Part shown: piece by piece, positions 1 through 64,000 of the stretch
How the letters are laid out: the number at the start of each line of letters is the position of its first letter
Numbering within the stretch: position 1 is the first letter of the stretch
Translations under genes and position numbers: made by a program
Source of the DNA: Christensenella intestinihominis
GTDB lineage: Bacteria; Bacillota; Clostridia; Christensenellales; Christensenellaceae
Assembly (NCBI RefSeq): GCF_001678845.1
Contig: NZ_MAIQ01000002.1
Span: 62,001 to 126,000 of the forward strand
Direction of reading: 5' to 3'
Length of the DNA stretch: 64,000 bases
The notes under the pieces: model-generated
Databases searched by the model: none
The model's input: only the letters and a program-made list of their open reading frames with translations
Told to the model about the DNA's origin: nothing

Positions 1-54
1 GTAATGGGCGAATAAACCGTTCCAGGGCCGATATACTATTAGGAGAAAACTTAA

Positions 55-759
55 ATGAAGCCAAAAATCCGCACGCCGTTTTTTGAAACGAGTGTAAAAA
101 ATTATATTTACGGCGACGATGTTTACAACTTCGCCAAGGCCGCGGACGACGCCGCGAAAAAATATGACGTCGACGTGCTGTTTATCGCCCCCTATACGGA
201 AATCCGCCGTATTGCGGAAGGAACGGAGCGGCTGATTGTGCTCGCGCCTTATATGGACATTATCCCCCCCGGGCGCGGAATGGCCGACGTGCTGCCCGAG
301 GCGCTTAAGGCGGCGGGCGCGCAGGGTGTTGTCCTCAACCACTGCGAACGCCCCATGACGCTTTCGCACATAAAAAAAGGCATCGACCGGGCAAACGAGC
401 TGGATATGATATCTTTTGTCTGCGCGGATACGATCGACGAGGCGTGCGCAATCGCGCAGCTGCACCCCGACGTTATCAATCCCGAGCCCAGCGAATTGAT
501 CGGCACGGAAAACGCCAGCGACATGAGCTATGTAAAGGAAGCGGTCAGGGCTGTGAAGGCGATCGACCCGGATATCATGGTGGAACAGGCGGCGGGGATC
601 ACGACCGCGCAGCAAATTTACGATTTTATTATGGCAGGGTCCCAGGCGGCAGGCTCCGCATCCGGCATCCTGCGTTCCAAGGACCCGTATGCGCTGCTCG
701 ACGAGATGGTTTCCTACGTCAAAAAAGCGCGTGAAGATTTGCAAAATAGTGAACAGTAA
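55..759 (+). CDS. Triosephosphate-isomerase-family sugar phosphate isomerase (TIM paralog)
   Basis: A 234-residue TIM-barrel protein related to triosephosphate isomerase, but diverged from the glycolytic enzyme. The catalytic set can be traced: K15 in VKNYIYG, H96 and E98 in LNHCERP, a glutamate in the EPSELIG stretch (about 144-147), and a phosphate-binding GSASGIL loop near residue 200. Paralogs of this kind sit in sugar or polyol catabolic operons, and some act on erythrulose phosphates; the substrate here cannot be told from sequence. The ATG follows AGGAGAAAAC at a good distance. The gene lies 11 bases ahead of the yjbQ-like gene in one operon, and its upstream partners lie outside the window. 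The fold is clear, the reaction is not. Confidence 0.8.
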   Translation: MKPKIRTPFFETSVKNYIYGDDVYNFAKAADDAAKKYDVDVLFIAPYTEIRRIAEGTERLIVLAPYMDIIPPGRGMADVLPEALKAAGAQGVVLNHCERPMTLSHIKKGIDRANELDMISFVCADTIDEACAIAQLHPDVINPEPSELIGTENASDMSYVKEAVRAVKAIDPDIMVEQAAGITTAQQIYDFIMAGSQAAGSASGILRSKDPYALLDEMVSYVKKAREDLQNSEQ

Positions 760-770
760 GGAGAAACTTT

Positions 771-1265
771 ATGGTTTACCGTGAAGAACTTAAGGTGCAG
801 GCCCGGCCCAATATTGCGACGTTTTCCAACGTTACGCAATCCGTTTCGGAAATAATCGGGCGCTCCGGCATCAAAAACGGCATTGTCGTTATTTATTCGC
901 ACCACACAACCTGCTGCGTCATTACCCAGGAGGCGGCGTTCGACATGTCCATGACGGGCCTCGAGACGCTCCAGCAGGATTTTGTCGACGTGATGGAAGG
1001 CATGATTCCCACCTGCAGCAGGGAAGGCATTTATCTGCATCCCGGCCCCAAGGCGCTGGAGTTTGCAGAAGAACACGGCGAGGACGCGCGGGGTTGCCAC
1101 AATACAGATGCGCACCTTCGTTCCGCCCTTGTCGGGCGGAGTGAAACCATCGTGTTGATCGACGGGAAGATGGACCTCGGCGAATTCGGTTACATATACT
1201 TCGTCGATTTCGACACCACGCGCCCGCGCGAACGGACGGTGCAGGTGCAGATTATCGGGGAGTAA
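771..1265 (+). CDS. YjbQ family protein (UPF0047)
   Basis: A 164-residue protein, slightly longer than the usual 130-140 of the YjbQ/UPF0047 family. The family hallmarks are present: SHHTTCC near residue 45, HNTDAHLRS near 110, and a C-terminal FGYIYFVDFD segment. The conserved histidines and the Asp are expected to bind metal. Family members can give weak thiamine-phosphate synthase activity, but their normal role is not settled. It is preceded by an AAGGAG site and follows the isomerase gene by 11 bases, so the two are probably cotranscribed. A strong terminator follows. The pairing with a TIM paralog suggests a role in phosphosugar metabolism, which is inference. Confidence 0.85.
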   Translation: MVYREELKVQARPNIATFSNVTQSVSEIIGRSGIKNGIVVIYSHHTTCCVITQEAAFDMSMTGLETLQQDFVDVMEGMIPTCSREGIYLHPGPKALEFAEEHGEDARGCHNTDAHLRSALVGRSETIVLIDGKMDLGEFGYIYFVDFDTTRPRERTVQVQIIGE

Positions 1266-1347
1266 CCCTTTCGTTCCATTGCGGGCGATATTTGCCGGGA
1301 TTCTTCCCGGTGAATAGCTTCCTCCGCGTTTGTGTGTATTATCGGAA

Positions 1348-1378
1348 ATCCGGGCCGCTTACGGGGCCCGGATTTTTT
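1348..1378 (+). terminator. Rho-independent terminator of the isomerase-yjbQ operon
   Basis: A 9-bp stem (ATCCGGGCC paired with GGCCCGGAT) with a short loop is followed by a run of T, about 80 bases after the yjbQ-like stop codon. Confidence 0.85.
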
Positions 1379-1406
1379 GTATGTGCGCTTAAGCACACAT
1401 GAAAAA

Positions 1407-1466
1407 GCTCTCGCATATGCGAGGGCTTTGAAATCGCGGAACTTGCCGCGACGTGGTGACCCCACC
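1407..1466 (-). repeat. Partial duplicate of the tRNA-Glu 3' end plus its downstream terminator
   Basis: On the minus strand this reads as the last 13 bases of tRNA-Glu including CCA, then the same flank and a terminator hairpin (CTCGCATATGCGAG). A 19-bp exact direct repeat, GCGACGTGGTGACCCCACC, occurs at 1448-1466 and again at 1841-1859 at the intact tRNA. The similarity extends about 60 bp and stops sharply at the junction of acceptor stem and T stem. It is either a truncated second tRNA-Glu or an att-like duplication. Confidence 0.65.
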
Positions 1467-1588
1467 TTTTGCCGCCTTGCGGCTCTTCACGGGCGGAAAT
1501 TGCATTTCCCCCGTGTTCCCCCTTTGCTCAAGGTTATTTCATTTCGGCTCCCGCCTCATGAAACGAATGATTACGACCTTTTTTACAC

Positions 1589-1613
1589 CCCGGGTTCGAT
1601 TCCCGCAAACCAC
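1589..1613 (+). other. tRNA T-arm-like remnant
   Basis: The piece contains GGGTTCGATTCCC, a perfect T-arm core, followed after a few bases by ACCAC and then directly by a terminator. No matching D arm, anticodon arm or 5' acceptor strand lies upstream, so it is not an intact tRNA gene. Confidence 0.4.
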
Positions 1614-1652
1614 AAAAAATAACCCGCACAATAAATGTGCGGGTTATTTTTT
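1614..1652. terminator. Bidirectional terminator after the tRNA remnant
   Basis: Stem ATAACCCGCACA paired with TGTGCGGGTTAT, loop of about 4 bases, A run before and T run after. Confidence 0.8.
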
Positions 1653-1723
1653 GTGTGTCATTGATACAAAATAGATGTAAATAAAAGGGACCCTCGCACA
1701 AGCCCAGCAGATGCAAAACGGGG

Positions 1724-1768
1724 CCCCAGCAAAGCCCAACGAAGCGAAGCGGAGTGGGTTTGTTGGGG
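1724..1768. repeat. Copy D of a dispersed hairpin repeat
   Basis: A 10-bp stem (CCCCAGCAAA with TTTGTTGGGG) is followed by a single bulged G and a second short stem (CCCA with TGGG). The same architecture occurs three times at 29.0-29.4 kb with different but compensating bases. A 5' half copy lies just upstream near 1688-1710. Confidence 0.65.
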
Positions 1769-1795
1769 AAAGGAGCAGCAACGGAGCATAACGCA

Positions 1796-1820
1796 AAAGC
1801 CTCGCTAAAAGCGAGGCTTT
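1796..1820 (-). terminator. Terminator of tRNA-Glu
   Basis: Stem AAAGCCTCGC with GCGAGGCTTT around a TTTTA loop, about 30 bases downstream of the tRNA 3' end on the minus strand. Confidence 0.8.
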
Positions 1821-1849
1821 GAAGCGCAGCGTAGTTTGCTGCGACGTGG

Positions 1850-1921
1850 TGACCCCACCGGGAATCGAACCCGAGTTTCAGCCGTGAGAGGGCTACGTCT
1901 TAACCGCTTGACCATGGGGCC
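1850..1921 (-). tRNA. tRNA-Glu (anticodon CTC)
   Basis: The minus strand folds as a complete cloverleaf. The acceptor stem pairs GGCCCCA with TGGGGTC (one G-U). The D arm is GTC/GAC. The anticodon stem pairs TAGCC with GGCTG around the loop CTCTCAC, which gives anticodon CTC. The T arm has the TTCGATT loop. CCA is encoded (1847-1849) and a terminator follows at 1796-1820. The glutamine synthetase gene lies next upstream on the same strand but has its own terminator between. Confidence 0.95.
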
Positions 1922-1975
1922 ATCTTTTTCGATAGCACTAATAATTTTAGTGGATTGCGGCCAATTTGTCAACAT

Positions 1976-2012
1976 AAAAATACGCCAATCCGGGAAATTC
2001 CGAATTGGCGTA
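1976..2012 (-). terminator. Terminator of the glutamine synthetase gene
   Basis: A stem of about 13 bp (TACGCCAAT-CGG with one mismatch) is followed on the minus strand by TTTTT, seven bases after the stop codon. Confidence 0.85.
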
Positions 2013-2018
2013 CCGGCT

Positions 2019-3350
2019 TTAGTATTTGGTCAGGTAGTGCTGGCGCTCCCATTCGTGCACACAGGTGGAATAATCCGCCCATTCATGCTTTTTGCCTTTG
2101 AGGTATTTCTCATAGGTGCTGTCCCCGAGCACCTCCCGCATCAGCGGGTCTTCCTTGAAATCATTGATGGCATCGAACATATTCTGGGGCACGCGCCGGA
2201 TCATATGCTTTTTCTTTTCCGCCTCCGACAGCGTATAAATGTTCTCATTCACCGGCGGCGGCGGGGTAATTCCTTCGCGTATTCCCTCCAGGCCCGCCGC
2301 GAGCGCGCCCGCAAAGGCGAAATAAGGATTGGCCGTCGGGTCCGGGTTGCGCATTTCCACCCTTGTCGCCGCGCCGCGCGCAAAGGGCACGCGGATCAAT
2401 GGGCTTCGGTTTTTCGCAGACCATGCAATGTAGCACGGCGCTTCAAAGCCCGGCACCAGCCGTTTATAGGAATTGATGGTCGGATTGGTCAGGAGCGAAA
2501 GGCCGCGCGCATGCTTCAGGATTCCCGCCATGAAGCCGTAGGCCTCTTTTGAGAGGCCTAGCTCGTCGGACTTATCGCAAAATGCGTTGCCCGTTTCCGA
2601 GCACAGCGACATATTGATATGCATGCCGCTTCCCGCCACTCCGAAAATCGGCTTGGGCATAAACGTCGCATGGCGGTGATGGTCCTGTGCGATACGCTTG
2701 ACGACGATTTTAAACGTCATTACATCGTCCGCCATCCGCAGCGCATCTCCGTATTTAAAATCGATTTCATGCTGTCCCGCCGCACATTCATGGTGGGAAG
2801 CCTCAATTTCATACCCCATTTCCTCGAGCGCAAGGCAGATATCCCGCCGGGCGGCGCCGCCCATATCGAGGGGGGCGAGGTCAAAATAGCCGCCGTCGTC
2901 ATTCGTTTCGATGGTCGCCTTGTTGTGCTCGTCCTTATGGAAGAGGAAAAATTCGCATTCGGGTCCAACGTTCATGGTGTAGCCCATTTCCTTCGCCTTC
3001 GCCAACTGGCGCTTCAGGATGTGCCGCGGGCAGCCCTCGTACGGCGTACCGTCCGGCATATACACGTCGCAGATAAACCGCGCCGTACGCCCCTTGGGGT
3101 TCGACCACGGAAAAATTTCAAACGTATCAAGATCGGGCAGGAGCATCATATCCGACTCCTCGATTCGCGCAAAGCCGTCGATCGACGAACCGTCGAACAT
3201 GCATCCCTGCTCGATCACGCTGTCAAGCTTCGAGGCCATGACCGTGATATTTTTCAGGATTCCAAAAATATCGGTGAACTGCAAACGCAGGAACTTGATG
3301 TCGTTTTCATCAATGATTTTATGTAATTCCGCCTTGGTATATTTAGGCAT
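2019..3350 (-). CDS. glnA: Glutamine synthetase, type I alpha
   Basis: A cytoplasmic enzyme that makes glutamine from glutamate, ammonia and ATP. The 443-residue length fits the GSI-alpha class. Visible signatures are GPECEFFLF, the metal-site SHHECAAGQHEIDF, the ATP-loop GSGMHINMS, the substrate loop NPTINSYKRL and NRSPLIRVP. The NLYDLP adenylylation motif of GSI-beta is absent (ENIYTL lies in its place), so control by feedback rather than adenylylation is expected. I chose the ATG at 3348-3350 because GGAGGAG sits just upstream; an in-frame ATG 11 codons earlier lacks such a site. It is a single-gene unit with its own promoter and terminator. Confidence 0.95.
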   Translation of the reverse strand: MPKYTKAELHKIIDENDIKFLRLQFTDIFGILKNITVMASKLDSVIEQGCMFDGSSIDGFARIEESDMMLLPDLDTFEIFPWSNPKGRTARFICDVYMPDGTPYEGCPRHILKRQLAKAKEMGYTMNVGPECEFFLFHKDEHNKATIETNDDGGYFDLAPLDMGGAARRDICLALEEMGYEIEASHHECAAGQHEIDFKYGDALRMADDVMTFKIVVKRIAQDHHRHATFMPKPIFGVAGSGMHINMSLCSETGNAFCDKSDELGLSKEAYGFMAGILKHARGLSLLTNPTINSYKRLVPGFEAPCYIAWSAKNRSPLIRVPFARGAATRVEMRNPDPTANPYFAFAGALAAGLEGIREGITPPPPVNENIYTLSEAEKKKHMIRRVPQNMFDAINDFKEDPLMREVLGDSTYEKYLKGKKHEWADYSTCVHEWERQHYLTKY

Positions 3351-3381
3351 TTTTTTCTCCTCCATATTTCGAGATAATACC

Positions 3382-3411
3382 ATTATATATGAAATCCTGT
3401 TATTTGCGCAA
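3382..3411 (-). promoter_or_regulatory. Promoter of glnA
   Basis: -10 TATAAT (3382-3387) and -35 TTGCGC (3406-3411) with 18-base spacing, about 30 bases upstream of the chosen start. Confidence 0.6.
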
Positions 3412-3419
3412 CCAATAAT

Positions 3420-3446
3420 AAAAAGGCTGCCGGTTAAGGCAGCCTT
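3420..3446 (-). terminator. Terminator of the DUF3048 lipoprotein gene
   Basis: Stem AAGGCTGCC with GGCAGCCTT, then T5 on the minus strand. Confidence 0.85.
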
Positions 3447-3467
3447 CCTGTTATTCCTGATTGTTCT

Positions 3468-4610
3468 TTATTCCGCCTGTCCGCTGATCGTCTCCTCCGT
3501 TCCGTCGGCATAGGTGACCACCGCATCCTTGCCTGCGGGCATCATGGAAATCCATGTGTTCCCGGGCGCGAGCGTGATTTCTTCACCGCTTTCCAGCTTG
3601 TAGGAGGTCGCGCTGTCGTATGTCGGGCGTTCCCACGTACCCTTCATCAGCTTACCGTGGATTACGAACAGCGCGTCGCCGCTGCCTTTTACGTCCACAA
3701 TCCTGCGGTCGCTTCCCGGTCCGTCGTTTGCTTTCTCATCGTTTACAAACTGGACGATCACATTCTGCACCTTAATTTGGTCGCCTGTTTCGGCGTCCGT
3801 ATGCTCCTTGCCCCTGGTGGAACGAAGCAGCTTATCGTCGGCGCTGTCGTACTCATAAGACGCAAGCGGCGTTTTATTCCCAAAGAAGTACAGCTCGAGT
3901 CCTGAAATTTCCGGCTGGTCCGCATAGTCCTGCGCCGGATAGAACGTGAAGGACTGGAGCGCCTGCGGCTCGTAATCGTAAACGTCGAGCGCCTTCATCA
4001 GGTCGATCCCCGCAAAATCCGCTGCCGAATGGCCTTCTTTCAGTGCAAAGAAAAGATCATTATTGACTGCATGCTTGCCCGCACCGTTGACGCGCTGCTT
4101 GACATGCTCGCTGCTGGCGCCCCAGATGTCGGTTTCTTCCTTGGAGGTTTCGTCCGGCCCTCCCATATGGACATAGAGGGCGTCCCACTCTTCCTGAATC
4201 CACTGGTGGTAATACCGCGAGGAACGCACCGGCCCGACGATCAGCTCGTCCGGCGCGCCCGTGCCGTTGACCGCGTCGTTATAAAGCGCCGTGAACCGTG
4301 TGTCGCCGCCGTCGACGTCCGTTTCATACACGATATCCGCATAGCTGATTCCGGTTTGCGGACGCGCTGCGTCTGCGTTGTCGATCTGCACCATAATTGG
4401 TTTATACGCCGTGTTGCCCGGCATTCCCGTTGTGGGGGATACGTCCGTCGGCACCTCCGAGGTAGCCTCAGGGGTTTCCGTCGGCTGCGGCGTTTCCGCC
4501 GCGATTACCGTCGGCTGTACGGACGGCTCTTCTTCCGCCGGCTTGGAACAAGCCGCAAATATACTGCATGCCATAAGCATTGCGAGCATTACGATCAGAA
4601 TCTTCTTCAT
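3468..4610 (-). CDS. DUF3048 domain lipoprotein (YerB-like)
   Basis: A secreted lipoprotein of 380 residues. The N terminus MKKILIVMLAMLMACSIF is a signal peptide ending in a lipobox (FAAC), followed by a Pro/Thr/Glu-rich linker. The two halves of DUF3048 follow: the first around residues 65-205 (it contains IMVQIDNADAARPQTGISYADI) and the second to the C terminus. The function of the family is unknown; B. subtilis YerB is a homolog. The start was placed at the signal peptide, with AAGGAAGG upstream; a longer reading frame adds 27 residues with no secretion logic. The gene is monocistronic, with a TATAAT box upstream and a terminator downstream. Confidence 0.9.
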   Translation of the reverse strand: MKKILIVMLAMLMACSIFAACSKPAEEEPSVQPTVIAAETPQPTETPEATSEVPTDVSPTTGMPGNTAYKPIMVQIDNADAARPQTGISYADIVYETDVDGGDTRFTALYNDAVNGTGAPDELIVGPVRSSRYYHQWIQEEWDALYVHMGGPDETSKEETDIWGASSEHVKQRVNGAGKHAVNNDLFFALKEGHSAADFAGIDLMKALDVYDYEPQALQSFTFYPAQDYADQPEISGLELYFFGNKTPLASYEYDSADDKLLRSTRGKEHTDAETGDQIKVQNVIVQFVNDEKANDGPGSDRRIVDVKGSGDALFVIHGKLMKGTWERPTYDSATSYKLESGEEITLAPGNTWISMMPAGKDAVVTYADGTEETISGQAE

Positions 4611-4702
4611 AAAATACAAAAACCTTCCTTTTTGTTTTTCCTGCGGTCCGCATAGCGCGTCCCGGTTGCAGTTCCTGAAACCAGTCTGCAAAATCAGGTA
4701 TC

Positions 4703-4730
4703 ATTATAGCACTTACTTCATACTTTTTAA
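4703..4730 (-). promoter_or_regulatory. Promoter of the DUF3048 gene
   Basis: -10 TATAAT (4703-4708) and a weak -35 TTAAAA (4725-4730), 16-base spacing. Confidence 0.5.
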
Positions 4731-4787
4731 ATACTTTCGTAAAAATTTAAGATTCATTCGGCAAGCGTGGGTTTATAAGGATTCTGC

Positions 4788-4816
4788 TTGAAGAACGCGC
4801 CGGAGTATGATATGTT
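4788..4816 (+). promoter_or_regulatory. Promoter of the ftsB-like gene
   Basis: -35 TTGAAG (4788-4793), 17-base spacer, -10 TATGTT (4811-4816), followed by GGCGGAGG and the ATG. Confidence 0.5.
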
Positions 4817-4841
4817 ATAGATAATCGGCGGAGGTTTGCCT

Positions 4842-5204
4842 ATGGCAAAGAAAAAAAGGACATTTCGTTTCAACCGGATAAAGGTGTTTGTTTTACTGGG
4901 CGTACTTGTGTATGCCAGTTTGACGTTCTTTAACCAGCAGACGATCCTTGCGGCCCAGCAGACAAAGCAGCAGCAATTGCTGGAGGAGCAGGAAGCCCTC
5001 AATAAAGAAATTGACTATTATAAAAATGAACAGAATTATATTGGCAGCGACGAGTATGTGGAGCGTGAAGCGCGCGAACGCCTTGGATGGCTGAAACCTG
5101 GGGAAAAGAAATATGTATTCCCGGAAAACGGCAGCCCCGCCCCGTCCGATGGTGCGGAACCGTCCGCGGGAGCATCGGACGAACCGGCACAGCCAAACGA
5201 ATAA
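4842..5204 (+). CDS. FtsB/DivIC-type septum formation initiator
   Basis: A small bitopic division protein of 120 residues: a basic N-terminal stretch (KKKRTFRFNRIK), one membrane span near residues 14-31, then a coiled coil rich in Gln and Glu (about 36-68) and the SDEYVEREARERLGW motif typical of the FtsB/DivIC family. It ends in a Pro/Ser/Asp-rich tail. FtsB/DivIC proteins pair with FtsL and DivIB/FtsQ at the septum. The start is the ATG after GGAGG; a TTG two codons earlier is less likely. It stands alone here, followed by a strong terminator. Confidence 0.85.
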   Translation: MAKKKRTFRFNRIKVFVLLGVLVYASLTFFNQQTILAAQQTKQQQLLEEQEALNKEIDYYKNEQNYIGSDEYVEREARERLGWLKPGEKKYVFPENGSPAPSDGAEPSAGASDEPAQPNE

Positions 5205-5208
5205 AGAG

Positions 5209-5239
5209 CCTGTCCGCCATATGGCCGACAGGTTTTTTT
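5209..5239 (+). terminator. Terminator after the ftsB-like gene
   Basis: A long palindrome (CCTGTC-c-GCCATATGGC-c-GACAGG) followed by T7. It lies immediately before the RBS of the radical SAM gene. Confidence 0.85.
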
Positions 5240-5254
5240 GACCGGGAGAAATTT

Positions 5255-6124
5255 ATGCAGTATGAAGGAAGCATTTACCGGCCCCCGAGCGAGGCCCACA
5301 GCCTGATCGTACAGGCTACCATCGGATGTTCCCACAACCGATGTACGTTTTGCGGGATGTATAAAGACAAGCAGTTTCGCATCCGTCCGGTGGAGGACAT
5401 TCTTGCGGACCTTACGGAAATGGCGCGGCTTTATCCAAAGGCCGGGCGCATTTTTCTTGCGGACGGCGACGCCCTGGTCCTGCCGACGGAGAAATTGCTG
5501 GCAATCCTCTCCCATATCCGTATGCTTTTTCCCGATTGCAGGCGTACGGCGGTCTACGGTTCTCCGCGCAGTATTCTCCTGAAACAGCCAGACGAATTGG
5601 AAGCGCTCAAATCGGCGGGGCTCGGCATGATTTACCTTGGCCTCGAATCGGGCGACGACGAAGTGCTGCGGCATATCCATAAGGGAATGACAGCCGGGGA
5701 AATTGTCGCCGCGGGCCTGCGCGTAAAGGACAGCGGAATTCCACTTTCCGTCACAGCCATCAGCGGGATCGGCGGGAAAAAGCTTTGGCGCGGGCATGCC
5801 GTTCACACCGGGGAAGCCTTCACCGCAATGAAACCCGATTATATCGGCCTGCTGACCCTGATGCTGGAAGAAGGCACTCCTCTTTTTTCGGAAGCCACAG
5901 GCGGAAGTTTCCAGGTTTTAACGCCGGAGGAGGTTTCCCTCGAAACACTTGTCATGCTGGAGCATATGGATTGCGAGGGAAGCGTGTTCCGCAGCAATCA
6001 TGCGTCCAATTACGTTTCGCTGCGCGGAACGCTTAACGAGGATCGTCCCGCAATGATCCGGGCGCTAAAAGACGCCCTCGAAGGGCGGCGGGCATACAAG
6101 GAAGAATACTTGCGCATGCTTTGA
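5255..6124 (+). CDS. Radical SAM protein, Elp3/HemN-like
   Basis: A 289-residue radical SAM protein. The cluster-binding cysteines are at about 25, 30 and 33 in GCSHNRCTFC, giving CX4CX2C rather than the canonical CX3CX2C; this variant recurs in a subfamily with the IGCSHN(R/K)CTFCGMY signature. Further landmarks are FLADGDAL, YGSPRSIL and YLGLESGDDEVL (SAM and substrate side). The reaction is unknown. The start ATG at 5255 follows GGGAGAA; upstream in-frame codons run back through the terminator and are not used. It may be read from its own weak promoter or by read-through from the ftsB-like gene. A terminator follows. Confidence 0.85.
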   Translation: MQYEGSIYRPPSEAHSLIVQATIGCSHNRCTFCGMYKDKQFRIRPVEDILADLTEMARLYPKAGRIFLADGDALVLPTEKLLAILSHIRMLFPDCRRTAVYGSPRSILLKQPDELEALKSAGLGMIYLGLESGDDEVLRHIHKGMTAGEIVAAGLRVKDSGIPLSVTAISGIGGKKLWRGHAVHTGEAFTAMKPDYIGLLTLMLEEGTPLFSEATGGSFQVLTPEEVSLETLVMLEHMDCEGSVFRSNHASNYVSLRGTLNEDRPAMIRALKDALEGRRAYKEEYLRML

Positions 6125-6134
6125 CTGCCAAACC

Positions 6135-6160
6135 CCGCCCGGCTGCCCGGGCGTTTTTTT
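6135..6160 (+). terminator. Terminator of the radical SAM gene
   Basis: Stem CGCCCGG with CCGGGCG followed by T7. Confidence 0.8.
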
Positions 6161-6270
6161 ATGGAGGCACGGGCCCGGCAGATTAAAAAATCCTTCCCGC
6201 CGTTTATTTTATCTTTTCTTGTTTAACTTATAGAGACAAACAAAAACAGCAAGAAAGGAATTGAATTAAG

Positions 6271-6546
6271 ATGGATCATAGCGAAAAAATCAATGCCCTG
6301 CAAAACGAAATTGCAGAGGAAAAGCAGGCGGCACAGGAAAAGCTCGGTCAAATCGACGCAAAAAGACGGGTAACGGAGCTGAAGGAACAGAAAAAAATCG
6401 TCAAGATGGAAGAAAAACGGGATGTGGAAATCCGCAAGGCCACACTCGAGGGTACGCGTGCCCGCAACGAGGCCAGGCTGGAGCAGCGGAAGCGCGAGAA
6501 GGATGCGGCAAGTGAATACCGCAGCAATATCAGAAGGGACCGATAA
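6271..6546 (+). CDS. Small charged coiled-coil protein, function unknown
   Basis: 91 residues, almost entirely Lys, Arg, Glu, Gln and Ala, with heptad-like spacing that predicts one long helix or coiled coil over most of its length. There is no signal peptide, membrane span or known motif. AGAAAGGAATTG precedes the ATG and a good terminator follows, which supports a real gene. It is flanked by unrelated genes and I do not recognise the family. Confidence 0.6.
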   Translation: MDHSEKINALQNEIAEEKQAAQEKLGQIDAKRRVTELKEQKKIVKMEEKRDVEIRKATLEGTRARNEARLEQRKREKDAASEYRSNIRRDR

Positions 6547-6549
6547 ACG

Positions 6550-6588
6550 AAACGCCATCCGGGAATATTTCATACGGATGGCGTTTAA
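6550..6588 (+). terminator. Terminator after the coiled-coil gene
   Basis: An 11-bp stem, AAACGCCATCC with GGATGGCGTTT, then a short T-rich tail. A second hairpin (GGGAGCGCC with GGCGCTCC, 6678-6698) lies between this and the TetR gene. Confidence 0.75.
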
Positions 6589-6713
6589 TTCATAATTTCT
6601 TAATAATTTTAATATTTTATATTCATAAATCTGTTATAATATAAATATAAAGTTTTTTTCATTTTCTTCCTCATAACGGGAGCGCCGCAGGGCGCTCCTT
6701 TATATTTCCGGTT

Positions 6714-7301
6714 TTATTCCCGCACCCGCAGGTGGAGGATATCCTCAACAATGGTACGGACAGCGGGTTTCAGGCTCCCTTCCACCACAATCGCCCGGTT
6801 GATGATGCGCATGATGAGGCCGTTTAATACCGCGTTTACAGCGTTGAACACATCCTCATGTTTGCCTTCCGGAATTCCGCAGCGCACAAAATAATCCTCC
6901 GCAACCTCCCTGAAGTTGATGCGAATCCGTTTACGCCGTTCATCCGCATACTCGTCGGGCCTGCCCCTTCCCTCGCCGGAATAGAGCAGTATTCCATAAT
7001 TCGGGTTTTTTACCAAAAAGCGGATCGCTCCCTCAAAGATCACAAGAAAGGGCTCCTCCCCTTCCCGTTTCCGGAGCATACCATTGAGGTAATCGCCCAG
7101 CTGCACGAGCACTTCCGTAATGATGTTTTCCATGAGGTCTTCCTTGTTTTCAAAATAGCGGTAGGGCGTCTGGTGGGTAAGCCCGCACCTTTCCGCCATC
7201 TTCCTGGCGGAAAACGCTTCCACGCCGTCTTCCTTTATCATAACGAGGGCCTGCGCCAGCAGGTTGCTTTTCGTTTGGTTGAATTCGCCATGCCTTGTCA
7301 T
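6714..7301 (-). CDS. TetR/AcrR family transcriptional regulator (second gene of a pair)
   Basis: A 195-residue regulator. The N-terminal helix-turn-helix spans about residues 10-55, with the TetR hallmark GLTHQTPYRYFENKEDL. The C-terminal ligand and dimer domain is not diagnostic. Its start codon overlaps the stop of the preceding TetR gene by 4 bp (ATGA), so the two are translationally coupled. No transporter or enzyme gene lies directly beside it to name a target; the only nearby gene on the same strand is the recombinase upstream. The two proteins are clearly different in sequence and are not a recent duplication. Confidence 0.85.
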   Translation of the reverse strand: MTRHGEFNQTKSNLLAQALVMIKEDGVEAFSARKMAERCGLTHQTPYRYFENKEDLMENIITEVLVQLGDYLNGMLRKREGEEPFLVIFEGAIRFLVKNPNYGILLYSGEGRGRPDEYADERRKRIRINFREVAEDYFVRCGIPEGKHEDVFNAVNAVLNGLIMRIINRAIVVEGSLKPAVRTIVEDILHLRVRE

Positions 7302-7882
7302 TCCGCGTCCCCCTCCGTAATTGTTCCCTCCATACAGGAAAGCCCTGTTTCAAGAATCTGCCTGGCGCGATCCGCCGCGCCCTTGCCGCTTTTGTCAATT
7401 GTATACGGCATTCCTTCTATCAGGGCCGCCTGGACCATTTGCTTGTAAAGCTTTATGTTCCGTTCGTCGTCTTCATCGGTCACAAACGGGTAATCCTTAG
7501 TATACTGCCAGATTTCCCCGTCGTCTTCAATATAATATTGCGTGATCGGGGCTTTGGAAAAAACCTGGTTCAGCAAATGGAAATATTGCCTGTAGTAGGA
7601 ATCATAGGCTTCCTCCAGCCTGACCAGCCGTTCCAGTGGGGCCTTTTCCCGCAAAACTTCGTCCGAATACAGGCGCGCCATCATACCGCGAAGAATCCTG
7701 TGCCTGATTTCATTCATAAAGTCGTTCGCGTCTTCAAAATAATTATAGGGGCCCTTCGGTGACATCCCGCATTCTTTGGCAACCCTGCGGATCGAGAAGT
7801 TTTTTATACCTTCTTTGCAAATGATCTCAATTCCCTGATCGATTAATTTTTTTCTTGTTTTCCTGTTTTTTTCCGCTCTCAT
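7298..7882 (-). CDS. TetR/AcrR family transcriptional regulator (first gene of a pair)
   Basis: A 194-residue regulator if started at the ATG after GGAAG; a GTG four codons earlier is also possible. The N-terminal domain (about 8-52) has the TetR turn GMSPKGPYNYFEDANDF. The C-terminal domain carries acidic and aromatic stretches (YYIEDDGEIWQYTKDYPF). It overlaps the downstream TetR gene by 4 bp. Coupled pairs of TetR genes may act as hetero-oligomers or as a relay, but nothing here proves that. About 100 bases of AT-rich DNA separate it from the recombinase gene. Confidence 0.85.
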   Translation of the reverse strand: MRAEKNRKTRKKLIDQGIEIICKEGIKNFSIRRVAKECGMSPKGPYNYFEDANDFMNEIRHRILRGMMARLYSDEVLREKAPLERLVRLEEAYDSYYRQYFHLLNQVFSKAPITQYYIEDDGEIWQYTKDYPFVTDEDDERNIKLYKQMVQAALIEGMPYTIDKSGKGAADRARQILETGLSCMEGTITEGDAE

Positions 7883-7981
7883 TCGTTCTTCCACTTTCTT
7901 TGAGAATTAATCCTATCATAGCATATTAAGCAATCCTTATCCAACCATGTATGATTTTTTCATTTTGTCTTCCCGCTTTCC

Positions 7982-8833
7982 TTATAAATCTACGGTTTCG
8001 ATTTTAGCGCGTTTTTCCGCATTCGACGTTCTCGTATAGATTCTCGTGGTATCTATGCTCGTATGGCCAAGCACGTCCGCCAGCGTTACAATGTCGTTTG
8101 TCTTTTCGATAAACCGCTTTGCAAATAAATGGCGCAGGTTATGTGCAAATAATTTTTCCCGGGGAATGCCGGCCTTTGTTCCCAGCTCTTTCATTGCCGC
8201 GCAAATATAGGCCCGGCTGATTACTTCCCTGCCGTTCCGCCCTTCAAAAATTACGCCGCCTATAATACCGTTCGCTTCACAGTAGGCTTCCAGCATCCGG
8301 CGGATATTTTCCTTCAGCACCACGTTCCGGATTTTCCCTTTATTGATAATCCGCGCTTCCCCATGCTTTACCGCATCCACGGTAATATATTTCAATTCCC
8401 CCACACGGATTCCCATTCCGGCGAGGGTGCGGATAATGCAGTACATTTTTTCATTCCGCATTTTTGCGGCGGTAAGCAGCTTTTTATATTCATCCATGGT
8501 CAATACGTTTTCCAGGCTGTTGGACCTTTGCTGCTTCAGTTTTTTCAGCTTCATCGATTCCATACCCATGAAAGCAAAAAGGCCGTTCAGCGAACTGACC
8601 ACGAGGTTAATGGTCGATGGAGAATACCTCGGCAGCATCCATTGCTTAAATTCCACGAGCTCGATTTTTCCAAGCGCTTCAAGCTTCCGTTCGTCCCGGA
8701 TGTAACGGACAAACGTATCGATATGCCGTGAATAGGCCCGCACCGTGTTTTTTGCCTTTTCCTGCATCAGCAGGTATTCCATGTACTCTTTTTTCTTTTT
8801 TTCTACTGTTTTTAAGGTTACGTTCCTTTCCAT
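7982..8833 (-). CDS. Orphan tyrosine recombinase (XerC/D-like integrase)
   Basis: 283 residues from the ATG behind GGGAGGAAGC. The N-terminal core-binding domain (about 1-105) is Lys-rich. The catalytic domain shows the Arg I motif GMGIRVGELK, the H-x-x-R motif HNLRHLF, LGHTSIDTTRIYT with the second His, and the nucleophile Tyr. All key residues are present, so it should be active. There is no excisionase, phage gene or element boundary nearby, so it is not part of a visible prophage. Solo recombinases of this type are common in Clostridia and may resolve dimers or invert nearby DNA; I saw no clear inverted repeat pair beside it. Confidence 0.88.
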   Translation of the reverse strand: MERNVTLKTVEKKKKEYMEYLLMQEKAKNTVRAYSRHIDTFVRYIRDERKLEALGKIELVEFKQWMLPRYSPSTINLVVSSLNGLFAFMGMESMKLKKLKQQRSNSLENVLTMDEYKKLLTAAKMRNEKMYCIIRTLAGMGIRVGELKYITVDAVKHGEARIINKGKIRNVVLKENIRRMLEAYCEANGIIGGVIFEGRNGREVISRAYICAAMKELGTKAGIPREKLFAHNLRHLFAKRFIEKTNDIVTLADVLGHTSIDTTRIYTRTSNAEKRAKIETVDL

Positions 8834-8867
8834 CGCTTCCTCCCTATTTTGTTGCGTTAATCCGCAC

Positions 8868-8897
8868 ATAATAAACATAACCTCAAAATATGGACAA
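8868..8897 (-). promoter_or_regulatory. Possible promoter of the tyrosine recombinase
   Basis: -10 TATTAT (8868-8873), 18-base spacer, -35 TTGTCC (8892-8897). Confidence 0.35.
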
Positions 8898-9075
8898 AGC
8901 GTGTATAGTTTTTGAATAGGATGTTGCCGCCGGATTAAAATAATAAACCGCATTATCCTGCTATTTAATTGAATTTACCGCCGCTTCCCGCAACAGTCGG
9001 AATATGGGTTGACTATTTAAAACAGACGGAACGCATAGTTTTTCTGCTCCCTCGCAGCAAATTTTCCCGGTCAAA

Positions 9076-9118
9076 AAAACCGCCTGCCGTATCTTTAAGC
9101 CTACGGCAGGCGGTTTTA
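9076..9118 (-). terminator. Terminator of the sugar isomerase gene
   Basis: A perfect 16-bp stem (AAAACCGCCTGCCGTA with its complement) and T7 on the minus strand. Confidence 0.9.
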
Positions 9119-9145
9119 ATTTTTTGTCCGTATTGCCGGGCCTTG

Positions 9146-9997
9146 CTATCTAGGCCGCAATACTTTTTCACAGCTCCGCCTTGCCTTTGTCAGGTATTCT
9201 TCCGGGGAAACGGGAGGCGCCTCATATTCACGGGTCGGGTCGTTGCCCCACTTTTCCATATCGATGGGGTAGCAGGCCTCAAGCATCAACGAGCCTTCAA
9301 ATTTTGTTTTTCCGATTGCCCCCATGAATGCAGCCCAGTCGACGGTCCCCTCGCCGGGCAGAAGGTGTTCGTCCGTCTTCCCGTTATTATCGTGCACATG
9401 AAGGGCAAAAATCCTGTCCTGATAGAGGCCGGGCAGTTCAAAGCTGCCCGGCGCCGCCACATGGTTATGACCCGTATCAAAACAAAGCCCCACATGGGGA
9501 TTGGTGCTGAAATAATCCATGATACGCTTAAGCCCTTCCCGGTCCGCCAGGTTTTCGACCGCAAGGCGGCTCCCCTGTTTCGCGCTTTCCCCGGCAATCC
9601 GCTCCATTCGCGCAATAAACACATCCCAGTTCCCGTTTGGAGGGGAAAAGCGTTCAAACGGGTGCATCACCACTGTCCTGATTCCGCTTGCGGAAGCCCC
9701 GGCGACCGCCCGGCAATAGCGCCTGCATAGCGCGTCCCCATCCTGCCCGGGCCGCCATAGTTCATCGCACCCGAAATACGGCAGGTGCGTGTGTTCCAGA
9801 TACAGCCCGGCGGCAAGCGCCTGGTCGAAATGATCTTCTTTCCGGCCGTCTGTTTCGGCGAACATATCGTCCCACCATGTGCACACCGTATCAAATCCCG
9901 CGTCTTTAATGAGCCGCAGCCGCTCCCGGAAGGGCAGCAGGAAGCCGAACCACATATAGGTTCCGCATTTTTCCAGTTTTGTTTGTTCAGGCGGCAT
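9146..9997 (-). CDS. Sugar phosphate isomerase/epimerase (AP-endonuclease-2-like TIM barrel)
   Basis: A 283-residue xylose-isomerase-like TIM barrel. Metal-site strands can be followed: the beta-1 region GTYMWFGF, ENLADREG (Glu ligand), CFDTGHNH (Asp and His), HVHDNNGKTDEH (His, Asp) and a late Glu in MLEACYP. The family covers epimerases, isomerases and inosose dehydratases, so the substrate stays open. The ATG at 9997 is favoured because GAGG lies about 10 bases upstream; a GTG three codons earlier sits too close to it. It is transcribed alone, with terminators on both sides. It may serve the sugar-catabolic island elsewhere, but no linkage shows that. Confidence 0.85.
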   Translation of the reverse strand: MPPEQTKLEKCGTYMWFGFLLPFRERLRLIKDAGFDTVCTWWDDMFAETDGRKEDHFDQALAAGLYLEHTHLPYFGCDELWRPGQDGDALCRRYCRAVAGASASGIRTVVMHPFERFSPPNGNWDVFIARMERIAGESAKQGSRLAVENLADREGLKRIMDYFSTNPHVGLCFDTGHNHVAAPGSFELPGLYQDRIFALHVHDNNGKTDEHLLPGEGTVDWAAFMGAIGKTKFEGSLMLEACYPIDMEKWGNDPTREYEAPPVSPEEYLTKARRSCEKVLRPR

Positions 9998-10052
9998 ATT
10001 GGTCACATCCTCGCTAGAGCATCTGTCAATTAAATCTATCCAGCCAAAGACA

Positions 10053-10084
10053 AAACCGGCGCCGTTTGGAAAACGTCGCCGGTC
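10053..10084 (-). terminator. Terminator of the gdpP-rplI-dnaB-GNAT operon
   Basis: ACCGGCG-cc-GTTT with AAAC-gt-CGCCGGT, followed on the minus strand by TTTTG. Confidence 0.75.
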
Positions 10085-10125
10085 CGCATCATTTCCAGCT
10101 ATTTACAGCAATGCCCGCCCGGCTT

Positions 10126-10614
10126 TTATCCCTTTTCCGGGAAAATTTCCCTGAAACGCATTTCCTTGCCGCATCCGCTTTTGAAAACCAGCGTGTCCTT
10201 CGTGACGCGCATGGGGATATGAGGAACGCCCGCTTCGCTGGTCTCTTCCCCGTCCTGTTCAAAGCCGAAATTTTCATAGAATGCCTTGGCGTGCACCTGC
10301 GCGTCCACGCACACCTGGGAAGGATTAAACCCGAACGCCTTTACGAGCAGTACGCGCATCACCAGGTCGCCTATGCCCTGCCCGCGCTCTTCCCGGAGCA
10401 CGCAAACCCGCCCGATCCGGAATGTTTTTCCGTCATGGTATACGCGGCCCGTGCCCACCGGCTTTTCCCCGTCGTAAATCACGACATGCATGGCCTGGTC
10501 GTCGAATACGTCGAATTCCTCCTCCGGCGGGAAGCCTTGTTCCCGCACAAATACGTTCTCACGAATCGTACGCACATCGTCCGACAGCCCGCAAAACCAT
10601 TGGTTGGTAATCAA
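10126..10614 (-). CDS. GNAT family N-acetyltransferase (YjcF/ElaA-like)
   Basis: A 162-residue acetyltransferase. Landmarks are IRENVFVREQGFPPEEEFD at the N terminus, typical of the YjcF/ElaA subgroup, and the acetyl-CoA loop VLREERGQGIGDLVM. The substrate is unknown. Reading back from the first conserved residues, the best start is TTG at 10612-10614, which overlaps the TGA stop of dnaB (TATTGA) and has GGAGGCGCCGGAG ahead of it. It is therefore translationally coupled to dnaB. A longer start would lie within dnaB and adds 23 non-homologous residues. Confidence 0.85.
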   Translation of the reverse strand: MITNQWFCGLSDDVRTIRENVFVREQGFPPEEEFDVFDDQAMHVVIYDGEKPVGTGRVYHDGKTFRIGRVCVLREERGQGIGDLVMRVLLVKAFGFNPSQVCVDAQVHAKAFYENFGFEQDGEETSEAGVPHIPMRVTKDTLVFKSGCGKEMRFREIFPEKG

Positions 10615-11990
10615 TACTCCGGCGCCTCCTCTTCGTCGTGGACATAATCCACTTCCATATATTTCGTATATTCGCCCTGCCACTGCATGGAAATCGCGCC
10701 CGTGGGGCCGCTCCTCTGCTTGGCAATGATGACGCGTGCCCTTCCCATATTCTCCGGGGTTTTATCTTCCGGATAATAATCCTCGCGGTGCAGAAAGATG
10801 ACCACGTCCGCGTCCTGCTCGATCGCGCCCGATTCGCGCAAATCCGAGAGCATTGGGTAACGCGATTTTTTATCGCGCTTTTCCGAAGCGCGCGAAAGCT
10901 GGGACAGGAGCAGGATCGGGACATTCAGTTCCTTTGCCATGATTTTAAGGGTACGCGTGATCTGCGCGACCTCCTGCTGGCGGCTTTCCGCCCGTCCCCC
11001 GGCCTGCATCAGCTGCAAATAGTCGATGGCGATGAGGCCGAGTCCTTTGCTTTTTTTAAGGCTTTGCGCCTTAGCCAGCATTTCCGTCGGCGTAATGGAC
11101 GCGGAATCGTCGATGTAAATTTCCGTGCCCGAAAGTTCTTTCATGGCTTCGGCAAACTTGTTGATCTCTACCGCGCCGATTTTGCCCGTACGGGCGTCCT
11201 GGCTGTCCACCCTGGCCTGCGAACACAGCAGGCGTGTCGCAAGCTGGTCCGCCGACATTTCCAGCGAGAACACAAGGCAGACCGCTTTTTGCGTAAGACC
11301 GATATATTCCACCATATTCATCGCAAAGCTCGTTTTACCCATACCCGGGCGGCCCGCGATGACAATCAGCTGTCCGCCCTGCAGGCCGGAAAGCATTTTA
11401 TCCATCAGCGGGAAGCCAGCGGGCAGGCCCATGAGGCCGTCCTTGTTTTTCATCGCTTCGCTGATGATTACATAGCTTTGCTGGAGCGCCGCCGAAAGAT
11501 GCTGCATCGAGCTCCGTTCATCCTGGAGCGCGAGGCGCAGGATGGCCGTCGCCGCCGCGTTTGCAATTTCGCGCGCGTCCTGCTCCCCGCGGTAGCAGTC
11601 GTCGGAAATTTTCATGCATACGTCGATCAGTTCCCGCAGCGCCGCTTTTTCCTTTACGATGTGGATATAGTGCTTTAAATTCGCGACCGAAGGAACGGTC
11701 ATCGTAAGGCCGGACAGGTATTCCATGCCGCCCATCGGCATATGGCCCTCCTGCTCCAGCTTCTGGCTGACCGTCACCATGTCTACAGCGACACCGCCGC
11801 GCACGAGCTCGTCCATGGCGCGAAAAATATTGCGGTGCTGCTGCTGGTGAAAATCCGTTTCATGCAGCGATTCCATCGCTTCAAACACACACTTTTCATT
11901 TAAAAGCATACTGCCAAGGATCGATTGTTCCGCCTCCAGGTTGCTCGGGGCGACCCGTCCTTGCGGTACGCGCGCCGTTCCGTCAGTCAC
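10611..11990 (-). CDS. dnaB: Replicative DNA helicase DnaB
   Basis: 459 residues, full length for the bacterial replicative helicase (DnaC in B. subtilis naming). The N-terminal domain (about 15-115, [15 protein letters not shown]) binds primase, and the C-terminal RecA-like ATPase carries the Walker [10 protein letters not shown] near residue 213, Walker [12 protein letters not shown], and [13 protein letters not shown] near the C terminus. There is no intein. Its start overlaps the end of rplI by 8 bp. The order gdpP-rplI-dnaB is a conserved arrangement in Bacillota. Confidence 0.96.
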
Positions 11991-12426
11991 CTTTAACCTC
12001 TACTTTGAACGCGGTGCTTACCTCCGCATAGACCTTGACGCTTACGTCATATTCCCCCAGCTCCTTGATGTTCGGGGCCGAAACTTTTTTCTTGTCGATT
12101 TCCACGCCGATTTCTTTGGACAGCGCAGCCGCGATTTCCTTGGCGGTAATCGCCCCGAACAGCTTCCCGTTACCGCCGTGCTTGGCCTGGATGGTGAGCG
12201 TCATGCCGGAAATGCGCTCTGCCAGTTCCTTTGCGTCCTGCTTTTCCACGTCTTTTCTATGCTTCTCCGCCGCATGCGCGATGTTCGCGGCGTTCAGGTT
12301 CTGTGCCGTCGCCTGCTTGGCGAGCTTTTTGGGGAACAGGAAATTGCGCGCGTAGCCGTCGCTCACATTCACAATATCGCCTGTCTTTCCCTTGCCTTTT
12401 ACGTCTTCCGTCAAAATTACTTTCAT
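11983..12426 (-). CDS. rplI: Large-subunit ribosomal protein bL9
   Basis: 147 residues, the usual length. The N-terminal signature [19 protein letters not shown] and [11 protein letters not shown] are unmistakable; the long connecting helix and the C-terminal rRNA-binding domain ([13 protein letters not shown]) follow. bL9 binds 23S rRNA at the base of the L1 stalk and helps hold the reading frame. The start ATG at 12426 follows an AGGAG and lies 4 bases from the gdpP stop. Confidence 0.97.
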
Positions 12427-12430
12427 TTGC

Positions 12431-14407
12431 CTAGCTCTCCTTTTTATATTCTTCAATCGCCTGCCGCAGCTCTTTTGACGCGGTTTCCTTATCGATTCCC
12501 TTGAGCTGTGCGCCCGCAATGGTCGCATGCCCGCCGCCGCCCAGTTTTTCCAAAATGCGCTGCACGTTGATTCCGCCGATCGACCGGCCGGAGACAACGA
12601 CCGTATCGCCCTGCCTGCACAGCACGAACGAGGCGCTGATGCCGCGGATGCCGATCAGCGAATCCGCCGCCTGCGCCGCGAGGAGCTGCGGGTTTTTCAC
12701 ATTATCCGGGCACCAGGAAACCGCAATTCCGTCCTTGACCTCCGCATTTTGCACCACGCTGGCGCGGGTGGAAAAGGTCTCGAGGTCGTCCTGGAAAAGA
12801 TGGCGGATGGTGGTGGTGTCCGCCCCCAGCTTGCGCAGGTAGGACGCCGCCTCAAAGGTGCGCACCCCCGTTTTAAACGAGAAGCCCTTGGTGTCGATGG
12901 TGATGCCCGCCAGCAGCGCCTCCACCTCAAGCGGTTTGATGTAAATCTTGTTCGAGAAATACTCGATGATTTCCGTGACCATTTCCGCCGTGGAGGAAGC
13001 ATAGGGCTCGAACAGCGAAAGGGTGGGCGTTTCAATGTGCGTGGTTCCGCGCACATGGTGGTCGATTACAACCAGCGTATCCGCCTGCGGGATCAGCTGC
13101 GGCGCAATGGTAAAATCTTCGATCTGCGTATCCACCACGACCAGCATCGCCTGGCCCTCCAGCAGCCGCTCTGCTTCGGCCGGGGTTACGAGGACCTCCT
13201 TGTAGTCCGGGTCCCGTTTCATTTCATCCACAAGGCCCTGCACCGCCGCATTGGGTTTATCAAGGACAATATACCCCCGCTTGCCCGCCTGCCGCGCGCA
13301 TGCGTAGATACCGAGGGCCGCGCCCATGCAGTCGAGGTCGGGCACCGAATGCCCCATAATCACGACCCGCTCGCACTGCTCCATCAGGTTTTTGAGCGCG
13401 TGCGAGAACATACGCGCCTTGACGCGCGTCCGTTTTTCAATGGCCTGCTGGCCGCCGCCGTAAAATTTATATCCGCTTTCGTCCTTGAGGACGGCCTGGT
13501 CGCCGCCGCGCCCCAGCGCAAGCTCGAGCGCCGCCGCCGCGTTTCCATTGGCGCCGTCGGGAGTGTTCCCCACGCCCGCGCCAATGCTGAGGGTAGGCAC
13601 AACCGCGGCGTTTCCTGTATTAATTTCCTTTACCGCATTTAAAATGGCAAACTTTCCCTGCATCAGCGAGGAAATATACCGCCGCTCAAAAAACATCAGG
13701 TACTTATCGCGGTCGTATTTCTGGTAAACCCCGCGCAGGTTCGCCGCCTGTCCCGCGATGATGCGGTCGATCTCCGCGTCGATTTTCGCATGGTCGTTCT
13801 GCGCCGTCCCGCGCAGCAAATCGCCGTACGCGTCAACCTGGATATGGCACACCGCCGTGGTAACGATGCGGTACAGGTCTGAAGCCTCGTAGGTATTGTT
13901 TACGTCGATCAGGCGGTAGATCGTATAATCCTTTCCGTTGAGTTTGGCCGGGATTACCTCTTTTACATAGGTTGTGCTGCCGATTTTCACCTTCCGGTCC
14001 GCGGACGGCTTTAACAGCTGGGGAAAAATACGAAAGATGTTGCGGCCCTCGCAGCGCATATCCGCAAGCATGGAAAACGCCGGATTATGCCAGCCGATTA
14101 CCCCGTTTTTCTTCGTGATGGCGGTGGGCATGGTGACGGCGTTTACATACTTGTCGATCTGGTCCGAGCAATCCGTAAGGATGCGCCCCGCAATGGTAAA
14201 CCAACGCTCCTTGCGCAGGGTCGAGACGACAAAATAGACGACCACAACCACAAAAATCGCACTGATGACCGCCGTGCGCACCTCATACGTTTCCATAAGC
14301 ATCGCGATCAGGAGCGCGGCGGCAAGCAGCACCAGAATCAGAACCAATTCAGTTGTGATATAAATGCTGCGTTTTTTCCTGCCCATTTTCCCCGCTTTCG
14401 CCGTCAT
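12431..14407 (-). CDS. gdpP: c-di-AMP phosphodiesterase GdpP (PAS, degenerate GGDEF, DHH-DHHA1)
   Basis: A membrane-anchored enzyme that hydrolyses c-di-AMP to pApA. The start is uncertain; the ATG at 14407 has GGGGAAG nine bases upstream and gives about 658 residues. Order: two membrane spans (about 20-65), a PAS-like domain, a degenerate GGDEF with GRGGDQAVL as in B. subtilis GdpP, then DHH ([21 protein letters not shown]) and DHHA1 ([13 protein letters not shown]). All metal-site Asp and His motifs look intact. It heads the operon gdpP-rplI-dnaB-GNAT, behind a TTGACG/TAAGAT promoter. Confidence 0.95.
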
Positions 14408-14440
14408 GCGGCAACACTTCCCCATAATATAGATAATTCT

Positions 14441-14469
14441 ATCTTATAGCTTTTCCTTCGTTTCGTCAA
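14441..14469 (-). promoter_or_regulatory. Promoter of the gdpP operon
   Basis: -35 TTGACG (14464-14469), 17-base spacer, -10 TAAGAT (14441-14446); TATAAG two bases off is an alternative. Confidence 0.6.
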
Positions 14470-14598
14470 CTCGCCATCTATCCGGAAAAACGGGTTTGCA
14501 AGCGCAAAAAGCGCTTTATCCCGGGCTTTTGGGAAGGTGGATTTTTCGCGCATTTCTTTCCCGCTTCCCGCAGGACGCGCCGCACGGGTTTTGGGCAT

Positions 14599-14630
14599 AA
14601 AAACACCGGCCGTTTTGGGGCCGGTGTTTT
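14599..14630 (-). terminator. Terminator of the sortase gene
   Basis: Perfect stem AAAACACCGGCC with GGCCGGTGTTTT, then T-rich on the minus strand. Confidence 0.85.
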
Positions 14631-14648
14631 CCTTCGCAGGCGCGCCGG

Positions 14649-15581
14649 TTATCCGGCCCTGCTTCCCATATATCTCGCTTCCACCACGTATCGCTGCTCG
14701 TCCTCGCCCCGCACGCAGGTGGACAGGGTGAGGATTGCGTCTTCGTCCGTGACGCCCTCCATGCGCAGATTCGCTTTTTCATCCGTAGTCCCGGCAATCC
14801 CGCCGAGATACCGCGCAATGCCGTCTTTATCCTCCGTGCCGTAAACGGCGGGGATATAGGCGTCGTCCCGCGCATGGGCCGCAAAAATTTCAAAATCGAG
14901 CCGTCCTTCGGGCGTATAGATTTTCACCAGCCTGTTTTCATCGAAAAACGCCTTATCTTCAAATTTGTGCAGGCCCGCGAACATGGAGCCGTCCTTCATG
15001 TTATGGCCGTAGATAATCAGGTGCGGCTGCTGGAGGTCGCCTTTATTGCTTTCGTCAAGATAGATTGCCCCATACACGCTTTCCCCGCCGTATACGTCGT
15101 GCGTCAGGTAGTAGTTGCCTTCGTCCGCCACCAGCGGGTAATCGACGTCCGTGCCCGGCACCTCGAGCCACCCGATCACGTCGGGGTTCTCCGCAATGAG
15201 TTTATCGAAATCGATTTCCCTTCCGTTGGGCTGATATTCCTTTATGGGCGGCCATGCCGTGGGCGTCGGGGAAGCGGCCGGGGTCCGGGTAGCAGACGGA
15301 AGCGGCACAGGCGCGGCGGTCGCGGCTGCCGCGGCCTGCCGCAGCTCGTCCTGCCGTCTTTTTTCTTCGCCGCGCTCCGCAAGCTGTACCGCGCACACAA
15401 CAAAAACAACGGCGCACACGGCGGCGACCACGAGCCATAAAATGATTTTCTTTTTGTTCCGGGCTGGCGGCGCAGGCGTGCCGGGCTCCTCCCGCAATAT
15501 ACCCGGGGGCGTTTGTTCCCCTTTTTTGCTTTTCTCCCGGAGTTTACTTCCCGCGAGGTCCGGCTTGTTTTCGTCTTTCAT
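14649..15581 (-). CDS. srtB: Class B sortase
   Basis: 310 residues from the ATG behind AGGAGA. Layout: a hydrophilic N-terminal cytoplasmic stretch, one membrane anchor (about 44-63), an Ala/Pro/Thr-rich linker, then the sortase beta barrel from about residue 115. Class B features are NPDVIGWLEVPGTDVDYPL, the catalytic His in IIYGHNMKDGSMF, the catalytic Cys in TLSTC and an Arg in RYVVEARY. Clostridial class B sortases (C. difficile SrtB is the studied case) cleave (S/P)PXTG, and two SPKTG proteins are encoded directly upstream on the same strand, so these are its likely substrates. Confidence 0.93.
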   Translation of the reverse strand: MKDENKPDLAGSKLREKSKKGEQTPPGILREEPGTPAPPARNKKKIILWLVVAAVCAVVFVVCAVQLAERGEEKRRQDELRQAAAAATAAPVPLPSATRTPAASPTPTAWPPIKEYQPNGREIDFDKLIAENPDVIGWLEVPGTDVDYPLVADEGNYYLTHDVYGGESVYGAIYLDESNKGDLQQPHLIIYGHNMKDGSMFAGLHKFEDKAFFDENRLVKIYTPEGRLDFEIFAAHARDDAYIPAVYGTEDKDGIARYLGGIAGTTDEKANLRMEGVTDEDAILTLSTCVRGEDEQRYVVEARYMGSRAG

Positions 15582-15640
15582 CGGTTCTCCTGTCACTCCA
15601 TACTCTTCCCAACAATCGTATCACTTTTCCGTCCATAATG

Positions 15641-15678
15641 AAACATGCCGCGGTTCTTATGGAAGCGCGGCACGTTTT
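15641..15678 (-). terminator. Terminator downstream of the SPKTG genes
   Basis: Stem TGCCGCG with CGCGGCA and flanking A/T complement. It separates the SPKTG pair from the sortase gene. Confidence 0.6.
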
Positions 15679-15706
15679 ATTATCAGGAAATTAGCCCCAA
15701 AGCAAT

Positions 15707-16537
15707 TTAACGATTGGATTTCGCGTGCTTACGCAATGCCGCCGCACTCACCGCGATCCCGGCCGCCGCGATGCCCATCAGCGTGAGGAAAAGGGCCGTA
15801 TCGGCCTCGCCGCCCGTCTTGGGGGATTTTGTGTTATCGGTCGGCGCATCCGTCGGCGCTGCGTTATCCGTCGGCGTATCCGCCGGGGCGTCCGTCGGCG
15901 CTGTGGTCGGAGTGTCCGATGGGGTATCGGTCGGATCAACCGGGATCGCCTTCGTCAGCACTTTGATTGAGGCGTTGCCCGCGGGCATATCAAACGTAGT
16001 GGTTGCAGACCCCTGGTTTCCAAATGAGCCCTCGGTGCCGTCGATCTGGGACCACAGCCAAAACTGGCTGCCTTCCGGCGCCGGGTCCGCCGCAATGGTC
16101 ACTTGCGTACCCGCGGCATATTTACCGCTGCCGCTGCCGCCCTCCACGGTCAGGGTGAATTTTTCTTCTTCGAGCGTGACCGGCATGATAGAGACATCCA
16201 TGGCATCGGGGTTATAGCCGAAACCTGTGGAGATGCCTGATATTTTATATCCGGCTTTTTTTACCTCCCCTGCTATCATTGTAATATCTGAATCATCCAC
16301 ATCGCACGTCAGCGTTATGGAATACTTTCCATCCGCATCCGTCGTCGTGCTTCCGGATGCGCTTCCAACTTCCAACTTCACAGCGGCGCCCTCCACCGGT
16401 TTTCCATCCGCATCGACCACTTCCCCCTTGAAGGTAAGGTTCTGCGTGTATGTCGTTGCGAACGCGACGCCCGCCATGGACAGCACCAGCACCGCTGCGA
16501 GTACCAGCGGTACCATGATTTTGATTAGTTTTTTCAT
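15707..16537 (-). CDS. SPKTG-anchored surface protein with carboxypeptidase-regulatory-like domain (A)
   Basis: 276 residues. It has a signal peptide (KKLIKIMVPLVLAAVLVLSM, cleaved after AFA), a Cna-B/carboxypeptidase-regulatory-like beta sandwich (about 33-95; FKGEVVDADGKPVEGAAVKL), a repeat-like domain with GKYAAGTQVTIAADPAPEG, and a Thr/Asp/Pro-rich wall-spanning stretch. The C-terminal sorting signal is SPKTG, a hydrophobic helix and a basic tail. The sorting signal is nearly identical to that of the next protein upstream (protein B), so one sortase should handle both. The ATG follows AAGGAGAAAGAA. No enzyme activity is evident; adhesion or scaffold is only a guess. Confidence 0.85.
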   Translation of the reverse strand: MKKLIKIMVPLVLAAVLVLSMAGVAFATTYTQNLTFKGEVVDADGKPVEGAAVKLEVGSASGSTTTDADGKYSITLTCDVDDSDITMIAGEVKKAGYKISGISTGFGYNPDAMDVSIMPVTLEEEKFTLTVEGGSGSGKYAAGTQVTIAADPAPEGSQFWLWSQIDGTEGSFGNQGSATTTFDMPAGNASIKVLTKAIPVDPTDTPSDTPTTAPTDAPADTPTDNAAPTDAPTDNTKSPKTGGEADTALFLTLMGIAAAGIAVSAAALRKHAKSNR

Positions 16538-16567
16538 GTTTCTTTCTCCTTAACGTTTATTTATCGT

Positions 16568-16592
16568 CCGGGCACAGCCAGCCGCGCCCGGG
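16568..16592 (-). terminator. Weak hairpin between the two SPKTG genes
   Basis: CCGGGC pairs with GCCCGG across about 12 bases; there is no T run, so it may attenuate rather than stop transcription. Confidence 0.3.
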
Positions 16593-16604
16593 AACCCGCT
16601 TGCA

Positions 16605-17555
16605 TTAGCGGCCTGATTTCGCGTGCTTACGCAGCATACTCGCGCTGACCGCGATTCCCGCCGTGGCAATTCCCATCAACATAAGGAAGAGCGCCGTATC
16701 GGCCTCACCGCCTGTCTTGGGGGATTTTGTTCCGCTGCCGCCGGACGTATCGCCAGAACTGTTGCTGTCGCTGGTATTATCCGCACCGCCGTTACCGCTA
16801 TTGTCGTTGTTGTCACTGCTGCCGCTGTTATCCGTACTGCCGGTGCCACCGCCATTATTGTCCGTGCCGTCGTTCGGATCGTCCGGCGCGTCCTTATACA
16901 CCGCCGCCACCGACACAGTGCCTTCGGGCAGGTTGAACGAGTAGTAAGGCCACTCCTCGATTACCGCGCCGCTTGCGTCGAGGCACTGCCACTTATCGAA
17001 CGCCTTTCCCTCCGGCGCGGGAGAGGGAATGAGGGTCACCAGCTGGCCGGGTACCAGATCGCCGCTGGCGCCGCCACCCTCGAACGTGCCGCCTGTCACC
17101 GCCACGGGGGTCGTCTTTGCTTCGAACTGGATATTCTGTTTCACAATACTCATCTGGCCTACCCCCGTTGGCGGGGCCGGAGTGGTGATTGTGTATGAGT
17201 AACTGAACGCTTTGTGCTTGGCCGTTTCTTCGATTGAAATCGTACACTCATAAGTATTCCTCCCGTATTGGAGATCGGCATAGAGGTACTGCGGGAATCC
17301 ATAATAGCCGTTGCTGTCCGAGGTGAGGGTGTCGCTATACACTTCGGCCGCGGAACCATTAGGCCCCGTAATGACAACCTTCACGTCCTCGCCCGGCCAC
17401 CCTCTCTTGGTAACCGTATCGGTAACCCGGCCTTTAATCGCGTAAATTCCACCCGACGAGCCCGTGATTGACGCCGCCATCGCCGGAACCGCGAGCCCGA
17501 GCACCAGCACCGCCGCAAGAACCAGCGGCATTAGTATCTTCAATGTCTTTTTCAT
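16605..17555 (-). CDS. SPKTG-anchored surface protein with carboxypeptidase-regulatory-like domain (B)
   Basis: 316 residues. The signal peptide (LKILMPLVLAAVLVLGLAV, AMA site) precedes a carboxypeptidase-regulatory-like domain (about 40-110; IKGRVTDTVTKRGWPGEDVKV), a second beta domain with the PGQLVTLIPSPAPEGKAFDKW repeat-like signature, and a long Asn/Asp/Gly/Ser linker. The sorting signal SPKTGGEADTALFL, hydrophobic helix and KHAKSGR tail follow. The start was placed at the signal peptide behind GGGAGGAAG; a frame running 48 codons further upstream is not credible. The gene has an operator-like motif (17631-17654) 76 bases upstream that also precedes the kinase gene. Confidence 0.85.
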   Translation of the reverse strand: MKKTLKILMPLVLAAVLVLGLAVPAMAASITGSSGGIYAIKGRVTDTVTKRGWPGEDVKVVITGPNGSAAEVYSDTLTSDSNGYYGFPQYLYADLQYGRNTYECTISIEETAKHKAFSYSYTITTPAPPTGVGQMSIVKQNIQFEAKTTPVAVTGGTFEGGGASGDLVPGQLVTLIPSPAPEGKAFDKWQCLDASGAVIEEWPYYSFNLPEGTVSVAAVYKDAPDDPNDGTDNNGGGTGSTDNSGSSDNNDNSGNGGADNTSDSNSSGDTSGGSGTKSPKTGGEADTALFLMLMGIATAGIAVSASMLRKHAKSGR

Positions 17556-17630
17556 TTCTTTTCTTCCTCCCCAGGTATGATTTTTTTTCCGCTTTGATCT
17601 GCCCAAACCGTACAGACCGCCTATATTAAA

Positions 17631-17654
17631 ACAGTATACAGCAGGGTGTACACC
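17631..17654. promoter_or_regulatory. Shared operator-like motif upstream of SPKTG protein B
   Basis: ACAGTATAC-N8-GTACACC on the plus strand. The same 16 specified bases with the same 8-base spacer recur at 19884-19907 ahead of the histidine kinase gene. On the minus strand a TAATAT -10-like hexamer follows (near 17622-17627), so the motif would sit at or above the -35, as expected for an activator. Confidence 0.5.
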
Positions 17655-17753
17655 GCCTGACCACCGCGGAGCAGGGCGCTTCCGGAAAAAACGGATCAAA
17701 AAACGAGGAATACGGATTATTCCCCGGGCCGCCTTTTCATACGTGTTTGTGCG

Positions 17754-18542
17754 TTATTTCAGCAGCTTTTCGGAAAGCCTCGCGGCGGTGAACTCCGCCC
17801 AGCTGTAATTGTACATATATTCGCCGTCGTATGCTTTCAGGGCGGCGGGAACGCCGTCCAGGAAATCGTAATAATCGCATCGGACCTTTTTCGTATCGAT
17901 GGCAATATAGTTCCATTTGCGGATGATGATATCTTCGATTCCATGTTTTTTCAGGAAATCCATCAGCAGCAGTATCACATTCTGCACCATCTTTTGCATG
18001 GGGCGGTCATAGCCCCGTTCTTCCCAAAGGGCCGAGCAGATTTCGGCCGCCGTCACGCCGTCGCCGCGCCGGTCCACGAGGTAGGCAAGGAGTTCCTTGG
18101 CCTTGGAGCGCGTGCATACGAGGGGGCGTCCGTCGAGGAAAATTTCAAAGCTTCCAAAGCATTTGAACCGCACCCGCGCCAGCGCGACAGGGAAGCGCAG
18201 GTTTTCAAGCGCGTCCACAATGCTTTCCGGCCGCGCCGGTTTCAGGATATAACCGGAGGCGTACAGGGAAAACGCATCCTTTGCGTAATCCGAATAACCC
18301 GTAACAAAGATGATATTTGTTTTGGGGTTCCATTCCTTAAGGCGCGACGCAAGCAAAAGCCCGTCCACGCCGTTCATTTTCACGTCGAGGAACGCTACGT
18401 CCGGCGGAACGTCCCGCGCATGGGTAAGCGCGTCCGCGGGCGATGAAAAGCAGCGCGGCTCGCACCCCGGAACAGCCCTCCGTATGGCCCGCTCAAGGTC
18501 CGCAAGGGCGAGTGGTTCATCGTCTACAGCAAGCATATTCAT
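17754..18542 (-). CDS. Response regulator with SARP-type winged-helix output domain
   Basis: 262 residues. The receiver domain (1-115) has the acidic pair DDE at 7-9, phospho-acceptor D53 in FLDVKMNG, and K99 in YILKPA. The output domain (about 120-215; FKCFGSFEIFLDGRPL, RSKAKELLAYLV) is an OmpR/SARP-like winged helix, followed by a short helical tail. It overlaps the kinase gene by 4 bp and forms an obvious pair with it. It is encoded just upstream of the SPKTG genes, and the shared motif ahead of the kinase and protein B genes makes it the best candidate to regulate both. AGGAGGTC precedes the ATG. Confidence 0.9.
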   Translation of the reverse strand: MNMLAVDDEPLALADLERAIRRAVPGCEPRCFSSPADALTHARDVPPDVAFLDVKMNGVDGLLLASRLKEWNPKTNIIFVTGYSDYAKDAFSLYASGYILKPARPESIVDALENLRFPVALARVRFKCFGSFEIFLDGRPLVCTRSKAKELLAYLVDRRGDGVTAAEICSALWEERGYDRPMQKMVQNVILLLMDFLKKHGIEDIIIRKWNYIAIDTKKVRCDYYDFLDGVPAALKAYDGEYMYNYSWAEFTAARLSEKLLK

Positions 18543-19831
18543 TTGAAAAGACCTCCTTGGGGAACAATGATGGTGACGCCGGTTCCGGCGCCGGGGCCGC
18601 TCTTTATTTCGAGACTTCCGCCGCAGACGGAGGCGAGCCGCCCGCCGACGTTGGCAAGCCCCACATGGCCGCGCCCGTCCTGTTTCGGTTTTCCCGGTTC
18701 AAAGCCCGGGCCGTCGTCCGTAACGACAATATGGACCCCATCCTCTTTCCTGAACGTTTCGATGGTCACCGTTCCACCGTTTTTCCTGCCCTCGATTCCA
18801 TACCGCACCGCGTTTTCCACAACGGGCTGCAGCGTCAGGGCCGGAAGCATAAAATCCTCCGCTTCGATACGGAAAACGACGCGCAGCTTTTCGCCCAGCC
18901 GTTTTTCCTCCAGCGACAGGTACGCTTTCACATGCTCCAGTTCCTTTCGGAAGAGGATCATCCGTTCCTGCGTCAGTGAATCGATGTTCCCGCGCAGGTA
19001 ACTGGAAAACGTACCGATGGCCTCCCATGCCTCCTCCGGGTCGCGCATGCAAAGCTCGCGGATCGCGGTCAGGGAATTGTACAGGAAATGGGGCTGTATT
19101 TGGGAAAGCATAATATCGATCCTGCTTTCCGCAAGTTCCAATTCTTTTTCCTTCAACAGCCGTGTCTGGTCGCTTTGGATCACGATGTAAACGCCCAGCA
19201 CGAAAAGGGTCGTTGCGATATAGAGCAGCGCGATGCCGTAAATCCATGTTTGTACGACTGCCGCGATGCCGGGGGCCATGATATAGAGAAGAAACAGGTA
19301 AAATTCCTTTTTTTTCATGTGTTTGCGGTAACGAAAGATAACGCAGAGGTACACGGCTGCACAAAGGAGCCCTACGGCTTGGGAAAGCCAGAACCAATCC
19401 CCGCGGACATACATGTTGTTTTCGTCGATCCGGTAATACATATGGTTCCATTGGGAGATCACGACAAGCAGGATGCCCGTTGCGCATATCGCGCGGACAA
19501 TGCGAAAGGGACGGGGCGACGGCTTCGTTTTCGTCGCGATAAACGCCTCCAGGTAATCGGCAAATAGTGCCACGATGACGTAATCCAGGCAAAAGGCGCA
19601 GAAATTCGCAATGCGGACGCCATAATAATTCACCGGGTCCATCCCGCCCTTGAGGGCGATGGCGAGCGCGTCGCACAGCATAACGGCAATATTGCAGATC
19701 ACCACGCGCAGATAGAGCCGGTTGAGCCGCGTGTGCCTGTTTTCGCTGATTGCAAGGCAGAGAATGATGATAAACGAAATCAGGCTGCCAAAAATCTCGA
19801 GCGATATGTTAATGCTGCCAATCGTACCCAT
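18539..19831 (-). CDS. LytS/YesM-type sensor histidine kinase with seven membrane spans
   Basis: 430 residues. Seven hydrophobic segments fill residues 10-217 (roughly 10-28, 42-62, 72-92, 111-128, 146-166, 177-196, 198-217) with only short loops. A coiled linker and the His_kinase domain follow, with phospho-acceptor H248 in SQIQPHFLYNSL, then the HATPase domain (PVVENAVRYG, DDGPGFEPG, GHVGLANVGGRL). The input signal must be sensed in or near the membrane. It is cotranscribed with the response regulator (ATGA overlap). The motif at 19884-19907 lies 53 bases ahead of its start, suggesting autoregulation. Confidence 0.9.
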   Translation of the reverse strand: MGTIGSINISLEIFGSLISFIIILCLAISENRHTRLNRLYLRVVICNIAVMLCDALAIALKGGMDPVNYYGVRIANFCAFCLDYVIVALFADYLEAFIATKTKPSPRPFRIVRAICATGILLVVISQWNHMYYRIDENNMYVRGDWFWLSQAVGLLCAAVYLCVIFRYRKHMKKKEFYLFLLYIMAPGIAAVVQTWIYGIALLYIATTLFVLGVYIVIQSDQTRLLKEKELELAESRIDIMLSQIQPHFLYNSLTAIRELCMRDPEEAWEAIGTFSSYLRGNIDSLTQERMILFRKELEHVKAYLSLEEKRLGEKLRVVFRIEAEDFMLPALTLQPVVENAVRYGIEGRKNGGTVTIETFRKEDGVHIVVTDDGPGFEPGKPKQDGRGHVGLANVGGRLASVCGGSLEIKSGPGAGTGVTIIVPQGGLFK

Positions 19832-19883
19832 AATTACACCAGACTCTTTTGATTCGGTTCCCGCGGGAAATGTCCTTTACTGT

Positions 19884-19907
19884 ACAGTATACGGGTGTTT
19901 GTACACC
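19884..19907. promoter_or_regulatory. Shared operator-like motif upstream of the kinase gene
   Basis: ACAGTATAC-N8-GTACACC, identical in sequence and spacing to 17631-17654. It is embedded in several TGTACA-type half sites (19881-19916). Confidence 0.5.
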
Positions 19908-20024
19908 AATTGTACATCGAAAGGCCGATGCGGCCTGCGCATAACAGTGTATGGGAAGTGCTTGTGCCGGCTTGCGGAACAGGCGCAGCCTGCGGATGTG
20001 GGGCGGGATTTATGGGCGTACAAC

Positions 20025-20060
20025 AAAAAAGGCATTCCCGCGGGAATGCCTTTTTTTCTT
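20025..20060 (-). terminator. Terminator after rpmA
   Basis: Perfect palindrome GGCATTCCCGCGGGAATGCC with A run before and T run after, placed just past the rpmA stop on the minus strand. Confidence 0.9.
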
Positions 20061-20066
20061 TTTGTG

Positions 20067-20321
20067 TTAGTTTGCGTAAACGCTGACCTGTTTCTTGTCT
20101 CTGCCTTTGCGCTCGTATTTTACGATGCCGCTCTCGAGAGCGAACAGCGTATCGTCGCTACCGCGGCCCACATTGTTGCCGGGATGGATTTTCGTCCCCC
20201 TCTGGCGAACCAAAATGTTGCCCGCGAGTACATACTGTCCGTCCGAACGCTTAATGCCGAGGCGTTTGGATTCAGAATCACGTCCGTTTCTCGAACTACC
20301 TACGCCCTTCTTATGTGCCAT
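20067..20321 (-). CDS. rpmA: Large-subunit ribosomal protein bL27
   Basis: 84 residues with the family signature [20 protein letters not shown] and [15 protein letters not shown]. bL27 reaches toward the peptidyl-transferase centre with its N terminus. Most Bacillota encode an extra N-terminal peptide that the protease Prp removes; here the protein starts directly at MAHKKG, and no prp gene lies between rplU and rpmA, where it usually is. The two absences agree. GCGAGG precedes the start. Confidence 0.97.
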
Positions 20322-20355
20322 TTATGAACACCTCGCTTCCACGTAAAGTCCAGTC

Positions 20356-20988
20356 TTATTCCGCCGGTTTCTCGGCGGCTTCTTTTGTTTCTTTCTTCAC
20401 AGCCGGTTTCTTTGCAGCGGGTTTCTTTTCCGCAGCAGGCTTTGCGGCTGTTTTCTTTGCGGCAGGTTTCTTCTCTTCCGCAGCTTTCGTCGCAGCCTTC
20501 GCAGCCGGTTTCTTTGCAGCGGGCTTTTTCTCTTCCGCAGCCTTCGCGGCCGGTTTCTTTGCAACAGGCTTTTTCTCTTCTGCGGCTTTCGTCGCAGCCT
20601 TCACAGCTGTTTTCGGTGCAGCGGTTGTTTCAGCCGTTTCGTCTTTCTTCTTTGCAGCTGCGGGTTTCGCTTTCGCTACTTCCGAGCCAACCTGCGTGAT
20701 CTCTACTTTTGTGTACGGCTGCCTGTGTCCCTGCTTTTTGCGGTAATCCTTTTTCGGCTTATACTTGAACACAATGACTTTTTTTGCCTTGTCCTGTGCA
20801 AGCACTTTGCCCTTGACTACCACGTCTGCAAGCGCCGGCTGCCCAACCTGAACGTCTTTACCGTCAGACGTCATAAGCGCCTCGAACGATACTTCGGAGC
20901 CAACCTCCGCGTCCAGCTTTTCAACCTTTACTACCATTCCGGGTTCCACTTTATACTGTTTCCCGCCGGACCTGATGATTGCATACAT
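20356..20988 (-). CDS. rplU: Large-subunit ribosomal protein bL21 with a long Lys/Ala/Pro tail
   Basis: The first 103 or so residues are an ordinary bL21 (MYAIIRSGGKQYKVEPG, FKYKPKKDYRKKQGHRQPYT). A tail of about 105 residues follows, built from repeats of the AAEEKKPAAKKPAAKAA type, doubling the protein to 210 residues. The tail resembles histone-H1-like or nucleic-acid-binding extensions and is likely disordered and strongly basic. The reading frame is clean through the tail. The start ATG at 20988 has GGGAGG upstream. Transcription should start from the promoter overlapping the end of rng. Confidence 0.95.
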   Translation of the reverse strand: MYAIIRSGGKQYKVEPGMVVKVEKLDAEVGSEVSFEALMTSDGKDVQVGQPALADVVVKGKVLAQDKAKKVIVFKYKPKKDYRKKQGHRQPYTKVEITQVGSEVAKAKPAAAKKKDETAETTAAPKTAVKAATKAAEEKKPVAKKPAAKAAEEKKPAAKKPAAKAATKAAEEKKPAAKKTAAKPAAEKKPAAKKPAVKKETKEAAEKPAE

Positions 20989-21071
20989 GACCTTTACCTC
21001 CCTTACCCAGTCTCGCCGCAATTCGGCCCGTATCACGCGGATACGCGTTTACGCCTATGCGAGCGGCTCAA
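20989..21071 (-). promoter_or_regulatory. Possible structured leader of rplU
   Basis: About 80 transcribed bases lie between the promoter and the rplU start. They include GC-rich complementary segments (GCCGCTCGCATAGGCG, CGCGTATCCGCG). bL21 operons of Bacillota often carry an autoregulatory L21 leader at this place. I could not verify the consensus. Confidence 0.3.
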
Positions 21072-21077
21072 TTAAAT

Positions 21078-21106
21078 ATATTACCATAAGGCCCCCGTGC
21101 TGTCAA
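21078..21106 (-). promoter_or_regulatory. Strong promoter of rplU-rpmA
   Basis: -35 TTGACA (21101-21106), 17-base spacer ending in an extended TATGG, -10 TAATAT (21078-21083). The -35 hexamer overlaps the stop codon of rng (21103-21105). Confidence 0.8.
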
Positions 21107-22632
21107 CAAAAAACCTGTGTATCGGAAAGCGCGTTTTTGTCGGTCACACGGGTAATAATGATCTGTTCCGGATGCGCATTTTTGGTGCTGCGGATAAAAA
21201 AGTGCGCGTTTTCAAAATGCGGCAGGATCGCCTGGTTCTGATTGTTGCGCGAAATGATATAATCCGCAAGCGTATCCGCCACGTCCACAATAAACATACC
21301 CTGCTCGTCCGGCGCCACGGTGCGGATAATTTCCCGGCGTACGCGCATCGCCATATTTTCAAGGTTATACACCCGTCCCGAGCCATTGCAGCACGGGCAG
21401 GTTGCCTGGGTCAGCGCGGAAAGCTTGCGGCGCGTTTTCTTGCGCGTCATTTCCACGAGGCCGAGCTCCGTCATGCCGAGCACATTTGATTTCGTGCGGT
21501 CGCGCCTCAGCGCTTCCTTCAGCGCGTCGACCACCTTATGCTTATTCTCTTCGGATTCCATATCGATGAAGTCGATCACGATGATTCCGCTGATATCCCG
21601 GAGGCGCAGCTGTTTGGCAATTTCCTCCGCCGCTTCGATGTTCGCGTTTAAAATCGTATCCTGAAGGTTATCTTCCCCGATATATTTCCCGGTGTTCACG
21701 TCCACCACGGTAAGCGCTTCCGTCTCGTCAATCACAAGGTAGCATCCGTTTTTCATCCATACCTTGCGCTGGAGCGCCTTGCCGATTTTATCCTCGATTT
21801 CATAGTAATCGAAAATATTCCCTTCGTGTTCAAACAGCTTGAGCCGTTTTTCCATGCCCGGCGAAACGATGTTTACCACCGCGAGGACCTTTTCATAATA
21901 ATCCTTGTCGTTAATAATAAATTCATCCACATCCGGCGTAAACATATCGCGCACCGTGCGGAACAAGAGGGTTTCTTCCGCATGGACAAGACGGGGCGCC
22001 GTCACAAAATCGGACTTTTCCTGCACCTTCTGCCACAGGCGGACAAGAAATTTCAGTTCCGCCTCAATTTCTTCCTCCGTCGCCTGCTCCGCGAGGGTAC
22101 GCACAATTACGCCCATATTCTCCGGTTTCAGGCGCGTCAGCAGCTCCTTTAAGTCCTCGCGCTTTTTTTCGTCTTCAATCCGGCGGGAAACGCCCACATG
22201 GTCCACCGTGGGCATCAGGACAAGCAGCCTGTTCGGCAGGGTGATATGCGTCGTTACGCGCGCGCCCTTGGTGCCGCCCGGCTGTTTTAAGACCTGTACC
22301 ATAATCTCCTGGTTGGGTTTCAGCAATTCCTTGATGTTCGGAACTTCAAGCTTCTTTTTGATGCGCGCCTCGTCCGCTCCTTCCTCGAAAATAAAATCCG
22401 ATTCGTCGCACAGGATATCCCCCGCATACAAAAATGCATTTTTGTCCAGACCAACGTCAATAAACGCCGCCTGCATCCCCGGAAGGATGTTGGCGACCCT
22501 GCCCTTGTAGATATTGCCGACAAGCCGCTCTTTGCCGCGCGTTTCAACCTGGATTTCCACCAGGTCTTTCCCCTCCATGAGGGCTACGCGCGCTTCATGG
22601 GCGCTTGCGTCGGCGATGATTCTTTTCACCAT
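21103..22632 (-). CDS. rng: Ribonuclease G (Rne/Rng family)
   Basis: 509 residues. The N-terminal S1-like RNA-binding domain holds GNIYKGRVANILPGMQAAF. The DNase-I-like catalytic domain has its two Mg-ligand aspartates in TVVDVNTGKY and IVIDFIDME. The zinc-link motif CPCCNGSG is near the C terminus. It is an endoribonuclease acting in rRNA maturation and mRNA decay. The length matches RNase G and lacks the scaffold tail of RNase E. The ATG at 22632 follows GAAGGAG with 6-base spacing; a codon five residues earlier is inferior. It sits in the conserved order radical SAM, DUF2344, rng, rplU. Confidence 0.95.
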   Translation of the reverse strand: MVKRIIADASAHEARVALMEGKDLVEIQVETRGKERLVGNIYKGRVANILPGMQAAFIDVGLDKNAFLYAGDILCDESDFIFEEGADEARIKKKLEVPNIKELLKPNQEIMVQVLKQPGGTKGARVTTHITLPNRLLVLMPTVDHVGVSRRIEDEKKREDLKELLTRLKPENMGVIVRTLAEQATEEEIEAELKFLVRLWQKVQEKSDFVTAPRLVHAEETLLFRTVRDMFTPDVDEFIINDKDYYEKVLAVVNIVSPGMEKRLKLFEHEGNIFDYYEIEDKIGKALQRKVWMKNGCYLVIDETEALTVVDVNTGKYIGEDNLQDTILNANIEAAEEIAKQLRLRDISGIIVIDFIDMESEENKHKVVDALKEALRRDRTKSNVLGMTELGLVEMTRKKTRRKLSALTQATCPCCNGSGRVYNLENMAMRVRREIIRTVAPDEQGMFIVDVADTLADYIISRNNQNQAILPHFENAHFFIRSTKNAHPEQIIITRVTDKNALSDTQVFC

Positions 22633-22650
22633 CGTAGGCTCCTTCAAATT

Positions 22651-23316
22651 TTAAAAACTATATTCCTGAAACGGGATTCTCTCCCCGTTCGCTACCGTAT
22701 AACATTCTGTCCGGCAAACGCTGTATTCCGCGTCAAGCCCCGCTTCAAGCAGCAAAGCGTTTGCAACCACCGCCGGATTGAGCGCTCCGTCGCTCGCGTT
22801 CTTGAGAAGCAGCCTGACCTCGTCCCCGTCCATGCCGATTTCAAGGATCAGCGGGCGGATATCAAGCTCCCGGCCCTTCCTGTCTTTTGCAGCATACTCC
22901 CGTGCCATACGCACCTTTTCCGCCGCATTCCTTATTTTATCACAATCCTGCGCATTTTTGAAATGAATTTTTACCCGGTAGGAGGCGCTCTCGTTCTGCG
23001 CCATTAATTTTTTCGTCCCCGTCGCCTCATGCACGTCCAGGATACGCAATTCCTGGGGCAAGGCAGCGTTCAGCGCGTCCCTGACCTTCTCCGGCTCCAT
23101 CTCCCGCGCGAGGGAAAGCTCGAGATAGTCCCCGTCCGTTTCATAGCCCACCGAGAGCGGGGACGCAAACGACATCACAATATGCGGGTTAAACCCCTGC
23201 GAATATTCCGCCGGAATTCCCGCGCGCCGCACCGCGCGCCCGAAGGTACGCTGCATATCGAGGTGGGAGATGTATTTGACTGCTCCGTGGCGGCTGTATT
23301 TGATGATTAATTTCAT
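22651..23316 (-). CDS. Radical SAM-linked protein, DUF2344 (TIGR03936)
   Basis: 221 residues. The N-terminal signature MKLIIKYSRHGAVKYISHLDMQRTFGRA and GFNPHIVMSFASPLSVGYETDGDY identify DUF2344. The family always travels with the TIGR03960 radical SAM protein, sometimes fused to it, and is thought to work with it, possibly on tRNA or ribosomal targets; the reaction is not known. The radical SAM gene lies upstream on the same strand, but about 280 bases of repeat-rich DNA have come between them. The first 11-12 codons and the RBS are duplicated upstream (see 23447-23494). Confidence 0.92.
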   Translation of the reverse strand: MKLIIKYSRHGAVKYISHLDMQRTFGRAVRRAGIPAEYSQGFNPHIVMSFASPLSVGYETDGDYLELSLAREMEPEKVRDALNAALPQELRILDVHEATGTKKLMAQNESASYRVKIHFKNAQDCDKIRNAAEKVRMAREYAAKDRKGRELDIRPLILEIGMDGDEVRLLLKNASDGALNPAVVANALLLEAGLDAEYSVCRTECYTVANGERIPFQEYSF

Positions 23317-23494
23317 GTGTCCTTTTCCTTCGTTTTTAGAGGAAGTTCTTTTTCCTCTCTCGCATTTCGCTCGTTCTTCAAAAGAACCGCTGAACTATCA
23401 CAATTTGCCTCTCGCTTCCGCTCCGTCAAATCGGATATTTCATGCGTGCTCCGTGGCGGCTGTATTTGATGATTAATTTCATGTGTCCTTTTCC
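23281..23494 (-). repeat. 48-bp exact direct repeat duplicating the DUF2344 start, with an 18-codon mini-ORF
   Basis: Positions 23281-23328 and 23447-23494 are identical over 48 bp and 166 bp apart. Each contains RBS, ATG and the first 11 codons. The upstream copy opens a reading frame (23426-23482) of 18 codons, MKLIIKYSRHGARMKYPI, then stop. The 118 bases between hold two hairpins (GAGGAA/TTCCTC and GTTCTT/AAGAAC). Translation of the mini-ORF could affect the true gene. Confidence 0.75.
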
Positions 23495-23502
23495 CTTATC
23501 AT

Positions 23503-23613
23503 CAAGTAATAAGTTATAGGTAATAATGAATAATTATGGTGTGCGCCTGCGGCGCACTTTATATATTTGCCGCGAAGCGGCACCTTACCTGTTACTTATT
23601 ACCTGTTTACTTG
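23503..23613. repeat. MITE-like palindromic element overlapping the end of the radical SAM gene
   Basis: About 111 bp with imperfect terminal inverted arms (CAAGTAATAAG at one end, CTTATTACCTGTTTACTTG at the other) and two inner hairpins, GTGCGCC/GGCGCAC and TGCCGC/GCGGCA. No coding capacity. Its last 15 bases supply codons for Gln-Val-Asn-Arg and the stop of the radical SAM gene. Confidence 0.6.
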
Positions 23614-25452
23614 CTTTTTCGCCAGCCCGCAAATATCCTGCAAACCGCACGCATGGCACTGTTTACGGCATTCCTGCGTTGTAACTCCTTCATATGCCCT
23701 GTCGCGCTCCCGCCGCAGGAACGCCTTGCCGATCCGGCAATCGAGGTGTTCAAAGGGCATTACCTCTCCTGCCGCCCGTTCGCGGTTCGCGTAAAATGCC
23801 GGATCGATCCCGCAGGCCCGGAACGCTTCCATATACCGTTCCAGCGAGAAAAATTCATACCAGGCGTCCATGACCGCCCCATTTCTATATGCCATCAGCA
23901 GCGCGGGCGCGAGCCGCCGGTCTCCCCGGGCAAGCACGGCCTCCAGAAACGAAGTCGCCGCATCGTGATAGTTGAATTTCACACCCTTGATTTTCAGCTT
24001 CCCGCGGAGATATTGCTGCTTTTGGCCCAGCGTTTCAACCGTATCCTGCGCCTCCCACATAAAAGGCGTACACGCCTTGGGTACAAAACAGGAGGCTGAC
24101 ACGGTGATATTCAGGAATCCCCGGCGCTTTTCCTTGGGCACGCTGTAAAACGCCTCGCGAATGCTTTTCACCATATCCGCGATGCCGTCAAGGTCTTCCA
24201 TTGTTTCGGTGGGCAGGCCAATCATAAAATACAGCTTGACGGAGGAAACGCCGCTTTCAAACGCGCGCACCACCGTGGCGATAATTTCATCCTGCGAAAT
24301 ATTTTTGTTGATTACATCGCGCAGGCGCTGGCTTCCCGCCTCCGGCGCAAAGGTAAGTCCTGTTTTGCGCACCCGCTGGAGTTCCGCCGCGAGGTCTTTT
24401 TCAAAGCTGTCAATCCGCAGGGAGGGCAGCGATACCGACACACGCTGGTCGCTGAATTCGCGCACCAGGCCGCCCACAAGTTCGTCGACCTGCGAATAAT
24501 CCCCGGAGGACAGCGAGGAAAGTGAAATTTCATCGTAGCCCGTCGCGGCGATCACGCTGCGCGCAGCCGCTCGCACCGTATCCGCCCGCCGTTCACGCAC
24601 CGGGCGCATGGCAAATCCCGCCTGGCAAAAACGGCAGCCGCGCGGGCAGCCGCGCATGATTTCGAGCGTGCACCGGTCGTGCACCGTATTGATATAGGGC
24701 AGCACGGGTTTTTTGATCGTTTGTTCCGCATCAAAATTTTCCACAATGCGTTTTTTGACTACGGGAGGCGCGCCTTCCTGCCTCACCGCAACCTCCCTTA
24801 TTGTACCGTCCGTATTATAAACAGGCTCATAAAAGGAAGGAACATAAACTCCTTCCAGTTTGGCGGCTTCCCGCAAAAACGCGGCGCGGGAAAACCCCTC
24901 TTTTTTATGCCGCGCAAAAAGCAGGCAAAGCTCGCGCGTCACCTCTTCGCCTTCCCCGAGGACAAACAAATCAAAAAAATCCGCAACCGGCTCCGGATTC
25001 ACCGTGCAGGCGCCGCCGCCGATCACAACCGGGTCGCCGTCCCCCCTGTCCCGCGCCAGCATGGGCAGCCTTCCGAGGTCCAGCATCGCCAGCACATTGG
25101 AATAACACATTTCATAGGAAAGGTTGATTCCCACGATGTCAAAATCACAGAGCGGCATCCCGCCCTCGAGGGACCGCAGCGGTTCGCCGCTTTCCCGCAA
25201 CACTGAAATCATATCCGTCCACGGGCAGAATACGCGCTGCGCCCATACGCCGGGGAGCGCGTTGATGACTTCATATAAAATATTGATGCCAAGATGGCTC
25301 ATGCCCACTTCATACGTATCGGCGAACCCCAAGGCAAAATTGACCTCGACTTCCCCGGGGTCTTTCATGACGCTGTTGAGTTCCCCGCCAACATACCGCG
25401 CGGGCTTTTCCACCTTCATTAAGCTTTGTTCAAAATCCGCATTAAAGGGCAC
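23599..25452 (-). CDS. B12-binding-like radical SAM protein, TIGR03960 family
   Basis: 617 residues. The N-terminal part (about 1-210) is a B12-binding-like Rossmann region without an obvious DxHxxG motif. The radical SAM domain follows, with CX3CX2C in MRGCPRGCRFCQAGF and SLSSLSSGDYSQ further on. The C-terminal part ends in a Cys-rich stretch (CRKQCHACGLQDICG), perhaps a second metal site. The partner DUF2344 lies downstream. The start is GTG, with GAGGTG seven bases ahead. The last four codons and the stop come from a palindromic element, so the natural C terminus may have differed slightly. Confidence 0.92.
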   Translation of the reverse strand: MPFNADFEQSLMKVEKPARYVGGELNSVMKDPGEVEVNFALGFADTYEVGMSHLGINILYEVINALPGVWAQRVFCPWTDMISVLRESGEPLRSLEGGMPLCDFDIVGINLSYEMCYSNVLAMLDLGRLPMLARDRGDGDPVVIGGGACTVNPEPVADFFDLFVLGEGEEVTRELCLLFARHKKEGFSRAAFLREAAKLEGVYVPSFYEPVYNTDGTIREVAVRQEGAPPVVKKRIVENFDAEQTIKKPVLPYINTVHDRCTLEIMRGCPRGCRFCQAGFAMRPVRERRADTVRAAARSVIAATGYDEISLSSLSSGDYSQVDELVGGLVREFSDQRVSVSLPSLRIDSFEKDLAAELQRVRKTGLTFAPEAGSQRLRDVINKNISQDEIIATVVRAFESGVSSVKLYFMIGLPTETMEDLDGIADMVKSIREAFYSVPKEKRRGFLNITVSASCFVPKACTPFMWEAQDTVETLGQKQQYLRGKLKIKGVKFNYHDAATSFLEAVLARGDRRLAPALLMAYRNGAVMDAWYEFFSLERYMEAFRACGIDPAFYANRERAAGEVMPFEHLDCRIGKAFLRRERDRAYEGVTTQECRKQCHACGLQDICGLAKKQVNR

Positions 25453-25693
25453 TTTTTCACCTCTTTTGCTCTGTGCCTGTGTTTTATTTTACACCCGGCC
25501 CGAAAGCCTGACGTCCATATCCACTGATTCCGCCGTCCGCCGCGCACAACCGTTCCGGCGCAAGCGTCCGCCGGTGCCCATTATAGCATAACTTCTCCCT
25601 TATCTCAATGCGCCACCTCCGGCGGCGGCCGTCTTTGAAATGCGGTGCTGCCATTCGGCACCGAAAAAGCCCTTGTTTTTTGGCAAAGAGCAT

Positions 25694-25738
25694 AAAAGAA
25701 TCCGATTCCCGGCAGTTTGCGGAAATCGGATTCTTTTT
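25694..25738 (-). terminator. Terminator of katA-perR
   Basis: Stem AAAAGAATCCGATT with AATCGGATTCTTTT, loop of about 16 bases. Confidence 0.85.
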
Positions 25739-25761
25739 AAAAAATTAATTTTCCATGCGGC

Positions 25762-26166
25762 CTACTCTTTCCCTGCCGCAGTCTTTTTCTTTTGGCACGC
25801 GGGGCACAGGCCTTCAAAAACAGTACGGTGCAGCCCGACTGCATAACCGGTTTTTTCGGCCAATTCACGGTCAAGCTCCGGATGGTAAGAAACGGGCGCA
25901 TCGCAAACCGCGCCGCAGCCGGTGCACAGCAGGTGATGGTGTAAATCCATGCGGCTGTCGTACCGGTCCGCATCAAACATCCTGACCTCGCGGATTTCCC
26001 CGGTTTGCGCCAGCAAATTCAGGTTCCGGTAGACTGTCCCGCGGCTGATTTTATCGTCGGACATCCGGGCCTCCAGGTAAATTTCGTCCGCAGTGGGATG
26101 ATCCGTATGTTCCTTCACCGTGGCAAGAACCAGTTGGCGCTGCCTGCTGTTGCGTTGCTGCTTCAT
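25762..26166 (-). CDS. perR: Fur family regulator, PerR-like
   Basis: 134 residues. The N-terminal winged helix (about 1-80; ISRGTVYRNLNLLAQTGEI) is typical of Fur proteins. The C-terminal part has the metal-binding DLHHHLLCTGCG and a second CxxC in LCPACQ, giving a structural zinc site. It is shorter than most Fur proteins at the C terminus. Position directly after katA, 32 bases away on the same strand, argues for PerR, the peroxide sensor that represses catalase. Fur or Zur cannot be excluded by sequence alone. GAAGGAG precedes the ATG. Confidence 0.82.
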   Translation of the reverse strand: MKQQRNSRQRQLVLATVKEHTDHPTADEIYLEARMSDDKISRGTVYRNLNLLAQTGEIREVRMFDADRYDSRMDLHHHLLCTGCGAVCDAPVSYHPELDRELAEKTGYAVGLHRTVFEGLCPACQKKKTAAGKE

Positions 26167-26198
26167 GGAAATACTCCTTCCAGGCTCATGTTTTCCGT

Positions 26199-27713
26199 TT
26201 ACATTGTAGCAGAAAGCGTCGCCTGAATCAATTCGTCGTTGCCAAGTCCCGCGAGTTCTTTTACCCTTGCCATATCGAGCCCCGCCGCTTTAGCAAAGCG
26301 TTCTCCATACTCTGCGTCCGCGAGGTAGCAGTGGGCCGCGTGGCGGTATTTGATGTTCTCTGTGCAGGGCGCAATATCCGCGGCGGTATTTTGGATCAGG
26401 AGTTCCTTTTTGTCCTCTTCCAGTACGCGCCACAAGTCCCCGCCCGCGCGGAAGCAATCATCGGTCGGGTCGTCCTTCGGGTCATAATTCCACATAGCGC
26501 CTTTAAGCTCCAGCGGCGGCTCCATGACCTCGGGCTGCGCCGTCCACGCGCCATAGCTGTTCGGCGTATAGGCAACCTCGCGCCCATAGTTCCCGTCGGT
26601 ACGCATTGCGCCGTCCCGGTGATATTCGTTGACCGGCACCTTTGCCCGGTTGACCGGAATCTGGTTATGATTGACGCCCAGGCGGTAGCGCTGTGCGTCG
26701 CCATAGGCAAACAGCCTGCCCTGCAAGAACTTATCCGGCGAAAAACCGATTCCCGGCACGACATGCGCGGGGGCGAAAGCGGCCTGCTCTACCTCCGCAA
26801 AATAGTTTTCCGGATTGCGGTTCAGTTCCAGCACCCCGACCTCAATCAGCGGATATTCCTTATGCCGCCAGATTTTCGTGATATCAAACGGATTCTCGTA
26901 GTGGCTCTTTGCCTGCTCTTCCGTCATGACCTGCACATACATCGTCCAGCGCGGGAAGTCTCCCCTTTCGATTGCGTCGAATAAATCCTTGCCATGATAT
27001 TCGCGGTCCACGGCGTTGATTTTCCCCGCTTCTTCATTCGTCAGGTTCTCGATTCCCTGCTGCGTTTTGAAATGGAATTTGCACCAGACGCGCTCGTTCT
27101 TCTCATTATACAGTGAGAAGGTATGCTCGCCGAAAAAGTGCATATTGCGGAAGGAGGCGGGAATACCGCGGTCGCTCATCACCACCGTTACCTGATGGAA
27201 GCATTCGGGCAGCAGCGTCCAGAAATCCCAGTTGTTCTGCGGGCTGCGGCGGCCGGTGCGCGGATCGCGCTTTACGGCGCGGTTCAGGTCGCTGAAATTA
27301 TGTACGTCGCGGATAAAGAAGGTCGGCGTGTTATTGCCGACAAGGTCCCAGTTGCCTTCCTCCGTATAGAACTTGGTGGCGACCCCGCGGATATCGCGTT
27401 CGCAATCCGCCGCGCCCCGTTCCCCGGCAACCGTCGAGAAACGCGTGAACGTCTCCGTCTCCGCGCCCGGCTGGAGCACCTTTGCCCGGGTATACCTGGA
27501 AATATCGTGCGTAACGGTAAATTTTCCGTAGGCTCCCCAGCCCTTGGCATGCATGCGGCGTTCCGGGATGACTTCGCGGTTGAAATGCGCCATTTTCTCC
27601 ATCAGCCACACATCCTGCATGGCTACCGGCCCGCGGGGCCCCATTGTAATCGAGTTTTCATTGTCGGCAACCGGAGCGCCGACTTCATTCGTCAGTTTTT
27701 TATGATCGTCCAT
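26199..27713 (-). CDS. katA: Catalase, monofunctional haem type
   Basis: 504 residues, a small-subunit catalase that decomposes hydrogen peroxide. The active-site His lies in [12 protein letters not shown], a catalytic Asn in the VVMSDRGIP neighbourhood, and the proximal haem ligand Tyr in [19 protein letters not shown]-site residues are likely present. All motifs are intact. Catalase is not universal in strict anaerobes, so this marks some oxygen exposure. AAAGGGGATTAAC precedes the ATG. It forms an operon with perR. Confidence 0.96.
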
Positions 27714-27809
27714 AGTTAATCCCCTTTCACATTTTATATTTGAACCCCTGCCTGATGCGGCAGGAGCTTCATGCTTTTGTAAGCCATGTATTCACGGCTT
27801 GCACCGCCG

Positions 27810-28454
27810 TCAAAGAGACAGGCACATGGCCAGCATCCACTGGTAAGCGCAGGTTTTCGGAAGCATCAGCATCCCGATTTTGGGATTACGGCGGGACCAC
27901 AGCACCACCGGGAAATAAAATACAAAGCTGAGAAGAACCGCCAGCCATATCCACCCGAGGCTTTCGAGCACGTTCCGGTTCAGGAAAAAGAAAACCGCCG
28001 TAAAAGCCCCCAGCAGGAAAAAAGGAATGTTGCGCAGGATTCCCCAAAAAACGGGAGGATAGCGGTCCTGCCAGCGGTTTTGCGGCAAAAGGCACAACGC
28101 AATACGCACCCCTGCCAGCAGGTACACGGCAACCGTCCAGCCCTCCGGCAGCGAAAAGAACATCAGGCCGATCTGCCACAGCAAAAGGTAAAAGACCGTC
28201 ATAGTGATGGATGTGACCTGTTTGCCCCGCCCGAGTGCCGGACGGTACGTTTCTTCGTCCCCGGTAAAAATAACGGCAATTCGGGGCAGGAGATGGAAAG
28301 CGTCGCCGCCCGCAAGCACCAACGCCATAATTCCCGCTACCCAGCCCGGCCCGCCGGGCGGAGATGAAAGCAAAAGCCAGGCGCCCATCAAAAGCGCCGC
28401 CGCGAGGTAGCATAGATCAAATACCGCTTCAAAAAGCCCAAATACCCGTTTCAT
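27810..28454 (-). CDS. Multi-spanning membrane protein, function unknown
   Basis: 214 residues with about six hydrophobic spans (near 12-30, 36-52, 85-103, 110-126, 143-162, 166-184) separated by basic loops. I do not recognise a catalytic motif. The ATG at 28452-28454 overlaps the stop of the ybaN-like gene (ATGA), which settles the start; an extended frame 45 codons longer reads through that gene. The two form an operon, so they may work together in the membrane. Confidence 0.75.
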   Translation of the reverse strand: MKRVFGLFEAVFDLCYLAAALLMGAWLLLSSPPGGPGWVAGIMALVLAGGDAFHLLPRIAVIFTGDEETYRPALGRGKQVTSITMTVFYLLLWQIGLMFFSLPEGWTVAVYLLAGVRIALCLLPQNRWQDRYPPVFWGILRNIPFFLLGAFTAVFFFLNRNVLESLGWIWLAVLLSFVFYFPVVLWSRRNPKIGMLMLPKTCAYQWMLAMCLSL

Positions 28455-28828
28455 CCACCGCACTCCCCGTTTCGTTTTTTCCTGGCCATCCACAGGATAT
28501 GGACCGACACCGCCGCGCCGACAGCCGAAAGCAGTACGAACGTCCACTCCCGCCGGAGCAACAGCATAGAAAGCAAAAGCATACCCCATAAAAAAACCAG
28601 GCTAATTGCGGTCGTTTTTTTGGAAAGGCCGTTTCGTTTGGAATAGTTTTCCATATGCTCCCTGAAAAAACCGATTTTCATAATTCGCGACCGAAAGCGG
28701 GGCGAACCGGAAAAACAGGCGGCAGAAAGCAGGACGAAAGGAGTTGTGGGGAGCAAGGGGAGGAACAGGCCGATTGCGCCCAAGGCCAAGAATAGGAACC
28801 CCAGGCCGGTGAATAAAATAATTTTCAT
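28451..28828 (-). CDS. YbaN family inner-membrane protein (DUF454)
   Basis: 125 residues. The signature GAIGLFLPLLPTTPFVLLSAACFSGSP, then SRIMKIGFFREHMENY, identifies DUF454/YbaN. Three hydrophobic spans are visible (about 2-22, 26-40, 73-105). In other bacteria the family is often tied to iron or haem genes, but its function is unknown. It overlaps the next membrane gene by 4 bp. A Fur/PerR-like palindrome lies 37 bases upstream of the start, consistent with metal or redox control. Confidence 0.85.
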   Translation of the reverse strand: MKIILFTGLGFLFLALGAIGLFLPLLPTTPFVLLSAACFSGSPRFRSRIMKIGFFREHMENYSKRNGLSKKTTAISLVFLWGMLLLSMLLLRREWTFVLLSAVGAAVSVHILWMARKKRNGECGG

Positions 28829-28864
28829 TTCCGCTCCCCTTTCGCCTATATTTAATATTAGGAC

Positions 28865-28883
28865 TTATTATTAATAATGATAA
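28865..28883. promoter_or_regulatory. Fur/PerR-like box upstream of the ybaN-like operon
   Basis: A 19-base near-palindrome, TTAT-n-ATTA-A-TAAT-n-ATAA, with perfect 4+4 arms. It resembles Fur and PerR boxes of Bacillota. A perR gene lies 2.7 kb away. Confidence 0.4.
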
Positions 28884-29036
28884 CGTTTAATGAAGCCCGC
28901 GTCAATAGCAAAACAAATTTTTACTAAAATTTTACCGGACAAAGACCATCCGGCGGGACTAAACACTATTTTGGTTATATATTTTTACTATTTTTTAAAT
29001 GATTCCGATGGGTCGACGGGTATGCAGGTGTTTGTT

Positions 29037-29400
29037 CCAAGGCCCCCGTGAAAGCCCAGCGGCGCAGGGCAGGCGGGTTTCACGGGGGTAGGCGATGCCG
29101 CCCGTTCAGTGAACTTCCCGCTCTTTAGGCGGGAAGGAACAAGCAGGGCGTGCCCTTCCGGGTCCCCTGCGAAAGCCCAGCAGAGCGAAGCGGGCGGGTT
29201 TCGCGGGGGGTAGGCGATGCCGCCCAAAAAAGCGACGTTTCCGGCCGCATGGACGGAACGGAGCACAAAGGGTGTGCACCTTCCGGGGCCTCCGTGAAAG
29301 CCCAGCGGCGCGGAGCAAGCGGGTTTCACGGGGATATGATCCGCTGCCGCCCGTTCAGTGAACTTCCCGTCCTTTAGGCGGGAAGGAACAAGAAGGTCGT
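29037..29400. repeat. Three tandem copies (A, B, C) of a hairpin repeat of about 120 bp
   Basis: Hairpin cores lie at 29043-29088, 29164-29209 and 29289-29334. Each has GTGAAA (or GCGAAA) pairing with TTTCAC (or TTTCGC), then a bulged G, then CCC with GGG, around a purine-rich loop. Copies A and C also share a second hairpin, CTTCCCG/CGGGAAG (29113-29136 and 29361-29384). Base changes between copies are compensatory. A fourth copy is at 1724-1768. Confidence 0.75.
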
Positions 29401-29408
29401 GCTGCGGA

Positions 29409-30593
29409 TCACTGCCCCTGCCACCTCTGCCGCCGCATATCCACGCTGATTACCATACCAATGGCAATGCAGTTCGTCACCATGCTCGAACCGCCATAGG
29501 AGAAGAAGGGGAGTGGAATCCCCGTGACCGGCAAAATCCCGACGTTCATGCCAATGTTTTCCACAACATGGAAGAGCATCATGGCCGCGACGCCGATAAT
29601 GATATAGGCCCCGAAATCATCCCGCGTGCGCAGGGAAAGCATAAACGTACGCCCGATCAGCAGGAAATACAGTATGATGAGCACAAGGCCGCCAAGGAAG
29701 CCAAAGGCTTCCACCGTAACCGCAAAAATAAAATCGTTGTGGCTTTCCGGCACATAACCGAGCTGGGAAAGCGAGCCGGGCGTAAAGAGCCCTTTGCCGA
29801 AAAACTGTCCGGAACCGATCGCCAGCTTTGCCTGGTCCATCTGCATCGTCGCGTCCGCGTCCTGCACGGCCTGCGCATCCGGGCTGAAAAAGGAGAGCAG
29901 GCGCGTCCATTGATAATTTCCTGTCGTGGAAATATACAAAAGGAAAACGCCGACCAGCACACCGGCAATCGCCAGCAGCCACAAAACAACCTTCCAGCTT
30001 GGCTTTGCCATGAACAGCATAACCACAAAAATGAATACATATACGACCGCCGTACCAAAGTCCGGCTGGAGTGCAATCAGTATAACCGGGAGCAGCATCC
30101 GCCACAAAACGGGAAACAGGTCGCCAAAGGTCTGGATGCCGTCTTCATTGTCTTCCGTCTTATCGGAGAAAATTTTGGCGAGCACAATAATAATCAGTAT
30201 TTTGCATACCTCGGCCGGCTGGAAGCCGCGGCTGCCGATCATAAACCAGCCGGAAGTACCGTTTTGCGTGCTCCCGAGGAAAAGCACCGCCACCAGCAAT
30301 GCAATACAAATCCAGTAAATCCACTCTATAAAATGGGAAAGGGCATGATAATCCAGAAGCATTACAAAGAACATACACCCGAGGCCAACCAGGAAGAAAA
30401 TGAGCTGCCAGCCCGCGGTGCTCAGGTCCAGGTTTGCCAGGAATTCCGAGAATGTACTTTCATCGCCCGTAAACGGGGACGCAGTTGCGTTTAGGATGGA
30501 AAGCAAACTGTACCCGACCAGGATCACAATGATCGCGACCAGGAACCAGTCCACATATTTCCACATGTTTTTATTGACCAGTTTTCCCCTCAT
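29409..30593 (-). CDS. rodA: RodA/FtsW/SpoVE (SEDS) peptidoglycan polymerase
   Basis: 394 residues with about ten membrane spans. SEDS landmarks include GSTQNGTSGWFMIGSRGFQPAE, LQPDFGTAVVY with the essential Asp, and the C-terminal GILPVTGIPLPFFSYGGSS. Such proteins polymerise glycan strands with a class B PBP. The neighbours are pbp2, mreCD and minCDE, so RodA (elongation) is more likely than FtsW. The start ATG at 30593 has GGAG in front. The gene is separated from minE by a large hairpin. Its stop codon lies right beside the repeat cluster. Confidence 0.92.
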   Translation of the reverse strand: MRGKLVNKNMWKYVDWFLVAIIVILVGYSLLSILNATASPFTGDESTFSEFLANLDLSTAGWQLIFFLVGLGCMFFVMLLDYHALSHFIEWIYWICIALLVAVLFLGSTQNGTSGWFMIGSRGFQPAEVCKILIIIVLAKIFSDKTEDNEDGIQTFGDLFPVLWRMLLPVILIALQPDFGTAVVYVFIFVVMLFMAKPSWKVVLWLLAIAGVLVGVFLLYISTTGNYQWTRLLSFFSPDAQAVQDADATMQMDQAKLAIGSGQFFGKGLFTPGSLSQLGYVPESHNDFIFAVTVEAFGFLGGLVLIILYFLLIGRTFMLSLRTRDDFGAYIIIGVAAMMLFHVVENIGMNVGILPVTGIPLPFFSYGGSSMVTNCIAIGMVISVDMRRQRWQGQ

Positions 30594-30621
30594 ATACGCT
30601 CCATATTTCCTGCATTGTAAC

Positions 30622-30712
30622 AAAAACCGTGCATGCAAGGCCGCCGCCCCGCTTTGCGGCGCGTCCGGCGCGGCGGCAACATGCCGCCCGTTTCCTTCCA
30701 GGCACGGTTTTT
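30622..30712 (-). terminator. Large hairpin between minE and rodA
   Basis: AAAAACCGTGC pairs with GCACGGTTTTT across about 70 bases that hold further GC-rich hairpins. It could terminate or attenuate after minE. Confidence 0.55.
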
Positions 30713-30763
30713 ACACACATTCTCCGCCCCCGCCACAAAGGGGGAGTCCGGATGATGCAAAAG

Positions 30764-31051
30764 TCATTTTCCGGCGTTCTTCACCATCTGCTTGATCTTC
30801 TTAATGGGAATATTCATCGCAAGCTGTGAAGATACACCTTCCTCTTCCTCATTCTGCACGTTTTTGAAATCAATCTCAAATTCCGATTCGTCAATCTCAA
30901 CGTATTTTGAGATAACCGCCATGATATCTTTTTTAATCATGTTTATCATATCGTCGTTCGAGGTCGTTCCCGCACGGTCATAAATCAGGACGAGCTTAAG
31001 CCGGTCTTTTGCAACCTGGCTGCTCTTCTTTTTATTAAAAAACCATCCCAT
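30764..31051 (-). CDS. minE: Cell division topological specificity factor MinE
   Basis: 95 residues. The N-terminal anti-MinCD segment (about 12-35; AKDRLKLVLIYDRA) is clear, followed by the topological-specificity domain with DIMAVISKYVEIDESEFEIDF. MinE drives pole-to-pole oscillation of MinD and confines division to mid-cell. A GGGGGGATTTG lies before the ATG, 15 bases after minD. MinE, rather than DivIVA/MinJ control, fits Clostridia. Confidence 0.95.
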   Translation of the reverse strand: MGWFFNKKKSSQVAKDRLKLVLIYDRAGTTSNDDMINMIKKDIMAVISKYVEIDESEFEIDFKNVQNEEEEGVSSQLAMNIPIKKIKQMVKNAGK

Positions 31052-31066
31052 GTCAAATCCCCCCGC

Positions 31067-31858
31067 TTATTTTGAAAACAACCGCTTGATCCGGCCGAAG
31101 AATCCCGCTTTCTGCTCGAGGTCAAGCATGGGGACATCCTCGCCCAAAATGCGCTTTGTAACGTTGCGGTATGCTTCTCCCGCAAGGGAGGTATTATCCG
31201 TCACCGCCGGTTCCCCAAGGTTGGAGGAACGGAAAATCATTTCATCCTCCGGGATCACGCCAATGAGGTCTATCCCCAGGATTTCAAGCGTATCGTCAAT
31301 CGCAAGCATATCGCCCTTGCGCACAAGGTCCGGGCGCAGGCGGTTGATAAGGAGCCGCACGTCTTCAATTCCGTTGGCCGATAAAAGGCCGATAATCCGG
31401 TCCGCGTCGCGGACGGAGGAAACCTCCGGAACCGTCACAACAATCGCCGATTTTGCGCCTGCCACCGCATTTTTGAATCCGCGCTCGATGCCTGCCGGGC
31501 AATCGATCAGCACATAATCGAATTCCTGTTCCAGCTCGGCAACCAGTTCCTTCATCTGTTCGGGCGCTACCGCCATTTTATTTCTTGTCTGTGCCGCGGG
31601 CAGCAGGTACAGCCCCTCGTAACGTTTATCCTTAATCAGGGCCTGTTTTAATTTGCAGGTCCCTTCCACCACATCCACAAGGTCATATACAATCCTGTTT
31701 TCAAGGCCGAGCACCACGTCGAGGTTGCGAAGCCCGATGTCCGTATCTACGAGCACCACCTTCTTGCCCTGCATTGCAAGGCCCGTTCCAAGATTCGCAG
31801 TCGAGGTTGTCTTACCGACCCCGCCCTTGCCGGATGTAATCACAATTACGTTTTCCAT
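31067..31858 (-). CDS. minD: Septum site-determining ATPase MinD
   Basis: 263 residues. The deviant Walker A GKGGVGKTT occupies residues 10-18, DTDIGLRNLD and DYVLIDCPAG mark switch regions, and the C-terminal amphipathic membrane-targeting helix is KAGFFGRIKRLFSK. MinD binds the membrane with ATP, recruits MinC, and is released by MinE. It sits between minC and minE. Confidence 0.97.
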   Translation of the reverse strand: MENVIVITSGKGGVGKTTSTANLGTGLAMQGKKVVLVDTDIGLRNLDVVLGLENRIVYDLVDVVEGTCKLKQALIKDKRYEGLYLLPAAQTRNKMAVAPEQMKELVAELEQEFDYVLIDCPAGIERGFKNAVAGAKSAIVVTVPEVSSVRDADRIIGLLSANGIEDVRLLINRLRPDLVRKGDMLAIDDTLEILGIDLIGVIPEDEMIFRSSNLGEPAVTDNTSLAGEAYRNVTKRILGEDVPMLDLEQKAGFFGRIKRLFSK

Positions 31859-31919
31859 ATACCAAAATCCCTCTCATATATAATACTTCCGAATCAACAA
31901 CACCTCAAACGCCGCCCGG

Positions 31920-32612
31920 CTATTTAACGCTTACGGGGCGTATGACCACCTTGCCGTCGCGCAGCTCCGCGACTTCAGGCCCGTGCACTTCCTCGCGCTC
32001 CCCCGGGAACGTAACGACGCGGCCGGAAAGCCGAAGCTGTTTGGGGCACATATTCACAGCGGCGACACATACGTCCTTGCGCCCCGCGCAGCCCGCATGC
32101 GCAAGCCCGCGCAGCCGCCCGAACACCGCAATGCTGCCCCCGGCGATTACCTCCCCGCCCGGGTTGACGTCGCCGATGACGACGATATCGCCCTCGCATT
32201 CAATGCGCTGGCCGCTGCGTACCGTATTATTCAAAAAAATCGATTGTGCGTCAAAATACGCGTTGGACACAAGCTCCACCTCGTCCGTGTATTCGTCCCT
32301 GGCGGCCGGATGCGCCGCCTCCGGGGGCTTTTCGATTTTAAGCTCCGCTTCGCGCATCAAATCCGCCTCGTCGCCGTATATCACATCGCGGATGCCAAAA
32401 TCCATCGCAAATACGCGCCGCAGCTCTTTGCGCTGCGCTTCCGAAAGCTTTTTGCCGCGGATAATAACCCTGGTTTCGCTGTCCCTGAAAAAATCCTGGT
32501 TCTTTTTCAGTTTTTCCATCAGCTCTTCACGCAGGACAGGATAGGTAGACCGTTCATCCAAATAGATTTCCAGTCCCTTTTCTTTTCCTTTAAACGTAAT
32601 GATGCCCTGCAT
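31920..32612 (-). CDS. minC: Septum site-determining protein MinC
   Basis: 230 residues. The N-terminal FtsZ-inhibiting domain (about 1-105) has GLEIYLDERSTYPVLREEL. A linker follows, then the C-terminal beta-helix (TVRSGQRIECEGDIVVIGDVNPGGEV), which dimerises and binds MinD. GGGAGG lies before the ATG. The order minC-minD-minE follows pbp2. Confidence 0.95.
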   Translation of the reverse strand: MQGIITFKGKEKGLEIYLDERSTYPVLREELMEKLKKNQDFFRDSETRVIIRGKKLSEAQRKELRRVFAMDFGIRDVIYGDEADLMREAELKIEKPPEAAHPAARDEYTDEVELVSNAYFDAQSIFLNNTVRSGQRIECEGDIVVIGDVNPGGEVIAGGSIAVFGRLRGLAHAGCAGRKDVCVAAVNMCPKQLRLSGRVVTFPGEREEVHGPEVAELRDGKVVIRPVSVK

Positions 32613-32724
32613 GGTAAAACCTCCCGCTTATTCCCTCGGCCGCGGCCCTTACGGCCGCACGCGCCACGAAATATATTATACATGATTCGCAGGCCGTGCG
32701 CAAATGTTCATTCATCCGGGACCG

Positions 32725-35289
32725 TTAAGGAACCAGCGTATTTTCCGACGGAAGCACCGTGCCCGTTTCCTCGGTTTTCCCGTCGAGGTAATATTCGATA
32801 ATTTCCTTTGCCGCCGGCTCTGCATGCGAGCCGCCGATGCCGTTCGGAATATAGATAACAACCGCGATTTCAGGGTCCTCGCGCGGCGCATACGCCACGA
32901 ACCACGCGTTATTTTCCAGGTCGATATTGGAAACCGTACCGGTACCCGTTTTGCCCGCAATCTGGTTTTCGTATTTCCACCCGTTGAAAATCGACGTGGT
33001 CGAGTTCGCCTGTTCCGAAACCATCTGAGTCATGCCCTCCTGAATGGCGTTGAAATAGGAATCGCTTGCGTCGATCCGGTTGAATACCACCGGCTCCCGC
33101 TGCTCGATCACATTGCCGTCGTTGTCGACAATACTGTCCACAATGTGCGTCTCATACACCGAGCCGCCGTTGGCGACCGCCGCGATATACCGCGCGACCG
33201 CAACCGGCGTTACCGCCGTGGTACCCGAGCCGATTCCGGTAATGATCGTCTGCCGCTTATTCCACCGCAGTTCGGAGAGGTAGCCGTTGATATCATTGTC
33301 AAAACCGACTGTCTTGGAATAGGTCTGTGAAATCTGGAGCTCTTCATACAGGATATCCCTGATCTGTTCACCAATTTCGTAATTCGTGAGGTCCTTGCCC
33401 GCTTCCTCGATCAGGCGCTCCGCCGTCTTTTTGAGCTGCTCGTCCGTATATTCCACGCTCAGCTTTTCCCCGCATCCGCGCAGGTAATTCATCAGCGTAT
33501 TGCGGATCAAAAGGGGCAGGGACGTTTTTTGCGCGGTGACCTCCACGCCCTCCGAATTTATGGTGGAAATCGGCTTGGTGGGGTCGTAGAGCACGCTCTG
33601 GTTGCCGACCTGGCCGACCACCTCGCCCGTCAGTTCAATTCCGGTAGACGACGTCAGCCCGAATTTCTCGCCCCACTGGGACAGGGTGTCCGTGCTGCCC
33701 GTTGTCTGCGCGAGCAGGTCCGCGGTGCGGTAAAAGAAAAAGTTACAGCTGTTCTTAAGGCCGTCCGCCACGCTCTGGTCCGCATGGTTATGCCACGGGC
33801 CGTCCGGGTAAGCCCAGCACGCGGGGATATGTCCCGTAATCTGTTCTTCCTTGCGTTCGTCGTCGGTAAGCGGGTATGCGCCCTCGTCTGTGATGCGCGT
33901 ATCGAGGTTGATCGCGCCCTCCGCGAGGCCCGCCATGCCCGTAACCATCTTGAAGATGGAGCCGGGAATTCCCTTGGAGGAGATTGCGTTATTGAAAAGC
34001 GGCTTGGCCGGATCGTCGTTTAACGCCTGCATTTCTTCGGTGGAAATACCGCCCGTAAACAGGTTCGCGTCATAGGACGGATAACTTGCCATGGAAAGCA
34101 CCCGGCCTGTGTTGACGTCGAGCACCACCGCCGCGCCGGACTTTGCCAGGTTCATTTTTTCAAGGGTGGAGTTCCCCTCACGGCTTTTGAGGGTGTTCTG
34201 CACATCTTCGTTGTCGTCATAATCCTCGGGCTTCGCCTCGTTATACTGCTGCACCTGTTCGTCGTGCACCAGGTTGACGTTGTCCTCGAGCGCCTGTTCC
34301 ACCACCTGCTGCAGCTGTAAATCAAGCGTCAGGCGGACATTATAACCATCCGTGGGGGCGGTGTAGGACCGCTCGTTGATTACCTTGCCCCTGCTGTTGA
34401 CCTCTACGACGCGGGTTCCCTGCTTTTCCCTTGAATTGCCCGTGAGGTATTGTTCCATTGTGCTCTCAATACCTGCCGCGCCGATCAGGTCGTTCTGGGA
34501 ATATCCCTTGTCTTCATAATCCTTGATCGTTTCCTCATCGGTCATTTTGCCGAGATAGCCGACGATATGCGCCGCCACTTCGTCCTTGGGATAGATGCGG
34601 ATCGAGCTTTCGCCGACCTGGATTCCGTCGAGCTGGTCGGATTTCCCTTCGATCAGCGCCACCGTATCCATATTCACATCCTCGCTGATGGTAACGGGAA
34701 CATAGGAACGGTAAGACGAAAGCTGTACCTCCTGCCAGATCGAAAGAAGCTTGCGCGCCTGTTCGTAGGTATATTCTTCGGGAATACGGTAACGGATGCG
34801 CAGATCGCGGTAAATCGCGTCCGGGGACGCCTCGTCCGACACGAACATATTCTTGCACCAGTTTACCCTGCGCTTCTCGATATCCTGTTCATTGGTGATG
34901 CCAAAATCATATCCGAAGGTGCCGTCTTCGTTGCGTACGATATTAAACGTATCGATCGTCGTGCCGCCGCCCTGCTCAATGAGGGCGATGGCTTCGGAAA
35001 GTACGCTTGTATAATATGCTTTATCCGTCGTGCTGTTCCGGGTGGGGTCCCGCAGGAACTGTATATCATAGCTGCTCTGGTCGTAGGCGAGCGGAATTCC
35101 CGTAATATCGGTGATTTGCCCGCGCGAGCCCTTGAGGGTCAGCGACCTGATTTTTTTGCTTTCGGACTGGGTGGAAAGCTCGCCGCCCTGCGTCAGCGTC
35201 AGGTTCCCAAGCCCCGCGCCAAGCGCTATAAAAGCCACAAGTGTAATCGCCATGATAACGAAAAACCTGTTTTTTAATTTTTTAAACAT
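32725..35289 (-). CDS. mrdA: Penicillin-binding protein 2 (class B, elongation)
   Basis: 854 residues, longer than the 600-700 of most PBP2, as is usual in Clostridia. It has one N-terminal membrane anchor (about 8-30), a pedestal region with LKGSRGQITD, and a transpeptidase domain whose nucleophile S444 is in GSIFKM (S-x-x-K), SxN at 514-516 (SCN) and the KTGTG box near residue 775. A Lys/Asp-rich insert (about 335-375) lies before the active site. It cross-links side-wall peptidoglycan together with RodA and MreC/D. Confidence 0.94.
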   Translation of the reverse strand: MFKKLKNRFFVIMAITLVAFIALGAGLGNLTLTQGGELSTQSESKKIRSLTLKGSRGQITDITGIPLAYDQSSYDIQFLRDPTRNSTTDKAYYTSVLSEAIALIEQGGGTTIDTFNIVRNEDGTFGYDFGITNEQDIEKRRVNWCKNMFVSDEASPDAIYRDLRIRYRIPEEYTYEQARKLLSIWQEVQLSSYRSYVPVTISEDVNMDTVALIEGKSDQLDGIQVGESSIRIYPKDEVAAHIVGYLGKMTDEETIKDYEDKGYSQNDLIGAAGIESTMEQYLTGNSREKQGTRVVEVNSRGKVINERSYTAPTDGYNVRLTLDLQLQQVVEQALEDNVNLVHDEQVQQYNEAKPEDYDDNEDVQNTLKSREGNSTLEKMNLAKSGAAVVLDVNTGRVLSMASYPSYDANLFTGGISTEEMQALNDDPAKPLFNNAISSKGIPGSIFKMVTGMAGLAEGAINLDTRITDEGAYPLTDDERKEEQITGHIPACWAYPDGPWHNHADQSVADGLKNSCNFFFYRTADLLAQTTGSTDTLSQWGEKFGLTSSTGIELTGEVVGQVGNQSVLYDPTKPISTINSEGVEVTAQKTSLPLLIRNTLMNYLRGCGEKLSVEYTDEQLKKTAERLIEEAGKDLTNYEIGEQIRDILYEELQISQTYSKTVGFDNDINGYLSELRWNKRQTIITGIGSGTTAVTPVAVARYIAAVANGGSVYETHIVDSIVDNDGNVIEQREPVVFNRIDASDSYFNAIQEGMTQMVSEQANSTTSIFNGWKYENQIAGKTGTGTVSNIDLENNAWFVAYAPREDPEIAVVIYIPNGIGGSHAEPAAKEIIEYYLDGKTEETGTVLPSENTLVP

Positions 35290-35305
35290 CCTGTTTTTTC
35301 CTCAC

Positions 35306-35839
35306 TTAAAGCTCGTCCAAAAAATGGGACGACATACGCGGGCGCATCCATGTGTTCCTGTACAAAAGGGAAACCAGCAGGTAGACCAGGAGAAGAAGCG
35401 CACCGCTGAAAGCGGCGGACGGAAGCATGTCCCGCAGGAAAATCGCCCCCAAATCAAACTGGCGCGCGCCCTGTGCAAACACAATCAGCGCCATTACCAA
35501 TTCCTTAATCATATAGCCGCCCGCGCCAACAATGAAAATATGAAGCGAATTGAATTTCTCCATCCTGTGCGCCGCAATGCTTGCTACCGCCGCGGCAATC
35601 GTATAGGAAAGCGCGTACATCCCCAGCGTCGTGGAAAACATCATGTCCATCAACAATCCTGCCGCCGCCGCGAAAATAATAGGCGTTATGCTTTTTTCAA
35701 CCAGTACGAGCGCGAGCACAATCAGCAATACAATATCGACCTGGATGCCGAGGCCCGCAAGGTCGAACGATGTACTGAACACCGTGCCCGACAAAATCGT
35801 ACTGAGGACGCCCAGCAGGACAAAAACCACATATCTCAT
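35306..35839 (-). CDS. mreD: Rod shape-determining protein MreD
   Basis: 177 residues, a small membrane protein with about five spans: MRYVVFVLLGVLSTILS first, then IVLLIVLALVLVEKS, and the GLLMDMMFSTTLGMYAL stretch typical of MreD. It works in the elongasome. The ATG at 35837-35839 follows AGGAG and begins 4 bases after mreC; the frame extends 31 codons upstream inside mreC without meaning. Confidence 0.9.
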   Translation of the reverse strand: MRYVVFVLLGVLSTILSGTVFSTSFDLAGLGIQVDIVLLIVLALVLVEKSITPIIFAAAAGLLMDMMFSTTLGMYALSYTIAAAVASIAAHRMEKFNSLHIFIVGAGGYMIKELVMALIVFAQGARQFDLGAIFLRDMLPSAAFSGALLLLVYLLVSLLYRNTWMRPRMSSHFLDEL

Positions 35840-35843
35840 GCCA

Positions 35844-36785
35844 TTACTCCTGCGGCTGCGCGCTGTCTTCCGGCTGCGAGGACGGGGCAGGCTTCGCAGC
35901 CTCGCCGACCGTTGCGCTGCCGATGACCTCATTGGCCGCGGAAATTGTTCCCGTTTCTTCGCCGTCCATCGAGGTTACCACAAACACCTCTTCCAGCCTG
36001 CGGAAATCCACCGCCGGTTCAATCCTTACGTTTTTCCCCTCCGCTTCCGTATCGGAGGAAGATGCGACCTCGCCGATCAAGAAACCCTTGGGATAAACGC
36101 CGTCAAGGCCGGAGGTGATAATTTTATCGCCCTCCATAATATCCGCGTCAAGGGGCAGGAACGTAATATACAGGGAATCGTCGAGTGAATTATTGGAAAT
36201 TGCGCCCTTGACGATCGCCTGCTCGCGCGTACGCTCCATAATGGAGGAAAGGCTGCTGCGCGCGTCGATAATCGCCATTACCTTGGAAGAATTGAGGTTT
36301 ACCTCCTCAATCCGGCCGACAAGGCCGTCCGCCGTAATCACCGGCATGTTTTCCTTCACCCCGTCCGCCCGGCCAAGGTTGATTGTAAACACATCAAACC
36401 AGTTGCCGGGGTTTTTCCCGGTAATCCGCGCAAGCATAAGCTCCTGGTTAGTATTATTCTGTTTGTATTCGAGAAGATCGGCAAGCCGCTCGTTTTCCTT
36501 TTTCAGTTCCTCATATTCGCGGGATTTGCTTTTAAATACTTCAAGCTCGCTCTGGAGCTCCTGGTTCTTCTGCTCCTGGTCGTCCTTGTTGACAAGGCCG
36601 TCAAAAAAGCCGCCGATCCCCGACGATACCTGATAGAAAAACTCCTGCACCGGCGAAAAGATGCCGCCCGCCTGCCCTGCGCTTTGTGAAATAGCGCCGT
36701 TGCTGCTGCTCGCAACCAACAGGATCACAAGAACGATAATAATAATGATCGTTATGACCAGCGGTTTGTTCCTGAATATGCCCAC
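35844..36785 (-). CDS. mreC: Rod shape-determining protein MreC
   Basis: 313 residues. A short cytoplasmic start (GIFRNKPLV), one span (about 10-27), a coiled coil (about 60-95; NQELQSELEVFKSKSREYEELKKENERL in outline), then the periplasmic-type beta domains with GNWFDVFTINLGRADGV and a Ser/Pro/Glu tail. The frame opens at 36857, but that ATG lies only 10 bases from a TATAAT box and lacks an RBS. GTG at 36785, with AAAGG nine bases upstream, gives a normal MreC N terminus and is preferred. mreB is not adjacent. Confidence 0.92.
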   Translation of the reverse strand: MGIFRNKPLVITIIIIIVLVILLVASSSNGAISQSAGQAGGIFSPVQEFFYQVSSGIGGFFDGLVNKDDQEQKNQELQSELEVFKSKSREYEELKKENERLADLLEYKQNNTNQELMLARITGKNPGNWFDVFTINLGRADGVKENMPVITADGLVGRIEEVNLNSSKVMAIIDARSSLSSIMERTREQAIVKGAISNNSLDDSLYITFLPLDADIMEGDKIITSGLDGVYPKGFLIGEVASSSDTEAEGKNVRIEPAVDFRRLEEVFVVTSMDGEETGTISAANEVIGSATVGEAAKPAPSSQPEDSAQPQE

Positions 36786-36867
36786 AACCGTCTGCCTTTC
36801 GTAGTTACCGGACGCGCCTTTTGCTTCCTTGCGGGCAAAGCCCGTCCGCGCATCCATAATTTTTTCA

Positions 36868-36897
36868 ATTATACCATAAACGCGGAGGGTTTGTCAT
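36868..36897 (-). promoter_or_regulatory. Promoter of mreCD-mrdA-minCDE
   Basis: Extended -10 TGGTATAAT (hexamer at 36868-36873), 18-base spacer, -35 ATGACA (36892-36897). It yields a leader of about 75 bases to the GTG start of mreC. Confidence 0.7.
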
Positions 36898-36952
36898 ATT
36901 GCGAAGTAAACTTTTTGTAACAATTAGGCTATGGAACATGCAGATACGCAAA

Positions 36953-37007
36953 CGGGCCCGCATCCGTGTCCTCCCGGTTTTCCGGAAAGATTCACATCTG
37001 CGGGCCC
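36953..37007 (-). terminator. Terminator of the sugar-catabolic operon
   Basis: CGGGCCCGCA pairs with TGCGGGCCC across about 37 bases holding an inner CCGG-type hairpin. It lies just past the SDR stop on the minus strand. Confidence 0.6.
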
Positions 37008-37031
37008 ATCCCCTTGATTTTATCGCTTCGG

Positions 37032-37796
37032 TCAGATTTCTCCTTTTTCCTGTTTCGGCTGTCCGTTCCAGGCCGAGAGTCCCCCGTCCACAGACAGGTT
37101 CTGGCCGGTGATATGTCCTGCCGCGTCCGAAGCCAGAAAGACCGCCGCTTCTGCAATCTGGGAAGGCTCCCCGAGCACATGGTCGGGCAGGGCGGCAAGG
37201 AAGGCCGACATAACGTCTTCGCCCGTGCCGTTTAAAAACATCGGCGTCTTCGTCGCCGAGGGCGAAATACAGTTAATGCGTATCCCCTCCCCGGCATAGT
37301 CGAGCGCCGCCGAACGAGTCAGGTTGATAACCGCGGCCTTGCTTGCACAGTAAAGGGGCGCGTTGTAGTCCCCCCGCATACCTGAAATTGACGCAATATT
37401 TACGACTGCGCCCTTCCCTTTTTCGATCATACCCGGAAGCAGGGCGCGCATCATATAAAATATCCCGCGGACATTGACGTCAAACTGGATATCAAAATCC
37501 TCTTTTGCCGCTTCGTGCAGCTTTCCCCCGCGGAATACGCCCGCACAGTTTACCAATACGTCGCAGCCTCCCGTCTTTGCGGCCAGTTCCTTCACGCTTT
37601 CCTCCCGTGAAATGTCGGACGGGACGGCGCGCACTTTGCCGTCTCCATATTGCTCCGCAAGCGCCCGCGCCGTTTCCCCGAGCAATTCCTTGTTTGCATC
37701 CGTGGCGACCACGATGTCCCCAAGGGCAAGGAACGCCTTTGCAACCGCTTTCCCGATGCCGCTTGCGGCGCCGGTCACTACTACAGTCCTTTGCAT
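37032..37796 (-). CDS. Short-chain dehydrogenase/reductase (classical SDR)
   Basis: 254 residues. The nucleotide loop TGAASGIGKAVA, an Asp at the end of beta-2 (VVATDANKEL, favouring NAD over NADP), NCAG, and the catalytic Ser and YxxxK (YCASKAAV) are all present, with GGLSAWNG at the C terminus. It oxidises or reduces a sugar-like or polyol substrate. The start ATG follows GGGGAGGAAAGG. It is the last gene of a seven-gene operon beginning at 44529 and probably performs a dehydrogenase step on the imported sugar. Confidence 0.9.
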   Translation of the reverse strand: MQRTVVVTGAASGIGKAVAKAFLALGDIVVATDANKELLGETARALAEQYGDGKVRAVPSDISREESVKELAAKTGGCDVLVNCAGVFRGGKLHEAAKEDFDIQFDVNVRGIFYMMRALLPGMIEKGKGAVVNIASISGMRGDYNAPLYCASKAAVINLTRSAALDYAGEGIRINCISPSATKTPMFLNGTGEDVMSAFLAALPDHVLGEPSQIAEAAVFLASDAAGHITGQNLSVDGGLSAWNGQPKQEKGEI

Positions 37797-37815
37797 TGCC
37801 TTTCCTCCCCTGCCG

Positions 37816-38208
37816 TCACAGAATCTGGTCAAATTCAATCTCCTCGCCGGTGGGCGATTTGATTTTGAAATACCTGCATCCGTTTTCCCATGCGGACTCC
37901 ATGTCCTGTATTCCGCCGGTCGTACACGGATAGCCCATCTTCACGCTGTATTCGTAATCCTTTTCGATGTCGTCGGAAACGAACGAAATATGGTCGATCT
38001 TTCCCCTGACGCTTTCTCCGACTCCCGATACCGGCTGGAACACTTCATAGTTGATCCCGTTTCCGCGCAGGAATTTGCACGGCGTGCCGTCCGGCGCAAT
38101 ACATTCCCCGTACAGTTCAAACCCAAGTACCTCTGTATACCAGGCGACGGTGGCGTCAATGTCGTCTGTTGCCAGCCCGATATGGTCGTGTTTCCTGTTT
38201 TTCAGCAT
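37816..38208 (-). CDS. VOC family (glyoxalase/dioxygenase fold) protein
   Basis: 130 residues in two beta-alpha-beta-beta-beta modules. Candidate metal ligands are the His in HDHIGLAT near residue 9, a Glu in NYEVFQP, the His in IDHISFV, and the Glu in EEIEFDQIL. This fits the glyoxalase/epimerase group of the VOC superfamily. AGGAGCAG precedes the ATG. In the operon it may isomerise or epimerise a keto-sugar intermediate, which is inference. Confidence 0.85.
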   Translation of the reverse strand: MLKNRKHDHIGLATDDIDATVAWYTEVLGFELYGECIAPDGTPCKFLRGNGINYEVFQPVSGVGESVRGKIDHISFVSDDIEKDYEYSVKMGYPCTTGGIQDMESAWENGCRYFKIKSPTGEEIEFDQIL

Positions 38209-38279
38209 TTGTCTGCTCCTTTCATGGCAGGCGCCCGGGCGGCGAAAAACGTCGCCCAAGTCCTCTGCCGCGAGAGATT

Positions 38280-39755
38280 CTATTCTTCGTACATTTCGTA
38301 TGGAATACTGCGGACTGCTCCGCCTTTATAATTTTTATCCGTAGGGAAATAGGTCCCGTCTTTCTTCGACTGTTCGAGCCGCATTTTGGCCTGTGCAATG
38401 CCATCCTTGAACTGCGGAAGCCATTGTTCTTCGGCAACAAGCATCTCGTCCGTCATCTGGCGGATTTGCCGCGGGTCAAGCGCCGCGCCTGTAAGCGGAT
38501 CAAGCAGCATCGCCTGGTAAAGCTTTTTTACGTTGCCCGTGCAGGAGGCGTCCGTCGCAAGCTTATTGACCGTAACAAGCCGGTTGATTACTTCGACCTG
38601 CGCGTCGTCCATCTCCCCGTAAACCGGAACGTTGATCCCGTGGATATCCGCATAGCACGGCACTTCGACAATCGCTTCGTCCATAATATTCTTGATCGAT
38701 CCGTTATTCACGACGTTGATGTGCCCGCGGTATATCCGGTTGAGTTCCATGCCCTCCATCAGGAAGGATGCGTGTTCATGCGACCGTTTGCCCGCATCGA
38801 AAATGAGGCCGGGCGACTTCATCCTCAGCTCGTAGTTCTTGGCGGAAAGCTCCTGCTCCAGTTCGGACATCCCGTAATAGCCGTTCGTTTCGCCCGCAAA
38901 GCAGTGTACATAGCTGACCCAGTCGGCAAGGAGCTTCGGGTTGGTCCGGTACCACGGCACCAGGTCCGTAGTATGGCCGTTCTGTTCGGTGTTGTACGCC
39001 CCGAACCAGTCAAGCATATCACGGCGCGCCTTTTCCATTTCGCTGTATTTGGGATGCGCGGCATAGGCGTCCGCAAGCCCCGGGATCAGGTCCTTATGCC
39101 TTCCGGTTTCCCGGTCTGTCGTCCACACGTCGGTATAGAAGCCCATGTGGTTTACTCCAAGGCAGGTAATGTAAATATCTTCCACCGGCATATGGTATAC
39201 GCTTGCAAACTGCCTGTGGCCGATTCCCACGCCGTGGCACATGCCGATTGCCGGAACCTTTCCGTACTTGGCCGCTGCCCACGTGGTCATGGTCAGGGGA
39301 TTGGCGACATTGAAGAACATCGCGTCGTCCCGCGCGTATTGCTTCATATCCCTGCATATATCGAGCACAAGTGGGATCATGCGCTGCCCATACATGATGC
39401 CGCCCGCGCACAGGGTATCGCCCACGCACTGGTCGAGACCATAGGAGAGGGGAATCATCAGGTCGCATTCCCATCCCTTGAGTCCGCCGACCTTCGCCAT
39501 ATTGAAGACATATTTCGCGTCCTTGATTGCCTCGGCACGGTCGGTGGTGGCCTGTATTTTGATGGACAGGCCGTTTTCATCGATATCCCTCTGGCAGAGC
39601 GCCGTCGAGCGTTCCAGTTTCTCTTCGTCGATGTCGGTAAACGCGACGTCTATCTGCTGGAATTCAGGCACTGATAAAATATCGTAAACCAGCTTTTCCG
39701 CATATTCCACACTGCCGGCGCCCACAAACGCCACTTTGAATTTCTTGTAATCCAT
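38280..39755 (-). CDS. Glycoside hydrolase family 4 (NAD- and Mn-dependent)
   Basis: 491 residues. GH4 enzymes cleave glycosides by transient oxidation with NAD and a divalent metal. The dinucleotide loop FVGAGSVEYAEKL, an Asp after beta-2 (TDID, about 40-43), ANPLTMTTWA (Asn and Thr), metal ligand C173 in GMCHGVG and H203 in GVNHMGF are all present. Family activities range from alpha-glucosidase and alpha-galactosidase to uronidases; the ABC (not PTS) context argues for a non-phosphorylated substrate. AGGAGG precedes the ATG. It lies between the permease and the VOC gene. Confidence 0.9.
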   Translation of the reverse strand: MDYKKFKVAFVGAGSVEYAEKLVYDILSVPEFQQIDVAFTDIDEEKLERSTALCQRDIDENGLSIKIQATTDRAEAIKDAKYVFNMAKVGGLKGWECDLMIPLSYGLDQCVGDTLCAGGIMYGQRMIPLVLDICRDMKQYARDDAMFFNVANPLTMTTWAAAKYGKVPAIGMCHGVGIGHRQFASVYHMPVEDIYITCLGVNHMGFYTDVWTTDRETGRHKDLIPGLADAYAAHPKYSEMEKARRDMLDWFGAYNTEQNGHTTDLVPWYRTNPKLLADWVSYVHCFAGETNGYYGMSELEQELSAKNYELRMKSPGLIFDAGKRSHEHASFLMEGMELNRIYRGHINVVNNGSIKNIMDEAIVEVPCYADIHGINVPVYGEMDDAQVEVINRLVTVNKLATDASCTGNVKKLYQAMLLDPLTGAALDPRQIRQMTDEMLVAEEQWLPQFKDGIAQAKMRLEQSKKDGTYFPTDKNYKGGAVRSIPYEMYEE

Positions 39756-39791
39756 TTTTTCCTCCTGTTTTAATTTTTCCGCGAATACTCG

Positions 39792-40754
39792 CTAAGCGAT
39801 TTTCTGGGTTTCCCTGTTCCTCGAAAGGCAGTCGAACCCTACTGCCAGCAGCAATACGACGCCCTTTACCACCAACTGCGGATACTCGCCCACATTGAGG
39901 AGCACGAATCCGTTCGTCAGTACGCCAATGATGAGCACGCCGATAATCACACTGGATATCTTTGCACGTCCGCCCGAAATGCTGACCCCGCCAAGCACTA
40001 CGGCGGTCAGTACATCGAATTCAAAATCCTTTCCGGTCAGCGGCGAACCGGAATTGAGACGCGAAAGCATGATGATTCCGGCAATGCCTACGAACAGTCC
40101 GCAGATCGAATAGGCCAGGCGCTTCATGCGGTTGACCTCAATGCCTGAAAGCTCGGCGGCCGTCTCGTTTCCGCCGATTGCAAAGAAGTATCGCCCAAAA
40201 TAGGTTTTAGTGAGAATAAACCATCCCACAATCAGGCAGCCCACCATGATAATGACCGGAACCGGGATGACTCCCCCGACAAAGCCCTGCCCGAGGCCCC
40301 GGAAGCTTTCCGGGAAGCCTATGATCGATTGTCCGTTCGAGATCATATAGGCAATGCCCCGCAGGATGCTCATCATGGCAATCGTGGCGATCATCGGCGG
40401 CATATTCGTTTTGGTGATAATCGCTCCGTTGAGATAGCCGATCAGAATCGTGAGCACGATCACGACCGTGCAGGCAAGTATGGGGTCCAGGCCCATTTTC
40501 GCCATCATATATGCGCAAAGCACGTTTCCAAAGGTGATCTGCGAGCCGATGGACAGGTCGATCCCTCCCGTGAGCAGTACAAGCGTCTGGCCTACGCCCG
40601 CAATCGCGATCATGGAGACCTGCCGCAGGATATTCGTAAAGTTTGAAAAATCGAAAAATGTCGGCGACAGGCATGTAAAGATCACAATCTCAATAATAAA
40701 GACAATGAAAACGCCGTATTTTTTTGCGATTGTCCCGATCGAAATGTTTTTCAT
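39792..40754 (-). CDS. Ribose-type sugar ABC permease (RbsC family)
   Basis: 320 residues with about nine or ten hydrophobic spans. RbsC landmarks are LVLLTGGIDLSIGSQ, LNGAIITKTNMPPMIATIAMMS, FAIGGNETAAELSGI (the EAA-like loop that contacts the ATPase) and VLGGVSISGGRA. It forms the membrane channel with the ATPase encoded next to it. Start: ATG at 40752-40754, right after the ATPase stop, with GGGGGG upstream. Confidence 0.93.
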   Translation of the reverse strand: MKNISIGTIAKKYGVFIVFIIEIVIFTCLSPTFFDFSNFTNILRQVSMIAIAGVGQTLVLLTGGIDLSIGSQITFGNVLCAYMMAKMGLDPILACTVVIVLTILIGYLNGAIITKTNMPPMIATIAMMSILRGIAYMISNGQSIIGFPESFRGLGQGFVGGVIPVPVIIMVGCLIVGWFILTKTYFGRYFFAIGGNETAAELSGIEVNRMKRLAYSICGLFVGIAGIIMLSRLNSGSPLTGKDFEFDVLTAVVLGGVSISGGRAKISSVIIGVLIIGVLTNGFVLLNVGEYPQLVVKGVVLLLAVGFDCLSRNRETQKIA

Positions 40755-40756
40755 AA

Positions 40757-42253
40757 TCAATTCCCCCCCGTTTTCGATGCATAATGCAGAATTTTTTCCT
40801 TGTCGAAATCCTCATGCGTCAGTTCCGCCGTCATATTGCCTTCGCACAGCACGATCATGCGGTCGGCCATGCCGATCAGTTCTTCCATTTCTGACGTAAT
40901 CATGATAATCGCCTTGCCGTTTTCCACCAATTCGTTCATTATCATATAGATTTCATGTTTTGCACCCACGTCGATTCCGCGGGTTGGTTCGTCCAGGATG
41001 ATAAGGTCGGGCTCGGTCGCCAGCCATTTTGCCAGTACGACCTTCTGCTGGTTGCCCCCCGAAAGGCTGTTGACCTCCTGTGTCATGGTCGGCGTCTTGA
41101 TTCTCAGGCTTTCCCTGAATTCGTGCGCTACGCTCTTTTCCTTTTGTTTATCGATGACCGTTAATTTGGAAAGCCTGCGCAGTTGTGCCAGGGTGATATT
41201 GTCCTGTACGGACAACTCGAGGATGGCGCCCTGCTGCTTCCTGTCCTCAGGCACCAGCGCAATCCCGTGATCCACCGCCTGCGCCGGGGACCTCGGCTGT
41301 ACTTTTTCCCCTTTAAAAATGATTTCCCCCGACTCCGGACGCGCCATGCCGAAGATCATCTGCGCCAGCTCCGTACGGCCCGCGCCCATGATCCCCGCGA
41401 AGGCAAGTATCTCGCCTTTGCGCACATGGAAGGATATATCCTTCACCCCATTTCCCGTCAGGTGTTTTGCCTCCAGCACGATCTCTCCATAAATATTTTC
41501 CTTCCGCTTGGGAAAGGTCTCCTTGAGTTCGCGGCCCACCATCAGCTTGATAAGTTCTTCCCGGTTGGTCTCCGCCGTATTCATTGTTTTAATCAGCTGC
41601 CCGTCGCGCAGAACGGACACCCGGTCGGATATGCTGAATATTTCCTCCAGGCGGTGCGAGATATATACGATCGTAACGCCTTCCGCCTTCAGCTGGGCGA
41701 TGATCCCCATCAGGATATCCACCTCCGCCGTTGTAAGCGGCGCGGTCGGTTCGTCCATAACCAGTATCTTTGCGTTCTTGGAAATAGCCTTTGTGATTTC
41801 CACCATCTGCTGGTACCCGATGCTCAGGTTTTCCACCAGCGACCTCGGGTCCATCGTCATATGGAACCGCTTGAGTATTTTTGTGGTTTCCTGCTCCATG
41901 CGCTTCATGTCCGGAACAACCCCTTTGCGGATCGGGCATCCTAGGAATACGTTTTCCGCTACGCTGAGCTCGTTTACCAGATTGAATTCCTGATAGATAA
42001 CCGCAATGCCGTTTTCCTGCGACAGCGCGGGCGAAAGCTTGTCAAACCGTTTCCCGTCTATGATGATCTCGCCGCTCGTGGGGGTGACCGCCCCGCTGCA
42101 GGTTTTAATCAGGGTCGATTTTCCCGCGCCGTTTTCGCCGACCAGCGCATGGACCTCCCCCTGCCTGAAATCGATCGTGACGTCATCCAGCGCAACCGTC
42201 CCCGGATATCTTTTGGTAATGTTTTTAAATTCCAGAATTACCTGCTCTCCCAC
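40757..42253 (-). CDS. Ribose-type sugar ABC ATPase with two intact nucleotide-binding domains (RbsA/MglA family)
   Basis: 498 residues, two tandem NBDs. NBD1: Walker A GENGAGKST, Q-loop VIYQEF, signature LSIGYQQ, Walker B ILVMDEPT, H-loop YISHRL. NBD2: a Walker A-like GIMGAGRTE (as usual in RbsA), signature LSGGNQQ, Walker B LIILDEPTRGID. It powers uptake with the permease directly downstream. It is the functional reference against which the degenerate paralog at 47708-49183 stands out. The binding-protein gene is upstream, with a hairpin in between. Confidence 0.95.
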   Translation of the reverse strand: MGEQVILEFKNITKRYPGTVALDDVTIDFRQGEVHALVGENGAGKSTLIKTCSGAVTPTSGEIIIDGKRFDKLSPALSQENGIAVIYQEFNLVNELSVAENVFLGCPIRKGVVPDMKRMEQETTKILKRFHMTMDPRSLVENLSIGYQQMVEITKAISKNAKILVMDEPTAPLTTAEVDILMGIIAQLKAEGVTIVYISHRLEEIFSISDRVSVLRDGQLIKTMNTAETNREELIKLMVGRELKETFPKRKENIYGEIVLEAKHLTGNGVKDISFHVRKGEILAFAGIMGAGRTELAQMIFGMARPESGEIIFKGEKVQPRSPAQAVDHGIALVPEDRKQQGAILELSVQDNITLAQLRRLSKLTVIDKQKEKSVAHEFRESLRIKTPTMTQEVNSLSGGNQQKVVLAKWLATEPDLIILDEPTRGIDVGAKHEIYMIMNELVENGKAIIMITSEMEELIGMADRMIVLCEGNMTAELTHEDFDKEKILHYASKTGGN

Positions 42254-42279
42254 GATTTTTCCCCCTTTACCTTGAATTT

Positions 42280-42314
42280 ATGGCGGACGGGCTCCAAGTG
42301 CTCCCGCCCGCCAT
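42280..42314 (-). terminator. Attenuator-like hairpin after the binding-protein gene
   Basis: ATGGCGG-a-CGGG with CCCG-c-CCGCCAT, between the binding-protein stop and the ATPase start. Such hairpins usually let the binding protein be made in excess. Confidence 0.65.
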
Positions 42315-42342
42315 TTTCCGCCTCACTCCGCTGCTGCGGGGC

Positions 42343-43404
42343 TTAAAGCGCGATGTTCTCCCTTGTGATGAAATCGTCGATATTCGATGCGTCAAGCTTT
42401 TCCAGTTCGGAAAGGTAAACGTCTTCGAGCGGATCGCCGTTCACGATCATCATGGAAAGCTCGTACAGCTTATTCGCCATATATGAATCGCTGCCCACGC
42501 ATACCGTCGCCAAAAGCGGATTGCTTTGGTCCTTGACTGCCGACAGGATGTCGGTCGTCGTGTCGACACCGAACACGCCGATCTTGCCGTCATTTTTCCC
42601 TGCCGCGATCAGCGCTTCGCTGCCGCCCATCGCTCCGCCGCCGGTGGTGGAGATAACTGCCACAAGGTCCGGGGTCGCCTGGATCATATTCTCTACGACC
42701 TTCATGCCCTGTTCTATATTCTCTGCCGGCTGTTCCGCAACGATTTCCACGTCGGGAACCATCTTGCCGATTGCATCCTTTGCTCCGTTATACCTGTCGA
42801 TTGCCGACTGTGCGACGAGCGGGCCTGTGACAATCCCGATCTTGCCCTTGCTGTCATAATTTTCCTTGATCCAGTCCGCGCACATTTCGCCGCTCGCATA
42901 TCCGATATCGTAATTCGGGCAGACAAGCGCTGTTGTGTTTCCTTCAACCTCTACGCCGTAGCCGATAACCGGGACGCCCGCTGCGACCGCTTCCTTCACG
43001 GAGCTGCTCGCCGCGGAGGGATCGACCGCCTCGCAGATGATGATGGCGTCAACCTTGTTCTGGACAAAGTTCTCGATCTGGGACGCCATCTTGGAAGGAT
43101 CGTTGGATGCGGAAACCAGCGTCAGCTGTACGCCGTTTTCATCACATATTCCCTGTAGGATGTTGGTGATCGAGGTGTAGGCGGGAATCGTCAGGTCCTT
43201 AGACGTAAGGCCGATGGTGATTTCCTTTTTGTCGGCTCCCGCGCTTTGTCCGGCGTCGCTTTTTGCCGCGTCGCCCTGCGCTTGTGAATTCTCCGCCGGA
43301 GTTTCCGCAGCGTTTGCGCTCCCGTTCTCCGCCGGTGCCGAGCATGCCGCCAATGCCGCGATGACCAACAGGCAAGCCAACAATAATGCAATCCTCTTCT
43401 TCAT
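42343..43404 (-). CDS. Sugar-binding lipoprotein of the ribose-type ABC importer
   Basis: 353 residues. Signal peptide KKRIALLLACLLVIAAL with lipobox LAAC, an Ala/Asn/Glu-rich linker to about residue 60, then a type I periplasmic-binding fold (ITIGLTSKDLTIPAYTSI, VDAIIICEAVDPSA, GVPVIGYGVEVEG, VFGVDTTTDILSAV). The ligand is probably a monosaccharide or small glycoside. GAGGAAC precedes the ATG. It is the most upstream transport gene, placed after the dehydrogenase gene. Confidence 0.93.
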   Translation of the reverse strand: MKKRIALLLACLLVIAALAACSAPAENGSANAAETPAENSQAQGDAAKSDAGQSAGADKKEITIGLTSKDLTIPAYTSITNILQGICDENGVQLTLVSASNDPSKMASQIENFVQNKVDAIIICEAVDPSAASSSVKEAVAAGVPVIGYGVEVEGNTTALVCPNYDIGYASGEMCADWIKENYDSKGKIGIVTGPLVAQSAIDRYNGAKDAIGKMVPDVEIVAEQPAENIEQGMKVVENMIQATPDLVAVISTTGGGAMGGSEALIAAGKNDGKIGVFGVDTTTDILSAVKDQSNPLLATVCVGSDSYMANKLYELSMMIVNGDPLEDVYLSELEKLDASNIDDFITRENIAL

Positions 43405-43491
43405 TTCTTGTTCCTCCTTGTTTATTTGTTCTTACTGCCAAAGGCAATTTTCAAATTCATTTTTTACATTCCCTAAGGGTTAAACTTCCTC

Positions 43492-44529
43492 TTAGGCCTT
43501 GCCGCCGTCGGTAAAATCGAACATTACCTTTTGCGGCACGCCCGTTTTCCGCACTTCCAGTGCCTTTTCCCAATCCTCCGGTTTAAAGATATGCCTGATA
43601 AACGGTTTTTTGTCGATCCTTTGGAATAGTTCAAGCGCCCTCGGATACATGTAGGGCGATTGGAATACTCCGACAATCTTCACCTCTTTGGTAAAGAACG
43701 ACGCGAGATCGAGGGAATAGGCGGCCTGTTTCCCATAACACGCGAACAGCTCGAGCGTGCCGCCCCTGCCGAGAATCTCGTAGGCTGTCTGTATGACCGG
43801 CACTACTCCCGACGACTCCACAACCACATCGAAGCCCATGCCGTCCGTGATTTCCAGGCTGCGCGCCAAAACGTCTTCTTTCTTGGGGTCGATCACATAG
43901 TCCGCTCCCATTTTAAGGGCCATTTCGCGCTTTTCTTCAACCGGCTCGATTACCGTCAGCCGTGCCGCCCCCGCAAGGCGCAGCAACTGAACGAACAGCA
44001 TGCCGATTCCGCCGCCGCCCGTGACGGCAACCTTCATCCCCGGGCGCAGCCCAAGGAGGTCTATCCCGCGCTGTACGACGGATATGGGCTCGATCAAAGC
44101 CGCCTCGCGCATATCCGTATCATCCGGGAGTTTGAATACCTGCTGTTCGTTTACCACCGCGTAGTCTGCAAAAAAACCTCCGCGGGACTGCATGTTGGAA
44201 CAGAACTGCTCTTGTCCGTTACGGCAGTAATAGCACTTCCCGCAATGCTGGTTATAATAAAGAGCGACCTTATCTCCTTTTTTGAGTCCTTTAGCCGTCG
44301 CTTTCGGCCCCAGCTCCGCAACGTAGCCTGCGGCCTCGTGCCCGAGGATATAGCAATCCCCTTTTTTAATTTTGAGAAAATCATCCTCGTGCCCGTTCAT
44401 AATGTTGATGTCGGACCCGCAAATTCCCGCATAGGCAATGCGTACAAGTACATCGTCGGGATAAATGGTTTCCGGTTGTTTCAGGTTGTACAGATGCGTT
44501 CCCGGACAGGTATAGCAAAGCGCCCTCAT
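43492..44529 (-). CDS. Zinc-dependent medium-chain dehydrogenase (sorbitol/threonine dehydrogenase-like)
   Basis: 345 residues. Catalytic zinc ligands are in GICGSD and GHEAAG; the structural zinc site is CGKCYYCRNGQEQFC; the cofactor loop is VTGGGGIGML, with VIEP at the end of beta-2 (NAD-type). It oxidises an alcohol group of a sugar or polyol. The start ATG at 44527-44529 follows GGGGGAATT; a frame 9 codons longer is unsupported. It is the first gene of the catabolic operon, facing the divergent regulators. Confidence 0.92.
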   Translation of the reverse strand: MRALCYTCPGTHLYNLKQPETIYPDDVLVRIAYAGICGSDINIMNGHEDDFLKIKKGDCYILGHEAAGYVAELGPKATAKGLKKGDKVALYYNQHCGKCYYCRNGQEQFCSNMQSRGGFFADYAVVNEQQVFKLPDDTDMREAALIEPISVVQRGIDLLGLRPGMKVAVTGGGGIGMLFVQLLRLAGAARLTVIEPVEEKREMALKMGADYVIDPKKEDVLARSLEITDGMGFDVVVESSGVVPVIQTAYEILGRGGTLELFACYGKQAAYSLDLASFFTKEVKIVGVFQSPYMYPRALELFQRIDKKPFIRHIFKPEDWEKALEVRKTGVPQKVMFDFTDGGKA

Positions 44530-44617
44530 ATATAAATTCCCCCTTTTTTGATACAATGATGGAGTAACCCGGTCGTTCGTCTGTCTTTTATTTTTTTCAA
44601 CTCAATGATTGATCGGT

Positions 44618-44629
44618 GGGTGGCCACCC
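44618..44629. promoter_or_regulatory. Perfect 12-bp palindrome (operator candidate)
   Basis: GGGTGGCCACCC, about 90 bases upstream of the dehydrogenase start, in otherwise AT-rich DNA. Confidence 0.4.
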
Positions 44630-44740
44630 TGATGATGCTTTTATCATATTGATTTTTCCTGCTGCATTCAATACGGCAATATTTATTATTTGTGCACAAT
44701 TTTAATGTCCTGTAAAAAAAATGACGAAATATGACCCGTA

Positions 44741-44770
44741 TGTGATAAAATAAGATGAAATAATATCACA
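44741..44770. promoter_or_regulatory. Inverted repeat TGTGATA-N16-TATCACA (operator candidate)
   Basis: Seven-base perfect arms around an AT-rich 16-base spacer, near the middle of the divergent region. Confidence 0.4.
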
Positions 44771-44988
44771 GATGATTTACGGAAATTCCATGTCTTTCTT
44801 TATTTTGATTACGCGACTTATTCAAAGAATTCTAAAAGAACGGCAAACGATTGAGATCAGCGTATTTCAATATAAGCGCAATTGTGGGCGCACCTTTGTT
44901 CCGCGGGCAAGATGAAGTTTGACAGGCGCCATGTGAATAGGCCCCAAAAATTTGACATATTTTAATTTAACATTGGAAAGGTATCGGT

Positions 44989-46617
44989 ATGAAGATTGTA
45001 ATTGTGGATGATGAAATCTATATTATTGAAATGCTGAAATCCCTCATCGAATGGGATTCGCTCGGGGTAACGCTTGCGGGTGTTGCCACGGACGGGATTT
45101 CCGCCGAGGAGCTCATCGACAGCGTGTGCCCGGATATCGTAATTACCGATATCCGCATCCCCGGTTTCGACGGCCTCGAGCTGATCCGCCGCTGCCGCCA
45201 GAAGAACATGCAGATGCAGTTTATTATCATCAGCGGCTTCAGGCAATTTGAATACGCCCGCAATGCCATTCGCTACGGCGTGAAAGAATATCTGCTCAAG
45301 CCCATCAAAAAAAGCGAGCTCAATACGGCGATCAAGGGGCTGGCCGCCCAAATCAGCGAAAACTCCAAGCGTGCCAAATTCCTGGAACGGCAGAATTCCC
45401 TGCTCACCTTCAGCCAGAGCCGCCTGCAAAGCGAATTTATGGAAACGCTGGTGGAAAACCCGGGCCTCCTCGACCGTCCGCTCGGGGATATCAACCGTGA
45501 CTTTATGCTGGCCTTTAAAGAGGGGATGTTCCGGGTAGCCGTCTGCAAGATCGACGTGGATTCCGGGACGGACAGCGGCGCAGGGGATTACTTCGTTGAC
45601 TCCCTGAAGGAGAAGATCGTATCGGATATCAGCGAGGCCGCCGCTCCTTTTTGCCATACTGTGCTGTATACGGGGAAAACAATGCGCATTTATTTCCTGC
45701 TGAATTACGCTCCTGAAAACAGGGACGCCCTTAACAATGCGGTTTCCGGGGCGTTTTCTTCCCTGCATAAATACGCTGCAAAATTTGAGGCCATTGATGT
45801 TTCATTCGGTTTTGGAGACGAGGTGAGCGGGCCATGCGGGCTTGCCGAATCGGCAAATGGGGCCGAAAACGCAGTTCGCCAGCGCATCGTCTGCGGATGC
45901 AACCATATCCTGCACCCAGTGTACGCTTCCTTTCCCGATCCTTCCGAGGTCTTTACAATCACCGAGCAGCGGCTGATGAAAAAAAACATCGAATGCTTCG
46001 ACCTTAAGGCGCTCGAGCAGCAATGCCAGACCTTCTTTACCCAGGCTGAATTGCTCGATATCAAAAACGCTCTTTTCTTTTGGGAATTGTGCCGCGGTAT
46101 TCTTGCTTGCTTCCAGAATGCCCTTATTTCCATGCGCCTGGCCGAAGAAGACGAGCGCGCGAAAGCGGCCGGGGGCCTGGAAAACCTGCTCGACAATTGT
46201 TCCGGCCTGCGGCGTTTCAGGAAATGCTTTATTGAGTTCATCACCGGGCAGCTGCAAAAGTATTACGATATTGAAGATTCCTCCGAGAACGTCGCAGTCA
46301 TAATCGCGAAAAAATACATTGCAAACCATTACGCCGATAAAATATTACTTAAGGACATTGCAGAGCAGGTCTATCTTAACCCGGTTTATTTCAGCATTTG
46401 TTTTAAGCGCGACACAGGCCTTAATTTCGTGGACTATTTAAACGAATACCGGATCGAAAAAGCAAAGGAAAAACTGAAAACGGTGCATTACAGCATTTCG
46501 GAAATTGCAGAAAGCGTCGGGCTTCCCAACGTCCGGTATTTTTCAAAAACTTTCAAGCGATACGTCGGCCTGTCACCCGCGGAATACCGCAAACGATATG
46601 GAAGCCTCGGTATTTAA
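44989..46617 (+). CDS. AraC-type response regulator (YesN family)
   Basis: 542 residues. Receiver domain (1-120) with DDE at 7-9, phospho-acceptor D54 in ITDIRIPGFDG, and KP in YLLKPIKK. A long middle domain (about 130-430) has no clear motif. The C-terminal AraC domain (about 440-540) shows both helix-turn-helix units (LKDIAEQVYLNPVYFSICFKR and ISEIAESVGLPNVRYFSKTFKR in outline). It should activate the divergent sugar operon. GGAAAGG precedes the ATG. It is the first gene of a three-gene unit with the kinase and a degenerate ATPase. Confidence 0.92.
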   Translation: MKIVIVDDEIYIIEMLKSLIEWDSLGVTLAGVATDGISAEELIDSVCPDIVITDIRIPGFDGLELIRRCRQKNMQMQFIIISGFRQFEYARNAIRYGVKEYLLKPIKKSELNTAIKGLAAQISENSKRAKFLERQNSLLTFSQSRLQSEFMETLVENPGLLDRPLGDINRDFMLAFKEGMFRVAVCKIDVDSGTDSGAGDYFVDSLKEKIVSDISEAAAPFCHTVLYTGKTMRIYFLLNYAPENRDALNNAVSGAFSSLHKYAAKFEAIDVSFGFGDEVSGPCGLAESANGAENAVRQRIVCGCNHILHPVYASFPDPSEVFTITEQRLMKKNIECFDLKALEQQCQTFFTQAELLDIKNALFFWELCRGILACFQNALISMRLAEEDERAKAAGGLENLLDNCSGLRRFRKCFIEFITGQLQKYYDIEDSSENVAVIIAKKYIANHYADKILLKDIAEQVYLNPVYFSICFKRDTGLNFVDYLNEYRIEKAKEKLKTVHYSISEIAESVGLPNVRYFSKTFKRYVGLSPAEYRKRYGSLGI

Positions 46618-46637
46618 GCCGCACGCAGGAGAAGACT

Positions 46638-47711
46638 ATGAAAACAACAGACAGCCATAAAAACATATTTTCCCGCAAGCTGGCAATCGTATTCTGTATT
46701 TTTTCCGCAATCCTCGCCTTCGTAATCCTTTTCCCGAGCGTGACTTTCGCCCCTCTCCCCTTCGACACCCTCCCGTATATCCTGTGGTTTGTCCTTTCGA
46801 TTATTTTCCTCGCCGTTTTTGTCCTGTTTTTTTACCGCAGCGTTTACAAACCAATCATGCATCTCGAATTCAGGCTGCGCACGCTTTACGGGAACATATC
46901 CCCGAACCGCAAGGAAAATGACCGCATAACTTCCGTTCCGCTTGAGGTCATGCTGGAAGAAATTTTCGAATACCAGCAAACCTTTGCCAACCGCGAACTG
47001 ACACTTCAATATCTCCGCACGGAAGCCGAATTAAGCGCCTTACAAAGCCAGATCAATCCTCATTTCCTGTTCAACACCCTGGAGTCGATCCGCGGATGCG
47101 CGGAGAAGAACGGGATCGCGGAAATCGCGGATATCACGGAAGCAATTTCAAACCTGTTTCGGAACAGCATACAGGGGCCCGGCACCCTTGCCACCCTTGC
47201 CGATGAGATCGACAACGTTCGCAATTATATGCTGATCCAGGAATTCCGCTTCCCAGGGAAATTCAAATTTGAACTGAATTATCCATCCAACGATTTTTCG
47301 CTGCTTCAGTACCAGCTTCCCAATTTAACGATCCAGCCCCTTGTGGAAAACTCGATTTTCCACGGCCTTGAGTTAATTCCTTCCGGCGGACGGATTGGCC
47401 TCGACATCTACACCACCGAGTCGCGGCTCGTGATCCGTGTAAGCGACAATGGCTGCGGCATCCCCAAAAACAGGCTTGCCAACCTGAACGAGCGGCTTTC
47501 GTCCGGCGAAATACTCAGCGGCGGCCACCAATCATCCTCTACGGGAACGGGAATTGGGCTCACCAACATCCACCAGCGCATACAGCTCCAGTTCGGAGCC
47601 CAGTATGGGCTGACGGTAGCGAGCACGCTCAACATTGGAACCGAGGTCGAGGTTACCCTGCCGCTGCTCTGCACACCCTCTGACGTGCAGGAACGGGAGG
47701 CCGTACCATGA
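46638..47711 (+). CDS. YesM-type histidine kinase with minimal extracytoplasmic domain
   Basis: 357 residues. Two spans (about 14-32 and 47-66) enclose a loop of only about 14 residues, then a short linker, coiled region, DHp with H142 in SQINPHFLFNTLES, and HATPase (QPLVENSIFHG, DNGCGIPKNR, GTGIGLTNIHQRI). Ordinary YesM kinases have a large external sensor; here there is none, so ligand must be sensed through another protein or the membrane. The stop overlaps the start of the pseudo-ATPase gene by 4 bp (ATGA). CAGGAGAAG lies before the ATG. Confidence 0.9.
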   Translation: MKTTDSHKNIFSRKLAIVFCIFSAILAFVILFPSVTFAPLPFDTLPYILWFVLSIIFLAVFVLFFYRSVYKPIMHLEFRLRTLYGNISPNRKENDRITSVPLEVMLEEIFEYQQTFANRELTLQYLRTEAELSALQSQINPHFLFNTLESIRGCAEKNGIAEIADITEAISNLFRNSIQGPGTLATLADEIDNVRNYMLIQEFRFPGKFKFELNYPSNDFSLLQYQLPNLTIQPLVENSIFHGLELIPSGGRIGLDIYTTESRLVIRVSDNGCGIPKNRLANLNERLSSGEILSGGHQSSSTGTGIGLTNIHQRIQLQFGAQYGLTVASTLNIGTEVEVTLPLLCTPSDVQEREAVP

Positions 47712-49183
47712 TTAAAGAAATATTACGCGCCGAAAACATCACAACCGCAAATAATTATTTTCCTGCGCTTAATAACGCATGGCTGAACGTGCGGGACGGC
47801 GAAACGGTCGGCCTGCTCGGCCTGAATGGCTCCGGCAAATCCGCGCTGATTAAAACACTCTGCGGGATACGGCCTCTTGCGCGGGGGCGTATCTACCTGA
47901 ACGAAAAGCCCGTCAGCTTCAGGAATTACCACGATGCGCAGAGCCACGGGGTTTTTTGTATTGACCGGCTCGAGGTATTGTTTTCGGAGATGAGCGTTGC
48001 CGACAATATTTTCCTTACAAACGGCCGCAATCCCGGCCCCGTTATCCGCGAGGGGTTTTTAAGGCACAAGGCGCGCAAGCTTCTTTCGTCCCTTGAAATT
48101 GGCCTGTCCGGGGACGAGGCGGCCAACCAGCTTTCAAGCCTCCAGCAGTTGGAGGTGCTGATCGCCAAGGCAGTGGCGGAAAATGCACGCATCATTATTA
48201 TCGAGAGCATTTTATCGGAATTCGGGGAAGAACAGTTAGGCGAGATATCCGCGCTCCTGCACCGTATCAACGAAAAAGGAATTTCCCTGATTATTTCAGA
48301 TTATATGCCCCGCCCGCTCGCTGAATTGTGCAGCCGTATCTTTGTCCTCCGCGAAGGGAGCATCGCAAGCGTGTGCCACACCCCCTGCGACGAAGGCCTG
48401 CTTGGCACCCTCATGGTGGGCCGCGAGCCGGACCCGATGCCCTTTGCGGCGCCAAGCCCGCAGGAGCCGTTGGAAAAAGTTTTTGAATTCTGCAGTGTTG
48501 CAGATGAAAGTACGCTTTTTGGATTGTCGTTTTCGGTTTTCCGGAACCAGGTAACAGGAATACTGAGCCGCGATGAAATCATTAACCGGCATATTGTAAA
48601 GCTGCTGCGCCAGCGCAGCGGATATTCCGGCTCCATCCGGCTGAATGGCGCGTGCGGATTCGATCCCAAACGGATCGGCATTGTTCCTGAAGGCGACGTC
48701 ATTTTCGACAATCTCTCTCTTTTTGAAAACATCATACTGCTCGCTCAAAAAGAATACAATTCCCCCCTCGGCCTGATTTATCGTCAAAGGATACGGACGA
48801 TTTACTCCGAGGTTATCCTTCCATTTTTTGGAACCGAATTAAAAAAAATGCGTAAATATGATATTTCAAGCCTTGACCGCGTCATGCGCAAGGAAATCAG
48901 TATCTGCCGCCAGTTGATGGTCAATCCTTCGGTCCTGCTCTTAATCAATCCCACAAAAACACTGGACCATCCGTCTGCCTCCGCTGTCCTGAAAAAAATT
49001 TCCGAACTCAGCAGGGCTTTAATTCCTTCCTGCATTATTTCCGGAAACATATACGAACAACTGTCCATATGCAGGAAAATTTATTTTATCGGCAACGGGC
49101 AGACCGAACGGGAATTCGATCTCTCCGTCGATACGCCGGAAGCCGTCCTCGACTATTACCGTACATATTTTGTGAAAGGATAG
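47708..49183 (+). CDS. Degenerate RbsA-like tandem ATPase, proposed signalling subunit
   Basis: 491 residues, collinear with RbsA. In NBD1, Walker A is intact (GLNGSGKS, 38-45), but the signature is LSSLQQ, Walker B reads IIIIES (Asp to Glu, catalytic Glu to Ser, 162-167) and the H-loop His is Asp (IISDYM, about 198). In NBD2, Walker A is lost (ILSRDEII, about 285-292), the signature is LDRVMRK, and Walker B reads LLINPT (413-414 Ile-Asn for Asp-Glu). It may bind ATP at one site but should not hydrolyse it. It is translationally coupled to the kinase. Transport ATPase function is unlikely; a sensory or adaptor role is proposed. Confidence 0.82.
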   Translation: MIKEILRAENITTANNYFPALNNAWLNVRDGETVGLLGLNGSGKSALIKTLCGIRPLARGRIYLNEKPVSFRNYHDAQSHGVFCIDRLEVLFSEMSVADNIFLTNGRNPGPVIREGFLRHKARKLLSSLEIGLSGDEAANQLSSLQQLEVLIAKAVAENARIIIIESILSEFGEEQLGEISALLHRINEKGISLIISDYMPRPLAELCSRIFVLREGSIASVCHTPCDEGLLGTLMVGREPDPMPFAAPSPQEPLEKVFEFCSVADESTLFGLSFSVFRNQVTGILSRDEIINRHIVKLLRQRSGYSGSIRLNGACGFDPKRIGIVPEGDVIFDNLSLFENIILLAQKEYNSPLGLIYRQRIRTIYSEVILPFFGTELKKMRKYDISSLDRVMRKEISICRQLMVNPSVLLLINPTKTLDHPSASAVLKKISELSRALIPSCIISGNIYEQLSICRKIYFIGNGQTEREFDLSVDTPEAVLDYYRTYFVKG

Positions 49184-49237
49184 AACCCGCTGGCCGCCGC
49201 ATGAAGCTGACGCGCACGGCCGGAGGCGTTCCGGGGA

Positions 49238-49834
49238 TTACCGGTTGGCCACTTCCCCCGCCCATTTGAAAAACGTGGCATGCGTCACCTTGAGCCTGCG
49301 CGCGGCCTCACGGCCGCTGATATGCTTTTTCTTCCACAACAAATATACGTCGGGGAATTCCGCCGGGATGGGCTTTACGGGCCGTCCGAAACGGACTCCG
49401 CGCAGCTTTGCGGCGGCAATTCCTTCCGCCTGGCGCTGGCGGATGTTTTCCCGTTCCTGCTGCGCGACGTAGGAAAGAAGCTGGAGCACGATATCCGCGA
49501 TCAGGGTCCCCGTGAGGTCCCGCCCCTGCCGCGTATCAAGCAGCGGCATATCCTGCACCACAACCTGCGCGCCCTTTTCCTTTGTAATAATCCGCCACTG
49601 GGCAATAATTTCTTCGTAGTTGCGCCCCAGCCGGTCAATAGAATGGATGACCAAAAGGTCTTCCCGCCTCAGCCGGCGCAGCATCCTGCGGTACTGCGGA
49701 CGGTTAAAATCCTTCCCGCTCAGCTTATCGAGAAAAATATTTTCTCGCTCTACCGGAAACTGCATAAGCGAAATCATCTGCCTGTCTTCGTTTTGCTCCC
49801 GTGTCGATACCCTCGCATAACCGTAAATATTCAT
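49238..49834 (-). CDS. Orphan serine recombinase (resolvase/invertase type)
   Basis: 198 residues. The catalytic domain has YARVSTREQNEDRQ with the nucleophile Ser near residue 10 and IDRLGRN near 75; RQAEGIAAAKLRGVRFGRP leads to a C-terminal helix-turn-helix (SGREAARRLKVTHATFFKW). It is a complete small resolvase. AGGAGG precedes the ATG. No transposase, terminal repeats or cargo were seen, so it may be a remnant of a mobile element or a solo resolvase. It is convergent with the pseudo-ATPase gene. Confidence 0.88.
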   Translation of the reverse strand: MNIYGYARVSTREQNEDRQMISLMQFPVERENIFLDKLSGKDFNRPQYRRMLRRLRREDLLVIHSIDRLGRNYEEIIAQWRIITKEKGAQVVVQDMPLLDTRQGRDLTGTLIADIVLQLLSYVAQQERENIRQRQAEGIAAAKLRGVRFGRPVKPIPAEFPDVYLLWKKKHISGREAARRLKVTHATFFKWAGEVANR

Positions 49835-49894
49835 GTTCAATCCTCCTGTAGATGGTTTGCATTCACAGAATAACACGTTTTTTAACGAAAACAC

Positions 49895-49926
49895 AAAAAA
49901 ATACCCGGAGCCGATGCCCCGGATAT
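49895..49926 (-). terminator. Terminator of the rnf-maf operon
   Basis: ATACCCGG with CCGGATAT (one mismatch), followed on the minus strand by T7. Confidence 0.7.
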
Positions 49927-49945
49927 CCTCTTTCCCTTTATTGAA

Positions 49946-50497
49946 TCAGATTGCGCCGAGCTCTCCAAGCATGCCATAAAGGCCTGAAACCGGAAGGCCC
50001 ACCACGTTGAAAAAGCAACCCTCGATACCTGTTACGAATTTTGCGGCCGGTCCCTGGATGGCATACGCGCCCGCCTTATCCATCACGTTTTCTTCCGCCA
50101 GGTAAGCCTCCGTTTCTCCTTGGCCCAGCGGCCGGAAAAACACCTTGGTGGTGAATGTTTTTGAAATGCTCCTGCCTTCGCGTACGACGCATACGCCCGT
50201 ATGCACGAAATGCGCCCTTCCCGAAAGCGACGCAAGCATACGGCGCGCGTCGTCCGGGCCAGCCGGCTTCCCAAAAACCTCGCCGCCAGCTTCCACGACC
50301 GTATCCGCGCCGATCACCGTTTCATCCGGGTAATCCCGCGCGACACTATGCGCTTTCTTTTCCGCGAGAAATCGCACCATTTCACGCGGGTCTTCAATCT
50401 CGCATGTTTCGTCCGCACCGGACGCCACCACGCGAAATTCCGGCGTAATCAGCGCCAGCAGTTCCCTTCGGCGGGGCGAGGCGGAGGCGAGGATCAT
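49946..50497 (-). CDS. maf: Maf family nucleotide pyrophosphatase
   Basis: 183 residues. The N terminus ILASASPRRRELL and VIGADTVVEAGGEVFGKP are the Maf signatures; the conserved SRSKTFTTKVFF region follows as SISKTFTTKVFF. Maf proteins hydrolyse noncanonical nucleoside triphosphates and, in excess, block division in Bacillus. The start overlaps the rnfB stop by 4 bp (ATGA), so it is the last gene of the rnf operon; a longer frame would read into rnfB. Confidence 0.93.
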   Translation of the reverse strand: MILASASPRRRELLALITPEFRVVASGADETCEIEDPREMVRFLAEKKAHSVARDYPDETVIGADTVVEAGGEVFGKPAGPDDARRMLASLSGRAHFVHTGVCVVREGRSISKTFTTKVFFRPLGQGETEAYLAEENVMDKAGAYAIQGPAAKFVTGIEGCFFNVVGLPVSGLYGMLGELGAI

Positions 50498-51477
50498 GAC
50501 TTCGGTACCATTGTGATGGCTCCGAGCTTGCACGCTTCCTCGCACAGGCCGCAGCCACGGCAAATATCCGTAACCGTATGCGTCATTTTGAGTTCGCCTT
50601 CTATGGCGCCAAACGGGCATGCCTTGGCGCACAGGGTGCAGCCCACGCATTTTTGCCGGTTAATCGCCGCTCTAAGGTCCGATTTTGTGGTCAGGATACA
50701 CTTGCGCGGACATTGCTCCACGCACAGCCAGCAACTCCTGCACTTATCCGGATTTATCACCGGAAGGTTATTTTCCATCGTAATCGCGCCGAACGGGCAC
50801 AGATTCGCGCACTTTCCGCAGCCAATGCAGCCCGCGCTGCAATTTTCCATGACCTCGCGGCCGCGGCCCGTATTGGTGCAGCCTACGTAAACGTCCACGT
50901 TTTTGGGCAGCACCGCAATCGAGCTTTGCGGGCATTGTTCTACACACCGTCCGCAGCCCGTGCACTTATCTTCATCGATAAAGGCGATCCCGTCCGGGCC
51001 CATGGTAATCGCGTCAAACTTGCATACCTTCGCGCAGGTGCCAAGCCCAAGACAGGCGAATTTGCACGCCTTGAAGCCTCCCGCAATGGCGTAAGCCGCG
51101 CGGCAGTCGAGCGCGCCGTCGTATTCGAATTTGTTTTTGCAGTGTCCTTCGCTTCCGAGGCACATGATGCGCGCGACCTTGGGCACAAGCTCTCCTACGG
51201 AGATTCCCAGTACCTCGCCGATCTTTTTCGCATCGTCCTGTGAAAGCACGGCGCAGGCCGAAACCTCCGCTTTCCCAGCCACAAGGGCGTCCGCAAGGCC
51301 GTCGCAGCCCGGATACCCGCAGCCGCCGCAGTTGGCCCCGGGCAGGTTCTCCCGCACCGCAACCACGCGTTCGTCTTTCTTTACCGCAAATTTTTTGGAC
51401 GCTACGCCCAGCATGATTCCGAACACCGCGCCGAGACCCCCGAGCACGATGATGGACCAGATAATCGGTTCAAACAT
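50494..51477 (-). CDS. rnfB: Rnf complex iron-sulfur subunit RnfB
   Basis: 327 residues. One N-terminal span (about 6-26), then NCGGCGYPGC with a downstream Cys (first [4Fe-4S] site), followed by three ferredoxin-like pairs: CLGLGTCAKVC and CTGCGRCVEQC; CIGCGKCANLC and CRSCWLCVEQC; CVGCTLCAKAC and CRGCGLCEEAC. That gives motifs for seven clusters. RnfB takes electrons from ferredoxin. AAAGGAAAATC precedes the ATG. It is separated from rnfA by 548 bases of repeats, unlike the tight packing elsewhere in the operon. Confidence 0.95.
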   Translation of the reverse strand: MFEPIIWSIIVLGGLGAVFGIMLGVASKKFAVKKDERVVAVRENLPGANCGGCGYPGCDGLADALVAGKAEVSACAVLSQDDAKKIGEVLGISVGELVPKVARIMCLGSEGHCKNKFEYDGALDCRAAYAIAGGFKACKFACLGLGTCAKVCKFDAITMGPDGIAFIDEDKCTGCGRCVEQCPQSSIAVLPKNVDVYVGCTNTGRGREVMENCSAGCIGCGKCANLCPFGAITMENNLPVINPDKCRSCWLCVEQCPRKCILTTKSDLRAAINRQKCVGCTLCAKACPFGAIEGELKMTHTVTDICRGCGLCEEACKLGAITMVPKS

Positions 51478-52025
51478 GATTGATTTTCCTTTTAGTTATT
51501 TATTAGAGCCGTTAAGCCCCTGCACAAAAGCGTATGCAGGATCGAGATAGTTTGGCGGCGCAACGAGCGACCCGAGACAGGCGTATTGAGACATACGCCG
51601 ACGAGGGAAGTCGATGCAAGCCGTCAAAATAGCCGATATCTGCATGCGCTGACAAGGTTCCGCTCTAAGACCCGTTTAAGTCCCGCCTTAAATCCGGCAG
51701 GGATTCCATCCATGCTCCCGGAGCGCAGGACGGATTGGATACTCTTTCCACTATGCTTTAGCGTGCATGGACGAGACAGCCCCGCGGCACGCCTGCGCTG
51801 CCTATGCTTCCGGAGCGCTCAGGGCGGGTGAAATCTTTTCCGCTATGCTTTAGCGTGCATGGACGAGACAACCTTGCGGCACGCCTGCGCTGCCTATGCT
51901 CCCGGAGCGCTCAGGGTGGATGAGATACCGCGCCGGCAAAGGTTCGCAGGACGAGATAGAACATAGACGTTCATCGAGGTCTGCGGACATGCAGACGGCG
52001 CGGAAGATCGCCGCACTGTGTGCTC
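51478..52025 (-). other. 548-base gene-free gap inside the rnf operon
   Basis: No reading frame is convincing. The gap contains three perfect short hairpins, at 51519-51540 (CCTGCA/TGCAGG), 51580-51599 (GGCGTAT/ATACGCC) and 51979-51996 (GTCTGC/GCAGAC), and 2.4 copies of a 92-bp tandem repeat. All other rnf junctions overlap or nearly touch, so this is an insertion or expansion. Confidence 0.7.
51711..51930. repeat. 92-bp tandem repeat, 2.4 copies
   Basis: Copies begin at 51711, 51803 and 51895, exactly 92 bp apart. Best conserved are ATGCT(C/T)CCGGAGCGC at the head and CTATGCTTTAGCGTGCATGG (51751 and 51843) in the middle. The period is not a multiple of three. Confidence 0.85.
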
Positions 52026-52610
52026 CTACACTAAGCCGGAGAAACCCATAAACGCCACACTCATCAGCGACGCCGTTATAAGCGCGATCGGGAATCCCTG
52101 GAAAGGCTTTGGAATCGCGGAAAGCTCGAGGCGTTCGCGGATGCCTGCAAAAAGCACGATGGCAAGCGTAAAGCCGAGCGCGCCGCCCACGCCGTTCACC
52201 AGTGATTCCACAAGGTTATACTGCTCCGTAATGTTAAGGATCGCGACGCCGAGAACCGCGCAGTTGGTGGTAATCAGCGGCAGGTAGACCCCGAGGCTTT
52301 GGTACAGGCCGGGGCTGGTCTTTTGCAGCACCATTTCAACGAGCTGCACGAGCGCCGCAATCACCAGGATAAAGGCGATTGTCTGCATATATTCCACGCC
52401 CAGCGGCACCAGGATATAGTATTGCACGAGCCACGTGATGAGCGACGCCATCGCCATAACGAACGTAACGGCCATGCCCATGCCCACTGCCGTTTCCACC
52501 TTTTTGGAAACCCCGAGGAAGGGGCAGATGCCGAGAAAGCGCGAAAGCACAAAGTTGTTGACCAGGATCGAGCTTAAGAGGATGGTTAGAATACGAATAA
52601 AGGTATCCAT
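52026..52610 (-). CDS. rnfA: Rnf complex membrane subunit RnfA
   Basis: 194 residues with six spans. It opens with the RnfA signature [26 protein letters not shown] and contains [12 protein letters not shown]. RnfA pairs with RnfE around a membrane [2Fe-2S] site formed by the conserved cysteines ([15 protein letters not shown]). The start ATG overlaps the rnfE stop by one base (TAATG). It is followed by the repeat-filled gap before rnfB. Confidence 0.95.
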
Positions 52611-53269
52611 TATTCACGCACCTCCTTTGCCTGTGCCGGTTCTTCCTTCGGCGCTTTTGATTTTGTTTTCTCGCGCTGGAGCACGATTTTATTGATGAGC
52701 GCAAGCAGCAGTCCCAAAACGAGGAAGCCGCCCGGCGCAAGGATGAACATCAGCGCCGGGGGGTAATCCGCACCGAACACGGAAATTCCGAACAGCGAAC
52801 CGTTGCCGATCAGTTCGCGCACCGCCGCGATCATCGTAAGCGCCACGGTAAAACCGACGCCAATGCCGATTCCGTCCATCATGGATGGAATCACCGTATT
52901 CTTGGCGGCAAACGATTCCGCGCGCGCCAGGATAATGCAGTTTACCACGATCAGCGGAATAAACAATCCCAGCGATTCATAAAGCGACGGGATGAACGCC
53001 TGCAAAACCATCTGCACCACCGTTACGAACATTGCGATTACCACAACATAGCAGGGAATCCTTACCTTGTCGGGAATAAAATTCCGCAGCAGGGAAATCA
53101 GCATGTTCGAGCATGTCAGGACAAAAATAACCGCCGCGCCCATACCGAGCGCGTTGGTGACGGAGGTTGTGACCGCAATGGTCGGGCACATACCGAGCAC
53201 CAACCGGAACGTTGGGTTTTCATTGAAGACGCCATTTAAAAATACGCCCTTCATCATCTGCTTATCCAT
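52610..53269 (-). CDS. rnfE: Rnf complex membrane subunit RnfE
   Basis: 219 residues with six spans, homologous to RnfA in topology. [25 protein letters not shown] and [14 protein letters not shown] carry the conserved cysteines. A charged Lys/Glu tail of about 25 residues ends the protein. The ATG at 53269 is favoured: AAGGGAG lies ten bases ahead, while the GTG three codons earlier sits on top of it. Confidence 0.94.
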
Positions 53270-53274
53270 TCCCG

Positions 53275-53868
53275 TCACGCTCCCTTCCCGAGGTATTGCT
53301 CGCCGAATTCACGCGCAAGGTTGACCGCGTTCGTAACGCCCCTGCTCGTAATCGTCGCGCCCGTCAGGGCCTGTACCTCGTTTACCGCGCCGGTGGGGGA
53401 TTTTGCCACCACCAGCGGGCCGTCTGTTTCTTTAAACTGTTCGAGCCACTCCGGGTTCGTGGCGTTCGCGCCAAGACCGGGAGTTTCATCATGCGCGGTA
53501 ATCTCTACGCCCGTTACCTTGCCATCCGCAGCAATGCCGATGGTAAGCGTAAGCCCCGCCTTATATCCCTTGGTAACGATGGAATACGTATAGCCAACGG
53601 TTCCGCCGTCCGCCGTTCCCTCGTATACCTCTTTAATATCCGAGAATTTTTCATGGTCGTAATCGATGCCGTCGAGCGCGACCTGCTTAAAATCCTGCGC
53701 GTCGGGAAGCACCGCCTGGCGCGCTTCCGTTGCTTTTTTAATGTTTTGCTCTTCAATCGGCCCCTTGGTGACGGCGTACACAAGGCCAAGGATGAGGCCC
53801 GCGCACACGGTAATAATCACGAGGCGAAGCACGAGGTTGGGAATGCTGCCGCTGTTTGCCTTATTCAT
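53275..53868 (-). CDS. rnfG: Rnf complex FMN-binding subunit RnfG
   Basis: 197 residues. One N-terminal span (about 10-30), then an FMN_bind domain. The covalent flavin site is in ALTGATITSRGV, where the final Thr-Ser region carries the flavin-linked Thr; GLGANATNPEWLEQF is also typical. It passes electrons between RnfC/D and the membrane subunits. The start overlaps the rnfD stop by 8 bp. Confidence 0.94.
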   Translation of the reverse strand: MNKANSGSIPNLVLRLVIITVCAGLILGLVYAVTKGPIEEQNIKKATEARQAVLPDAQDFKQVALDGIDYDHEKFSDIKEVYEGTADGGTVGYTYSIVTKGYKAGLTLTIGIAADGKVTGVEITAHDETPGLGANATNPEWLEQFKETDGPLVVAKSPTGAVNEVQALTGATITSRGVTNAVNLAREFGEQYLGKGA

Positions 53869-54805
53869 TGACCTTCTTCACCTCCCCAAATACCTTTGGA
53901 CGAAGCACCTTGTCAAGGAGCGGCGTCAAAAGGTTCATAAACAGGATCGAGAAGGACACGCCTTCCGGATATCCGCCCCACAGCCGCACAATCATGGTGA
54001 TCGCGCCGCATCCGATGCCGAACACAAGCTGGGCCTTCGGCGAGGACGGCGAGGAAACATAATCCGTCGCCATGAAAAATGCGCCGAGCATCAGGCCGCC
54101 CGCGAAAAGCTCGAAGAGAATCATTCCCGGCTGGCCCGTAAGAAGCGTAATCAGGGCAACCGTGCCGAGGTAGGCACACGGGATGCGCCATGAAATCACC
54201 CGGCGGATCATCAGGTAGGCCCCGCCGATCAGCAGCGCAAGCACGCTTGTTTCGCCCATGCTGCCGCCGATGTTGCCGATGAACATATCCCACAGCCCCG
54301 GAATGGCGTCCCCGCCTTCCTTCAAAATGCCGAGCGGCGTCGCCGACGCCACCGCATCCACCCCGGCGTGCGGGGCAATGAAGGTCGTCATGGCAACCGG
54401 CCACGAAATCAGCAGGAAGCACCGCGCCGCAAGCGCGGGGTTCATAAAGTTGTGGCCAAGCCCTCCAAAGCATTGTTTTACAATAATGATCGCGAATGCG
54501 CTGCCGCATACCGCCAGGTACCACGGCGCGGTGGACGGCAGGTTCAGCGCAAGCAGCAGGCCCGTTACAACAGCGGATAAATCGCTGATCGTAACTTCTT
54601 TTTTGGTAAAGAACTGCACCGCGGCCTCACAGCCAACCGCACTTCCAATGCACAGCGCGATCGTCCAGAGGCAGCCGGTTCCAAAAAAATACACGGCGGC
54701 AATACACGCGGGAATGAGTGCGATGATAACATCGAGCATAATGCGCGTAGTGCTCTGCTGCGATTTGATGTGCGGCGACCCGGACAAAATCAACTCTTGT
54801 TGCAT
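53861..54805 (-). CDS. rnfD: Rnf complex membrane subunit RnfD
   Basis: 314 residues with eight to ten spans. The N-terminal SQQSTTRIMLDVIIALIPA and FGGLGHNFMNPALAAR are typical; the covalent FMN site is the Thr in ASATPLG. The protein lies on the main ion path of the complex. The ATG at 54803-54805 has GGAAAGG ahead; a TTG five codons earlier is an alternative. Confidence 0.95.
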   Translation of the reverse strand: MQQELILSGSPHIKSQQSTTRIMLDVIIALIPACIAAVYFFGTGCLWTIALCIGSAVGCEAAVQFFTKKEVTISDLSAVVTGLLLALNLPSTAPWYLAVCGSAFAIIIVKQCFGGLGHNFMNPALAARCFLLISWPVAMTTFIAPHAGVDAVASATPLGILKEGGDAIPGLWDMFIGNIGGSMGETSVLALLIGGAYLMIRRVISWRIPCAYLGTVALITLLTGQPGMILFELFAGGLMLGAFFMATDYVSSPSSPKAQLVFGIGCGAITMIVRLWGGYPEGVSFSILFMNLLTPLLDKVLRPKVFGEVKKVNE

Positions 54806-54896
54806 AGCCTTTCCTTTCAAAAAAATATTGATAAATCAGTTTATTTATGAAGGCCTTTTCGATTGAAAAGGCATCAAAAAAATCACCACATCGGGC

Positions 54897-56282
54897 TTAT
54901 TCCGCCTTTTCCTCCGGCGCTTCTTCCTTTTTCCGCTCCGCTTCCATGGCGGCCTGCTTCGCCCGTTCGGCCGCCCTTCTGGCAGCGATCATGTCCTTTG
55001 CGAATTTGATGTTCTGGGCAATCGGCTTTTTGGCAGGGCACACATAGCTGCAGCAGCCGCAGCTCATGCAGTCCATCGCATGGTTTGCCTCCGCGCGGTC
55101 AAAATCCTCATACAGCGCAGACGCCGAAATCATCATGGGCAGCAGGCGCATCGGGCATACCTCCGCGCACTTGCCGCATTTGATACAATTGGTTTCTTTT
55201 TGCTTTTTGGTATATTCCTTATCCAGCACAAGCAGCCCGGAAAACCCCTTGGTGACGACGCAGTCGAGCGTCGGCAGGGGCAGGCCCATCATCGGTCCTC
55301 CGGATACGATTTTCAAAGGCTCGGAAGAGAAGCCGCCCACATAATCGAGCACCTCCTGCGCGCTTACGCCAATGCGTACGAGCAGGTTTTTGGGTTCTTT
55401 CACCGCGCCGGAAACCGTAACGACCCGGCGGATCAGCGGTTCGCCCGCACAAAACGCATCCGCAATGGCCTTTGCGGACGCAATATTGACAACCACCACG
55501 CCCGCGTCCATCGGCAGGCCGCCCGCAGGAACCACGCGGCCCGTAATCGCGTTAATCAGCTGCTTTTCAGAGCCCTGCGGATATTTTGTCTGCACGGGCA
55601 CTACGCGGATCGCGTGCGTGTCGACAACCGCCGACATTTTTTCAATGGCTTCCGGTTTGTTGTCTTCAATGCCGATAATCGCCTTTTTCACGTCCAGCGT
55701 ACGCATCAGGATTTTGACCCCTGCCAGCACGCGCTTCGGGCATTCGACCATCAGCCGGTAGTCCGCCGTAAGGAAAGGCTCGCACTCCGCGCCGTTCAAG
55801 AGAAGCAGGTTAATGTTCTTCCCTTCCGGCGGGGAAAGCTTCACATGGGTCGGGAAGGTCGCGCCGCCCATGCCGACGTTGCCCGCGTCCCGGATGCATT
55901 CAACCAGTTGTTCCCGGGACAGGCCCTCGAAATTTTCCGGCACGGTAAACGCCGTTTCGTCCTTGCCGTCGTTTTCAATGACAATGGCCTGCACCGGATG
56001 CCCGCTTATACCCGGGATTTCCGTAATCGCCGTGACAACGCCCGACACGCTTGCGTGCACCGGCACGCTGACAAAGCCCTGCGCCTCGGCGATCTTCTGG
56101 CCCATCAGCACGCGGTCCCCCGTCTTTACAATGGGTTTCGCGGGTGCGCCAATATGTTGTGAAAGCGGAATCTTAACAATATGCCCCGCGGGCATTTCTT
56201 CGATCGCGCACTTTTCCGTCAGTTTTTTTCCTTCATATAGGTGATGAAGCGGATGAATTCCGCCCGTAAATGTCAGGCTCAT
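54897..56282 (-). CDS. rnfC: Rnf complex NADH-binding subunit RnfC
   Basis: 461 residues. The N-terminal part has GGIHPLHHLYEGK, then the NADH/FMN Rossmann region with GMGGATFPTHVKL and LLLNGAECEPFLTADYRLM. Two [4Fe-4S] motifs follow, CIKCGKCAEVCP and CMSCGCCSYVCP, then a Lys/Glu/Ala coiled tail. It reduces NAD+. It is the first gene of the operon. The Rnf complex couples ferredoxin oxidation to Na+ or H+ export and gives the cell its membrane potential. Confidence 0.96.
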   Translation of the reverse strand: MSLTFTGGIHPLHHLYEGKKLTEKCAIEEMPAGHIVKIPLSQHIGAPAKPIVKTGDRVLMGQKIAEAQGFVSVPVHASVSGVVTAITEIPGISGHPVQAIVIENDGKDETAFTVPENFEGLSREQLVECIRDAGNVGMGGATFPTHVKLSPPEGKNINLLLLNGAECEPFLTADYRLMVECPKRVLAGVKILMRTLDVKKAIIGIEDNKPEAIEKMSAVVDTHAIRVVPVQTKYPQGSEKQLINAITGRVVPAGGLPMDAGVVVVNIASAKAIADAFCAGEPLIRRVVTVSGAVKEPKNLLVRIGVSAQEVLDYVGGFSSEPLKIVSGGPMMGLPLPTLDCVVTKGFSGLLVLDKEYTKKQKETNCIKCGKCAEVCPMRLLPMMISASALYEDFDRAEANHAMDCMSCGCCSYVCPAKKPIAQNIKFAKDMIAARRAAERAKQAAMEAERKKEEAPEEKAE

Positions 56283-56341
56283 GTTTTACCCCCCGGATGT
56301 CCTGCTTCACGCGGGTTCCCCGCGTTTGTTTACCAAATTGT

Positions 56342-56370
56342 ATTATAGCACAACCTTTTTTTTTTCTAAA
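56342..56370 (-). promoter_or_regulatory. Promoter of the rnf operon
   Basis: A perfect -10 TATAAT (56342-56347). The -35 is poor (TTAGAA-like) in an A/T tract; the tract itself may act as an UP element. Confidence 0.5.
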
Positions 56371-56528
56371 GTTTTTTCTATCGTATTATTTTTTTTAATT
56401 GCTTTTTATTGTTGAAACGGCGTATATCCTCCTTAAATTTTTATTACTTTTAGGCCGCCGGTTTGCATTTACGGTTTTCTGTGTCTATAATAATGAATAA
56501 GAAAATCCTGCAAAGGAGTATGCTGTCT

Positions 56529-57194
56529 ATGGCCGGAATCATTCCCATTATTATATTGCTCGTTATGCTCGTGCTGGGAATCCTGTACTGTTTTTGGGGA
56601 TATAAATACCTCAAGGTAATTTTATTCCTGTATGCGTTTTTCATGGGCGCATATTATTCGTATACGTATCTTGGCACCTATGTTCCCGCAGTTGCAAACT
56701 GGCTGTGGCTTGTGAGCCTGATTATCGGAATCGTTTTTGCGCTCCTCGCGTTTTTCTTTGTAAAATTTGCTATTTTCGTGGTGGGCGGCATGGTCGGCCT
56801 GATGGTCTTCGACCTGCTGAAGCAGGCGTTTCCCTCCACCTTTGCCGGAATGGAGCCGTTGACCCTGTTTTTCATCGGCCTCGGCCTGTTCGTCGTCCTC
56901 GGGGCGATTACGCTCGCCTCCCGCAGGCATTTTGTGATTATTTTTTCCGCCATTTACGGCGGATACACCATTATCAGCACGGTAGGCATCATCATCGGTT
57001 TGTTCTTCAATGCGAACGTACTCGGCGCCGTAACGCTTGGGAACTATAAGCAGGTGCTTACCTCCGTCAGCGTTTTCAACCAGGCGGAAACATGGATGCT
57101 GATCCTTCCCGTCGCGGTCTTTGCCATTGCAGGCATGATTGCGCAGTATAAATTTACCGCGCCGGGTACGCGCCGCGGCAAACGCACCGCGTAA
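56529..57194 (+). CDS. Multi-spanning membrane protein, DUF4203/TMEM198-like
   Basis: 221 residues with seven hydrophobic spans (about 4-22, 28-46, 53-83, 102-121, 127-150 and two more) and small-residue motifs such as GGMVGLMVFDLL and GGYTIISTVGIIIG. The topology and Gly pattern resemble the DUF4203/TMEM198 group, whose bacterial role is unknown. The ATG at 56529 fits AAAGGAG at nine bases; one at 56520 is too close. It stands alone between the rnf operon and a convergent gene. Confidence 0.75.
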   Translation: MAGIIPIIILLVMLVLGILYCFWGYKYLKVILFLYAFFMGAYYSYTYLGTYVPAVANWLWLVSLIIGIVFALLAFFFVKFAIFVVGGMVGLMVFDLLKQAFPSTFAGMEPLTLFFIGLGLFVVLGAITLASRRHFVIIFSAIYGGYTIISTVGIIIGLFFNANVLGAVTLGNYKQVLTSVSVFNQAETWMLILPVAVFAIAGMIAQYKFTAPGTRRGKRTA

Positions 57195-57216
57195 AACGCC
57201 ATAGGAATACAGATGA

Positions 57217-57256
57217 AAAAGCTGCCCCGGTTTTTCCGGCGGCAGCCTTTTTTTAC
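57217..57256. terminator. Bidirectional terminator
   Basis: AGCTGCC-CCGG with CCGG-CGGCAGC, A run before and T run after, serving the membrane protein gene and the convergent Zn-PLC-like gene. Confidence 0.8.
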
Positions 57257-58209
57257 GTTTTGCATTTTGCGTCCCGCAGGCCCGTTTCCTTTTTGGGAGG
57301 TTCCTTCACATGCACCAGCGGCGCCTTCTTATACATCCGCTTGAAGGGTTTGCGTTCTTCCTGCGGAACAATCGCCTTGCCGTGGAAGGATACATTGTAA
57401 AATTCGCTTTCAAGCTGCGTAATATCCACCCTGTCTTCAAAAAAGGCCTGCACAAGCCCGATGCGGCGCACCGCCCATGTAACCGCCCGCTCCAGCAGCC
57501 CGAAATAGAAATCGTAATCATAAAGCCCCGCATAGGTTTCGATGGGCTGGTACAGCATTGTTTTCAGCTTCAGCTGGGAAATTACATTCAGCAGCCCCAG
57601 CTTCCTGAGGTCTGCCCTTGTCGGCTGCGACACAAGCCCGTTATAATAGGCATAATACCTGGCCGCCTTGGTATACGGCTGTTCGTCCACCTTCAAACCG
57701 GGAAACAGGTACGACATTTCCCTGTAAAAAGTATCGATTTCCCTGCCGGGCACAATGGTGTCGCGCGCAAACTGCTCCTTGTCGAACGCATAGGCGTCCA
57801 CCCCGTTCTTCTTCGCATAGAGGATATCGAGCGCGCACTCCAGCGTGTTGTGGGTGGACATCGGCTTTGTCTCCGCGTTGATGTGCGGATGCAGGAACAT
57901 ATCGAGACAATAGTGCGTAATATACCCGTAAAAATAGCTTTTCAGGGTATCGCTCCCCTGCTTTTTCACATACTCCGCACCCTCGCAGAAGAAACGCTGG
58001 GGCCGCGTATAATGAAGCGCCCATCCAAGCATTTTCATTTTTGCGCCGCACAGGAAGAAATAAAATTTATACAGCAGGAAAATATCCCCGCCCTGCGAAC
58101 CGGAATAGTACGCGGACAGGTTTTCCGTGATAATTTTTTTTGCCCGCGCGTCCGTGAGCTTTTCAAGGATGTTATCCGCGGCAATTTTATGTGTCAGCGT
58201 TGTGGGCAT
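57253..58209 (-). CDS. Zinc-dependent phospholipase C-like protein
   Basis: 318 residues. The family signature can be followed through His and Asp residues: TLTHKIAADNIL at the N terminus, GSQGGDIFLLY, GYITHYCLDMFLHPHI, and TLECALDILYAKK. These match the Zn_dep_PLPC family, which binds up to three zinc ions. There is no signal peptide, so a secreted lipase is unlikely; many clostridial homologs are cytoplasmic and uncharacterised. The basic C-terminal tail (KRMYKKAP, KEPPKKE) is unusual. It is followed upstream by the DNA glycosylase gene, 22 bases away. Confidence 0.82.
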   Translation of the reverse strand: MPTTLTHKIAADNILEKLTDARAKKIITENLSAYYSGSQGGDIFLLYKFYFFLCGAKMKMLGWALHYTRPQRFFCEGAEYVKKQGSDTLKSYFYGYITHYCLDMFLHPHINAETKPMSTHNTLECALDILYAKKNGVDAYAFDKEQFARDTIVPGREIDTFYREMSYLFPGLKVDEQPYTKAARYYAYYNGLVSQPTRADLRKLGLLNVISQLKLKTMLYQPIETYAGLYDYDFYFGLLERAVTWAVRRIGLVQAFFEDRVDITQLESEFYNVSFHGKAIVPQEERKPFKRMYKKAPLVHVKEPPKKETGLRDAKCKT

Positions 58210-58231
58210 AGGTTCCCGCCTGTCTGATAAA

Positions 58232-58771
58232 TTATTTCGAGCCTTCGAGCGCCGACGTATACAGGAAGCAACCCGGCTCGTGCGCTTCCAGGATTCCGAT
58301 GCTCTGCATAAAGGACTCCGCCATTGTGGGGCCTACGAATACATAACCGTACCGTTTGAGGGAAGCAAGCAGCGCCTGCGGCTTTTTGAAGGAATAAACA
58401 TACTTAAAAAAGCTGCCGTGCTCGCCGATGACGCGCAGCGTAGCGCGGGCGTTTTCACGCACTGCAAAAATCTTCCTGCGGTTGCGGATAATCCGCTGGT
58501 CGAACAGCAGGGAATCGAGGTATTCGTCTTCAAGCTCCGCGCATTTCCTGATGTCAAAACCAAAAAACGCCTCGCGGAACGCGCCGCGCTTCGCAAGCAC
58601 CGTGCGCCACGAAAGCCCCGCCTGGAAGCTTTCAAGGCAAAGCTTTTCAAACAGGGACGTATCGTCCGTTTTCAGCCTGCCGTATTCATTATCATGATAT
58701 TCTTTCAGCAGCAGGTCCGTGACCCAGCCGCACCTTCTTTTTTCCGGTTTCAAATTCACTAATTTTTCCAT
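58232..58771 (-). CDS. tag: DNA-3-methyladenine glycosylase I (Tag)
   Basis: 179 residues. The zinc ligands of the HhH-type Tag family are present: C14 in RRCGWV, H26 in YHDNEYG, and His and Cys in AHEPGCF near the C terminus. FQAGLSWRTVLAKRGAFREAF and YGYVFVGPT are also typical. It excises 3-methyladenine from DNA. The ATG at 58769-58771 is chosen; a frame eight codons longer exists. It is likely cotranscribed with the Zn-PLC-like gene. Confidence 0.93.
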   Translation of the reverse strand: MEKLVNLKPEKRRCGWVTDLLLKEYHDNEYGRLKTDDTSLFEKLCLESFQAGLSWRTVLAKRGAFREAFFGFDIRKCAELEDEYLDSLLFDQRIIRNRRKIFAVRENARATLRVIGEHGSFFKYVYSFKKPQALLASLKRYGYVFVGPTMAESFMQSIGILEAHEPGCFLYTSALEGSK

Positions 58772-58853
58772 AGAACATATATTAACACATTTCATGGCCG
58801 TTATGGTAGAATTATATTGAATTTACATAAATTTAAGAAAAGGTTTTTGTATC

Positions 58854-59945
58854 ATGAAAGAATTCTGGAGCGAAAAAGCAAAAAGCCTGACCCCGTATAC
58901 GGCGGGCGAACAGCCAAAGGAAAAAATGGTGAAGCTGAATACGAACGAGAACGCCTATCCGCCAAGCCCCAGGGTAGCGGAGGCGGTCAGCCGGGCGGCG
59001 GAATCCCTGCGTTTGTATCCCGATCCGGACGCGCGGAGCTTGTGCGAAGCAATCGCGGAATACCACGGGGTACGGCCGGAGCAGGTGTTCTGCGCCAATG
59101 GTTCGGATGAAGCGCTTGCGCTCTGTTATGCCGCATTTTTCCAGGGCGGCGCGGGAAATGCGGGCGGCTGGTTTCCGGGAACCTCAACCCCGCGCAAGGT
59201 GAAAACGCCCGATGTGGGCTACAGCTTTTACCCGGTATGGGCGGAATTTTTCGGCGTACCGCTTGAATTCGTGCCCCTGAAAGAGGATTACTCGGTGGAT
59301 GTGGATAAAATGTGCGGGGGAAGCGGTATGATCCTCGCGAATCCGAACGCGCCGACCAGCATCGCCCTATCCGTTCCCAACCTTGAAAAAATCATACAAA
59401 AGACAGACGGCGTCGCCGTGGTCGACGAGGCCTACGCTTCGTTTGGCCGCGCAACCGCGATTCCGCTGGTCCAAAGATACCGGAACCTCGCGGTTGTCCG
59501 CACGCTTTCCAAATCGCACAGCCTTGCGGGCCTGCGCGTCGGCTATGTGGTCGCGGATGAAAACCTTGTCGCCGCCCTGCGGACGGTAAAGGACAGCTTT
59601 AATTCCTACCCGGTCGACATGCTTGCGCAGGCGGGCGCGGAAGCCGCCATCCGCGATGCGGACTACTGCCGGGAGACCGTCGAAAAAATTGTGGAGACGC
59701 GCGCCTATACGATTGGGGAATTGTGGAAGCTGGGAATTTCCACCCTCCCCTCCGATGCGAATTTCGTCTTTGCGCGCTTCGACGACCCACCGGCGGAAGC
59801 GGTATTTGGGGCCCTGCGGAAGCATGGCGTCCTGGTGCGGTGGTTTTCCGGCAAACGGACGCGTAATTTCCTGCGGATCACCATCGGGACGCGCGAAGAA
59901 ATGGATATCCTCCTCTCTGCGCTGAAGGAGATTTTATGCAAATAG
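58854..59945 (+). CDS. hisC: Histidinol-phosphate/aromatic aminotransferase, class I-II (HisC-like)
   Basis: 363 residues, PLP-dependent. The N-terminal LNTNENAYPPSPRV, ANGSDEAL, NPNAPTS and DEAYASF, and the PLP Lys220 in TLSKSHSLAGLRVGY, identify the HisC branch. It probably transaminates aromatic keto acids here, because the next gene is tyrA and overlaps by 10 bp; HisC enzymes of Bacillota often do both. An insert of about 17 residues (98-115, Gly/Asn/Thr/Pro-rich) breaks the region before VKTPDVGYSFYPVW. Confidence 0.9.
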   Translation: MKEFWSEKAKSLTPYTAGEQPKEKMVKLNTNENAYPPSPRVAEAVSRAAESLRLYPDPDARSLCEAIAEYHGVRPEQVFCANGSDEALALCYAAFFQGGAGNAGGWFPGTSTPRKVKTPDVGYSFYPVWAEFFGVPLEFVPLKEDYSVDVDKMCGGSGMILANPNAPTSIALSVPNLEKIIQKTDGVAVVDEAYASFGRATAIPLVQRYRNLAVVRTLSKSHSLAGLRVGYVVADENLVAALRTVKDSFNSYPVDMLAQAGAEAAIRDADYCRETVEKIVETRAYTIGELWKLGISTLPSDANFVFARFDDPPAEAVFGALRKHGVLVRWFSGKRTRNFLRITIGTREEMDILLSALKEILCK

Positions 59946-60763
59946 GAATTGTTGGCCTCGGGCTGATTGGCGGTTCCCTCGCCCGGGCGGTCAAAAAATA
60001 TACGGATTATACCGTTTTCGGCGTGGACCGCGATGAAGGCGTCCTTGCCGCGGCATATGAAGCGGGAGCCATCGACGGCGATACGGACGTTTCGGGCTGC
60101 GACATTGTTTTCGTGTGCCTGTATCCGCGCGACTGCGTCTCCTATATGCTGGGTACGGAATTTAAGCAGGGCGCCGTTGTGGCCGACATTTCAGGCGTCA
60201 AGCGCTTTATCGCACAAAAGGTTTCCGGGCCTTTGCGCAGCCGCAATGTGCGCTATGTGGGAACGCATCCCATGGCCGGGAAAGAGACGAGCGGTTTTGC
60301 AAACAGCGACGCCGGGCTTTTCAAGGGAGCCAGCTTCATCATTACGGAGGACGAAACCACGGATGCGGAAGCCGTGCGCCTCCTTACCCTGCTCGCGGAA
60401 AAGCTTGGTTTTGCGCGCGTCACAAAGTGCACCGCCCAAAAGCACGACGAGGTGATCGCCTATACCTCCCAGCTTGCGCACGTCGTTTCGAACGCATATG
60501 TGAAAAGCGAAGCTTCCCAGAATTTCAGCGGCTTTTCGGCAGGCAGCTTTATGGACCTTACGCGCGTGGCGAAGCTTAACCCCGGGATGTGGGCGGAGCT
60601 CTTTGTGCTCAACGGCGACGAGCTTACAAAGGAAATCGACGAGCTCCAGCGCAATATCGGCGCACTGCGCGCCGCCATTGTGGCCGGGGACGAGGAAACG
60701 CTGCGCAGACTTCTAAAGGATGGCAGCGATAAAAAGAAACGTCTTTTGGGGGAACAAGCGTGA
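59936..60763 (+). CDS. tyrA: Prephenate dehydrogenase
   Basis: 275 residues. N-terminal Rossmann loop GIVGLGLIGGSLARA, Asp at the end of beta-2 (FGVDRD, NAD-type), then the substrate side with THPMAGKETSGF (catalytic His) and AYTSQLAHVVSNAY. No ACT or chorismate mutase domain, so feedback control must be elsewhere. It converts prephenate to 4-hydroxyphenylpyruvate, which the HisC-like enzyme can turn into tyrosine. The start overlaps hisC by 10 bp, the end overlaps the hydrolase by 4 bp. Confidence 0.93.
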   Translation: MQIGIVGLGLIGGSLARAVKKYTDYTVFGVDRDEGVLAAAYEAGAIDGDTDVSGCDIVFVCLYPRDCVSYMLGTEFKQGAVVADISGVKRFIAQKVSGPLRSRNVRYVGTHPMAGKETSGFANSDAGLFKGASFIITEDETTDAEAVRLLTLLAEKLGFARVTKCTAQKHDEVIAYTSQLAHVVSNAYVKSEASQNFSGFSAGSFMDLTRVAKLNPGMWAELFVLNGDELTKEIDELQRNIGALRAAIVAGDEETLRRLLKDGSDKKKRLLGEQA

Positions 60764-62082
60764 AAAAATCCGGTGGATTTATTATTTTGCTGGTATTGGT
60801 TTTCTTCCTTGCGGGCTGCGCGTCGGCCGAATTTGACGAAGCTGCTTTATCCGGGGAAAGCAAGGCGTATACGCAAAGCCTGATCGACGGGGATTACGAT
60901 TCGGTGGCGGCGGGTGTTTCCGCCTCTGTATCGGACCGGCTTAACGCCGACATCCTGCGGCAGGGCTGGGAAAATATCGCCCCTGTGCTCGGCGGCTTTG
61001 AACAAATCGAAGACGCCACTTTTACGGAAGACGGCAATTCCGCCGTTGTCGGCGTGACATGTGCTTTTGCAAACAGGAACCTGCTTCTGACCTATACGTT
61101 CAACGGAAAAGGCGAAATCGCGGGCCTGTGGATGACCTACCTCCCCAAACCGGCCCAGCCGCAGGAGACGGACGCCTATAAAGAAAAGGTAGTATCCGTA
61201 GGAAATGAGGACGCCCCGCTCGAGGGTATCCTTACCATGCCGAAGGGTGCGGAAAATCCGCCTGCCGTCCTGATCGTCGCGGGCTCCGGCCAGCAGGATA
61301 TGGACGAAACGGTGGGCGCGGCGGGAAACAAACCCCTTGCCGACCTTGCGCACGGCCTTGCGGAGCATGGAATCGCTTCCCTGCGGTACAACAAGCGCAC
61401 GGCGCAGTATCCGAACCTGCCTCAGGACCCGAAAGACATTACCATCCAGTACGAGGTCCTCGACGACGCGGCCGCGGGCGCGGAGCTGCTCAAAAATACG
61501 GAGGGAATCGATGCCCGGCATGTTTACGTACTCGGCCATAGCCTCGGCGGCATGCTCGCGCCGAAGATCGCGCAGGATAACGGCCTCGCGGGACTCATTT
61601 CCCTTGCGGGTTCCCCGCGCAGCCTCGAGGATATTATGCTGGACCAGAACAGGGCCGCAATCGAAGCGGCGGAAGGCGTTTCCGACCAGGACCGCCAGGC
61701 GGCGCTGGCGCAGGCCGGGGCGCTGGCCGAGGCGGCGAAGAACGCAAAGGAAGGCGGCACCGGCGTTATCCTGAACGCCACGGAAAATTATTGGTATACC
61801 TTAAACCAGGTCGACACGCCCGGCATTGTACAATCCCTCGATATCCCCATGCTGTTCCTGCAGGGGGACGCGGATTTCCAGGTGTCTCCCGAGGCAGATT
61901 TCGGCGCGTGGAAAGAGCTTCTTTCCGGCAGGCAGAATGCTGCGTTTAAGCTTTATCCCGGCCTTAACCACCTGTTCATGCCCGCGGGCGAAACGGGCAC
62001 AATCAGCGATTACGATGCGCCCGCAAGCGTCGACCCGCAGGTAACAGAGGACATTTCCTCCTGGATTTTTTCCGGAAATTAA
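60760..62082 (+). CDS. Secreted alpha/beta hydrolase lipoprotein with DUF3887
   Basis: 440 residues. Signal peptide and lipobox (FLAGCAS), a DUF3887 domain (about 25-130), then an alpha/beta hydrolase with LIVAGSGQQDMDE (oxyanion region), nucleophile Ser in LGHSLGGML, an acid in LQGDADFQV and the His in LNHLF. It is probably a membrane-anchored esterase or peptidase of unknown substrate. GTG start overlaps the tyrA stop (GCGTGA). Cotranscription with tyrA looks fortuitous. Confidence 0.88.
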   Translation: MKKSGGFIILLVLVFFLAGCASAEFDEAALSGESKAYTQSLIDGDYDSVAAGVSASVSDRLNADILRQGWENIAPVLGGFEQIEDATFTEDGNSAVVGVTCAFANRNLLLTYTFNGKGEIAGLWMTYLPKPAQPQETDAYKEKVVSVGNEDAPLEGILTMPKGAENPPAVLIVAGSGQQDMDETVGAAGNKPLADLAHGLAEHGIASLRYNKRTAQYPNLPQDPKDITIQYEVLDDAAAGAELLKNTEGIDARHVYVLGHSLGGMLAPKIAQDNGLAGLISLAGSPRSLEDIMLDQNRAAIEAAEGVSDQDRQAALAQAGALAEAAKNAKEGGTGVILNATENYWYTLNQVDTPGIVQSLDIPMLFLQGDADFQVSPEADFGAWKELLSGRQNAAFKLYPGLNHLFMPAGETGTISDYDAPASVDPQVTEDISSWIFSGN

Positions 62083-62153
62083 GCTGCTTTATTTCCGTAC
62101 GCGTAAACTGTCCATACTATATTGACCATCAATAAAAACGAAAGGCCGGGACG

Positions 62154-63797
62154 ATGAAACAATCTGCCTCAAAAAAAATACGGTTCGCCGTTATCACCCT
62201 TCTTGTGCTTTGTATCGTTTTTGTCCTTGCATATCAGGCAAATGCGCCCTCCCTGGTGCCATCCGGCTCCGACAGGGAGGTTTCCCTCGAAAACAGCTGG
62301 ACCGTCTCACGGGACGGGGCGGTGGAAGAAAATCGTTCCCTTCCCATCTCCGTTTTTTCAGATGGACCCGGGCGTATTTCCATGTCCCGCGCTATTTCCG
62401 CACAGCGGCCCGAAAACAGTGCGTTATGCATCTTTTTTTACACCGCGCCCTTCACGGTTTCCTTTCAGGGACAGCAAATTTATGAATATGGTTTGAAAGC
62501 GGCGGCAGACGGCTACCAGAGTGTCGGAAGCGGCTTCCATATCATTGAGCTGCCGGACGGCGCGGGAGAGCTGCGCATTACCGCCGAGTTTACCGGCGGG
62601 GCGCCCGGGGCAATCCTTTCGGAAGCGACCGTTATACCGGGCGCTGATTTTATCCGGCAATTCCTGTTCACACGTCTTTTCACAATCATCGCCGTGCTTA
62701 TTCTATTTGCGGTTTTCCTCTATACGTTGGTTTCCGGCGGCTCCCGGATTGGGAAAACCGCGGGTGGCACGCAGGCCCTTGCCTTTCTTGCAATCACTGC
62801 GGCGGTCTGGCTTTTGGCGCGTTCCGGGCTTCTCCAGCTTTTTACGAATAACCTGATCCTCTTAAACGGAATCGATTTCCTGTCTTTTTACCTGCTTCCG
62901 GTTTTTGCGCTCCGCTTTGTGCAGCGCCGGCTCCTGCTGCCGGATAAACGCCTTCCGGGTTGCCTTACCGCCAACCTATTGTTCATAATCGGCGCCTGCA
63001 TTCTGCATATGCTCCGCATCGTCGACTTTACGCAAACCCTGTTCGTGTTCCACCTGCTGTTGTTTGTGGATATCGTCTGCGTTGTCCTCAGTGTTTTCCG
63101 CGCGGGCTCAAAACATATCCCGTACATGAACGCCCTCAGGGCGGGCGTCGTTATCCTCGCGGGCGGCGGCGTGCTTGAGCTTGTCACCTACTACCTTGTA
63201 TCCTTCCAGTTCCTGCGTTTTTCTTTTCTCGAGTGTGCGTTCCTGGCCTTTACGTTATGCATGCTGTACGTTTGGAACAGCGAATCAAAGGAAATCCGGG
63301 AACAGCTTGTACAGCAGTCCAAATTCCGTAAAATGGCTTACCACGACAAACTTACCGGCCTTTCAAACCGCGCCGCTTACGAGCGGGAGGCGGAGAAGCT
63401 GGTCCAGCCCGGCAGCGCTCCCTGTTATATATTTATGATTGACTTGAACGGCCTCAAGATGATTAATGACAGGGAAGGCCACGGCACCGGGGATCAATTT
63501 ATTATCAACAGCGCAGAGGTGCTGAAAAAAGCGGTAGGGTCTTCCGGAAAGCTGTTTCGCTTTGGCGGGGATGAATTTGTCGTCCTGCTGCCGGGTGGGG
63601 ATATGGAAGCGGCGGCTTTGTATAAAAAGCTCCTCCCGTATATCGTACCAAATTCCGGCACGGTGACACCCTCCTTCGCCGTAGGCTACGCAGTGTTCGA
63701 TTCCGGGGAAGGCGAGTCCCTCGACGCTGTGCTGCGCCGCGCAGATAAGCGCATGTATGCCTGCAAAAGCAAGCTGCATGCAAACAAAGAAATTTAG
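62154..63797 (+). CDS. Membrane diguanylate cyclase with extracytoplasmic beta domain
   Basis: 547 residues. One N-terminal span (about 10-28), an extracytoplasmic domain of about 140 residues with a jelly-roll-like pattern (SLENSWTVSRDG to GAGELRITAEF), about seven membrane spans (175-395), and a GGDEF domain with LTGLSNRAAYERE, MIDLNGLKMINDREGHGTGD and the active loop FRFGGDEFVVLL. The R-x-x-D inhibitory site is lacking. The layout recalls 7TMR-DISM receptors. It should make c-di-GMP in response to an external signal. AAAGG lies upstream of the ATG. Confidence 0.88.
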   Translation: MKQSASKKIRFAVITLLVLCIVFVLAYQANAPSLVPSGSDREVSLENSWTVSRDGAVEENRSLPISVFSDGPGRISMSRAISAQRPENSALCIFFYTAPFTVSFQGQQIYEYGLKAAADGYQSVGSGFHIIELPDGAGELRITAEFTGGAPGAILSEATVIPGADFIRQFLFTRLFTIIAVLILFAVFLYTLVSGGSRIGKTAGGTQALAFLAITAAVWLLARSGLLQLFTNNLILLNGIDFLSFYLLPVFALRFVQRRLLLPDKRLPGCLTANLLFIIGACILHMLRIVDFTQTLFVFHLLLFVDIVCVVLSVFRAGSKHIPYMNALRAGVVILAGGGVLELVTYYLVSFQFLRFSFLECAFLAFTLCMLYVWNSESKEIREQLVQQSKFRKMAYHDKLTGLSNRAAYEREAEKLVQPGSAPCYIFMIDLNGLKMINDREGHGTGDQFIINSAEVLKKAVGSSGKLFRFGGDEFVVLLPGGDMEAAALYKKLLPYIVPNSGTVTPSFAVGYAVFDSGEGESLDAVLRRADKRMYACKSKLHANKEI

Positions 63798-63841
63798 CAG
63801 GGTCGAATATGGATTCTCCCCTCCGCTTCCACTGTATCCAT

Positions 63842-64000
63842 TTAAACCGTCTGGGCGAGTTCCACGAACCGCTCGTGCACTTCAAACGAATTTTTCTCAT
63901 TGCACAGGATAACCAGGATATCCCCCGGGCGGATGCGCACCGTTCCCTTGGGGATGATTTCGTGGTTTCCCCTCCGCACCGCAACGATCAGGCTGTTTTC
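63842..64000 (-). CDS. C-terminal end of a TrkA_C (RCK_C) domain protein, partial
   Basis: The window ends inside this gene. The visible 52 residues on the minus strand read SLIVAVRRGNHEIIPKGTVRI then RPGDILVILCNEK, which is the TrkA_C/RCK_C fold of ion-transport proteins. ClC chloride/proton exchangers with such a tail, or K+ uptake and other TrkA_C carriers, are possible. The stop is TAA at 63842-63844. Confidence 0.7.
   Translation of the reverse strand, partial: ENSLIVAVRRGNHEIIPKGTVRIRPGDILVILCNEKNSFEVHERFVELAQTV

Follow-up and report, generated by a model that had tools for sequence, protein, structure and literature searches.

What could be the role of an RbsA-like tandem ATPase that has lost nearly all of its catalytic motifs and is encoded directly behind a two-component system? 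The question is raised by a three-gene module of Christensenella intestinihominis, located in a 64,000-nucleotide stretch of contig NZ_MAIQ01000002.1 (hereafter, the window). The first gene (44989..46617, + strand) codes for an AraC-type response regulator with Pfam Response_reg (receiver) and HTH_18 domains, the second (46638..47711, +) for a YesM/LytS-type histidine kinase of 357 aa, in which Pfam detects only His_kinase and HATPase_c, and the third (47708..49183, +) for the degenerate ATPase, of 491 aa, which we term ABCx. The reading frames of the kinase and of ABCx share 4 bp (ATGA); the coordinates, the gene order and this overlap had been given in an earlier note on the same DNA and were all correct on re-checking. 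A Resolvase-family serine recombinase is encoded directly downstream of ABCx and convergent to it (49238-49894, - strand).

The gene layout places a divergent promoter region (44557..44988), the presumed target of the response regulator, between the module and an operon on the opposite strand. The first gene of this operon codes for a zinc-type alcohol/polyol dehydrogenase (43492..44556, -; Pfam ADH_N and ADH_zinc_N), whose real start is probably downstream of the listed TTG. It is followed by genes for an RbsB-like sugar-binding protein (42343..43404, -; Peripla_BP_4), an RbsA-type ATPase with every motif present in our motif tables (40757..42253, -), an RbsC-type permease (39792..40760, -; BPD_transp_2), which is the proposed docking partner of ABCx, and, downstream, a family 4 glycoside hydrolase (38280..39755, -; Glyco_hydro_4 and 4C). 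The divergent operon is, as the earlier note had it, that of a full importer with an intact ATPase. Judging from gene layout and Pfam, no second dedicated solute-binding protein lies beside the kinase, and the importer's own is the only one. A comparison of the divergent promoter region of the window with that of its ortholog (locus L029, see below) gave no convincing shared regulator-binding repeat.

We aligned ABCx with the intact importer RbsA encoded at 40757-42253. The only catalytic motif left is Walker A1 (GLNGSGKSA). Domain 1 has lost the Q-loop (IDRLE), the signature (LSSLQQL), Walker B1 (IIIIES) and the H-loop (ISDYM), and domain 2 has lost Walker A2 (SRDEI), the second signature (LDRVMRK) and Walker B2 (LLINPT), confirming the earlier claim that only the first Walker A survives, all others being lost or altered. 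The alignment is collinear over the full length, and both halves were modelled as NBDs: an AlphaFold2 model built with 19 family sequences was confident (mean pLDDT of 86), domain 1 matched solved NBDs in a fold comparison with Z of about 25, and in the model of domain 2 the predicted elements follow the same order as in an NBD. Searches of solved structures with ABCx returned generic NBDs only, and a search of the PDB with the intact RbsA returned no chain at E 1e-40. The best NCBIfam matches of ABCx are RbsA, XylG and MglA, the proteins with which it shares fold and tandem arrangement, but the top score is 147.9 bits against a cut-off of 699, and with at most 148 bits, where the cut-offs are about 590-850, ABCx falls under the curated family thresholds. 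By sequence and predicted structure, then, ABCx appears to be a full-length, well-folded protein that is catalytically dead.

The kinase encoded immediately upstream is itself unusual, a point that the earlier note did not make. Hydropathy analysis reveals two adjacent transmembrane segments (residues 9-43 and 44-71); an extracellular domain is lacking, and the protein has no Pfam match to HAMP. The catalytic His142 and the N and G boxes are intact in an alignment of six such sensorless kinases. With its His_kinase and HATPase_c domains and an AraC-type response regulator as partner the protein resembles the YesM/YesN systems, but the large extracellular sensor domain of a typical YesM kinase is missing; the closely related kinases of this genome that are not accompanied by ABCx occupy open frames of 536-650 aa, as compared to 357 aa in the window.

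The 3.0 Mb genome codes for more than 50 RbsA-type (CUT2) tandem ATPases, a large repertoire of monosaccharide importers, and, beyond what the earlier note had seen, it contains several further ABCx-type loci. We scored 52 RbsA-type proteins for seven motifs each. Eight are encoded next to a regulator, four with a response regulator and kinase (the window, L031, L032 and L033), two with a DeoR-type protein (L034 and L044) and two with an AraC-type protein (L054 and L058). Five proteins keep two motifs or fewer, and all five are among these eight; none is among the 44 importer copies, which retain 5-7 of the 7 motifs (Fisher p = 2e-5). In congeners, the window module has an ortholog at L029, where ABCx is 38% identical and kinase, regulator and divergent importer all recur, and the L032 module has one at L062, with 67% identity and the same context. 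Co-transcription of ABCx and kinase is not universal, because at the latter two loci the genes of ABCx and kinase are convergent, with an overlap of about 55 bp at the 3' end of the kinase gene (L032:5944-8407; L062:6682-9154).

Searches of relatives with ABCx itself were swamped by intact RbsA copies, and a scan of genome contigs with the window protein alone was likewise uninformative, most of its hits being importer ATPases with intact motifs or NBDs of unrelated kinds. For this reason, we built a profile from the six sensorless kinases, leaving the ATPase out, and ran it against 297 genomes from the order, 398 from the phylum and three smaller groups. The first loci had been picked for their similarity, and long and short kinases were compared on the basis of 22 profile hits. 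All 15 new kinases that lack an ectodomain (334-368 aa) are encoded next to an RbsA-like protein whose catalytic motifs are lost, in the order regulator-kinase-ABCx, whereas none of the seven with a large ectodomain (roughly 220-290 aa, assumed for L113, which is cut at its N terminus) has an RbsA-like neighbor. The pairing is thus nearly all-or-none (15/15 versus 0/7; Fisher p = 6e-6), although this value, like the one given above, somewhat overstates the evidence since related genomes are not independent draws. The three-gene module is conserved across families: sensorless modules occur under nine family labels (f1, f7, f22, f24, f33, f44, f64, f131 and f136) and are uncommon, with a match in about 3% or fewer of the sampled genomes at the thresholds used. 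Wherever the readable flanks extend far enough, an importer with an intact RbsA adjoins the module, and all catalytic residues are present in the importer RbsA at 21 of 21 loci; at L103, L104 and L132, where a contig end or short flank intervenes, no importer is in view. At L097-L102, ABCx and the importer operon share one orientation.

Three further hits (L106-L108) have an ectodomain of about 95 aa, and a partly degenerate ABCx is encoded upstream of the kinase. Together with L031 and L077 they form a set of intermediates, in which a small ectodomain (about 95-120 aa) goes with a partly degenerate ABCx, and this suggests that ectodomain and catalysis were lost stepwise. L077, with a larger-ectodomain kinase and an ABCx that retains nearly all motifs, counts against the explanation that we favor below. 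The earlier note had proposed to check whether homologs always follow a YesM-type kinase and an AraC regulator and always lack the Walker B and H-loop residues. Homologs do so, beside full importers and with a consistent loss of these residues, but the earlier interpretation proved too narrow, as the same clade also pairs with DeoR and with one-component AraC proteins, and many of the copies paired in that way still look catalytic.

The clade was defined with FastTree on 120 RbsA-type proteins, 37 of which are encoded beside a regulator (response regulator and kinase, AraC or DeoR). All 37 fall on one side of a single bipartition (support 0.984), apart from the importer RbsA proteins. The clade persists when the long-branch dead copies are removed (0.961) and with domain 1 alone (0.941); with domain 2 alone it is not clean, four importers joining it. 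Each of the groups is intact in the tree: the two-component-linked copies (0.957), the AraC-linked (0.989), the DeoR-linked (0.872) and the dead ones (0.997), and the DeoR- and AraC-linked copies are the groups nearest to the two-component type. The grouping of the L044 ATPase with DeoR-linked copies prompted a search of its surroundings, and an intact deoR-type gene was found just upstream. Second RbsA-like ATPases near an importer are linked to DeoR, within the operon, at L034, L044, L063, L076, L081, L088 and L089, and to AraC, divergent from the regulator gene, at L054, L058, L078 and L079; most of these orphan ATPases keep many catalytic motifs, but that of L044 does not. Overall, the findings are best read as an RbsA lineage dedicated to regulators, in which the most extreme members provide a sensorless kinase with its signal input.

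Could ABCx instead be a decaying pseudogene, the relic of a duplicated importer ATPase? Most catalytic residues are gone, scattered or absent across the 26 two-component-linked copies, and divergence is strong, with 19-24% identity between subfamilies. The open frame, however, is full-length at 26 of 26 of these loci, and ABCx is under purifying selection, with dN/dS values of 0.143 (dS 1.6), 0.075 (dS 0.9) and 0.041 (dS 0.12) for three pairs. Moreover, new motifs have become conserved: YICNH, QPF and DINN in one widespread lineage, and Glu4 and Arg7 near the N terminus, which are near-invariant in ABCx and variable in importers. Single decayed copies devoid of conserved neighbors, which the earlier note would have taken as the sign of a pseudogene, did not turn up; the orthologs at 67% and 38% identity share their context, and the pairing with sensorless kinases is constant. 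We regard decay as largely refuted and extremely improbable. It also seems improbable, if a little less so, that ABCx serves the importer as a structural, non-catalytic component with an effect on transport alone, in which case operon packing would account for its proximity to the kinase. Its place in the importer neighborhood, and its orientation with the importer operon at L097-L102, would fit such a role, but ABCx tracks the type of kinase, most importers encoded in this genome lack such a partner, and the tree sorts the copies by type of regulator.

The main rivals concern how a regulatory ABCx would work. It may be that ABCx alone senses a cytosolic ligand (a nucleotide, a phosphosugar or a metabolite) and relays it to the kinase with no contact to the permease. 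In favor of this, the kinase lacks an extracellular domain, ABCx is a soluble protein, the window copy has an intact Walker A1, and cytosolic AraC and DeoR regulators, which do not require a membrane partner, pair with copies of the same clade. Conversely, an importer adjoins every module with sufficiently readable flanks. Furthermore, 10 of the 21 ABCx proteins that partner sensorless kinases have lost the P-loop lysine, so that conservation does not extend to a canonical nucleotide site. Among these 21, a full Walker A is essentially confined to the window copy, and none has a working motif set; our scoring of the Walker B2 glutamate also accepts D and Q and hence overcounts ABCx. The suggestion of the earlier note that the protein reads the ATP state is thereby weakened, and ATP sensing as a general, family-wide mechanism is unlikely. 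Alternatively, ABCx could be an adaptor by which the kinase or the regulator is kept inactive at the idle transporter, a negative regulator rather than a sensor relay. In the maltose system, MalK tethers MalT and keeps it inhibited in the absence of transported substrate (PMC10427625), and the DeoR- and AraC-linked sister copies, having no kinase, could act directly on the transcription factor; by itself, though, such an adaptor leaves unexplained why kinases devoid of an ectodomain pair with a dead ABCx. Ligand sensing and the adaptor role both strike us as unlikely, to a similar degree.

We favor the explanation that ABCx is a paralog of importer ATPases that has given up catalysis and provides the signal input of a sensorless kinase, and we consider it, as a whole, fairly probable. 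That ABCx is a regulatory subunit of the kinase is its firmest part: this is well supported by gene anatomy, and we believe it to be very likely. As to mechanism, our first choice is that ABCx docks on the permease and reads the state of the binding protein or of the permease. One segment that follows the Q-loop, L[ST]VA[ED]NI, is as conserved in ABCx as in importers while the catalytic residues are lost, and the conserved Asn100 and, in domain 2, Asn341 (window numbering) belong to such segments. In importer NBDs this segment presumably lies near the coupling helix of the permease, and it may do so in ABCx as well. ABCx could thus sit at the cytosolic face of the RbsC-type permease, replacing RbsA or beside it, and touch the membrane-proximal part of the kinase; docking on the permease is a reasonable proposal, held tentatively. 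A sugar-loaded binding protein would then alter the shape of the permease and, because ABCx cannot hydrolyze ATP, the complex would signal instead of transporting. The kinase would phosphorylate the AraC-type regulator, which in turn would control the divergent importer operon. The sign and order of these signaling steps are more doubtful. Possibly, an RbsA-type lineage left transport and gave rise to dedicated sensory subunits for DeoR, AraC and two-component regulators; at the extreme, a dead ATPase would replace the ectodomain of the kinase in a complex of binding protein, permease, pseudo-ATPase and kinase, a transporter scaffold used purely for signaling. We consider this broader scenario slightly less likely than not.

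In XylFII-LytS-YesN, a three-component system, a dedicated paralog of a transporter subunit serves as signal receptor. CuaD-CuaSR is of the same kind, with the paralog encoded beside the two-component system and acting for an ABC sugar importer (PMC10384115). In both cases the recruited paralog is an extracellular solute-binding protein that acts on the ectodomain of the kinase, whereas ABCx is a cytosolic ATPase and its kinase has no ectodomain. In the latter respect, the window kinase resembles that of BceRS-BceAB, which also lacks an extracellular sensing domain and takes its input from an ABC transporter (PMC7828314). BceA, however, is an active ATPase, part of a transporter for antibiotic detoxification, and the permease BceB has a large extracellular loop; here we find a separate RbsA paralog, dead by its motifs, with a YesM-type kinase, an AraC-type regulator and a neighboring sugar importer of the RbsABC type, and the contrast with BceRS drawn in the earlier note stands. 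MalK of E. coli is another importer-type ATPase tied to a transcription regulator, as it controls MalT (PMC10427625), but it works in its own maltose transporter, whereas the paralog in the module described here is dedicated, non-catalytic and joined to a two-component system. BceRS, CuaD and MalK all do without a dedicated dead ATPase. The transporter-coupled sensing known before involves working transporters or recruited binding proteins, and the literature that we searched, in which subscription papers are mostly not included, held no earlier description of a dead ATPase as kinase input. As this large, unnamed ATPase clade matches only the models of sugar-importer ATPases, predictions of transport at such loci may mislead.

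The window codes for a further NPHFLYN-type kinase (17754-19831, - strand), of 430 aa and with several N-terminal hydrophobic segments. It is accompanied by a response regulator with a C-terminal part of SARP-like appearance, and surface-anchor-like proteins (15707-17699) adjoin the pair.
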